Source: Chloroflexota bacterium (GTDB lineage: Bacteria > Chloroflexota > UBA11872). Taken from it: a DNA stretch of 35,781 nt. Location of the stretch: contig JAPPNP010000060.1 in the NCBI GenBank assembly GCA_028873795.1, positions 1 through 35,781 on the forward strand, read 5' to 3'. Made by a program: the position numbers and the translations under genes. The notes below the pieces were generated by a model that saw only the letters and a list, made by a program, of their open reading frames with translations, did not search any database and was not told where the DNA came from. Shown piece after piece: positions 1 through 35,781 of this stretch (the stretch's first letter is position 1; each line of letters starts with the position of its first letter).

Positions 1-6
1 GCGCCC

Positions 7-34
7 GCCTCACCACCCGGCCACGTGGTGAGGC
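7..34. other. perfect inverted repeat, possible terminator
   Basis: Ten-base perfect arms (GCCTCACCAC at 7-16 and GTGGTGAGGC at 25-34) enclose an 8-nt loop. It lies about 80 nt beyond the 3' end of the minus-strand MFS gene and could end its transcript. There is no T-tract on either side, so a classical factor-independent terminator is not supported. Confidence 0.4.
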
Positions 35-116
35 CGCTGCCAACATACAAATGACTGAGTAGCGGTTTGGAAGCGCGTGCGCGGCGTGGTTCGAGGTCGG
101 TCTCGGCCGAGGTGAC

Positions 117-1337
117 CTATGGGCCTGACTTGCGTCGTCCGGAAGCAGTGGCCTCTCGCGCCCGAGCCGCCAGCGGCAGCGCGGCCAGTCCCACCACCAT
201 GGCCGCCGCACCGACGTAGAACGCCGCGTCCAGCGACGCTTCCGCGGTCGCCAGCACCACCGCCGCGCCGATCACCGCGCCGGCGGAATAGGCCGTGCCG
301 TCCAGCACCATCACGCGGCTCAGCGACCCCGGCGGCGCCACGTCGCCGCAGAGGCTCACCGACATGGTGTTGATGCCCCACATCGCCACCGCCCACACGG
401 TGGCGACGACCAGCAGTCCCGGCACGCTGTCCACGAATCCGAACGCGGCCGTGGCCGGGACCGCCAGCGCCAGGATCCCGGCCAGCACGGCGCGCCGGCC
501 CAACCGGTCCGAGAGCCTGCCGATTGCCAGTTGCGCGACGGCACCTCCGATGGACGCTACCAGCGTCATGGCCCCGACCGCGCGCAGGTCGCCGCCGACT
601 TCGACCACTCGCGGCCCCGCCAACAAGATCATGGCCGCATAGGCCACCGTAGACGCGAGCCGCAAGACCATGACCGCCGCCACGCCCCGGAAGCGCATCA
701 GGCGCACAAAGCTGATTCCAGGCGCCAACCGCCGCGTTCGGACGGCCGTTGGCCGCGGCAAGGCCCCGAGCGTGAGCGCCAGCGCAGCCGCAAGGGCCGT
801 TCCCGCGCCAATGGCAAACACGCGAAAACCGAAGGCGTCCGCTACGAATCCCTGCGCCACGCCGGCCACACCCGGAACCAGGACCACGACGAAGCCGACT
901 AGGCCGACCGCGGCCCCGCGCCTGGACTCCGGCGCGATCTCAATGAGGTAGGTCTGCAGCCCCGTCCAGAAGAAGGCCATGGCCAGTCCCGCGACTGGGG
1001 CGGCCACGATCACCCAGCCGACGTCCGGCGCGACGACCAGCACCACCATCAGCGCCGTCATGCCCGCGAGACCCAGCGCGTGCACGCCGCGGCTCTCGAG
1101 CCGTGTGACCCAGGGTCCGGTGACCGTGGCGCCGATCGAGCGCGCCAGGTGCATCGTGCCGATCACCAGCGCCGCCCCCGCGATGCCGCCGCCAAGCTGC
1201 TCGCGCACCAACAGCGACATGAAATAGGACGTCGGCAGCCACCCCGCCACGCCCAGCGCCGCGACCAGCGCAAAGGTCACGAAGCCGCGAGTGCGTAGAC
1301 TGGCGGACTCGGGTGTGACGCGCTCGCTGGCTGGCAT
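117..1337 (-). CDS. MFS transporter (12-TM, drug/sugar exporter type)
   Basis: A 406-residue major facilitator superfamily permease of the inner membrane. The chain is almost entirely hydrophobic segments split by a short central loop near residues 190-210. The second half carries a good MFS motif A, IGRLSDRLGRRAVL, in the loop after a membrane helix. The matching first-half position (VTRLESRGVHALG) is degenerate. The substrate cannot be read from sequence. I start at the ATG at 1337, directly before hydrophilic residues and the first helix. The open frame continues upstream to 1568, but that extension translates an intergenic palindromic repeat and is not protein-like. It is divergent from the precorrin-2 dehydrogenase gene across a repeat-filled gap, with no functional partner beside it. 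The family assignment is secure; the function is not. Confidence 0.85.
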   Translation of the reverse strand: MPASERVTPESASLRTRGFVTFALVAALGVAGWLPTSYFMSLLVREQLGGGIAGAALVIGTMHLARSIGATVTGPWVTRLESRGVHALGLAGMTALMVVLVVAPDVGWVIVAAPVAGLAMAFFWTGLQTYLIEIAPESRRGAAVGLVGFVVVLVPGVAGVAQGFVADAFGFRVFAIGAGTALAAALALTLGALPRPTAVRTRRLAPGISFVRLMRFRGVAAVMVLRLASTVAYAAMILLAGPRVVEVGGDLRAVGAMTLVASIGGAVAQLAIGRLSDRLGRRAVLAGILALAVPATAAFGFVDSVPGLLVVATVWAVAMWGINTMSVSLCGDVAPPGSLSRVMVLDGTAYSAGAVIGAAVVLATAEASLDAAFYVGAAAMVVGLAALPLAARAREATASGRRKSGP

Positions 1338-1657
1338 CGGGTGACGGTAGCAAGGCCCCGACAACCGAAGGATCAACACATGGTCTGCGCTGCGTCCATG
1401 CCGATCGCGGCTCGTCGACGTCCCCTGCGCAGCCCTCCGCCATTCCCGCGCAAAACGTGGCCAGAACGCGATATGGAGGAAACCCTTGCCATGTCCTCCG
1501 TCATTCCCGCGCTTCCCTCTGTCATTCTCGCGTCCCCCTCCGTCATTCCCGCGAATGCGGGAATCCACCCCACATCAAACCTCGAAGCCCCCAAAATGCC
1601 CCGGCCAACCCTGCGCTTGACTGAATCAGGCATCCGTCTCGGTGGTGGGCGCGCCCA
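1338..1657. other. divergent intergenic gap with partial palindromic repeats
   Basis: This 320-nt gap separates two divergent genes. Partial copies of the left arm of the family A palindrome (CATTCCCGCG and variants) occur near 1441, 1501 and 1521, followed by one complete copy at 1541-1568. The last three are spaced about 20 nt apart. I see no convincing promoter or gene. Confidence 0.6.
1541..1568 (+). repeat. family A palindromic repeat, empty form
   Basis: Perfect 8-nt arms ATTCCCGC (1545-1552) and GCGGGAAT (1557-1564) around GAAT, with the family's CGTC left flank and CCACC right flank. It resembles the dRS3 type of repeat known from Neisseria (ATTCCC...GGGAAT). Confidence 0.85.
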
Positions 1658-2329
1658 GTGAGCCAACGCGCCTACCTGCCCGTCGTCCTCAACATGCAGG
1701 AACGCACCGCGCTCGTCGTGGGCAGCGGCCCGGCGGCGGCGGACAAGGCCGCCTACCTCGCTGACTTCGGCATCCATCCCGCCGTGCTGGTCGAGCCGGA
1801 AGAAGCAGTCAATGAGGGTCTCCAGGCCCTCGCTGACGCGGGGCAGGCCGAGCTGCAGCGCGCCACCTACGCCCCTTCCCACCTCGACGGCCAGGCACTG
1901 GTCATCATCGCCACCGGCGACCGCGCCCGCGATCGAGCCATCGCCGGCGAAGCGCGCACCCGCGGGGCCATCGTCAACGTGGTCGACGACCCCGACGCCT
2001 GCGACGTCTTCGCCGTCGGCTACGTGCGCCGGGGCCCGGTGGCAGTCGCCGTCAGCACCGGCGGCCGCAGCCCGGCATTCACAGCCGCCCTGCGCGAGCA
2101 CCTCGACGACGCCCTCGGGCCGGAAATCGAGGATCACCTGGAGCACTACGTCCGCTGGCGCGAGCGCGTGCGCGCGGCCGTGTCCGGCTTCGGCTCGCGC
2201 GAGCGACTCTGGCGCGAGCTCCGCGCGGCCGGACTCTACAAGGTGCTGCTGCGCGACGGCCCCGAAGCCGCGGGCCGCCTCGTCGACGCCGCCATCGCCC
2301 GCCACCAGTCCGACGGGTCCGCAAGCTAA
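1658..2329 (+). CDS. precorrin-2 dehydrogenase / sirohydrochlorin ferrochelatase-like (siroheme synthase N-domain)
   Basis: A 223-residue protein matching the CysG N-terminal/Met8/SirC family, which oxidises precorrin-2 to sirohydrochlorin with NAD+ and in some members also inserts iron. A Rossmann fold opens the chain: YLPVVLNMQERTALVVGSGP, with GSGP at 22-25 in place of the usual GGGxVA. The family block NVVDDPDACD (107-116) holds the aspartate linked to catalysis, and STGGRSPAFTAALRE (133-147) is the hallmark helix-cap motif. Length fits a single-function enzyme without the CysG methyltransferase half. It starts at a GTG. No other siroheme or cobalamin gene is adjacent, so the end product (siroheme, or B12 precursor) is open. 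A hairpin repeat lies about 40 nt past the stop. Confidence 0.88.
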   Translation: MSQRAYLPVVLNMQERTALVVGSGPAAADKAAYLADFGIHPAVLVEPEEAVNEGLQALADAGQAELQRATYAPSHLDGQALVIIATGDRARDRAIAGEARTRGAIVNVVDDPDACDVFAVGYVRRGPVAVAVSTGGRSPAFTAALREHLDDALGPEIEDHLEHYVRWRERVRAAVSGFGSRERLWRELRAAGLYKVLLRDGPEAAGRLVDAAIARHQSDGSAS

Positions 2330-2370
2330 GCCAACGCGACGGCGACGTCCGGCTCCCTCTCCAGTCCGGC

Positions 2371-2404
2371 CCCCTCTCCCACGGGGAGAGGGTCGGGGTG
2401 AGGG
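2371..2404 (+). repeat. family C hairpin repeat
   Basis: Arms CCCTCTCCC (2372-2380) and GGGAGAGGG (2384-2392), followed by the family tail GGGGTGAGGGG. It sits between convergent genes and may act as a two-way transcription stop, although it has no T-tract. Confidence 0.8.
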
Positions 2405-2477
2405 GATTCCCACCACCGCCATTGCGCCTGCGGTCGCGGCCGCCCCTCCCGGCAATTGCCTGTCGCGATGCCCGCGG

Positions 2478-3830
2478 CTAGATCACCGCCTCATCCGACG
2501 CCACTGCCGGCGCCAGCACCGACTCCGGCGTGCCGTGGATCACCTTGTTCGCCGCCGGCACCACCGTCACCAGCACCCCGGCCAGCGTCACGTCGTCATT
2601 CGCCACGATGTAGAAGGGCGAAATGCGCGTGCGCCCGTTCATCTCCCGCGCCTCGTCCGCCTCGAAATCGAAATACGGCACCCGCACCCGGCGGCTCTCG
2701 TGGTAGGGCTGGATGACATAGGGGCTGTTCGGGAAACTCTCCAGAGCCTGCCCGACGGCCAGTCCCCAATCATCGGCGGACACGTCGTGTCCCACCGTGA
2801 CCCCGCGCGCGCCCCAGGCCAGCTCGGAGAACCCGGAAGGCTTGATCACCAGCCGCCGCTGCCGCTGGGTCAGTTCCGGCAGCTCGTCCCACGTCCGCAC
2901 CTGACGTCCTGCCGTTTCCAGCGCCGGATCTATCGCTGCAAACGGCGGCAGCGTCGCCGGATCGAGCACCCAGGTCGGCGCCAGAGCGACGCTCAGGCGG
3001 TCCTTCACGTCCCGGCCCAACTCACCCCGCCAGAAATCCTGCAAGGCCGCGTGTCGGAACAGCGCCATCAGCAGCTTCTCTTCCAGGTACGCCTTAAACG
3101 GCGGCGTAACCACGGCCAGCCGCTGCTTCATCGCGTAGATCAGCAGATCGATCTTGGGGATGTTTGGCAGGTCGTGCAGCTCCAGGAAGCGATACACCAC
3201 GTCCACTCGCCGCGCGTCGTTGCCAAAGCACAGCGCGTCGCCCGCCAGCGAGAGATCCCGCGGATGCACCGCGTGCGCATCGAGCCCCAGCGCCTGAAGG
3301 TCGGCGGCAATCGAGATCATCTCGGGGCGATAGTCCTCGGACTCATCCGCCACTACGATGGCCACCGTCGGATCGTCTACCTCGGCCACCTCGCGGAACA
3401 TGTCCGCCAGCGCCTGCGGAATGCCTTCCGAACCGCCGACCGGATCGAAACCCAGGTGGGCGTAGCGCCGGGTGAGCGCCGCCAGCGTGCCGAACCCCCC
3501 GGGCACCGAGTCGAGTTCGGTCGCGCGCAGGGTGCCGTCCTCGCCCGCCATCAGATCGGGCCGGATGATGCGCGGCAGCATTGACCGCATCCGTCGCAGC
3601 TGGCCCAGCTCGCGGACGCGCTCCGGCTTACCCTGGTCGAGCAGCCGCAGGACCCAAGGTGGCTGCCGCCCCCGCGCGGCGCTCAGATACAGGCGATTGA
3701 CCGCCTGATAGAACGCCAGCAGATCGTGCCCCAGGGTGTGCAGTCGATCCACCGTTTCGGGCCGCAGAGGGAAAGGCTCCGGCGAGACGCGCCATGGCAC
3801 CACCGGCGCGTCGGGTCGGACGCTCGGCAC
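2478..3830 (-). CDS. ATP-grasp-like protein of unknown function
   Basis: A 450-residue protein as written from the GTG at 3830. It looks like a circularly permuted ATP-grasp or glutathionylspermidine-synthase-like enzyme, which would join a carboxylate to an amine using ATP. Supporting features are IRPDL...ELDSVPGG near residues 88-112, the glycine-rich LVIKPSGFSELAWGARGV near 335-352 (a likely nucleotide-binding lysine and loop) and a late acidic/Arg/Asn stretch. The substrate is unknown and no partner gene is adjacent. The frame stays open for about 150 nt upstream of the GTG, and the residues just before it (ALYLGSD) look like real protein. The true start may therefore be further upstream, possibly a CTG at 3887 or 3884. 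There is no Shine-Dalgarno site before the GTG. Confidence 0.6.
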   Translation of the reverse strand: MPSVRPDAPVVPWRVSPEPFPLRPETVDRLHTLGHDLLAFYQAVNRLYLSAARGRQPPWVLRLLDQGKPERVRELGQLRRMRSMLPRIIRPDLMAGEDGTLRATELDSVPGGFGTLAALTRRYAHLGFDPVGGSEGIPQALADMFREVAEVDDPTVAIVVADESEDYRPEMISIAADLQALGLDAHAVHPRDLSLAGDALCFGNDARRVDVVYRFLELHDLPNIPKIDLLIYAMKQRLAVVTPPFKAYLEEKLLMALFRHAALQDFWRGELGRDVKDRLSVALAPTWVLDPATLPPFAAIDPALETAGRQVRTWDELPELTQRQRRLVIKPSGFSELAWGARGVTVGHDVSADDWGLAVGQALESFPNSPYVIQPYHESRRVRVPYFDFEADEAREMNGRTRISPFYIVANDDVTLAGVLVTVVPAANKVIHGTPESVLAPAVASDEAVI

Positions 3831-4013
3831 GTCGCTGCCGAGGTAGAGCGCTCGATCTCGGAGAGAGGGCGTGGGAGTGTTCAGCAGATGCGTCTCACGC
3901 GTTGGCGCCGTTGCGCCGTGCGGCCAGCGTTCCGCGGCAGCCGCGGGGAGTCTAGCAGAGGGGTTGCGGCGCGCCGGTTATGGTAGCCCGACAGCACGCC
4001 GTGGAGATTTCCC

Positions 4014-4364
4014 ATGACCATCGTACGCGCGGAATCCAAGCCCCTCGCTCCGACCGACGTGCCCGGCCTCGAGGCCAGCGAGGCGCTCAACGCCGAAGCC
4101 GAGTCTGCCGCGCTCACCGCCGGCGCCTTCCTGCTGCGCCCCAACAGTGAGCTGCCGATGCACCGCCACCGCGTCGAGGAGGGGTTCTACGTCACCGAAG
4201 GCACGGGCACGTTGCTGATTCGCGACGAGGAGCACGCCGTGTCGGCTGGAGACTTCCTCCTCGCGCCGGCGTGGACGCCCCACGGCTTCCGCACCGGCGA
4301 CGGCGAAACCATCCACGTCGTCTACATGTACCCCGCCCTCGACCCCTGGACGGAGATGCTGTAG
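4014..4364 (+). CDS. small single-domain cupin
   Basis: A 116-residue protein with one cupin-2 beta barrel. The first cupin motif is visible as MHRHRVEEGFYVTEGTG, giving metal ligands His50, His52 and Glu55 or Glu56. The second motif APAWTPHGF supplies His90. These residues normally bind Fe, Mn or Ni. Small stand-alone cupins range from dioxygenases and isomerases to sensory or sugar-binding proteins, so no reaction can be named. The ATG at 4014 has a GGAG eight bases upstream. A TATGGT box about 30 nt upstream may be the -10 element of a short-leader promoter. It is convergent with the TIM-barrel gene downstream, across a repeat-rich gap. Confidence 0.82.
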   Translation: MTIVRAESKPLAPTDVPGLEASEALNAEAESAALTAGAFLLRPNSELPMHRHRVEEGFYVTEGTGTLLIRDEEHAVSAGDFLLAPAWTPHGFRTGDGETIHVVYMYPALDPWTEML

Positions 4365-4405
4365 GGCGGCTGGACGGACGCCTAAGCCCTGTCGCTCCCC
4401 ACCCT

Positions 4406-4435
4406 GTCATTCCGAACGCAGTGAGGAATCTAAGG
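4406..4435 (+). repeat. family B repeat
   Basis: Matches the consensus GTCATTCCGAGCG followed by AGCGAGGAATCTAAGG with two changes. The ATTCC and GGAAT arms pair imperfectly. A related unit is common in many bacterial genomes. Confidence 0.75.
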
Positions 4436-4458
4436 CCGCCGCGCCATCTCCCAGGCCC

Positions 4459-4487
4459 CTTGGATTTCCCGCTCCGCTCGAAATAAC
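4459..4487 (-). repeat. family B repeat, inverted copy
   Basis: Diverged copy reading on the minus strand (GTTATTTCGAGCG then GAGCGGGAAATCCAAG), only about 25 nt from the forward copy at 4406. Confidence 0.6.
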
Positions 4488-4506
4488 AATCGGGGCGCTT
4501 CGGTGG

Positions 4507-4528
4507 CCCACGCTGCGTGCAGCGTGGG
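4507..4528. terminator. perfect 9-bp hairpin between convergent genes
   Basis: Arms CCCACGCTG (4507-4515) and CAGCGTGGG (4520-4528) enclose CGTG. Its position between two converging genes suits a two-way terminator, but it lacks a T-tract and could simply be another repeat family. Confidence 0.4.
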
Positions 4529-4540
4529 ACGGGGGCTGTC

Positions 4541-4570
4541 CGTCATTCCGGCGAAGGCCGGAATCCAGAC
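4541..4570 (+). repeat. family A palindromic repeat, empty form
   Basis: Arms ATTCCGGC and GCCGGAAT, with compensating changes on both sides compared with the copy at 1541, so the pairing is kept. Forward orientation. Confidence 0.85.
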
Positions 4571-4599
4571 GGCCTGGGCGCCGGGTATGTTCCCCGCCC

Positions 4600-4629
4600 C
4601 TTGGACTCCTCGCTGCGCTCGGAGTGACA
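4600..4629 (-). repeat. family B repeat, inverted copy
   Basis: Reads on the minus strand as GTCACTCCGAGCG then CAGCGAGGAGTCCAAGG. It lies just before the 3' end of the minus-strand gene at 4683. Confidence 0.7.
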
Positions 4630-4682
4630 GACCGAAGGGACCACGCGCACGCTACGGCCCGGATTCCCTTGACCTCCCCTGC

Positions 4683-6455
4683 CTACTCCCCCGTCCCGTA
4701 CCTCTCGAAGCTCCAGCCGTCCAGGTCGCGGATGCGGGTCGTCGTGGGCGCCAGCTCCGGCTCCCCGGCCGCGCGCCAGGCGCGAATCTCGTCCATGTGC
4801 CCCAGGCGCCGCAGCCCTTCCCAGGAGCCCGGCTTGTAGGGGCTCGTGTCCCAGAAGTAGAGGTTCTCCACGCCGGCGTCGTAGAGCGTGCCCGCCCGTC
4901 GCCGGTAGTCGGCCGAGGCCAGACCGCGCGGCATTACGTTCGGCGCCAGCCGTGTTCCGGTGTCTTTGGTCAGGCTCACCCACGGCGCGATGTCCACCGG
5001 GTCCGTCCACGACTGCTGCGTGCTGCCCCACGCCGGGTGCGACGAGTAGGGAATCAGCGTGTCCACCAGGCCCTCGCGCACCCAGGTGGGCGCGTCGATG
5101 CCGTAGAACAGGTTTTCGTCCTCGAATCCCGTCACGATGGCCGACACGGCGATGCGGGTCGTGCGACCCAGCCGCGCCGCCTCCTCGTCCAGCGTGGCGC
5201 GCAGCTCGCGCATGAACTGCGTCAGCGTCTCGGCGCGATAGGTCAGCCAGCCGGGATCGCGCGGATCGAGCTTGCGCGGGTCCTGCCCATAGCGCTCCAA
5301 GAACCCTTCCACCAGGGGCGTCTCGTACTCCAGCACCGGCATGCGCCGGTTGAAGAACATGCACACCCCGTCGACGCCGTAGGCGGCGATCTCGCGAAAC
5401 AGGCTGAGCACGTACGCGCGCGCCGCCGGATGACTGTAGGAGATGCGCGGCGTCGGACGCCCCTGCCGGTCCATGCCGCGCTGTTCGGGGTGGTCCGCGA
5501 TGTACGAGGCGTCGTGCAGGTCCGGCAGCGGCGGCGGCTCGTGGAACCCCGCGACCCGGTAGCTGGCGTGCAGCTCCAGGCCCACGTCGTGCGCGTGTTT
5601 CACGGCGATGCGCAGCGGGTCGATGCCTTTTTCGCGAAAGATGCGCCAGCTTTCCGCCACGAAACGGTCGCCCTGGCGACCGAAGTCCTGCGCGGTGTCA
5701 CACGTCGCCGGCTTGCCGATGGCGCTGAGGTAGTTGGTGCGGTCGCCTGCCGCGAATTCCCAGTAGATGCGGCCAAAGTCCGAATCGCGATAGGGCTCCA
5801 GCTCGCGACAAATCTCGTCCGCCTCCGTCAGGCGGTACGACCAGTGCGGCCCGTGGGCGTCGTTGTGCGCGAAGAGACGCCGGCGGCTCGAGTTGTCCCG
5901 ATCGAGTTGGAGCGCGCGGACCTCGGCATCATCGAGCGGCACCAGCTTGACATAAGCAATCGTCGCGTCCGATCCCTGCACCGTGCCCGGCGCATCACCC
6001 GGCGTCACTCGCCAGTTGATCTGGCGAATCTCGAGCTGCTTGTCCGTCAAGTCCGCGACCGTCCAGAACAGCTCCGTGAACTCCTCGTTGTCGGCTGAGT
6101 GCGTGGTCCAGCCGGGCTCCAGTTCCGGTACCTGCAGAATCGAGAAGGCCGAGTCGCCGCTCAGCCGCACCGCCAGCCGAATGGTGGCGTCCGGAAACGT
6201 GTAGGAACCGATGGATATGGCGTGCCAGCCCCGCGCATTCAGCGGATAGCTGATCGGCGGCGCGGCGGTTTCCGGGCCGGCGATCAGCAACGTGCCGGCG
6301 AGGTCGCCGGCGGTGTACGACACCGTCCGCCAGCGGCCCCGGACAGCGCTGGGGCTGACCGCATCCGAGGGCTGGCACCGGTCCATATCGCAGCGGTAGA
6401 CCGCCGGCGCCCGCAGCCACCGGTCCGTGAATCCGTCCCTCGGCATTTCAGACAT
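4683..6455 (-). CDS. glycoside hydrolase-like TIM-barrel protein, function unknown
   Basis: A 590-residue protein with no signal peptide or membrane segment. Residues 1 to about 185 are rich in beta strands and look like a jelly-roll or carbohydrate-binding module (LAVRLSGDSAFSILQVPELE, then a metalloprotease-free linker). From about 190 to 560 the alternating strand/helix pattern suggests a TIM barrel of the uncharacterised glycosyl-hydrolase-like families: HAHDVGLELHASYRVAG, then AAYGVDGVCMFFNRR, RIAVSAIVTG, LVDTLIPYSSHP and AGVENLYFWD at strand ends. Candidate acids are in FNRRMPVLEYE and in the GFEDENLFYG loop, but I cannot name the catalytic pair. The ATG has a strong AAGGAG upstream. 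The C-terminus (DLDGWSFERYG) suggests one further strand. Barrel assignment is probable; the substrate is unknown. Confidence 0.65.
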   Translation of the reverse strand: MSEMPRDGFTDRWLRAPAVYRCDMDRCQPSDAVSPSAVRGRWRTVSYTAGDLAGTLLIAGPETAAPPISYPLNARGWHAISIGSYTFPDATIRLAVRLSGDSAFSILQVPELEPGWTTHSADNEEFTELFWTVADLTDKQLEIRQINWRVTPGDAPGTVQGSDATIAYVKLVPLDDAEVRALQLDRDNSSRRRLFAHNDAHGPHWSYRLTEADEICRELEPYRDSDFGRIYWEFAAGDRTNYLSAIGKPATCDTAQDFGRQGDRFVAESWRIFREKGIDPLRIAVKHAHDVGLELHASYRVAGFHEPPPLPDLHDASYIADHPEQRGMDRQGRPTPRISYSHPAARAYVLSLFREIAAYGVDGVCMFFNRRMPVLEYETPLVEGFLERYGQDPRKLDPRDPGWLTYRAETLTQFMRELRATLDEEAARLGRTTRIAVSAIVTGFEDENLFYGIDAPTWVREGLVDTLIPYSSHPAWGSTQQSWTDPVDIAPWVSLTKDTGTRLAPNVMPRGLASADYRRRAGTLYDAGVENLYFWDTSPYKPGSWEGLRRLGHMDEIRAWRAAGEPELAPTTTRIRDLDGWSFERYGTGE

Positions 6456-6488
6456 CGAGGACTCCTTCCGGTCGCTGCTTGCTCGGTG

Positions 6489-6513
6489 TAGGGGCGGGTC
6501 TCAGACCCGCCCG
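6489..6513 (+). repeat. family D palindrome
   Basis: GGGCGGGTCT (6492-6501), one base, then AGACCCGCCC (6503-6512), led by the family's TAGG. Perfect 10-nt arms. It lies upstream of the minus-strand glycosidase-like gene. Confidence 0.85.
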
Positions 6514-6580
6514 CTCGCGTTTAGGCAACCACTCTTCGAGAGAGCGTATCGAGCATCGCTTGGCGTCGCGCCCGTCCGGC

Positions 6581-6614
6581 TCCTTCTCCCCAGGGGAGAA
6601 GGATGGGATGAGGG
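6581..6614 (+). repeat. family C hairpin repeat
   Basis: Arms TCCTTCTCCCC (6581-6591) and GGGGAGAAGGA (6593-6603), followed by the tail TGGGATGAGGGG. The arm sequence differs from other copies but pairing is intact. Confidence 0.8.
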
Positions 6615-6690
6615 GACGCTACTCCCGACGCGCATGTTGTCGCACTCGCCACCGTGGCGCGATGCGGGAATAAGGGCAAAACCCCCGCAC

Positions 6691-7680
6691 CTACGTCGGC
6701 CCCAGACGCACCGGCCCCAGGTTCGCCCGGTCGAGAATCTGGATGCTGTCCACGAAGCGAATCACCGACGACGGCAAGTCCATCACGAGCGAATGCGTGC
6801 GCGCGCCGCCGCCGAAGAAGCGCACGCCGCGCAGCAGGTCCCCGTCGGTCACGCCGGTGATCGCCACCGCCAGCTGGTTGCCGCTGGCCAGGTCCTCGGT
6901 GCGGAAGATGCGCTCCTCCGCGTCCGACACTCCCATCGCCGACAACCGCTCCCGATCCGCCTCGTCCCGCGGCTTGAACCGGGCCTGAATCTCGCCGCCG
7001 AGGCAGCGCAGGGCCGCGGCGGCCAGCACGCCCTCCGGGGCGCCGCCGATGCCCATCACAACATGGTCGGCGGTTCCGGCCACGGCCACCGAGACTGCCG
7101 CGGTGAGGTCGCCGTCGCTGATGAGCTTGATACGTGCGCCGGCGGTGCGGATTTCTTCGATAAGTGACTCGTGACGCGGGCGATCCAGCACCACCACGGT
7201 CAGATCAGCGATCCCTCGTCGGAGCGTGTCGGCGATGATTTGCAGGTTTTCGCGAACCGAGTAATCCAGGCTCACGCGTCCCGCGGCCGGCGGACCGACG
7301 ATCAGCTTGTCCATATAGGTATCGGGCGCGTTGAGCAGCCCGCCGCGCTCCGCGATGGCCATGGTGGCCACGGCATTCGGCAGGCCGCCCGCCACCAGGT
7401 TCGTGCCCTCCAGCGGATCGACCGCGATGTCGAACGGCGTGCCGGTCTCGGGTCCTACGGTTTCGCCGATAAAGAGCATCGGCGCTTCATCCCGCTCGCC
7501 CTCGCCGATCACAATCCGCCCCGCCAGACCGACCTGATCGAGCGCGGTGCGCATGGCGTCCACGGCCAGCGAATCGGCGTGCTTGCCGTCGCCGTGCCCC
7601 ATGGCCCGCGCCGCGGCCACCGCGCCGGCTTCCGTCACCCGGGCCAGGGCCGAGGCGGCCGGACGATTAGCGATGATCAC
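6691..7680 (-). CDS. glpX: fructose-1,6-bisphosphatase, class II
   Basis: A 329-residue GlpX-type phosphatase that removes the 1-phosphate of fructose 1,6-bisphosphate in gluconeogenesis or carbon fixation. Metal-binding motifs are clear: IGEGERDEAPML (58-69), DPLEGTN (88-94) and GIGGAPEGVLAA in the C-terminal half, carrying the conserved late glutamate. Length matches the family. The N-terminus (MIIANRPAASALARVTEAGA) is the normal GlpX opening. Some class II enzymes also use sedoheptulose 1,7-bisphosphate. It follows the suf genes on the same strand, 78 nt after sufU, and may be read through from that operon. I see no functional link to Fe-S assembly. Confidence 0.95.
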   Translation of the reverse strand: MIIANRPAASALARVTEAGAVAAARAMGHGDGKHADSLAVDAMRTALDQVGLAGRIVIGEGERDEAPMLFIGETVGPETGTPFDIAVDPLEGTNLVAGGLPNAVATMAIAERGGLLNAPDTYMDKLIVGPPAAGRVSLDYSVRENLQIIADTLRRGIADLTVVVLDRPRHESLIEEIRTAGARIKLISDGDLTAAVSVAVAGTADHVVMGIGGAPEGVLAAAALRCLGGEIQARFKPRDEADRERLSAMGVSDAEERIFRTEDLASGNQLAVAITGVTDGDLLRGVRFFGGGARTHSLVMDLPSSVIRFVDSIQILDRANLGPVRLGPT

Positions 7681-7758
7681 GAATCAGCATCCCCCGGCGC
7701 GCTCGCGCGGCCAATTGTGCCCACGCGTAGGGTGGCCTGCCGCCAGAGGCCGCTCCAG

Positions 7759-8223
7759 CTATTCGCGATGGTGGGCCTCGACGGGCTTGCCGCCGGACTC
7801 GGTGAACTGCCGCAGTCCCAGGCTCAGCGTGTTCCACCCCAGCACCGCGCACTTGATGCGCACCGGAAACTGCCGCACGCCTTCCAGGGCGATGCCGTCG
7901 CCGAGCAAGTCTTCGTTGGGCTCCTCGCCCTCCAGCATCATGCCGCGCAGCGCCTGGATGATTTCGTCGACCTCCCCAATCGGCCGACCTTCGATCGCCT
8001 CCGTCATGATCGACGCCGACGCCTGGCTGATGGAGCATCCGTGCCCGGCGAAGCGCACCTTCTGCACGAGGCCGTCCTCGATTTCGAGCCAGAGCGTGAC
8101 CTCGTCCCCGCAGAGCGGATTGGCCCCCTCCACCACCACGTCCGCGTCGTCCAGCGTTCCGTGGTTCCGCGGACGCTTGTAGTGATCCATGATCACTTCG
8201 CGGTAGAGGTCGTCCAGCGCCAT
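7759..8223 (-). CDS. sufU: SufU sulfur-transfer protein for Fe-S cluster assembly
   Basis: A 154-residue SufU/IscU-fold protein that accepts the persulfide from SufS and passes sulfur to the SufBCD scaffold. The three cysteines and the aspartate that bind zinc in SufU are present: Cys38 and Asp40 in NPLCGDEV, Cys63 in GHGCSIS and Cys125 in IKCAVLGW. The insertion between the second and third cysteines, seen in SufU but not IscU, is present. The ATG lies one base after the sufS stop (TGA, C, ATG), so translation is probably coupled. With sufS it completes the operon. Confidence 0.95.
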   Translation of the reverse strand: MALDDLYREVIMDHYKRPRNHGTLDDADVVVEGANPLCGDEVTLWLEIEDGLVQKVRFAGHGCSISQASASIMTEAIEGRPIGEVDEIIQALRGMMLEGEEPNEDLLGDGIALEGVRQFPVRIKCAVLGWNTLSLGLRQFTESGGKPVEAHHRE

Positions 8224-8224
8224 G

Positions 8225-9502
8225 TCAAACGGTGCCGAAGAAGCGCTGCGCCTTGACCACGCTCTCGACCAGACAGTCGATCTCGTCGGTCGTGTTATAG
8301 AGATAGACGCTGGCGCGCGCGGTTGCGTGAACGCCCAGCTTGCGCATCAGCGGCTGCGCGCAGTGGTGCCCGGCGCGGATGGCGATGCCGTCGCCGTCGA
8401 GCACCGTGCCCACGTCGTGCGGGTGCAGGTCCTCCACCGTGAACGACACCACCCCGCCGCGATCCCCGTCGGCATCCGGTCCGTGGACTGCCACGCCCGG
8501 CATGTCGCTCAGCACATTGACCGCGTAGCCCCCGAGCTGGCGCGCATGCGCGTTGATCGCGTCCATGCCCACCCGCTCCAGGTAGTCCACCGCAACGCCC
8601 AGGCCGATGGCGCCGGCGATGTTGGGCGTGCCGCCCTCGAACTTGTCCGGCAGGTCCGCCCAGGTGGACGACTCCAGCTCCACCATGCGAATCATGCTGC
8701 CGCCGTAATGCGCGGGCTCCATCGCCTCCAGCACGTGCTCCTTGCCGTAGAGGACGCCGATTCCGGTTGGACCGGCCATCTTGTGTCCCGAAAACGTCAG
8801 GAAGTCCACGTCTAGCGACTGCACGTCCACCGGCATATGCGGGACCGACTGCGCCCCGTCCACGGCGATCAGCGCGCCGTGCTCGTGGGCCAGCCTCGCC
8901 ATCTCCGCGACGGGCGCAATCACGCCGAGGACGTTGGACACGTGGTGCACCGCCACCAGCTTGGTTTGCGGACCCAGCATGTCGCGATAGGCATCGAGAT
9001 CGATCACGCCCGCGTCGTCCGTGGGAATGAACCGCAGGCGCGCGCCGCGTCGCTTGGCCAGCTCTTGCCAGGGCACCAGGTTGCTGTGGTGCTCGACCTC
9101 GGTGAGCAGAATCTCGTCGCCGGACGCGACGTTCGCATCGCCCCACGCGCGGGCCACCATGTTGATCCCGTCGGTCGTCCCGCGAGTGAAGATCACCTCA
9201 TGCGGGCGCCGCGCATTGATAAAGCTGGCGACCCGCACGCGCGCGTCTTCGTAGGCCGCCGTGCCCTTCTCGCTCAGGTAGTGAATCCCGCGGTGGATGT
9301 TGGCGTTGGTGGTCTCGTAGTACTCGCGGAGGGCGTCGATCACGACCCGCGGCTTTTGCGAAGTCGCCGCGTTGTCCAGGTAGACCAGCGGTTTCCCGCG
9401 AACCTCCTGCGCCAGGATCGGGAAATCGCGCCTCAGCGCCACGGCGTCGAGCGGGGCAGTCCGGGCGGCTGGCGTCGCGGCGCCGCGGATCGAGGTGCTC
9501 AT
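8225..9502 (-). CDS. sufS: cysteine desulfurase SufS (class V aminotransferase)
   Basis: A 425-residue PLP enzyme that takes sulfur from L-cysteine, leaving alanine and an enzyme persulfide. The PLP lysine is Lys241 in FSGHKMAGPTGIG, and the PLP-stacking histidine sits in EVEHHSN (about 136-141). The active-site cysteine is Cys381 in IRAGHHCAQP, with the short loop typical of group II SufS enzymes that need SufU. The N-terminal NAATSQKP and TRGTTDGIN blocks are standard. It starts three bases past the Rieske gene stop and ends one base before sufU. Confidence 0.96.
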   Translation of the reverse strand: MSTSIRGAATPAARTAPLDAVALRRDFPILAQEVRGKPLVYLDNAATSQKPRVVIDALREYYETTNANIHRGIHYLSEKGTAAYEDARVRVASFINARRPHEVIFTRGTTDGINMVARAWGDANVASGDEILLTEVEHHSNLVPWQELAKRRGARLRFIPTDDAGVIDLDAYRDMLGPQTKLVAVHHVSNVLGVIAPVAEMARLAHEHGALIAVDGAQSVPHMPVDVQSLDVDFLTFSGHKMAGPTGIGVLYGKEHVLEAMEPAHYGGSMIRMVELESSTWADLPDKFEGGTPNIAGAIGLGVAVDYLERVGMDAINAHARQLGGYAVNVLSDMPGVAVHGPDADGDRGGVVSFTVEDLHPHDVGTVLDGDGIAIRAGHHCAQPLMRKLGVHATARASVYLYNTTDEIDCLVESVVKAQRFFGTV

Positions 9503-9505
9503 GTT

Positions 9506-9847
9506 CTAAGTATCGAACAACACCAGGATGCGGCCCTGCTCGACTTTCGCCTCGTAGACCTGCACCGGCAGGATGGCCGGCAGTGTTCGCGGCCGGCCCG
9601 TGCGCACGTCGAAGTGGGAGCTGTGCCTGGGGCAGCGGATGGTGCCCGCCGACGGGTTGAAGTCACCCTCCGACAAGTAGGCCTCGTCGTGCGTGCAGAG
9701 GTCGTCCATCGCGTAAATCTCGCCGTCGACGTTGTACAAGCCGACCGGCTCTCCCCCAATCTCCACTGCCGCCTTGCTGCCCACGGGAACCGACGCAATT
9801 GAACCCACGTCCACATATCCGCCCGCGACGCCCGGTGGTTCGGTCAC
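9506..9847 (-). CDS. Rieske [2Fe-2S] ferredoxin-like protein of the suf operon
   Basis: A 113-residue single-domain Rieske protein without a membrane anchor. The cluster ligands are Cys51-x-His53 (CTH) and Cys72-x2-His75 (CPRH), spaced as in ferredoxin components of ring-hydroxylating oxygenases and NirD-like proteins. It starts with GTG three bases downstream of the sufD stop and ends three bases before sufS, so it is embedded in the operon. A Rieske gene beside sufD is also known in actinobacterial suf operons such as that of Streptomyces. Its role there is not settled; electron supply during cluster assembly is a plausible inference. Confidence 0.92.
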   Translation of the reverse strand: MTEPPGVAGGYVDVGSIASVPVGSKAAVEIGGEPVGLYNVDGEIYAMDDLCTHDEAYLSEGDFNPSAGTIRCPRHSSHFDVRTGRPRTLPAILPVQVYEAKVEQGRILVLFDT

Positions 9848-9850
9848 GAC

Positions 9851-11176
9851 TTAGATTCCCGTCGCGCCGTCGTTGCCCGCTGCCGGCCCGGTCAGGGCCT
9901 CACGCAGCACGTCGCGCACGCCCTCGTGGGGCACACGGTCGAGGACCGCCTCGAAATAGCCCTCCACGATCAACTCTCGCGCCTGGGCGTGGGTCAGGCC
10001 GCGCGAGCACAGGTAGTAGAGGTGACTGGGCTCCAGCGTCGATGTCGTCGCGCCGTGCGTGCAGCGCACGTCATCGGCCATGATCTCCAGCCGCGGAATC
10101 GAGTCGGCGCGCGTGCCGCTGCTGAGCAGCAGGTTGCGGTTGTTCTGGTAGGCGTTGGTGCGTTGGGCCGCGGGATCCACCACGATCGTGCCGGCGTACA
10201 CCGAGCGGGCGCGACCGTCGAGCACCCCGGCAAACAGCAGATCGCTCGTGCCGTCCGTCGCCAGGTGGTCCTGGGTGGTGTGGTGATCCACGAACTGCCG
10301 GCTGCCAAGCCTGAACGCCCCGTTCAAGACCGCATTGGCTCCCGGCTCGACCAGGGTCGCCTCGACCCGCGCTTTGTGGAAGCGTCCGCCCACGGTCACG
10401 TTGGTGCTGGCGAGCGTGGCGTCGCGGCTCACGACGGCGCGCTGGGAGAGCACCGACCGCGCATCGAGCGCCAGGGCCTGAACGTGCGCATAGGTGAGGT
10501 GTGCGCCGGAAGCGGCAAACAGCTCGGTCGCGCCGTTGACGAGCACCGGCGATCCGGCGCCCGTGTCCGCCCACCACTCCACGATCGATGCCTGCGCCCC
10601 CTCGCCCAGCGACGCCAGCAGATGCGGCTGCCGCAGCGCCGCGTCACCTGAGGCGACCACCAGGATCGGCTGCGCCAGCGCCGCGCCGCGCGGCACGTGC
10701 ACCAACGCGCCGCCCTGCCACAGCGCCGCGTTGAGCGCTTGAAACTTGCCCTGCTCCGGGGCCACCGCGGTGGTGCTCAGGTTGTCGCGCACCAGTTCGG
10801 GCCGCGTCTGCGCGGCTTCCGCCAGATCCAGCGCGACCACGCCGGCGCTCCGGGCTTCTGGGCTGACGTCGACCACGTGCGCCCCGGCGGCGCTCATCAC
10901 CAGCGTGACGCTGGGGTCAAGGGCCGCAGTGGGAACCGTCGCCGGCACGCCGGCGACGCCGTCCAGCGGCGCAGCGGGCGTCAGCGACTCCCACTGCAGC
11001 CATCGCAGGTCCGTGCGTCGCCACTCCTCGTCGGTGCGTTCGGGGTTCGGCGTGGCCTCGTAGACATCCCACGCGGCTCTCCGGCGCGCGCGGAGCCAAT
11101 CCGGCTCCTGTTGCGCGTCCGCCAGGTCGTCGACGCTTTGGCGCGTGAGCCCAGGCGCCCGCGCGTCAATCGCCAT
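9851..11176 (-). CDS. sufD: Fe-S assembly scaffold subunit SufD
   Basis: A 441-residue SufD: a right-handed beta-helix protein that pairs with SufB and binds SufC ATPase in the SufBC2D scaffold. Family features are the N-terminal helical region (VYEATPNPERTDEEWRRTDLRWL), the repetitive strands of the core, and the C-terminal block (VRCTHGATTSTLEPSHLYYLCSRGLTHAQARELIVEGYFEAVLDRV). That block carries the conserved histidine of the CTHGAT motif and the SufC-binding helices. An AAGGA precedes the ATG. A 60-nt gap separates it from sufB, the longest gap in the operon. Confidence 0.95.
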   Translation of the reverse strand: MAIDARAPGLTRQSVDDLADAQQEPDWLRARRRAAWDVYEATPNPERTDEEWRRTDLRWLQWESLTPAAPLDGVAGVPATVPTAALDPSVTLVMSAAGAHVVDVSPEARSAGVVALDLAEAAQTRPELVRDNLSTTAVAPEQGKFQALNAALWQGGALVHVPRGAALAQPILVVASGDAALRQPHLLASLGEGAQASIVEWWADTGAGSPVLVNGATELFAASGAHLTYAHVQALALDARSVLSQRAVVSRDATLASTNVTVGGRFHKARVEATLVEPGANAVLNGAFRLGSRQFVDHHTTQDHLATDGTSDLLFAGVLDGRARSVYAGTIVVDPAAQRTNAYQNNRNLLLSSGTRADSIPRLEIMADDVRCTHGATTSTLEPSHLYYLCSRGLTHAQARELIVEGYFEAVLDRVPHEGVRDVLREALTGPAAGNDGATGI

Positions 11177-11236
11177 GCGCGAGCGTCCTTCGTTGGGTAC
11201 CGGCCCGGATGCTGAGCCTGATCAGGTCCAGTCGGG

Positions 11237-12640
11237 CTATCCGATCGAGCCTTCCATCTGCAACTCGATCAGGCGATTCATCTCCACGGCGTATTCCATG
11301 GGCAGCTCGCGCACGATGGGCTCGATGAAGCCGCTCACCACCATGGCCATCGCCTGCTCTTCGGTTAGCCCGCGGCTCATCAGGTAGAAGAGCTGCTGCT
11401 CGCCGATCTTGCTCACCGTGGCCTCGTGCTGCACGGCGGTGTTGCTTTCCTCGATGTCCATGTAGGGATAGGTGTCGGACCGCGACTCGTCGTCGAACAG
11501 CAGCGCGTCGCACACCACGTTCGACTTCGAGCGCTCTGCGCCCGGCAGCACGCTCACGTGGCCGCGGTAGCCGGCGCGGCCACCGTCCTTGCTGATCGAC
11601 TTGGACGTGATGATCGACGAGGTGTCCGGCGCGGCGTGCACCATCTTGGCCCCGGCGTCCTGGTGCTGGCCCTGGCTCGCGAATGCGATCGACAGCACCT
11701 CGCCGTGCGCGCCCGGCTCCATCAGGTACACCGACGGGTACTTCATGGTCACCTTGCTGCCCAGGTTGCCGTCGATCCACTCCATCGTGGCGTCGCGGTA
11801 GGCCACCGCGCGCTTGGTCACCAGGTTGAAGACGTCGGTCGACCAGTTCTGGATCGTCGTGTAGCGGCAGCGCGCGCCTTCCTTGACGACAATCTCGACC
11901 ACCGCCGAGTGCAGCGAATCCGTGGCGTAGATCGGCGCCGTGCAGCCTTCGACGTAGTGCACGTAGGCCCCGGGCTCGACGACGATCAGCGTGCGCTCGA
12001 ACTGCCCCATGTTCTCCGCATTGATGCGGAAGTACGCCTGCAGCGGCACCTCGACCTTCACGCCCGCCGGGACGTAGACGAAGCTCCCGCCGCTCCAGAC
12101 GGCGCTGTTGAGCGCGGCGAACTTGTTGTCGCCGTTGGGGATGATCGTGCCGAAGTACTCGCGGACGATCTCCGGGTGCTCGCGCAGCCCCGAGTCCATG
12201 TCGAGGAAGACCACGCCCTCGCGTTCCAGGTCCTCGCGGATGCTGTGATAGACGACCTCGGAGTCGTATTGTGCGCCCACGCCGGCCAGAAACTTGCGCT
12301 CGGCCTCGGGAATGCCCAGGCGGTCGAACGTGTTCTTGATGTCGTCCGGCACGTCGTCCCAGCTGCGGGCCTGACGGTCTTGGGGCCGGATGTAGTAGTA
12401 GATGTCGTCGAAGTCGATGCGCGACAAGTCGGCGCCCCAGGTCGGCATCGGCTTGCTCTCGAACTGCCGCAGCGACTCCAGCCGGAACTCGAGCATCCAC
12501 TCCGGCTCGTCCTTCTGGCGGGAAATTTCACGCACGATGTCGGCGCTGAGCCCCTTGGGCGACTTATAGACCGGCTTGATGTCGTCGTGGAACCCGAACT
12601 TGTAGCTATCGAGTCCAATGTCCGCCGACTTCACCGCCAT
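11237..12640 (-). CDS. sufB: Fe-S assembly scaffold subunit SufB
   Basis: A 467-residue SufB, the subunit on which the nascent cluster is built. Recognised by its opening ([20 protein letters not shown]), the long middle region ([23 protein letters not shown]) and the C-terminal segment [19 protein letters not shown]. Cys377 in [10 protein letters not shown] and Glu406 in VQHEATVSK match the E. coli residues Cys405 and Glu434, which are implicated in sulfur and cluster binding. The start has GGAGG inside the end of sufC, nine bases upstream, with only three bases between the two genes, so coupling is likely. Confidence 0.96.
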
Positions 12641-12643
12641 TCG

Positions 12644-13408
12644 CTATGCCTCCTGTGCCGCCGTTATGGCCTCGTAGCCCATCTCGTCGAGCTCCAGCGC
12701 CAACTCCTTGTCGCCCGTGCGCGCGATGCGCCCGTCGATCAGCACGTGCACCACGTCGGGGACGATGTAGTTCAGTAGCCGCTGGTAGTGCGTGATGACC
12801 AGAGTAGCCATCTCCGCGCCCCGCAGCGTGTTGACGCCGTCCGCCACGATGCGCAGGGCGTCGATGTCCAGGCCCGAGTCCGTCTCGTCGAGAATTGCGA
12901 GTTCCGGCTGGAGCACCGCCATCTGCAAGATTTCGTTGCGCTTCTTCTCACCGCCGGAGAAACCCTCGTTCAAGTAGCGGCCGGCGAACTTGGGGTCCAT
13001 GCGCAGCAGCCGCATCTTCTCCATCATGAGCCGGCGAAACTCCATGGCCGAGATTTCGTCCTCGCGCTGGGCGTTCAGCGCCATGCGTAGGAAATTGGAC
13101 ACGCGCACGCCGGTGATCTCGGACGGGTACTGAAACGCCATGAAGACGCCCAGGCGCGCGCGTTCGTCGGTTTCCAACTCCAGCAGGTTCTGGCCCTTGA
13201 ACGTCACGCTGCCGCTGGTGACCTCGAAAGCGGGGTGACCCATCAGGGTGTTGGCCAGCGTGCTCTTGCCGGAGCCGTTGGGCCCCATCAGCGCATGCAC
13301 TTCACCCTTGGGCACGTGCAAGTCGATGCCCTTGAGGATCGGCATATCGTTAACGGTGACGTGCAAGTCGTCAATGACCAGCGCGTCGGCCCCGCTGCCG
13401 TTATGCAT
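12644..13408 (-). CDS. sufC: Fe-S assembly ATPase SufC
   Basis: A 254-residue ABC-type ATPase that drives conformational change in SufBD. Walker A is GPNGSGKST (42-50), the ABC signature is SGGEKKRNE (151-159), and Walker B with the SufC-specific tail is LAILDETDSGLD (170-181). The H-motif follows in VITHYQRLL. There are no membrane segments. It is the first gene of the operon, and the upstream gap holds a possible promoter and a two-level hairpin in the leader. Confidence 0.97.
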   Translation of the reverse strand: MHNGSGADALVIDDLHVTVNDMPILKGIDLHVPKGEVHALMGPNGSGKSTLANTLMGHPAFEVTSGSVTFKGQNLLELETDERARLGVFMAFQYPSEITGVRVSNFLRMALNAQREDEISAMEFRRLMMEKMRLLRMDPKFAGRYLNEGFSGGEKKRNEILQMAVLQPELAILDETDSGLDIDALRIVADGVNTLRGAEMATLVITHYQRLLNYIVPDVVHVLIDGRIARTGDKELALELDEMGYEAITAAQEA

Positions 13409-13448
13409 ATTCCAGCCTCGGTCGTCTCAGGTCAGTGAGGTCCTCTCT

Positions 13449-13494
13449 GGCTCCGAGGCATCGGATGTACCTGGGGCGCACAACGCCCGGAGCC
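13449..13494 (-). promoter_or_regulatory. two-level stem in the sufC leader
   Basis: Outer arms GGCTCCG (13449-13455) and CGGAGCC (13488-13494) enclose an inner perfect hairpin, GGGCG (13474-13478), CACAA loop, CGCCC (13484-13488); the two stems share base 13488. The structure lies about 40-85 nt upstream of the sufC ATG, in what should be its 5' leader. It matches no riboswitch that I recognise and may be a regulator site or chance. Confidence 0.35.
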
Positions 13495-13505
13495 ACCTAA
13501 TCGAA

Positions 13506-13533
13506 GCTATCACCGCGTACCGTTCGCCCGCAA
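13506..13533 (-). promoter_or_regulatory. weak candidate promoter for the suf operon
   Basis: On the minus strand TTGCGG (13533-13528), a 16-nt spacer, then GATAGC (13511-13506), loosely like -35 and -10 boxes. An AT-rich CAATATTTG lies just upstream. Transcripts from here would include the leader stem at 13449-13494. Confidence 0.25.
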
Positions 13534-13606
13534 ATATTGACAGGAAATTCTGCGAAAAAGCCGAGGCAATCAGCGAATAAGCCCCTGCCCCCGTGGCGCA
13601 ACCCTC

Positions 13607-13660
13607 CGTCATTCCCGCGCAGAGCCTGCCCCGTACTCGATACGGTGCGGGGATCCACCC
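13607..13660 (+). repeat. family A repeat, filled form with inner hairpin
   Basis: Left arm ATTCCCGC at 13611-13618. The inner module GAGCCTGCCCCGTACTCG and onward occupies 13622-13645, then a decayed right arm (GCGGGGATCC). The inner stem is CCGTA...TACGG. Confidence 0.8.
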
Positions 13661-13692
13661 CAAACCCACCTCACGTCCCTCACCCACAACCT

Positions 13693-13722
13693 GTCATTCC
13701 GAGCGGAGCGAGGAATCTAAGG
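13693..13722 (+). repeat. family B repeat
   Basis: GTCATTCCGAGCGGAGCGAG then GAATCTAAGG; forward orientation, the closest copy to the family consensus in the window. Confidence 0.8.
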
Positions 13723-13770
13723 AGCCGACGATTGGGCAGAACGCCTGTCTAAGCCTCACGCCGTCACCCC

Positions 13771-13800
13771 TCCGTCATTCCGGCGGAAGCCGGAATCCAG
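13771..13800 (+). repeat. family A palindromic repeat, empty form
   Basis: Arms ATTCCGGC and GCCGGAAT around GGAA, with the CGTC left flank and CCAG right flank. Forward orientation. Confidence 0.85.
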
Positions 13801-13919
13801 TCCGGTCGAACCAGTCACTCCACTACGCACCCTCCGCCCTGGTTTCGTAGGCTTGGACCCATACGCGAACGCTGACGGCGGCCGCAAGTGGCCCCGCGAC
13901 GCGCGCACCCCGAGGAGCC

Positions 13920-15074
13920 ATGGCCCACCAGCGAACCCGACCCCGCGCCGAGTGGCAGGAGCAGCTTGCCAAGGGCGTGCGGGATGTGCGTGAGATTCCG
14001 GGCCTCACCGAAGAGCAGTACCAGCAGCTCGAGGCCATCGACGAGGAATACCCCTTCTTCACCACGCCCTACTACCTCAGCCTGATCGAGAACTGGGACG
14101 CCAGCGATCCGATCTACCTGCAGCAGATGCCGGATGCGCGGGAGTTCGAGAACCCCAACTTCCTCGAGGACGACCCGCTCGACGAAGAAGACGACATGCC
14201 GGTGCCGCACCTCACGCACCGCTATCCCGACCGCGTGCTGTTCGTCGTCACGCACACCTGCGCCATGTACTGCCGCTTCTGCACCCGCAAGCGCAAGGTG
14301 GGCAAGAACCCGGTGCCGCGGCCCGAAGAGCTGCAGCGCGCCATCGACTACATCGCCGAGCACGAGGAGATCCGCGACGTGCTGCTCAGCGGCGGAGACC
14401 CCCTCACCCTCACCGACTCGGCGCTCGAGTGGATCATCAGCCGGCTGCGCGCGATTCCGCACGTGGACCTCATCCGCGTCGGCACCAAGATCCCCTGCGT
14501 CAACCCCGAGCGCATCACGCCCGAGCTGTGCCGGATGCTCGCCAAGTACCACCCGTTCTACGTCAATACGCACTTCAACCACCCGCGTGAGCTCACGCCG
14601 GAAGCGGTGCGCGCCTGCGGCTTGCTGGTGGACCACGGCATTCCCATGGGCTGCCAGACAGTGCTGCTGCGCGGCGTCAACGACGATCCCGAGGTGATGA
14701 AGGAGCTCATGCACGCCCTGCTCAAGGCCCGCGTGAAGCCCTACTACATCTACCAGGCCGACCTGGTGAAGGGCACCGACTACTTTCGGACGTCGGTGCA
14801 GAAGGGGCTCGAGATCATCGAATCGCTGCAGGGGCACACCACCGGATTCGGCGTGCCCACCTTTGTGATCGATGCTCCCGGCGGCGGTGGCAAGATTCCC
14901 GTGACCCCTGATCGGATCGTGCGTCTCACAGACGACACCATCACGCTGCGCAACTTCGAGGGTGGGGTTTACGACTACCCGGCGCAGGGATACTCGCGAG
15001 ACCACGCGGACGGCGACGCGGCCGACGGCAACGGCGACCCCGAGGCCTCGCGCGCGTACCCGATCTACGACTAG
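13920..15074 (+). CDS. kamA: lysine 2,3-aminomutase (radical SAM, PLP)
   Basis: A 384-residue KamA-type enzyme converting L-lysine to beta-lysine with a 4Fe-4S cluster, SAM and PLP. The radical SAM cysteines are Cys114, Cys118 and Cys121 (CAMYCRFC). SGGDPL (157-162) is the SAM-binding GGD block. Lys325 in APGGGGKIPV should bind PLP. Asp281 in YQADL and Asp318 in FVIDAP match the two aspartates that hold the lysine amino group in the Clostridium enzyme; glutamate 2,3-aminomutases replace them, so lysine is the likelier substrate. The cysteine of the NDC motif (here NDD, 255-257) and the C-terminal zinc cysteines are absent. GAGGAG sits just before the ATG. No acetyltransferase (ablB) or EF-P gene is adjacent. 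Confidence 0.92.
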   Translation: MAHQRTRPRAEWQEQLAKGVRDVREIPGLTEEQYQQLEAIDEEYPFFTTPYYLSLIENWDASDPIYLQQMPDAREFENPNFLEDDPLDEEDDMPVPHLTHRYPDRVLFVVTHTCAMYCRFCTRKRKVGKNPVPRPEELQRAIDYIAEHEEIRDVLLSGGDPLTLTDSALEWIISRLRAIPHVDLIRVGTKIPCVNPERITPELCRMLAKYHPFYVNTHFNHPRELTPEAVRACGLLVDHGIPMGCQTVLLRGVNDDPEVMKELMHALLKARVKPYYIYQADLVKGTDYFRTSVQKGLEIIESLQGHTTGFGVPTFVIDAPGGGGKIPVTPDRIVRLTDDTITLRNFEGGVYDYPAQGYSRDHADGDAADGNGDPEASRAYPIYD

Positions 15075-15089
15075 GCAACCTCACATCGA

Positions 15090-15126
15090 GTCCCTTCCCC
15101 CTGGAAGGGGGAAGGTTAGGATGGGG
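15090..15126 (+). repeat. family C hairpin repeat past kamA
   Basis: Arms CCTTCCCCC (15093-15101) and GGGGGAAGG (15107-15115) with a TGGAA loop, then the tail TTAGGATGGGGG. It starts about 20 nt after the kamA stop and could help end its transcript. Confidence 0.75.
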
Positions 15127-15134
15127 GTCAGCGC

Positions 15135-15245
15135 CTGACGTTCCTGGTAGGGCCATTCGGCCACCCCGTCGCGGACGGCTTCGAATACCGACACTACGAG
15201 GAGTTCTTCGGATTTTCCCTCCGCGATCGGCCGTCGCGGGCGTGA
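15135..15245 (+). pseudogene. short protein-like fragment, possible gene remnant
   Basis: A 36-codon frame between kamA and the MFS gene, ending in TGA. It reads LTFLVGPFGHPVADGFEYRH, continuing EEFFGF and SLRDRPSR. The composition is protein-like and most third positions are G or C. There is no ATG, GTG or TTG; the first codon is CTG just after a family C repeat. I do not recognise it. It could be the tail of a gene cut by the repeat, or chance in GC-rich DNA. Confidence 0.25.
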
Positions 15246-15261
15246 CCGCGCCGCTCGGCGG

Positions 15262-16512
15262 ATGAGTGGCATGCGCCTAACCCGACTCGGCGACACCGGC
15301 TGGTCGGTGGTCGCCCTGTTTGCCGCGTTTGCCTTCGTCTCGTTCAGCACGGCCGTCATCGGGCCTGTGCTGGGCCAGCTCGACGACGAATTCGGGGTGA
15401 GCTACGCGTCGTTGGGATTGATCGCCGGCATGCAGGCGCTCGGCCGCGGCGTGGCCATGATTCCAGCCGGCCGCGTGGCCGATCGGTACCCGCCGCGCCT
15501 GCTGGTGAGCCTCGGCGGGGTGCTCATGGTCGTTGGCTCCCTTGCGTCGGCGGCCGCGCCCGTCTATCCGATCCTGGTGTTCGGCACGGCCGTGATCGGC
15601 GTCTCGATGGCCTTGATCTTCACCGCCGGGATGGCCCATCTGATCCGCAGCGCGCCGACCGGAGAGCGCGGGCGCACGATGGGCCGCGCCATGGCCGGTT
15701 GGGGCCTCGGTTCGCTGCTCGCCCCGCTGGCGGCCGGGGCCCTCGCCAGCGCCTTCGGTTGGCGGTCGGTGTTTGTTCTAGCGGCCGTGCTCAGCGTGGC
15801 CGTGGTGCCGCTCGGGTTGAGCATTCGGGGCGCCTTGCCTCACGCGCCGGACCTCTCGCCGTCAGAACCGCAGCGTCGCTGGGCGCTGGGTCTGACCCGG
15901 CGTCTGGTCCCCGTCGTGGTCGTGAGCGCGCTCATCTGGGGCAGCGGCAGCGCCATCATGCGCCTGATACTGCCCCTATATGGCAGCGAAGGCGCGCAAC
16001 TGACCCCGGCGCTCATCGGCGCCTGGCTCAGTGTCTTCGCCGCGGTCACGTTCGGCCTCATGCTCGTGAGCGGCACCATTCTCGATCGGCTCGGACGCCT
16101 GACGGTGCTGCTGCTGGCCGCGATTCCTGGATTGCTCGGCGGATTCGTCCTGCTGCTGCCCATCGGCCTGGTGCCGTTCGTCCTCTTTGGCCTGACCAAG
16201 GCCGGCATCGGCTTCTCGATGCCCTTGATACCCGTCCTCGTCGCCGACCGATCCCCGCCCGCGCACGTTGGACGCTCCATGGGAGTCGTCCAATTCCTGA
16301 CGGATATCGTGAACCTGACGCTGCCGCTGGCGCTCGGCGCCCTGCTCGACGTGAGTGGCTTCGGCGCCGTGGGCATCTTCTTCATCGTCGCGTTTGCCGC
16401 CGCCGCGATCATCGGTTCGCGGGTCATCGCCGCCACGCCGCGCCGGCCCGCGGCGCCCGAGGCCGGCGCGACCGCACCAGCCGCCGATCCCGCCTCGCCG
16501 CCGGTCGGCTGA
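15262..16512 (+). CDS. MFS transporter
   Basis: A 416-residue major facilitator permease with about twelve hydrophobic segments. The first cytoplasmic loop has the motif A pattern GRVADRYPPRLLVSLGG, and the second half repeats it as GTILDRLGRLTVLL. The central loop around residues 185-210 is hydrophilic (APDLSPSEPQRR), and the C-terminal tail is Ala/Pro-rich. The drug or metabolite carried cannot be told. I take the ATG at 15262; a second ATG nine bases on (15271) is equally possible, and neither has a clear Shine-Dalgarno site. It is about 190 nt from kamA on the same strand, so export of a lysine product is conceivable but unsupported. Confidence 0.85.
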   Translation: MSGMRLTRLGDTGWSVVALFAAFAFVSFSTAVIGPVLGQLDDEFGVSYASLGLIAGMQALGRGVAMIPAGRVADRYPPRLLVSLGGVLMVVGSLASAAAPVYPILVFGTAVIGVSMALIFTAGMAHLIRSAPTGERGRTMGRAMAGWGLGSLLAPLAAGALASAFGWRSVFVLAAVLSVAVVPLGLSIRGALPHAPDLSPSEPQRRWALGLTRRLVPVVVVSALIWGSGSAIMRLILPLYGSEGAQLTPALIGAWLSVFAAVTFGLMLVSGTILDRLGRLTVLLLAAIPGLLGGFVLLLPIGLVPFVLFGLTKAGIGFSMPLIPVLVADRSPPAHVGRSMGVVQFLTDIVNLTLPLALGALLDVSGFGAVGIFFIVAFAAAAIIGSRVIAATPRRPAAPEAGATAPAADPASPPVG

Positions 16513-16526
16513 CTGTCCGCTGACGG

Positions 16527-17120
16527 TTACGGAATCGCCGCCCCCGAAACGATCAACTCACCGTCATCCAGCACGAGCGATTCGATGCGCATGGGAATGC
16601 GTGGCAATCCCGCGTCGACCGTTCGGGTGACCAACTCCAGCAGGGCGGTGGTGATAAAGCCCGGCGCGTGAATGTCGCCCACCTGCATGCGCCGGATCGC
16701 GACGCGGCGCTCGCTCTGCTCGATTGCCAGCTCCAGATCGAGCCGGAAGTCGAAATTCAATCCGAGCGACATCACTTCGCCCGTGAGCACGATCACGTCG
16801 GGGCCGAACCACACCTCCAGCCGGTCGATCGATCCCCACCAGTCGGACTGTCGCCCCCAGTCGGAGATCAGCGAGGTGATCTCGGCGTCCGAAAAGATGA
16901 TCTGCACCGGCTGCGACTCGCCGCTGGCGCGCGCTCGCGCGCTCACCACCCCGAACTGCGCGACCTTGTCCAACGCCGAATCGGCGATCTCCGCCGACAC
17001 CACGACCTCCGACAGATCGCCGCGGTCCACGCGGCCGATCGCGGCAAAGAACCCGACCACGATCACCAGCGCCGCGAACGCCACGATCAGCCACAAGATG
17101 AAGACCATCAGCCGGCGCAT
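16527..17120 (-). CDS. membrane-anchored protein of unknown function
   Basis: A 197-residue protein with one N-terminal membrane helix (about residues 4-28, LMVFILWLIVAFAALVIVVG) and the rest probably outside the membrane. The soluble part alternates strands: VSARARASGESQPVQIIFSD, then EITSLISDWG, VIVLTGEVMSLGLNFDFRLD and VAIRRMQVGDIHAPGF. This is like small lipid-binding or YpmS/LmeA-type domains, in which a long beta sheet wraps an alpha helix. That likeness is an impression, not a match. It converges with the MFS gene, with 14 nt between the stops. Confidence 0.65.
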   Translation of the reverse strand: MRRLMVFILWLIVAFAALVIVVGFFAAIGRVDRGDLSEVVVSAEIADSALDKVAQFGVVSARARASGESQPVQIIFSDAEITSLISDWGRQSDWWGSIDRLEVWFGPDVIVLTGEVMSLGLNFDFRLDLELAIEQSERRVAIRRMQVGDIHAPGFITTALLELVTRTVDAGLPRIPMRIESLVLDDGELIVSGAAIP

Positions 17121-17246
17121 CTAGGCGTCGCTCCAATGGGAGACCCTTGCGCAACCCCTCCAGGGAAGATTGAAGACCAGGTCCGATCTCCTCTCCCTGG
17201 TAGGGATGTGCTCCTTCCCCTTAGCAGAGACCCTTGCGTAACCCTT

Positions 17247-17300
17247 CGTCATTCCCGCGAAGAGCCTGCCCCGTACTTGATACGGGGCGGGAATCCACCC
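17247..17300 (+). repeat. family A repeat, filled form with inner hairpin
   Basis: Outer arms ATTCCCGC (17251-17258) and GCGGGAAT (17287-17294) are split by the 24-nt module at 17262-17285, which itself pairs CCCCGTA with TACGGGG. Flanks on both sides match the empty copy at 21423. Confidence 0.9.
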
Positions 17301-17652
17301 CTCATTGAACGTGGGGGCGGAATGAATGCACCCGGTAATCCCCAAGCCCAGCTGGACCCTGCAGAGGTCTCTGGCAGGGGGAGGGTTGGGGTGGGCGTCA
17401 CCCGAGGCCTGGGCGTGGGATGTCGACCACCTGTGCCCCGGTTGCCAGTGGCGGGCCCGTCGCGCCCCGCCGCGGCGCGTAACCCTCCCGCCGCCGCTCG
17501 CCTGGAACCCCAATTCCCGTCGGCCTCGCCGCATCAGTCTCGCAATTCGGCTGGAAGTCGCCCCGTCACTATCGTAAGTATTGGTTGCCGAGGCGTTGAG
17601 AGCCGCGGCCGGACGAGCCCCAATGGCAGCGGCTGGTCCGGCGCCGCGACGG

Positions 17653-17658
17653 TATGCT
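17653..17658 (+). promoter_or_regulatory. possible -10 box of the methyltransferase gene
   Basis: TATGCT in an otherwise GC-rich stretch, about 60 nt upstream of the ATG at 17720. No clear -35 element is visible. Confidence 0.25.
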
Positions 17659-17719
17659 GCCGGGCGGACTAGCGCGGACTCCGCCGAGCTGCGCCAGGCT
17701 CACTGCGAAAGGGACGCCC

Positions 17720-18628
17720 ATGGTCGATCGCTCGGATGTCCGGGCCCCCGTGCGCCGCCTTGAGGACGGCGTGCTCCTATTCGACGGCGCCATGGGCTCG
17801 AACCTCAACGAGTACGAGGACCTCGATCGGGAAGCGCCCGAAGAAGACACGCTGCGCTACCCCGACCACGTCGCCAAGGTCTACGCCGGCTATGTGGCCG
17901 CCGGCGCCGACGTCATCTCGACCAACACCTTCGGCGGCAACTTGATCCGTCTTAAACGGGCCGGGCTGTTGGATCAGGCCGAATCACTCAATCGGCGCGC
18001 CGCCGAGATGGCGCGCGAGGCGGCGGGCGACAAGGCCTGGGTGGCGGGCGACATCGGCCAGAGCGGGGACTTTCTGGAACCCCTGGGCGAGATCACGCCC
18101 GACGAGATGTACGAGGCCTTCGCCGTCCAGGCCGAGCACCTCAAGGCCGGCGGCGCCGACCTGCTGCTGTGCGAGACCTTCAGCGATATCCAGGAAGTGC
18201 AAATCGCCATCCGGGCCGCCAAGGAAACCGGCCTGCCGGTATTCGCCACCATGACCTACGACATCAACCTGCACACCATGATGGGCGTCCCGCCGGCCGA
18301 TGGTCTCCGGGCCTGCGAGGAAGCCGGTGCCGACGTAGTCGGCTGCAACTGCGGCAACGGCCCCGAAGAGATGACGCAGGTTCTGCAGCAGATGGTGGAC
18401 GCCGGGCCGACGCGCCCGCTCATGGCGCAGTCGAATGCCGGCGTCCCCGAGCTCATCGCCGGCAAGGTCTGCTACACCTACCCGCCGGAGCGCATGGTCG
18501 ACTTCGCCGCGCAGTGGATCGACCTCGGCGTCCGCGTCGTCGGATCGTGCTGCGGCAGCACCAACCACACCACCACCCTGCTGCGCGAGATGATCGACGG
18601 GCGAAACCACGCGCCGAATGGGGCCTAG
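17720..18628 (+). CDS. homocysteine S-methyltransferase family protein
   Basis: A 302-residue protein equal to the homocysteine-binding TIM barrel found at the N-terminus of B12-dependent methionine synthase and in betaine-homocysteine methyltransferases. The zinc ligands that activate the thiol are all present: Cys211 in GCNCGNGPEEM and Cys277-Cys278 in GSCCGSTNHT. The opening FDGAMGSNL (21-29) and DVISTNTFGGN (64-74) are family blocks. The methyl donor is unknown, and no corrinoid or methyltetrahydrofolate domain is attached or adjacent. The start is the ATG at 17720, with AAAGGGA six bases upstream; the frame stays open to an earlier ATG at 17654, but that extension is not family-like. Confidence 0.88.
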   Translation: MVDRSDVRAPVRRLEDGVLLFDGAMGSNLNEYEDLDREAPEEDTLRYPDHVAKVYAGYVAAGADVISTNTFGGNLIRLKRAGLLDQAESLNRRAAEMAREAAGDKAWVAGDIGQSGDFLEPLGEITPDEMYEAFAVQAEHLKAGGADLLLCETFSDIQEVQIAIRAAKETGLPVFATMTYDINLHTMMGVPPADGLRACEEAGADVVGCNCGNGPEEMTQVLQQMVDAGPTRPLMAQSNAGVPELIAGKVCYTYPPERMVDFAAQWIDLGVRVVGSCCGSTNHTTTLLREMIDGRNHAPNGA

Positions 18629-18655
18629 TCTCCCTCTAGCCGCGCGCGCCGCCGT

Positions 18656-19402
18656 TCAGCAGCCCCTTGGGCGCTCGTTGACGAATGGAATCAGGCGCCT
18701 GATCAGGTTGTCGCGAAACTCCACGGTGATTTGCAGCCCGTTCACTAGCCCGAGGACGGCGTAAACGGCTTCACCGGGCGAGTCCCTGAAGCGATCGTCG
18801 GTGTACCCCGCGGTAAACGCGTCGAGCAGCCTGAACTGAGTTTCCCCGGCCAGCAGCGCCAGGCCGCGCAGCAGCCTGAACTGGTGGGCGAACAACGCCG
18901 GCCCCCCGTAGCTGCGCGGCGCCAAGGCGGGCGACAGGCGCAGCGCGTCATTCACCGCGCCGCTGGCCGCCATCAGGCGCACCGGATCGACCTGCCCCCG
19001 CCGCGCGCCGTCCGCCAGTAGGGCCAAGTGTCCGATCGCCGGGTCGAGGGCGAAGATTGCGTCGTCGACGCTCGTCAGAAACTGCAGCAGCTCGTACGAG
19101 GCGGCATGGTGTCCGAAAAAAGGGCACGTGCGCGCGAGCCGCATGGGCTCCGCCTCGACGATCGGGAATCCCACGGAGGATCGGCTCTCCACCGGAGCGG
19201 CCAGCGCCTCGGCGGAAATCGGCGGCGTCGCGGCGGCATCGGGCAGCGTCGCCTCGGTTGGCGACGGGCTGGCAGCTTGGGCCGCCGCGTTCGTCGCCTC
19301 GCTCCCCCGGCCCGCCACGAACGTGAGGACCACCACGGCTGTCATCGCCGCGAGGGCCACGGCTAGGGCGCCAATGCTGAGGATCCTGGAGCGTCCGCTC
19401 AT
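18656..19402 (-). CDS. membrane-anchored protein of unknown function
   Basis: A 248-residue protein starting MSGRSRILSIGALAVALAAM, a single N-terminal membrane helix (about 8-30) that could be an uncleaved signal anchor. A low-complexity Ala/Pro/Ser/Thr linker (about 33-75) follows, typical of proteins that reach across the cell envelope. The remaining 170 residues are helical (ASYELLQFLTSVDDAIFALD, AHQFRLLRGLALLAGE) with no motif that I know. A single cysteine is in RTCPFF and one is the last residue. An ATG eight codons earlier (19426) is possible. It converges with the methyltransferase gene and lies downstream of the gamma-glutamyltransferase gene on the same strand. Confidence 0.6.
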   Translation of the reverse strand: MSGRSRILSIGALAVALAAMTAVVVLTFVAGRGSEATNAAAQAASPSPTEATLPDAAATPPISAEALAAPVESRSSVGFPIVEAEPMRLARTCPFFGHHAASYELLQFLTSVDDAIFALDPAIGHLALLADGARRGQVDPVRLMAASGAVNDALRLSPALAPRSYGGPALFAHQFRLLRGLALLAGETQFRLLDAFTAGYTDDRFRDSPGEAVYAVLGLVNGLQITVEFRDNLIRRLIPFVNERPRGC

Positions 19403-19558
19403 GTCGCCGCACTCGGTGTCGTGCAACCGCCGCCGCCGCGTTCGAGCATGTCCGGAGACGACCTATCGGCGTGGGCGATCGGAGAATTCGTCAATGGCAA
19501 CACGCCACCAGCAGCCCATTTGGGCGATTGCCCCGCCGGAAGTATAGGGGCAGCGTGC

Positions 19559-21148
19559 CTACAGCCCGGCGGCGTATCCGTCCCGGCGCGGATCGGCCCC
19601 GCCGGTCAGCACACCCGTTGATGGGTCGCGAGCGACGCCCTGCATTCCCCCGACGTAGTTGGTGAATGCATCCAGCACCTTCACGTCGTGCCCACGACGG
19701 CCCAGCTCCTCGATCGTCTCCGGCCCGATCCGCGATTCGATACGCAGCGCCGTCCCATCGTCCAGGACCCCGCGAGGGTCCTCGATGGCCTGCTGCACGC
19801 CCAATCCGTAGTCGGCCCACTTCACAAACACCTGGGTCTGCGTTTGGCAAATGCCGTGGCCGCCCGGCGTGCCCAGCGCGAGCACCGGCTCGCCGTCGCG
19901 GGTCGTCACGCTCGGGGCGATCGGCAGCGACAACGGCGCGCCGGGGGACATGTAGTTCGGGCTGTCGGGATGCAACTCGCCCCAGTTCAGGAAGTTGTTG
20001 AGCACCACGCCCGTCCCCGGTACCGCGATGCCCGCGCCGAACGGCGACCCGAGGCTCTGCGTCACGCAGATGAGGTTGCCGTCCGCATCACCTACCGAGA
20101 GCGACGTCGTGTGCTCGCGCGACCCGCGGATACCCGACGTCGGCTCGCCGTAGAGCTCGGTCCGGGCGCAGATCGGCTCGCCCGACGCCAAGCGCTCGCG
20201 CAGCGCCGCCACCTCGGCCTCGCCGAGCATCTCGTCGATCCTTTCGCGCGAGGCGTTGGCGTTCAAAATCCGCTGCTCGGCGGCCAGCCGGATGGCCCGC
20301 AATACCACGTCGAGCTGCTCGATGCCGTTTCGCGGCAGCGCGGCGATATCGGTGCCCGCGATGATCCGCAGCGACTGCAACATCTGAAAACCCTCGGACT
20401 GCGGCGGCGGCGTGTGCACCCGCAGTCCGCGGTAGCTCGTCGCCACCGGCTCGTCCCAGCGCGGCTGCACCGCGGCCAGGTCATCCAGCGAGACGCTGCC
20501 CCCAAGGGCTCCCAATCGGTCCACCAGCTTTCGTGCGAGCTGCCCGCGGTGCAAGTCGTCCGGCCCGTCGGTCACCGCCGTCTCCAGCGTGTCCGCGAGA
20601 TCGGGCTGCCGCAGCACCCAGCCTGGCGCCGGGGCCTCGCCGTTGTCGGTGTAGATCGCCGACCAGGCCTCGTCCCCCGCACACACCTCCATCGACTCGT
20701 CGATGACGTAGGCGTTGAAATCCGTGATCGGATACCCGTTCCGCGCCAAATCGATCGCCGGCGCAAAGACCTCGCCGCGCGGGCGCCGTCCGTACTCGGC
20801 CAGCAATTCGCACCACCCGGCCAGGTTTCCGGGGGTTCCGACGCTGTGCGGTCCCCGCTTCAAGTCTGCGCGTGCCTTGGTGGTGGCGTCGTAGGTGCCG
20901 GGAACCGGCGGAATGAAGTCCAGCGTGCGAATCCGGCCCTCGCTCGCGACGTACAACGTGGCGACGCCCATGCCGGCCACGCCCGACATATAGGGCTCCA
21001 CAACGTTGAGCGCGGCCGTCGTGGCAACCGCGGCGTCGACGGCATTGCCGCCGGCCAGCAGCAGCCGCAGTCCGGCTTGCGTGGCCAAGGGGTGGGCGCT
21101 CGACACCACGCCCCGAATCGACGCGATCAGCGGGCGATGTCCGTGCAT
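19559..21148 (-). CDS. gamma-glutamyltransferase (Ntn-hydrolase) family protein
   Basis: A 529-residue gamma-glutamyltranspeptidase-type protein made as one chain that cuts itself before a threonine to become active. The nucleophile is Thr347 in SREHTTSLSVGDADGN; the usual histidine two positions later is serine. The early block SSAHPLATQAG then LLAGGNAVDAAVAT (about 16-44) and the late GTPGGHGICQ (about 431-440), with its glycine pair lining the gamma-glutamyl site, are standard. There is no signal peptide, unlike periplasmic E. coli Ggt, so it may work in the cytoplasm on glutathione-like or other gamma-glutamyl amides or a cephalosporin-type amide. An AGGGGA lies upstream of the ATG at 21148; an earlier ATG at 21178 is possible. 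Confidence 0.88.
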   Translation of the reverse strand: MHGHRPLIASIRGVVSSAHPLATQAGLRLLLAGGNAVDAAVATTAALNVVEPYMSGVAGMGVATLYVASEGRIRTLDFIPPVPGTYDATTKARADLKRGPHSVGTPGNLAGWCELLAEYGRRPRGEVFAPAIDLARNGYPITDFNAYVIDESMEVCAGDEAWSAIYTDNGEAPAPGWVLRQPDLADTLETAVTDGPDDLHRGQLARKLVDRLGALGGSVSLDDLAAVQPRWDEPVATSYRGLRVHTPPPQSEGFQMLQSLRIIAGTDIAALPRNGIEQLDVVLRAIRLAAEQRILNANASRERIDEMLGEAEVAALRERLASGEPICARTELYGEPTSGIRGSREHTTSLSVGDADGNLICVTQSLGSPFGAGIAVPGTGVVLNNFLNWGELHPDSPNYMSPGAPLSLPIAPSVTTRDGEPVLALGTPGGHGICQTQTQVFVKWADYGLGVQQAIEDPRGVLDDGTALRIESRIGPETIEELGRRGHDVKVLDAFTNYVGGMQGVARDPSTGVLTGGADPRRDGYAAGL

Positions 21149-21234
21149 GCGATCCCCTGCGGCCGTCGGGCGGCGCATTGTGTCACACGCCGGATTTCAG
21201 GCCGTCAGGCAGCCAGTCCTCATTCCCGCCGTCC

Positions 21235-21262
21235 GTCATTCCGGCGGAAGCCGGAATCCAGC
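21235..21262 (+). repeat. family A palindromic repeat, empty form
   Basis: Arms ATTCCGGC and GCCGGAAT around GGAA. A half copy (CATTCCCGCC) lies just before it at 21221-21230. Confidence 0.85.
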
Positions 21263-21313
21263 CCGACCGAATCCCGACACCCGCCCGTCGCGTGGTACTT
21301 CGCCGAACGAGTC

Positions 21314-21342
21314 TTCATTCGAGCGAAGCGAGAAACCTAAAG
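21314..21342 (+). repeat. family B repeat, diverged
   Basis: TTCATTCGAGCGAAGCGAG then AAACCTAAAG. Forward orientation, with several changes from consensus. Confidence 0.6.
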
Positions 21343-21422
21343 AGCCGGCAATTGGGCGCATCCCCGCAGGCGCCGCGCACGTCCGGTGCCCTCTCCAACA
21401 GGAGGCGTGTGCGTAACCCTTC

Positions 21423-21450
21423 GTCATTCCCGCGAAGGCGGGAATCCACC
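21423..21450 (+). repeat. family A repeat, empty form matching the filled copy at 17247
   Basis: ATTCCCGCGAAGGCGGGAAT with no insert. The left flank GCGTAACCCTTCGTC and right flank CCACCCCTCATTGAAC are the same as around the filled copy at 17247-17300. Confidence 0.9.
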
Positions 21451-21563
21451 CCTCATTGAACCTGGAGGCGGAAAGGAGGCGCTCGGTCGTCCCCAAGCTC
21501 GGCCGAATTCTGCGAACGTCTCCACAGGGAGAGGGCCGAGGTGAGGGAACAACGCCACCGCGC

Positions 21564-21613
21564 CATTCCCGCGAAAAGACTGCCCCATACTCGATACGCG
21601 GCGGGAATCCACC
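21564..21613 (+). repeat. family A repeat, filled form, diverged module
   Basis: Outer arms ATTCCCGC and GCGGGAAT. The inner module at 21576-21599 has several changes and a weakened stem (CCCCATA/TACGCGG). Confidence 0.75.
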
Positions 21614-21647
21614 CTCGGCTACCCACGAGGCGCGCTAAGCCCGGCGG

Positions 21648-21672
21648 TAGGGGCGGGCCTCAGACCCGCCCG
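21648..21672 (+). repeat. family D palindrome
   Basis: TAGGGGCGGGCCTCAGACCC then GCCCG. One arm base differs from the copies at 6489 and 32851. Confidence 0.8.
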
Positions 21673-21727
21673 TTCGACACCAGGCAGTCGACCTGGAAAG
21701 CCGGCAATCCCCACCCCGACCACGCGC

Positions 21728-22459
21728 TCAATACGACTCGGCGATGGCCTCCAGGCCTTCCCGGTCCAGGATCTCGATGCGCTTGCGCCCAATGGCGATC
21801 AGCCCGTCCGCCTTCAGCTCATTCAGCGCTTGGGTGGCCGTCTCGCGCGACGTGCCGACGCGCTCGGCCAGGTCGTTGTGCGTCAGCCCCAGCATTTGCC
21901 GGTCGTCTTGACCCGCGTGGCGCAGGATGAAGGTGGCCAGGCGGGCGGACAGCGACTTGAGCGCCAGGTCCTCGAGCTGTGTCTCCGCCTCGCTCAATCG
22001 CTGCGAGAGCGCCTGCATCATCCGCACCGCAACCGTCGGATACCGCTGCATGAGTTGTTCGATGTCGTAGCGGCTCATCGCGCAGAGCACGGAGCTTTCG
22101 GTGGTCTCGGCAAACGACCCGTACATGGACTGGCCCAGGAAGGCCATCTCGCCGAAGAACGTTCCAGGCTCGACGTTGGACACGACAAACCGCTTGCCCT
22201 CGGGCGAGATGCGGTAGACCTGCACCCCGCCGGACTTGAGAATGAACAATCCTTCACCAGTCTCGTCGGGCTGGAAGACGATGCGCCCCTTCGGGACGGT
22301 CGTCATGCGAAAGATCTGGTGGACGTCGTTGAGCTGCTGCTCCGACAGGTCACGGAAAATGTCGATGGCCGAGAGGTATTGGCGCTTTCGCTCAGCGACG
22401 CTCCGGACTGCCGCCCGCCCCAGCGAGCGACGCATGGCCGGCTGGGACTCGATTCCCAT
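21728..22459 (-). CDS. Crp/Fnr-family transcription regulator
   Basis: A 243-residue regulator: cyclic-nucleotide-type barrel (about 33-150; GEGLFILKSGGVQVY and FFGEMAFLGQ), a long dimer helix (about 145-180) and a winged helix-turn-helix (LTHNDLAERVGTSRETATQA, about 192-211). In Crp the phosphate of cAMP is held by an Arg-Ser/Thr pair before the last barrel strands; here the matching place reads YGSFAETT, with no arginine, so cAMP binding is doubtful. There is no Fnr cysteine cluster. The ATG follows a purine-rich AAAGAGA and lies 68 nt inside the end of the thioredoxin-fold gene, so translation is probably coupled. Confidence 0.9.
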   Translation of the reverse strand: MGIESQPAMRRSLGRAAVRSVAERKRQYLSAIDIFRDLSEQQLNDVHQIFRMTTVPKGRIVFQPDETGEGLFILKSGGVQVYRISPEGKRFVVSNVEPGTFFGEMAFLGQSMYGSFAETTESSVLCAMSRYDIEQLMQRYPTVAVRMMQALSQRLSEAETQLEDLALKSLSARLATFILRHAGQDDRQMLGLTHNDLAERVGTSRETATQALNELKADGLIAIGRKRIEILDREGLEAIAESY

Positions 22460-22715
22460 GCGATGTCTCTTTCTTCAGACGCAACAGCAGGTCGCCGCAC
22501 CAGGCCGGGCTCGGATTGCCCAAGTGAACCAAACGACCGTCCAGCACGTATGTTGGCACAGCGACGACCGACGCCGGAACGGACGTGGGCTCGGTGTCGA
22601 TGTCGACGATGCGGACGGCAAGGTCGGGCGCGGCGCGCGCCACGTCGTTGGCGATGCGCCACGCCGCCGCGCTTGCGGCGCACTCGGCGGCGACGAAGAC
22701 TTCCAACGATCGCAT
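22392..22715 (-). CDS. small thioredoxin/glutaredoxin-fold protein
   Basis: A 107-residue protein whose first 80 residues follow the thioredoxin pattern: strand LEVFVAAEC, helix SAAAWRIANDVARAA, strand LAVRIVDID, the cis-proline VPTYVLDG (Pro54) and a final helix. The active site has one cysteine (CAAS, Cys12) where a dithiol enzyme would have CxxC, so it is monothiol-like; another cysteine is at 73. The C-terminal tail (after about residue 82) is translated from DNA shared with the Crp gene start and is probably not folded. It sits between ribF and the Crp/Fnr gene on the same strand, suggesting a redox-linked pair, which is inference. Confidence 0.7.
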   Translation of the reverse strand: MRSLEVFVAAECAASAAAWRIANDVARAAPDLAVRIVDIDTEPTSVPASVVAVPTYVLDGRLVHLGNPSPAWCGDLLLRLKKETSHGNRVPAGHASLAGAGGSPERR

Positions 22716-22763
22716 CGGAATCGACGGACAGCGTGATACGCGGGCCTCGGCGGCGGCAGTGAG

Positions 22764-23774
22764 TTAGCCCACACTCCCGGCTTCCGCCGGCTCGCCCCGG
22801 ACGAACGGCGCCAGCGTCCGTGCCGAAGGCAGCCGGGTTGCCCGCACGGCTGCCACGTCCGCCGCGATCTTCTCGGCCAACGTTTCGGTATCCGAGAAGG
22901 TCTCCTGCGGGCGCAGCCGCGAAACGAAAAACAGGCGCAGCGGCCGGTCGTAGAAGTCCTGCGCGGCGTCCAGCACGTGAGCCTCCACGACCCGTGGGTG
23001 CTCACCGTAGGTGGGACGCGTGCCGATGCTGATGGCGGCCCGCTGCGGCTGGGATCCGCCGACCGTGCTCAGGCCCGCATACACCCCGTCCCCGGGCACG
23101 CACAGCCATTCCGGATGGGAGACGTTGGCCGTGGCGAAACCCAGCTTCCGACCCTCGCCCGAGCCGCGCACGACCATGCCCTCCAGGCTGTAGGTCCGGC
23201 CCAAGCCGCTGTTGACGGCGTCGATGTCGCCGTCCGCCAGCGCGGCGCGAATCGTCGAGCTGCGATTGGTACCGGTCGGACCGTGCCACGCGATCTCCCG
23301 GTAGCGAAAGCCCAACTCGCGGCTGAGCGCCCGCAGCACCGGCGGAGTGCCGGCGCCACCCTTGCCGATACGGGCGTTCGGCCCCGACACCATTTCACGC
23401 ATGCCGGCCTCGTCGAGCAACCGGCTCAGGAACTCTCGCGGTTCTTGCTGGGCGAATTCGAGATCGAACGTGAGCACGACGATTGCGTCGACGCCGGTGG
23501 CCGCCATGAGCGCCAGGCGGTCGTGAAGCGTCGTCAGCAACGCGCGGGGCTGCGCCGGACGCAGGATCCACTCGGGCGGCGGCCACAGGGTGACCGCCAC
23601 GGCGCGGGTTCCGGGCGTTTCTTTGGCCGCGGCCACCGCGGCGCCCAGCAGGGCGCGGTGACCCTCGTGCACGCCGTCGAAGCGACCCAGCGTCAGCGCC
23701 GTCGGTGCGTGCGCGCCCAGCGCGCCAAGGTCGGCGTGCACCGGGCATCCGGCGATCTGCGCTGGCAGGTTCAT
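22764..23774 (-). CDS. ribF: bifunctional riboflavin kinase / FAD synthetase
   Basis: A 336-residue RibF that makes FMN from riboflavin and then FAD. The N-terminal nucleotidyltransferase opens TALTLGRFDGVHEGHRALL (about 25-43), with the HxGH motif as HEGH. The SSTIR motif (RSSTIRAALADGDIDA) and the C-terminal flavokinase start (GRTYSLEGMVVRG and GRKLGFATANV, the usual PTAN being ATAN) follow. Some FAD-domain residues are unusual, for example GPNARIGKG in place of the common GEDFRFGKG. The start is the ATG at 23774, which overlaps the truB stop as ATGA, giving translational coupling. An earlier in-frame ATG at 23807 would lie inside truB. Confidence 0.93.
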   Translation of the reverse strand: MNLPAQIAGCPVHADLGALGAHAPTALTLGRFDGVHEGHRALLGAAVAAAKETPGTRAVAVTLWPPPEWILRPAQPRALLTTLHDRLALMAATGVDAIVVLTFDLEFAQQEPREFLSRLLDEAGMREMVSGPNARIGKGGAGTPPVLRALSRELGFRYREIAWHGPTGTNRSSTIRAALADGDIDAVNSGLGRTYSLEGMVVRGSGEGRKLGFATANVSHPEWLCVPGDGVYAGLSTVGGSQPQRAAISIGTRPTYGEHPRVVEAHVLDAAQDFYDRPLRLFFVSRLRPQETFSDTETLAEKIAADVAAVRATRLPSARTLAPFVRGEPAEAGSVG

Positions 23775-24730
23775 GCCGCCGCCAGCATCACGCGCCGCTT
23801 CTGCCACCCGCCGTCCGCACGCTCCGCGACGCCCAGGAAGACTCCGGCGTCGTCATAGAAGCGGTGCAGCCCCGGCTCGCCGGGCGCCGCGCGCAGGTCG
23901 CGGCCGTGCACGAAATCCTCTCGATCGGATGCCGCGACGACGCACGCGGGCAGGTGGTCCAGGACCACGTCCGATGCATGCACGAGTCTCGCGAGCTCCG
24001 CCGACGACGCCTGGCGCAAGGCTACGAGGTCGATGGCCTCCGCCAGGGTAAACGGGCCCACGGCGGTGCGCACCAGCGCCAGCAGGGTCGCGCCACACCC
24101 AATCGTTTCGCCGATATCGCGGGCCAGGCTGCGGATGAAGGTCCCACGGCCGCACCGAACTTCGAGGGCCAGGACCAGCGCCGGCCGGCCGGCCTCGACA
24201 CCCTCCAGCAGCAGTCGGTTCTCGCGAACCGCCAGCGTGACGGTGCTCCGCGCCACGGGCGTAATCGCGTGCACGGCGACCTCCCGTTCCGGGGGCGTGA
24301 CGTCCTCGCCGGCCCGCGCCCGTGCGTAGGCGCGCCGGCCGTCGACCCGCACCGCCGACGCTGCCGGCGGGCGCTGGCGGATCACACCCACGAATCGCGG
24401 CAGCAGGCGCACGACCTGCGCCACGTCCGGGGACGGACGCGGCGCCGCCACGACATCCCCTTCGAGGTCGTCCGTGGTGGTCTGCACGCCGAAGAGCACG
24501 GCCGCCACATAGGTCTTGGGCGCCCGCAGCACGTGCTCGCTCAGCCGCGTGGCGCGGCCGATCGCCAGCGGCAGCACCCCGGCGGCCAGGGGGTCGAGCG
24601 TGCCGCAGTGGCCCACCCGTCGCCGGCCCAAGCAGCGACGCACCGCGTGCACCACGTCCGTCGAGCGCGCGCCGACCGGCTTGGACGCGACGAGAAACCC
24701 GCTTGGAGGGTCGGCTGGCGAGGTCACCAC
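23771..24730 (-). CDS. truB: tRNA pseudouridine-55 synthase
   Basis: A 319-residue TruB that converts U55 in the T-loop of tRNAs. The catalytic aspartate is Asp46 in GHCGTLDPLAAGVL. The family blocks KTYVAAVLFGVQTTTDD (about 72-88), RQRPPAASAVRVDGRRAY (about 118-135) and RCGRGTFIRSLARDIGE (about 192-208) are in order, followed by a C-terminal PUA-like part. The downstream ribF ATG overlaps its stop. About 40 nt separate it from rbfA. Confidence 0.95.
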   Translation of the reverse strand: MVTSPADPPSGFLVASKPVGARSTDVVHAVRRCLGRRRVGHCGTLDPLAAGVLPLAIGRATRLSEHVLRAPKTYVAAVLFGVQTTTDDLEGDVVAAPRPSPDVAQVVRLLPRFVGVIRQRPPAASAVRVDGRRAYARARAGEDVTPPEREVAVHAITPVARSTVTLAVRENRLLLEGVEAGRPALVLALEVRCGRGTFIRSLARDIGETIGCGATLLALVRTAVGPFTLAEAIDLVALRQASSAELARLVHASDVVLDHLPACVVAASDREDFVHGRDLRAAPGEPGLHRFYDDAGVFLGVAERADGGWQKRRVMLAAA

Positions 24731-24771
24731 GCGTCAGTGCTGATGGCGAGTCGCGCGATGCCGTGCGGCGC

Positions 24772-25155
24772 TCACTCAGACCGATCGGTCGGGAGGTTTG
24801 CGCCGGGGTTTGCATCTTCGTGGCGCTCATCCAGCACCTGCCGCAGGCGCTCTTCCGTCACCATCGCCGGGTCGAGCTGAAACCTGATCTCGGGCGTAAA
24901 TCGCAGCCGCAATCGCGCGCTCAGCTCGCGGCGAACCACGCCCGCCGCTCGCTCCAGCGCCTCGAGCGCCTCTTCGCACTGCTCCGCATCGCCGAGCACG
25001 GTCACAAAGACGGTGGCCCGGCGAAGGTCGGGGCTCACCTGCGCCCGATTTACCGTCGCAAGTCGAATCTTCGGGTCGCCGAGCGTGAAGCGGACGATCT
25101 CCCCGGCTTCGCGGGCAATCTGCGCGGCGATGCGCTCCGGACGGCGCGTGGGCAT
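24772..25155 (-). CDS. rbfA: ribosome-binding factor A
   Basis: A 127-residue RbfA, a KH-fold protein needed for late maturation of the 30S subunit and cold adaptation. Recognised by RPERIAAQIAREAGEIV (5-21), DPKIRLATVNRAQVSPDLRR (27-46), the ATVFVTVLGD strand, and the LRLRFTPEIRFQLDPAM ending. The short C-terminal tail is acidic and polar. It begins 17 nt after the infB stop. Confidence 0.95.
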   Translation of the reverse strand: MPTRRPERIAAQIAREAGEIVRFTLGDPKIRLATVNRAQVSPDLRRATVFVTVLGDAEQCEEALEALERAAGVVRRELSARLRLRFTPEIRFQLDPAMVTEERLRQVLDERHEDANPGANLPTDRSE

Positions 25156-25172
25156 GCGGTCGGCTCCGACGA

Positions 25173-27044
25173 TCAGGGCTGACGAGTCTCGGTGTGGAAG
25201 ACCTCGATGATGTCCGCAAGCTCGATGTTCGTCGTCGTCTGGACGCCCAGCCCGCAGTCGAAGCCTTCCCGCACTTCCTCCACCGGATCGGCAAATCGCC
25301 GCAGCGTGCTGATCCGACCCTGCCCGATCTCATCGCCGCGGCGGAGGATGCGCACGTCGGCGCCCCGGTAGATGCGGCCGGTCAGCATCATGCCGCCGAC
25401 GATCTGCAGCGTCCGTTCGCTGCGGAACTCGCCGCGAATCTCGAGCCGCCCGTCGATCACCTCGAATTCCTCGGGTTCCAGGAGTCCTCGCAGGGCGGCG
25501 TCGACTTCGTCGATGAGCTCGTAGATCGTGAAGTAGACCCGCACGTCCACGCCCTGGCGGTCGGCCTCGGCGCGGGCGGCCGGGTCGATTCGCACGTCGA
25601 AGCCCACCACGATGCCCTCGGCGGCGGCGGCAAGATTCACATCCGATTCCGTGATCGTGCCCACGCCCTCGTAGATCACCACGGCCCGCGTGCGAGCCTC
25701 GCCGACGTCGCCCAGCGATTTCACCACCGCGGCCGCCGCACCGTCCGTGCTGGCCTTCACCACCACGCTCAGTTGGTGGAGCTGGCCGGCGGTCATCTGC
25801 GCCGCCAGTTGCTCCAGGCTTAGGCGGATCGCCTGCTCGCCGCCGCCGCGTTGCGCCGCGGACCGTTCGGCGCGCCGGCGGCGCTTGCTCCGCTTCGCCA
25901 CGCGCAGTTCATCGCCGGCGGTAGGCGTCGACTCGAGGCCGACCACCTGCACCGGCGTGGACGGCCCGGCCTCTTTCAGTCGCTCGCCGTTGTGGTCGTA
26001 GAGCGCGCGCACGCGACCCTCGACGTTGCCCACCTGCACGTGGTCGCCGACGCTGAGCGTGCCGCTCGTGACGATGGCGCTCGCGATGGGACCCTGACTG
26101 CGATCCAGCCGCGTCTCGATCACCGTGGCGACGGCCGGTCCGTCCGCGGGCGCGCGCAGCTCCTCGAGTTGCGCCGTCAGATTGATGTACTCCAGCAGCT
26201 CGTCGATGCCGTCGCCCTGTTCGGCGGAAAGCGGCACGGCCACCACGTCGCCGCCGTAGGCTTCCACCACCACTTGATGCTCGGTCAGCTGCTGATAGGC
26301 CCGCTCCGGGTTGGCCGTGGGCAAGTCGATCTTGTTGACCGCCATGATCATCGGCACGCCGGCGGCCCGGGCGTGTCCAATGGCCTCCACCGTCTGCGGC
26401 ATCACGCCGTCATCGGCCGCCACCACCACGACGACGATGTCGGTCACTCCGGCGCCGCGCGCGCGCATGGCGGTGAAGGCCTCGTGACCCGGCGTGTCGA
26501 TGAACGTGATCGCGCCCTCGGCGGTCGTCACCTGATAGGCGCCGATGCTCTGGGTGATCCCGCCGTGCTCGCCCGCGGCGATCTGCGTCTGCCGGATGGC
26601 GTCCAGTAGCGTGGTTTTGCCATGGTCGACGTGACCCATCACCGTCACCACGGGCGGGCGCGGATCGCCCGACTTGGGCTCGTCGTCCGCTGCGGCCGCG
26701 TCGGCGTCGGTCGCCGCTGCCGGCGGCGCGTCGGCCGCTTCCTCCGTGACGTCGATGCCGAACTTGGCCAACACCGCCCGGGCGGTGTCCCGGTCGATGG
26801 CGGCGTTGATGGTCGCCAGCACATTGCGCGAGAGCAGCTCGACAATGATGTCGGTGCTTTCGACCTCCGCGCGCTCGGCGATCTGCGCGATGGTGGCGGT
26901 CTCGGGCAGGGGGACCGTGCGCATCGGCGCGGCTTCCGGCGCCGCGGGCGCCGGGGCGGGCGTCGACGGCTGCGGCGGCGGGGCCTTGCGGCGGCCGCCG
27001 GGTCGCGAAGGTGCGCGCCGCGCCGGGCGGCGACCACGCGCCAC
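25173..27044 (-). CDS. infB: translation initiation factor IF-2
   Basis: A 623-residue GTPase that places initiator tRNA on the 30S subunit. After a basic Pro/Ala-rich N-terminus and an IF-2N domain (about 40-100, [20 protein letters not shown]), an acidic Ala linker leads to the G domain: G1 GHVDHGKTT (137-145), G3 DTPGH (183-187) and G4 NKID (237-240). Domains II to IV follow, ending [20 protein letters not shown]. The N-terminus is short compared with E. coli. It starts with GTG one base after the ylxR stop. Confidence 0.97.
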
Positions 27045-27045
27045 G

Positions 27046-27339
27046 CTAGTCGCTCATCGCGGGTGCGAGGCGCTGCTCGCGCACGGTTGCCATTTCATGG
27101 CCCAACTCGTCGATGATCGCCTCGGGAATGGTTACGCGAAGCTGGGTCGCCAGCGCGCCGCGCTTGACGGCCGTGGTCCAACACGCCTCATCGGTGCACA
27201 TGTAGGCGCCGCGACCGGGCGCGCGCCCGCCCGCGTCGAGCTCGACCGCTCCCGCGGGGGTGCGCACGATGCGCACAAGCTCGCGCTTGGAGCGCTTGGT
27301 GCGGCAGGCGATGCAGGTGCGTTGAGGCTGGTGACGCAG
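27046..27339 (-). CDS. ylxR: YlxR/RnpM-type RNA-binding protein, probable CTG start
   Basis: A 97-residue YlxR (DUF448) protein; members bind RNA, and the Bacillus homologue has been reported to modulate RNase P. The family signature QRTCIACRTKRSKRELVRIV, GRGAYMC and the late helix are all present. The first ATG/GTG in frame (27276) lies after the RTCIACR motif, so starting there would remove it. From the TGA about 70 nt upstream of the motif to that GTG there is no ATG, GTG or TTG. A CTG at 27339 has GGAG eight bases before it and is the best start. It overlaps nothing; the nusA stop is two bases upstream. Confidence 0.82.
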   Translation of the reverse strand: MRHQPQRTCIACRTKRSKRELVRIVRTPAGAVELDAGGRAPGRGAYMCTDEACWTTAVKRGALATQLRVTIPEAIIDELGHEMATVREQRLAPAMSD

Positions 27340-27341
27340 AG

Positions 27342-28532
27342 CTATGTCTCCGCGGACTCGGCCGCCGGACGCTCGGCGGTGGCGCCGGCCACGTCCGCAT
27401 CGATTTCAGCGTCGCCGTCGGCCGCGTCACCCGATCCGTTGCTCTCCGCAGTGTCCGCGCTGACGATCTCCTCGTCGGGCGCCGCCACGCCTCGGGTTTC
27501 GGCGGGCGCCGACGCGTCGCGAATGTTGATGCGGAATCCGGTCAGACGCGCGGCAAGTCGTGAATTCTGCCCTTCGCGACCGATGGCCAGCGACACCATG
27601 TCCGGATGCACGAAGACATCGGCCGTGCGTTCGGTTGGGCTGATGTGCACCGTCTGGACCCGGGCCGGGCTCAGCGAGTTCGCCACGAATGCGCGCGGCT
27701 CCGCCGCCCACTCGATGATCTCGGCCTTCTCCTGTCCCAACTCGCGCAGGATGTTCTGAATGCGCGTGCCGCGCATGCCCACGCAGGCGCCAACGGGATC
27801 CAGCCCGTCCTGCAGCGAGCGCACCGCGACCTTGGAGCGCACGCCCGCGTCCCGCGCGATGCCGGTGATCTCCACCAGGCCGTTTTGAATCTCCGGAACC
27901 TCGCGCTCGAACAGCCGCCGCACGAAATCCGCGTGTCCGCGCGAGACCCGCAGCTGCGTCCCGCGCCCGCCCTCGGCGACCTCGAGCAGGAGCACGCGCA
28001 ATCGCTGACCCACGCGATAGAACTCGCCGGGAATCTGCTCGGCGACCGGCATGATGGCCTCGGCGCGACCCAGTTCCACGAACACGCCGCGAGACTCCAC
28101 CCGTGTCACCCGACCCACCAGGATCTCGCCCTGGTGCTCGATGAACTGGGTGTAGACCTCCATCTGCTCGGCGTCGCGCAACGCCTGTTGCATGGCCTGC
28201 CGCGCCCGCTGCGTCGCGATGCGCCCGAAATTCGGCGGCGTCACGTCGATCTGGAAAATCTCGCCTAGCGGGACCGTCTCGTCATAGGACCGGGCGTCGC
28301 TGAGCGAAATCTCCCGTAACGGATCGGTGACCTCGTCGACCACGGTCTTGTTCGCGTAAATGGTGGCCTCGCCCGTATCCGGCGAGATCTCGACATCGAT
28401 GTCGTCATACTCGGTGTCGGAATCCAGGTAGGCGGACGCCACGGCCGTGCGGAGCGAGTCGAGGACGGCGTCGACTTGGATGCCCTTCTCGTCGGCAAGC
28501 TGCTGCAGGGCGAGAATGAACTCGCTGCGCAT
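27342..28532 (-). CDS. nusA: transcription elongation/termination factor NusA
   Basis: A 396-residue NusA that binds RNA polymerase and promotes pausing, termination and antitermination. The N-terminal domain (1 to about 125) is followed by the S1 domain (ILVGRVTRVESRGVFVELGR, 137-156) and two KH domains with loops GMRG (252-255) and GREG (318-321). The C-terminal 50 residues are acidic and Ala/Glu-rich, not a second RNA-binding repeat, so it is the short form without the two AR domains of E. coli. A strong AAGGAGG precedes the ATG. A candidate promoter and hairpin lie in the gap upstream. Confidence 0.95.
   Translation of the reverse strand: MRSEFILALQQLADEKGIQVDAVLDSLRTAVASAYLDSDTEYDDIDVEISPDTGEATIYANKTVVDEVTDPLREISLSDARSYDETVPLGEIFQIDVTPPNFGRIATQRARQAMQQALRDAEQMEVYTQFIEHQGEILVGRVTRVESRGVFVELGRAEAIMPVAEQIPGEFYRVGQRLRVLLLEVAEGGRGTQLRVSRGHADFVRRLFEREVPEIQNGLVEITGIARDAGVRSKVAVRSLQDGLDPVGACVGMRGTRIQNILRELGQEKAEIIEWAAEPRAFVANSLSPARVQTVHISPTERTADVFVHPDMVSLAIGREGQNSRLAARLTGFRINIRDASAPAETRGVAAPDEEIVSADTAESNGSGDAADGDAEIDADVAGATAERPAAESAET
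27348..27351 (-). promoter_or_regulatory. Shine-Dalgarno site that supports the CTG start of ylxR
   Basis: GGAG on the minus strand, inside the last codons of nusA, eight bases before the CTG at 27339. Confidence 0.55.
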
Positions 28533-28581
28533 CGCTGCCTCCTTCGGGCTTTTGTTCTAGTCCCTCCCCAGAGACAAAGAA

Positions 28582-28600
28582 AAGCGGGCCCCGTCCGCTT
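28582..28600 (-). promoter_or_regulatory. hairpin in the nusA leader, possible attenuator
   Basis: On the minus strand AAGCGG, seven bases, CCGCTT, then a T-rich stretch TTCTTTG. It lies about 50-70 nt before the nusA ATG and downstream of the TATACT box. The stem of six and the short T-run are terminator-like but weak. Confidence 0.35.
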
Positions 28601-28630
28601 CGAGAAGTCGCCGCTGGGCCGCTCCCTCAA

Positions 28631-28639
28631 AGTATATCA
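28631..28639 (-). promoter_or_regulatory. extended -10 promoter for nusA
   Basis: TGATATACT on the minus strand gives TATACT with an upstream TGN, about 100 nt before the nusA ATG. No good -35 is visible, as is usual for extended -10 promoters. Confidence 0.4.
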
Positions 28640-28679
28640 CCGAGCGGTCTGCGTCGCGAGGCCGATCGCACCGACGGCG

Positions 28680-28764
28680 CACCTCAATTTGCTTTTGCTG
28701 CGTCAAAAATATCGGCGATATAGGTAGGATGTTGTATTTGCTCCTACAAAAATGATGGGTGTGG
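28680..28764. other. AT-rich island between lepA and nusA
   Basis: An unusually AT-rich stretch for this DNA. It carries a 13-nt palindrome ATATCGGCGATAT (28709-28721) and an inverted repeat GTAGGA (28724-28729)/TCCTAC (28742-28747). It may hold control sites for the nusA promoter. Confidence 0.4.
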
Positions 28765-30606
28765 CTAGGCCCGCCGCCGACGCGTTCCGCCCGGCCCGCC
28801 CGATCGCAGCACGGCCGTAAACGCTTCCTGCGGCACGTCGATCTGGCCCACCCGCTTGAGGCGCCGCTTCCCGGCCTTTTGCGCCTCCAGCAGCTTGCGC
28901 TTGCGGCTCACGTCGCGGCCGTAGCACTTGGCCAGCACGTCCTTCCGCACCGGCCGCACGGTCTCCCGCGCCACGATCCGCGAGCCCACCGCCGCCTGCA
29001 CGCTCACCTCGAACTGTTGCCGTGGAATCTCGCGCTTGAGGCGCAGGGCCAGGTCGCGCCCGATTTCCGCCGCGCGGGCCCGGGGCACGATCGTCGACAG
29101 CGCGTCGACCATCTGCCCGTTGAGCCGCATGTCGAGCCGCACGAAGTCCCCGGCCCGGTACTCCCCGAACGTGTAGTCGAGCGATCCATATCCCCGTGTC
29201 GAAGATTTGAGCGCGTCGAAGAACTCCGTCAGCATCTCGCCGAGCGGCAGGCCGTATTCCAGCAGCACGCGCGTCGGCTCGAGGTACTCGAGTCGCCGAT
29301 GCTCGCCACGCCGGGCTTGTAGCAGCTCGATCACCGCCCCGAGGTGAGCCTCGGGCGTCACGACGGTCACCACCATCCACGGCTCGCGCACCTCGGCGAT
29401 CTGCGACGGTTCCGGCAGCTCCGCCGGGCTGTCCACCCGCACCACCTCGCCGTCCCGCCTCGCCACCTCGTACTCGACCTGTGGCGTAGTGAGCACCAGC
29501 TCCAGCTCGTACTCGCGCTCCAGGCGCTCGCGCACGATGTCCATGTGCAGCACCCCGAGGAATCCGCAGCGAAACCCGAATCCCAGCGCCGCGGACTGCT
29601 CCGGCTGGCTGACGATCGCGGGGTCGCTGAGCCGCAGGCGGTCCAGCGCGTCGCGCAGGGCCGTGTAGCCCTCCGGATCGGTGGAGTAGAGGCTGGCGAA
29701 GACCAGCGGCTTGGGCGTCCGGTATCCCGCCAGCGGCTGCCTGGCCGGCGCGTGCTCGTGGGTCACGGTGTCGCCCACCGGCCACTCGCGAACCTCCTTG
29801 AGCCCCGTGGCCACGTAGCCCACGTGGCCCGTCGTCAGCGTCTCGCGGGCGCTCACCGCCGGGGTGAACACGCCGGTTTCGACCGCCTCCGCGCGAGTGC
29901 CGGCCTGCATCAGCCGCAGCCGGTCGAGCCGGTGCAGCGACCCATCGAACACCCGCACGCTCGCCACCACGCCCCGGTGCTGGTCATAGCTCGAATCGAC
30001 CACCAGCGCCCGCAGCGGGGCGGCAGGATCGCCCGCGGGCGGCGGGACGGCCGCGACGATCCGGCGCAAGAGCTCGTCGACGCCCTCGCCGGACTTGGCG
30101 GAGACCTGCAGCACCTCCGCGACGCTCGTGCCCAGAAAGTCCGCCACCTCCTGGGCCACGACATCCGCTTGGGCGGTCGGCAGATCGATCTTGTTGACCA
30201 CCGGAATCACGGCCAGATCGTGTTCCACCGCCACGTACGCATTGGCCAGGGTCTGGGCTTCGATGCCTTGCGTGGCGTCCACCAGCAGCACCGCGCCTTC
30301 GCAGGCGGCCAGGGATCGTGAGACTTCATAGCTGAAATCCACGTGGCCCGGCGTGTCGATGAGATTCAGCGTGTAGCCGGTGCCATCCAGGTCCAGCGAC
30401 ATGCGCACCGGGTGCGCCTTGATAGTGATGCCGCGCTCGCGCTCCAGGTCCATCGAATCCAGCACCTGGTCGCGCATCTGGCGGGCCGACAGCGTGGCCG
30501 TGCGCTCCAGCATGCGGTCGGCCAGCGTGGACTTGCCGTGATCGATGTGGGCGATGATGCAGAAGTTGCGCGTGTGCGCCTGGTCACCGCCGCCGTCGTG
30601 GTTCAT
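28765..30606 (-). CDS. lepA: translation elongation factor 4 (LepA)
   Basis: A 613-residue ribosome-associated GTPase of the LepA/EF4 family. G1 is AHIDHGKST (19-27), switch and G3 are ERERGITIKAH and DTPGH (84-88), and G4 is NKID (138-141). The family's ALGFGFRCGFLGVLHMDI block and the C-terminal LepA-only domain (VLAKCYGRDVSRKRKLLEAQ, then KAGKRRLKRVGQIDVPQEAF) confirm the assignment over EF-G or TypA. The end is slightly longer than usual, with a Gly/Arg tail. Twelve nt separate it from the murJ stop. Its placement before nusA is unusual, since rimP is normally there. Confidence 0.97.
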   Translation of the reverse strand: MNHDGGGDQAHTRNFCIIAHIDHGKSTLADRMLERTATLSARQMRDQVLDSMDLERERGITIKAHPVRMSLDLDGTGYTLNLIDTPGHVDFSYEVSRSLAACEGAVLLVDATQGIEAQTLANAYVAVEHDLAVIPVVNKIDLPTAQADVVAQEVADFLGTSVAEVLQVSAKSGEGVDELLRRIVAAVPPPAGDPAAPLRALVVDSSYDQHRGVVASVRVFDGSLHRLDRLRLMQAGTRAEAVETGVFTPAVSARETLTTGHVGYVATGLKEVREWPVGDTVTHEHAPARQPLAGYRTPKPLVFASLYSTDPEGYTALRDALDRLRLSDPAIVSQPEQSAALGFGFRCGFLGVLHMDIVRERLEREYELELVLTTPQVEYEVARRDGEVVRVDSPAELPEPSQIAEVREPWMVVTVVTPEAHLGAVIELLQARRGEHRRLEYLEPTRVLLEYGLPLGEMLTEFFDALKSSTRGYGSLDYTFGEYRAGDFVRLDMRLNGQMVDALSTIVPRARAAEIGRDLALRLKREIPRQQFEVSVQAAVGSRIVARETVRPVRKDVLAKCYGRDVSRKRKLLEAQKAGKRRLKRVGQIDVPQEAFTAVLRSGGPGGTRRRRA

Positions 30607-30618
30607 GCGTGATTCTAT

Positions 30619-32250
30619 TCAGCCAGCCGCGCGCCGCAGCTTGCCGGCGATTCGCCCGGTGAGCTCATCGAGTTCGGGGATGCGCATGAGGCGCGCCGCG
30701 CCCACATAGACCACCAGCGCCGTCGCCAGGTAGGCCGCCAGCCACCCGGCGGCCGACCAGCCGTCGCCTGCCGGCCAGGTTGCGTGCTGGAACGCCCAAA
30801 TCGCTGCCCCCATCAGCGCCGTCGCCAGCGCGATGTCCAGCACCCAGCGCGCGTCGTCGTCGCGAACCAGCACGCCGCCGCGGCGCCGCAGGATGGCGAC
30901 CAGGATCACCGCCTCGACCAGCACGCCGATCGACAGCCCCAGGGCGATTCCGGGATTCCCCAGGACCAGCGAGAAGGCCCACGACAGCACCATGTGCAGC
31001 GCCAGCGAGCCGGCGCCCACGGCCACCGGCGTGCGCGTGTCGTGCATGGCGAAGAATCCCCGCACCAGCACTTCGACCGCCGCGTGACCCGCCAGTCCCA
31101 CGGCATAGAGCCGCAGCGCGTTGGCCGTCAGCTCGGTGGCGCGGGCGTCGAACGCGTGCCGCTCGAAGGCCACCGTCACGATCGGCTCCGCCAGCACGGC
31201 CAGCACCACCGCCGCCGGAACGCTTAGAAACAGGACCAGCCGACCCACGCCGCGCACGCGGCGAGCGAAGGCGGCGCGCTCGCCGCCGATCCAGCGGTGC
31301 GCCAGATCCGGCAGGGCCGCTTCTCCCAGCGCCATGCCGAACACGCCCAACGGCAGCAGCATGAGCAGAAAGGCGTTGTTGAGCACCGCCACCGCCGACG
31401 GTCCCTGCAGCGACGCCAGTATGTTGATGTAGATCAGGCTGGCCTGCAGCACCGCCACCCCGAGCATGCGGGGCACCATCAGGCGAATGACTTTGCGCAC
31501 GTCGGGGTCCGCCCACGCCGCCCCCGGATGCCAGTCGGTAACCGCGAGCCGGCCCGACTTGCCGTCGCTTGCGCGGAGGATCGACGGCAGCCCGGGAACC
31601 TGCACCAGCAAGTGCAGGCCCGTCCCGATCAACGTGCCCCATACCAGGCCCGTGAGGCCGAAGACCCGCGCCAGCCCGAGTGCGCCCGCGATGATCCCCA
31701 GGTTGTAGAGCAGCGGGCTGAGCGCCGGCAGGGCGAATCTGCGCTCGGCCTGCAGCGCCGCCTTGGCCACGGCGCTGACGGCGAGCACCACCGGCGAGAT
31801 CATCAACCAGCGCGCCGCGTCGGTCGCCAGCCCCACGGTGTCCTCTGGGAATCCCGGCGCAATGGCCCGCATCAGCGGCTCGGCCAGCAGGGCGCCGGCG
31901 CCCGCGGCCACCGCGGTGGCTCCGGCCACCAGGCCGCCGATGCGCCCCACGAATCGCGCCAACGCCTGGCGATCGCCCCGCGCTTTCACCTCGGCGTATA
32001 CGGGAATCACGGCCGAAAGCAGCGCGCCGCCGGCCAGCAGCATGAAGATCGTGTCGGGAATGCGGAAGGCCGCAAACCACGCGTCAGCTTCCGGTCCCAC
32101 GCCAAACTCGGCATTGATCGCCGCCTGGCGCACGAACCCCAGCACCCGGCTCACAAGGATCGAAGCGACCACAATCGCCGCCGCCCGCCCCACGCCGGCG
32201 CCCAGCGCGTCCCCCCGCGGCTGGGGATCCCGCCCCCGCTGGTCTACCAC
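30619..32250 (-). CDS. murJ: lipid II flippase MurJ
   Basis: A membrane protein of about 543 residues in the MOP superfamily that moves lipid II across the membrane for peptidoglycan synthesis. Fourteen hydrophobic segments can be counted. The MurJ opening SRVLGFVRQAAINAEFG, the ADAWFAAFRIPDTIFMLLAGGALLSA segment and the ALPDLA block (MALGEAALPDLAH) are typical. The start is uncertain: GTG at 32250 or GTG at 32193 (524 residues, closer to the usual length of about 510-530). Neither has a clear Shine-Dalgarno site. The open frame runs on to 32823, but that part translates repeats. It is the first gene of a run continuing into lepA. Confidence 0.88.
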   Translation of the reverse strand: MVDQRGRDPQPRGDALGAGVGRAAAIVVASILVSRVLGFVRQAAINAEFGVGPEADAWFAAFRIPDTIFMLLAGGALLSAVIPVYAEVKARGDRQALARFVGRIGGLVAGATAVAAGAGALLAEPLMRAIAPGFPEDTVGLATDAARWLMISPVVLAVSAVAKAALQAERRFALPALSPLLYNLGIIAGALGLARVFGLTGLVWGTLIGTGLHLLVQVPGLPSILRASDGKSGRLAVTDWHPGAAWADPDVRKVIRLMVPRMLGVAVLQASLIYINILASLQGPSAVAVLNNAFLLMLLPLGVFGMALGEAALPDLAHRWIGGERAAFARRVRGVGRLVLFLSVPAAVVLAVLAEPIVTVAFERHAFDARATELTANALRLYAVGLAGHAAVEVLVRGFFAMHDTRTPVAVGAGSLALHMVLSWAFSLVLGNPGIALGLSIGVLVEAVILVAILRRRGGVLVRDDDARWVLDIALATALMGAAIWAFQHATWPAGDGWSAAGWLAAYLATALVVYVGAARLMRIPELDELTGRIAGKLRRAAG

Positions 32251-32275
32251 GGAGAGAGCGGAGACCGGGTCTGGT

Positions 32276-32340
32276 CCCCTCTCCCTGCAAGGGAGAGGGC
32301 TAGAGCCTGCCCCGTACCTGAAACGGGGGAGAGGGTCATC
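32276..32340 (+). repeat. family C hairpin followed by an inner-hairpin module
   Basis: Arms CCCTCTCCCT (32277-32286) and AGGGAGAGGG (32290-32299). The module GAGCCTGCCCCGTACCTG and onward, to 32326, follows directly, and then GAGAGGG resumes. The module's own stem is CCCCGT/ACGGGG. Here the module sits outside family A. Confidence 0.8.
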
Positions 32341-32430
32341 CGGCGCACGGGCACGGAGAGTCGACCGGTCGCGTAACGTCCTCCGAACGCGGGAATCTGG
32401 GCTCTGACCGAAAGCGATCCGCCACTTTCG

Positions 32431-32458
32431 GTCATTCCGGCGAAAGCCGGAATCCAGG
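32431..32458 (+). repeat. family A palindromic repeat, empty form
   Basis: ATTCCGGCGAAAGCCGGAAT with GTC left flank and CCAGG right flank. Forward orientation. Confidence 0.85.
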
Positions 32459-32550
32459 ATCGGTCGCAAGCAGAGCTGCAGCCCCTCACTATCCCGTCGT
32501 ACGGAGACCTTGGTGTAACTGGTCGCGTGAAGCCAGGAGGCCAAGTCCGG

Positions 32551-32590
32551 TCCCCTCTCCCTTGATGGGAGAGGGTTAGGGTGAGGGGGA
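32551..32590 (+). repeat. family C hairpin repeat
   Basis: Arms CCCTCTCCC (32553-32561) and GGGAGAGGG (32567-32575), loop TTGAT, tail TTAGGGTGAGGGGG. It is the best match to the family pattern in the window. Confidence 0.85.
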
Positions 32591-32683
32591 CCCAAGGCAT
32601 GGGCGGGCGCCGATGTCGAGCAGTGCAAGGGCCTTCGAACGCGGGTGTCCACGCGATTGCCGACCTGGAAGTGCGACCCTCCG

Positions 32684-32733
32684 TCATTCCCGCGAAGAGC
32701 CTGCCCTGTACTCGATACGGGGCGGGAATCCAC
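32684..32733 (+). repeat. family A repeat, filled form
   Basis: Left arm ATTCCCGC, module at 32697-32720 (stem CCCTGTA/TACGGGG), right arm GCGGGAAT. Confidence 0.85.
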
Positions 32734-32763
32734 TCTTCGTCCAACCTCGAACTGAAACCTTCC

Positions 32764-32815
32764 GTCATTCCAGCGAAAAGCCTGCCCCGTACTTGATACG
32801 GGGCCGGAATCCAGT
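32764..32815 (+). repeat. family A repeat, filled form
   Basis: Left arm ATTCCAGC, module at 32778-32801 (stem CCCCGTA/TACGGGG), right arm GCCGGAAT. It lies 30 nt after the previous filled copy, in the same orientation. Confidence 0.85.
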
Positions 32816-32850
32816 CCGGCCAAACGTCCACAGGCGCTGGGCCATCACTG

Positions 32851-32875
32851 TAGGGGCGGGTCTCAGACCCGCCCG
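32851..32875 (+). repeat. family D palindrome
   Basis: TAGG then GGGCGGGTCT, C, AGACCCGCCC: identical core to the copy at 6489. Confidence 0.85.
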
Positions 32876-33000
32876 TTCGGGGGCTTGCAGAAGTCTCCGA
32901 ACACGCGAATCCCATCCCAAGGAAAACACCTCGCAAGCCCCCGCCCGTCGCTACTATGACCCCACCACCCCCTGCACGATGCAAGGCCCCGGCCCGCCGC

Positions 33001-34299
33001 ATGTCATTCACCCCGGACGACCTCGAGTTCGTCTTCCTGTCCTTCGAGGGACCCGACCAACCCTACGCCCAGGCCGGCGGGCTCGGCGTCCGCGTCACCC
33101 AGCTCACTCGCACGCTCGCCAGGCACGGATTCCAGACCCATCTGATCTTCGTGGGCGACCCCGCGCTGCCCGGTACGGAAACGCGCGAGGACGGAAACCT
33201 CCATCTGCATCGCTGGTGCCAGTGGATCAGCGCCTCGCACCCGGAGGGCGCCTACGCCGACGAGATCGCCAAGGTTCATGACTACCAGGATTCGGTTCCG
33301 GCCTTTGTCACGCAAGCCATTGTCGAGCCGGCCCAGGCCGCCGGGCGCCGCGTGGCGGTCATCGCCGAGGAGTGGCACACCGCCGACGCCCTGTCGCGCC
33401 TGAGCGACTCGCTGCACTTCCTGGGCATTCGCGAGGCGGCCGTCCTGTTGTGGAATGCCAACAACGACATGTCGTTCAACCGCATCAACTGGAATCGCCT
33501 GGGATACGTGGCGCAGTTCACGGCAGTATCACGCTTCGTCAAGACCCAGATGTGGTCGCACGGCGTCAACCCGCTGGTGATTCCCAACGGCATCCCCTCG
33601 GAGCTCATCGAGCCCGTCGACGCCGGCGCGATCGACGCCGTTCGCGAAGCCGTCGGTCCTGGCCCCTGGTTCTTCAAGCTCGGACGAATGGATCCGGACA
33701 AGGGCTGGCTGGCCGCCGTCGAGGCCGTGCATCGCCTGCGGGAACGCGGCGTGCCGGCACGCCTGGTGATGAAAGGTGGGCAGTTGGAGGATCACGGCGC
33801 CGAGGTCTACGGCCACATGGCCTGGCGCGGCCTCCAGGCGGCCGGCGTGTACAGCGACGACCGCTCGGTTACCGGCATCGCGCAGGCCCTCGGCGGCGCC
33901 GACCCCGAATCCGCCGTGCTCAACGTCGAATTCTTCCTGCCCGACGACCTGCTGCCGGTGCTCTACGCCGCCGCCGACGGCGTGCTCGCCAACAGCGGCT
34001 ACGAGCCGTTCGGCCTGGTCGGCCTCGAGGCGATGGCCGCCGGGGGCGTCGCCTATGTCGGGTCAACCGGCGAGGACTACGCCATTCCCATGCGCAACAG
34101 TGTCGTTCTCGACGATGTCGGCAGCCCGGACGAGATCGTGCAGGTGGCGCAATTGCTGATCGACGATCCCGACCTCACCGGGAACATCCGCGCCTGTGCC
34201 CGCGAAACAGCCCAACTGCACACCTGGGACGCGCTGCTGCCCCTGCTGCTGAGCAAGTTGGAGCTTGCCGGGCGGCGCCAGGGGCTGCGCGGGCTGTAG
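33001..34299 (+). CDS. glycosyltransferase, GT4/GT5-like (glycogen-synthase-like)
   Basis: A 432-residue two-domain GT-B transferase that uses a nucleotide sugar to extend a glycan. The N-terminal acceptor loop AQAGGLGVRVTQL (23-35) is like the KxGGL-type loop of starch and glycogen synthases. The donor-side EX7E pair is Glu335 and Glu343 in YEPFGLVGLEAMAAGG. WFFKLGRMDPDKGW (223-236) is the usual start of the second domain, and VIPNGIPSE (193-201) is also standard. Sugar and acceptor cannot be read. The ATG at 33001 opens the recognisable chain (an earlier ATG at 32956 is less likely). It is 45 nt before the GH57 gene and probably co-transcribed. Confidence 0.86.
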   Translation: MSFTPDDLEFVFLSFEGPDQPYAQAGGLGVRVTQLTRTLARHGFQTHLIFVGDPALPGTETREDGNLHLHRWCQWISASHPEGAYADEIAKVHDYQDSVPAFVTQAIVEPAQAAGRRVAVIAEEWHTADALSRLSDSLHFLGIREAAVLLWNANNDMSFNRINWNRLGYVAQFTAVSRFVKTQMWSHGVNPLVIPNGIPSELIEPVDAGAIDAVREAVGPGPWFFKLGRMDPDKGWLAAVEAVHRLRERGVPARLVMKGGQLEDHGAEVYGHMAWRGLQAAGVYSDDRSVTGIAQALGGADPESAVLNVEFFLPDDLLPVLYAAADGVLANSGYEPFGLVGLEAMAAGGVAYVGSTGEDYAIPMRNSVVLDDVGSPDEIVQVAQLLIDDPDLTGNIRACARETAQLHTWDALLPLLLSKLELAGRRQGLRGL

Positions 34300-34329
34300 C
34301 ATCGGACGGGCCGAATTCGACATCGGCCC

Positions 34330-34334
34330 GGGAG
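34330..34334 (+). promoter_or_regulatory. Shine-Dalgarno site that supports the CTG start of the GH57 gene
   Basis: GGGAG ten bases before the CTG at 34345. An in-frame TGA at 34336-34338 rules out any start further upstream. Confidence 0.5.
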
Positions 34335-34344
34335 TTGACGACCC

Positions 34345-35547
34345 CTGGCCGAGCAACTGGTCATCTACACGGTCCTGCACCAGCCGCGCCGCGTGCGCCT
34401 GCCGGCGGTGGATCTGCCGCGGGGCGCGCCCGCCGCCGAGCTGGCGCGCCTCATGTTCGACCACGACCTCAACCGGCACTACTTCCAAAAGGTCGCGCGC
34501 TGGTGCTATCGCCCGGCGCTGCCGCTCTGGCGGCGGCTGCTGGACGAGGGCCTGACGCTGGCGTTGGGCGTGCCGCTCTCCACCGTAAAGCAGTTCGAGA
34601 CCTGGGCGCCGGACCTGCTGGAGGAGATGCAGGGTCTCGTGGCCCATCCTCGCGCCGAGCTCGTGGCGGTCGAACCGTTTCACGCCATGACCATGCTTAT
34701 CGACCTGCCGACGTTCGTGACCCAGATGGAGCTGGCCCGGGCGGGCGCGGCCAAGCGATTCGGCGTCGAGCCGGCCGTGGCGGATACCACCGAGATGCTC
34801 ATGTCCGCCGACATCTATCGCGCCCTGCAAGCCGCCGGATACCAGGGCACCTTCATCGACGGCCGCGGCTGGGTCATGCAATGGCGCGAGTCCACCCACC
34901 GGTACAACGTCGACGGCGGCTCGCTCACGATCCTGCCGCGGCACTTTCCCCTCAGCGACGACGTGGGCTACCGCTTCTCGAACCAGAGTTGGGATCGCTG
35001 GCCGCTCATGGCCGATACCTACGCCCGGTGGGTCCGCGACGCGCCGGGTGAGTTCGTGCTGCTCGCCTGGGACTTCGAGACCTTCGGCGAGCATCACAAT
35101 CGCGACACCGGCATCTTCGAGTTCCTCAAGGCCTTGCCGGGCGCGCTCGCCGAACGCGGCGTCACCTGCGTCACGCCCAGCGAGATCCTGCAAGCGCCCG
35201 ACCAGGACGTGCACGACCTGCCGCTCACGCCGTTCCCGGCCACCTGGGCCGGCGAGCACGGCGGCCTCGAGTTCTTTCTCGGCAACCACGCCCAGCAGGC
35301 CATCTACCGCCTCATGTGCGTGGCTTACGGCGAGGCGCGGATGTCCGACGACCCGGAGCTGGTCGAGCTCGCCCACTGGCTCATGCAATCCGACAACCTG
35401 CACTGGCTGCAATGGGTCGGCCGCACCGGCGCCGAGGCCGACGTCTCCGCCTATTTCACCCCGCAAGAGTGGATGTGGATGGGCACCGAGCGCCTGCTCT
35501 GGGAGCACCAACGCGTCTACGTCAACTTCCTGGATGCCATTGCCTAG
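34345..35547 (+). CDS. GH57 glycoside hydrolase, alpha-amylase-like, probable CTG start
   Basis: A 400-residue family 57 enzyme that should cut or transfer alpha-glucosidic bonds. The first conserved region LVIYTVLHQPRRVRLPA carries His12-Gln13-Pro14. The nucleophile is Glu150 in VADTTEMLMS, and the general acid is Asp243 in LLAWDFETFGEHH, the arrangement of the archaeal MJ1611-type amylase group. The first GTG in frame (34393) falls after HQP and would delete it. Between the TGA at 34336 and that GTG there is no ATG, GTG or TTG; a CTG at 34345 with GGGAG ten bases upstream is the best start. It pairs with the glycosyltransferase, so an alpha-glucan or glucosyl compound is a likely substrate. 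Confidence 0.85.
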   Translation: MAEQLVIYTVLHQPRRVRLPAVDLPRGAPAAELARLMFDHDLNRHYFQKVARWCYRPALPLWRRLLDEGLTLALGVPLSTVKQFETWAPDLLEEMQGLVAHPRAELVAVEPFHAMTMLIDLPTFVTQMELARAGAAKRFGVEPAVADTTEMLMSADIYRALQAAGYQGTFIDGRGWVMQWRESTHRYNVDGGSLTILPRHFPLSDDVGYRFSNQSWDRWPLMADTYARWVRDAPGEFVLLAWDFETFGEHHNRDTGIFEFLKALPGALAERGVTCVTPSEILQAPDQDVHDLPLTPFPATWAGEHGGLEFFLGNHAQQAIYRLMCVAYGEARMSDDPELVELAHWLMQSDNLHWLQWVGRTGAEADVSAYFTPQEWMWMGTERLLWEHQRVYVNFLDAIA

Positions 35548-35570
35548 CCAGTCTTCAAGCAGCGAACGGG

Positions 35571-35594
35571 TAGGGGCGGTTCGCGAACCGCCCC
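35571..35594 (+). repeat. family D-like palindrome
   Basis: GGGGCGGTTC, GC, GAACCGCCCC after TA. Perfect 10-nt arms that differ from the other family D copies while keeping the TAGGGGCGG start. It lies about 25 nt past the GH57 stop. Confidence 0.8.
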
Positions 35595-35600
35595 CCTCCG

Positions 35601-35650
35601 TCATTCCGGCGAAGAGCCTGCCCCGTACTCGATACAGGACCGGAGTCCAG
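35601..35650 (+). repeat. family A repeat, filled form, decayed
   Basis: Left arm ATTCCGGC, module at 35614-35637 with a damaged stem (CCCCGTA/TACAGGA), right arm ACCGGAGT. Confidence 0.75.
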
Positions 35651-35684
35651 TCCGATCAGACCTGCGAGCGCTGGATATTTCGTG

Positions 35685-35713
35685 TAGGGGCGGGTCTCCG
35701 ACCCCCCCCCGCC
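35685..35713 (+). repeat. family D palindrome, decayed
   Basis: TAGGGGCGGGTCTCCGACCC followed by a run of C, so the right arm is broken. It ends near the window edge. Confidence 0.65.
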
Positions 35714-35781
35714 GTAATTACGAGCCCAGGCAGGAATACAAAGATCCAAGAAGCCGCCAGACGCCACTGGCAGCCAGCCGC

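Follow-up and report, generated by a model that had tools for sequence, protein, structure and literature searches.

A 24-nt AGCCTG-tagged module, present or absent at precise sites within CGTC REPs and other palindromic repeats of Chloroflexota

Filled and empty REPs in the window

The window is a stretch of 35,781 nt (contig JAPPNP010000060.1, assembly GCA_028873795.1) from G000, a 3.18-Mb draft Chloroflexota MAG that is 96.6% complete. The Chloroflexota that bear the module described here are presumably associated with sponges, an assumption based on isolate names and on knowledge of the group. All features given below lie on the forward strand. Positions 17247-17297 are occupied by a palindromic repeat with the layout CGTC-ATTCCCGC-GAAG-AGCCTGCCCCGTACTTGATACGGG-GCGGGAAT-CCA, in which the 24-nt AGCCTGCCCCGTACTTGATACGGG is the module. 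The same CGTC-type repeat is found at 21422-21448 as an identical sequence from which these 24 nt are missing, and this copy constitutes a paralogous empty site. A sequence-only reading of this DNA had noted two copies, at 17247 and 21423, with common left and right flanks and a difference of 24 nt; all of this is confirmed in the window sequence, and the common flanks extend beyond the limits first given. The limits of the block itself hold only to within one base, as the proposed 17262-17285 (GAGCC...) can equally be read as 17263-17286 (AGCC...). The latter frame is adopted because a start at AGCC suits every host. Read in this way, the module comprises an AGCCTG tag and a 7-bp hairpin, closed by the G of the host at 17287.

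The outer repeat is a CGTC REP, a known kind of element (Di Nocera et al., 2013; PMC3733652). It has the CGTC tag, an 8-bp stem starting with AT, a 4-nt loop, and the CCA tail of that family, which includes the neisserial dRS3, and it is present in more than 100 copies. As far as the available part of that source goes, CGTC REPs are intergenic, with no dedicated transposase known, as is the outer host here; the criterion that no dedicated RAYT be flanked by the repeats is met, as no Y1_Tnp was found in seven genomes. The family is listed in Table 1 of the same source for five phyla, without Chloroflexi, and with loops of 4-5 nt, so that on this partial evidence the element is new for Chloroflexota. 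The genome contains 110 exact outer palindromes. Among the 100 of these that are listed, empty copies measure 22 nt, those filled by the 24-nt module 46 nt, and those bearing another insert 44 nt, the exceptions being two matches that span neighbouring tandem copies.

All six further copies of the block reported for the window (13622, 21576, 32303, 32697, 32778, and 35614) exist, and only three of them are set in the C-type outer palindrome seen at 17247. These are the filled REPs at 13610-13656 (module 13623-13646), 21564-21610 (degenerate module at 21577-21600), and 32685-32731 (module 32698-32721). The copies at 32778 and 35614 have as host the G-type REP (ATTCCGGC/GCCGGAAT), as a G-type-like unit at 32766-32812 (module 32779-32802) and a unit with a degenerate 3' arm at 35602-35648 (module 35615-35638). 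The copy at 32303 is found within an unrelated, non-REP repeat of the GGGAGAGGGCTAG^GGTGAGGG type (GGGAGAGGGCTAG^GG, with ^ marking the junction), the host H4, where the module at 32304-32327 is flanked as CCCTCTCCC..GGGAGAGGGCTAG ^ GGAGAGGG. Three kinds of host are therefore represented within the window alone. Empty units of each also occur there: a C-type REP at 1544-1566, G-type REPs at 13776-13798 and 32433-32455, and H4 at 32567-32587 (GGGAGAGGGTTAGGGTGAGGG).

The filled REP at 17247 is carried by a TIR element of about 146 bp (AGAGACC..GGTCTCT) at 17228-17373, which is exactly absent at the orthologous place in the relative G001; a GCAG target duplication is possible. This element belongs to a MITE-like family of about 150 bp with the TIR GGAGACC(C/T)TTGCG..TGCAAAGGTCTCC, which carries the C-type REP, has further copies on L047 (about 9990-10165 and 15590-15760), and itself lies within GGGGGAAGG-type palindromes. 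The units at 17247 and 21423 each lie in a TIR element of about 150 bp and hence represent two paralogues of a single larger repeat. Inserts of 38-39 nt that recur in the loops of C-type REPs consist of the left end of the MITE and the left half of the REP (GGGAGACCTTTGCGTAACCCTTCGTCATTCCCGCGGAG), and are apparently a third step of nesting. The intergenic repeats are thus nests of repeat, TIR element, REP, and module, and caution is needed, as length variants should not be taken for separate families.

Hosts, sequence family, and distribution of the module

The block is not tied to this one outer palindrome but occurs in at least nine unrelated palindromic repeats, always in a single orientation, after AG (sometimes AA) and before G. 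These hosts include the C-type and G-type CGTC REPs, GTCACCCCGGCGAAG^GCCGGGGTC, H4 (GGGAGAGGG(C/T)TAG^GGTGAGG), H5 (TTCGACAAGCTCAG^GGCGAACGG), GTAG^GGGCGGGTCTCAGACCCGCCC, GTAG^GGGCGGTTCGCGAACCGCCC, GGGGGAAGGGCAG^GATGGGGGTC, and H9 (GTTCGACAG^GCTCACCACGAA). Empty copies are known for every host, and their sequence is that of the two flanks joined. AG stands at the left junction only, and the right side starts with G.

A census was made with host flanks as the only query, allowing any gap of up to 30-40 nt, and the gaps inside the hosts were nearly all 0 or 24. C-type REPs were empty in 90 cases, with 24 additional nt in 39 and 22 in 7, while G-type REPs gave 54 empty and 18 with 24 nt. H5 (TTCGACA(A/G)GCTCAG^GGCGAACG) had a gap of 0 in 91 copies and of 24 in 20, with two more copies in which the gap spans a second host unit. 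The counts for H4 were 42 with gap 0 and 11 with gap 24, plus single gaps of 23, 25, and 12; those for H9 were 20 and 5, with one gap of 23; and the GTCACCCCGG-type host had six empty copies and six with a 24-nt gap. A few other gap lengths were found in the two GTAG-repeat hosts, which have short flanks, as expected from a loose left search pattern. Microhomology-mediated template switching in replication, by which the hairpin would be copied from one repeat to another, is an unlikely source of this pattern. The junctions do show sequence shared by hosts and module, AG on the left and G or GG on the right, but homology of 2-3 nt cannot account for a length of exactly 24 nt that recurs, with few exceptions, in over 100 inserts across nine hosts, and the census contains no ragged or longer donor pieces.

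Hybrid units are also found, in which the left half of one host and the module are followed by the right half of another host or by a MITE end (L093, L090 at 166 and 8413, L135, L108, and L048 at 504). Recombination at or near the module therefore occurs as well.

The module has the consensus AGCCTGCCCCGTAC(T/C)(T/C)GATACGGG and consists of a conserved 5' tag, AGCCTG, and an 18-nt core that usually forms a hairpin. When 24-nt inserts were gathered by host flanks alone, 100 of 100 belonged to this family; the tag was intact in 86, the remainder deviated from it by one or two letters, and position 6 was G in all 100. Two types of core occur, GTAC..GATAC (also GGAC..GATCC) and TGAG..CCGAAGG, and the stems show compensating types (GTA/TAC, GGA/TCC, and GAG/CGA). 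Among distinct variants, 230 of 259 cells in the stem columns are paired, compared with 219 in shuffles, and none of 2000 shuffles reached 230. Folded as DNA, the empty REP has an energy of -8.9, the filled REP -13.1, and the module alone -7.4 kcal/mol. A strong hairpin is not universal. Because one core type, AGCCTGTCCTGAGCCTGCCGAAGG, folds poorly, the tag and length must be considered better conserved than the hairpin. The module ends (AGCC../..GGG) contain no terminal inverted repeats. A second type of module, of 22 nt (GCCTGTCCCCGCGCAGGCGGGGA) and with a core like that of the CGTC REP, was observed at L059 3138-3182, L055 401-445, and L032 13685; inserts of this type have most of the AGCCTG tag in common with the 24-nt module. 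A looser search pattern for the block returned only coding noise and was discarded.

Exact full modules number 53 in the 3.18-Mb genome, with none for a reversed-pattern control, and chance is excluded on this basis. The six genomes of the genus (G000-G005) contain 53, 23, 25, 60, 12, and 8 exact GTA-type modules, 13 genomes of a sister genus contain none, and eight genomes from two other families of the class have 1 to 44 each. None were found in the remaining genomes of the 101-genome sample, nor was the reversed pattern. An identical module sequence is thus distributed patchily over three families of the class. A pattern left open at four stem positions finds matches in the sister genus as well, and in a single distant genome. 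A sharp contrast was observed between the genus, with its GTA/TAC stems, and the sister genus (G006-G018), in which only other stems occur; this suggests replacement or horizontal arrival.

Beyond these genomes, viral contigs contain 62 stretches that match the module pattern, compared with 11 for the reversed pattern, mostly of GGA/TCC types. Some lie within H4, which in viral contigs has a gap of 0 in twelve copies, 24 in two, and 5 in one; a GTGGACACCGG palindrome is found twice empty and once filled. For a prophage-associated gene in these contigs only filled alleles, and no empty one, were found. In the diverse viral contigs L206, L209, L214, L218, L219, and L232, the pair AGCCTGCCCCGGAC..GATCCGGG occupies one and the same position of what appears to be a conserved phage coding region, through either ancient insertion or coincidence. 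The module pattern is present in ten plasmids, mainly of Alphaproteobacteria, and no plasmid matched when the filled C-type REP was the query. In Sinorhizobium (Rhizobiales) the module lies inside an IS481 transposase gene; related IS481 copies on plasmids are uninterrupted, and the junction is only nearly precise. The module is absent from 5,426 E. coli genomes.

Filled and empty states at orthologous sites

The sequence-only reading had inferred precise gain or loss of one small palindrome without target duplication, and would have failed if orthologous loci never differed by the block alone. Orthologous loci whose sole difference is the module do exist, and together with the unbiased gap censuses they demonstrate precise gain or loss. 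The best pair, locus E, is filled in G000 (C52) and empty in G005 (C9). The local difference is exactly 24 nt, with more than 120 nt identical on either side and 95.5% identity over 2.8 kb. About five further clean pairs are known. G005 is empty at three loci that are filled in G001 and at one that is filled in G003, the flanks of these four showing 85-94% similarity across hundreds of bases. The last of them also involves another 24-nt module bearing the tag of the first (AGCCTGTCCTGAGCCTGCCGAAGG) and only some tens of bases distant from it, which G005 has and G003 lacks. Neither a target duplication nor a footprint is visible at the orthologous empty sites.

An automatic survey of site-by-genome pairs scored 12 as empty, 6 as filled, and 61 as lacking the host. 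Of the 12, the pairs named in this section were accepted and those in rearranged surroundings were left out, and three REP candidates (G004 L174, G004 L177, and G005 L185, each compared with G000) were dropped for this reason. The locus in the window itself yields no proof: four relatives are without the unit, and the pair with the fifth, whose intergene contains an empty unit but at a different point, was not used. A stretch of another contig offered six filled sites; the orthologous intergenes of five had no host, and for the sixth no anchors were obtained. The relatives are only 88-94% identical and intergenic repeats turn over fast, so that the majority of sites cannot be compared.

The direction of change is weakly supported. 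At loci A-C it cannot be polarised because the other genomes lack the host repeat. In favour of insertion rather than loss, a G-type REP site that is filled in G001 lacks the module in G000 as well as in G005, although its wider intergene has diverged. Palindromes are prone to deletion, and filled sites conserved in G004 and G005 were also found; both would fit a history in which all ancestral repeats were filled and precise replication slippage or hairpin excision has since removed the module. That loss alone accounts for the data is nevertheless very improbable. Besides the G-type REP site, nine unrelated hosts cannot all have originated with the same 24 nt, in the sister genus H4 hosts occur empty and exact GTA-type modules are lacking, and slippage would find direct repeats of no more than 1-2 nt at the ends.

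A second outcome that would have refuted the initial proposal, in which filled and empty forms are separate old lineages, is not borne out either. In a tree built, with the module removed, from 55 empty and 19 filled C-type REPs borne by MITEs (74 in all), a single filled clade is rejected (p-AU 0.0013). Branch support is low. The filled state changes 16 times on this tree, compared with a mean of 17.1 in shuffles, and 146 of 500 shuffles were as low. The scatter could be explained by gene conversion too. One may suppose that the module entered each of some nine host families once, and that filled copies then spread and were scattered by ectopic gene conversion with no ongoing transposition. 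This account is plausible enough to be retained, although we judge it rather less likely than not to be the whole explanation. Each host is filled at one position only, and hybrid units that join a REP left half and the module to the right half of another host (L093, L090, and L135) are in keeping with it. Against it, locus E shows no co-converted marker within its identical flanks, loci A-C retain their own host variants beside the module, and at least nine independent entries would still require a precise insertion process. Ectopic gene conversion probably does aid spread of the module among copies of one host family.

A mobile-like unit and its known relatives

The reading we consider likely is that the block is an independent, mobile-like 24-nt module, subject to site-specific gain and precise excision, probably in single-stranded form and by means of an unidentified strand-transfer enzyme. 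The mechanism is inferred, and no insertion event has been seen experimentally. In outline, the module would be gained through site-specific insertion and lost through precise excision. The moving form may most likely be single-stranded, folded on the lagging or another exposed strand, and the putative enzyme would read the tag and hairpin and join the ends at AG^G. Such a mode would resemble that of one-hairpin IS200/IS605 ends and of RAYT-moved REPs, but no Y1 transposase was found in these genomes.

The sequence-only reading had suggested looking for a RAYT-like enzyme. None emerged: no match to Y1_Tnp (PF01797), the only candidate enzyme family examined, was found in the window genome, as far as this draft is complete (96.6%), and its six relatives (G000-G006), in searches whose positive controls matched. 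This weighs against transposition of the RAYT or IS200/IS605 (Y1 HUH) type, as does a tag that is AGCCTG and not GTAG, and we regard such transposition as quite unlikely even though insertion 3' of a motif without duplication, the single orientation, and the 5'-tagged hairpin match the anatomy described for these systems (PMC6006769). Like the hairpin ends of IS200/IS605 elements, the module inserts 3' of a short motif in a fixed orientation, with no target duplication and a precise empty site; unlike them it has only 24 nt, one hairpin, and no transposase that could be found. Insertion of this kind is a behaviour and not proof of kinship. GTAG REPs and REPINs, which are moved by RAYTs, likewise have a short hairpin with an unpaired 5' tag, high copy number, and intergenic location. 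Their tag is different, however, and the present module inserts within other repeats in genomes where no Y1 transposase gene was found.

By its tag, the module stands outside both REP superfamilies; it can be counted among small tagged mobile palindromes, with a real chance that it is something more. It does not meet the test of the GTAG tag for the GTAG REP/RAYT system, and with neither a CGTC tag nor a CCA tail it fails the tag and tail test for CGTC REPs. The available part of the account of CGTC REPs mentions no 24-nt AGCCTG module in the loop, no precise filled and empty pairs, and no such module in other hosts (PMC3733652). MITEs are similarly small and non-autonomous, and a family of them with the TIR GGAGACC bears the REP here, but the module differs from them in having neither TIRs at its ends nor a target duplication. 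The GC clusters of yeast mitochondria are also tiny palindromes with empty/filled polymorphism, an AG insertion site, palindrome mergers, and an unknown mechanism. These are organellar and flanked on both sides by duplicated AG or ACT, as in GC42, in contrast to the module, which is chromosomal, bacterial, and without duplication (PMC4478555). Searches of open-access full text returned no description of an AGCCTG-tagged nested module, an absence that is not thereby proven, and nothing relevant for the core sequences.

A broader proposal, for which the case falls somewhat short of even, is that the module represents a cross-phylum class of minimal mobile DNA, of about 24 nt, AGCCTG-tagged and with an interchangeable hairpin core, which transposes precisely into the AG^G of palindromes by an unknown machine that possibly also moves the transposase-less CGTC REPs. 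The boundaries and movement of CGTC REPs have previously been a matter of guesswork. In the available part of the published account these REPs are without a dedicated transposase (PMC3733652). The nested filled and empty pairs show exactly where a 24-nt mobile-like unit begins and ends, how it is oriented, and what its target is, and the orthologous pairs provide ready substrates for a test. If the module truly transposes, it would be among the smallest such units described.
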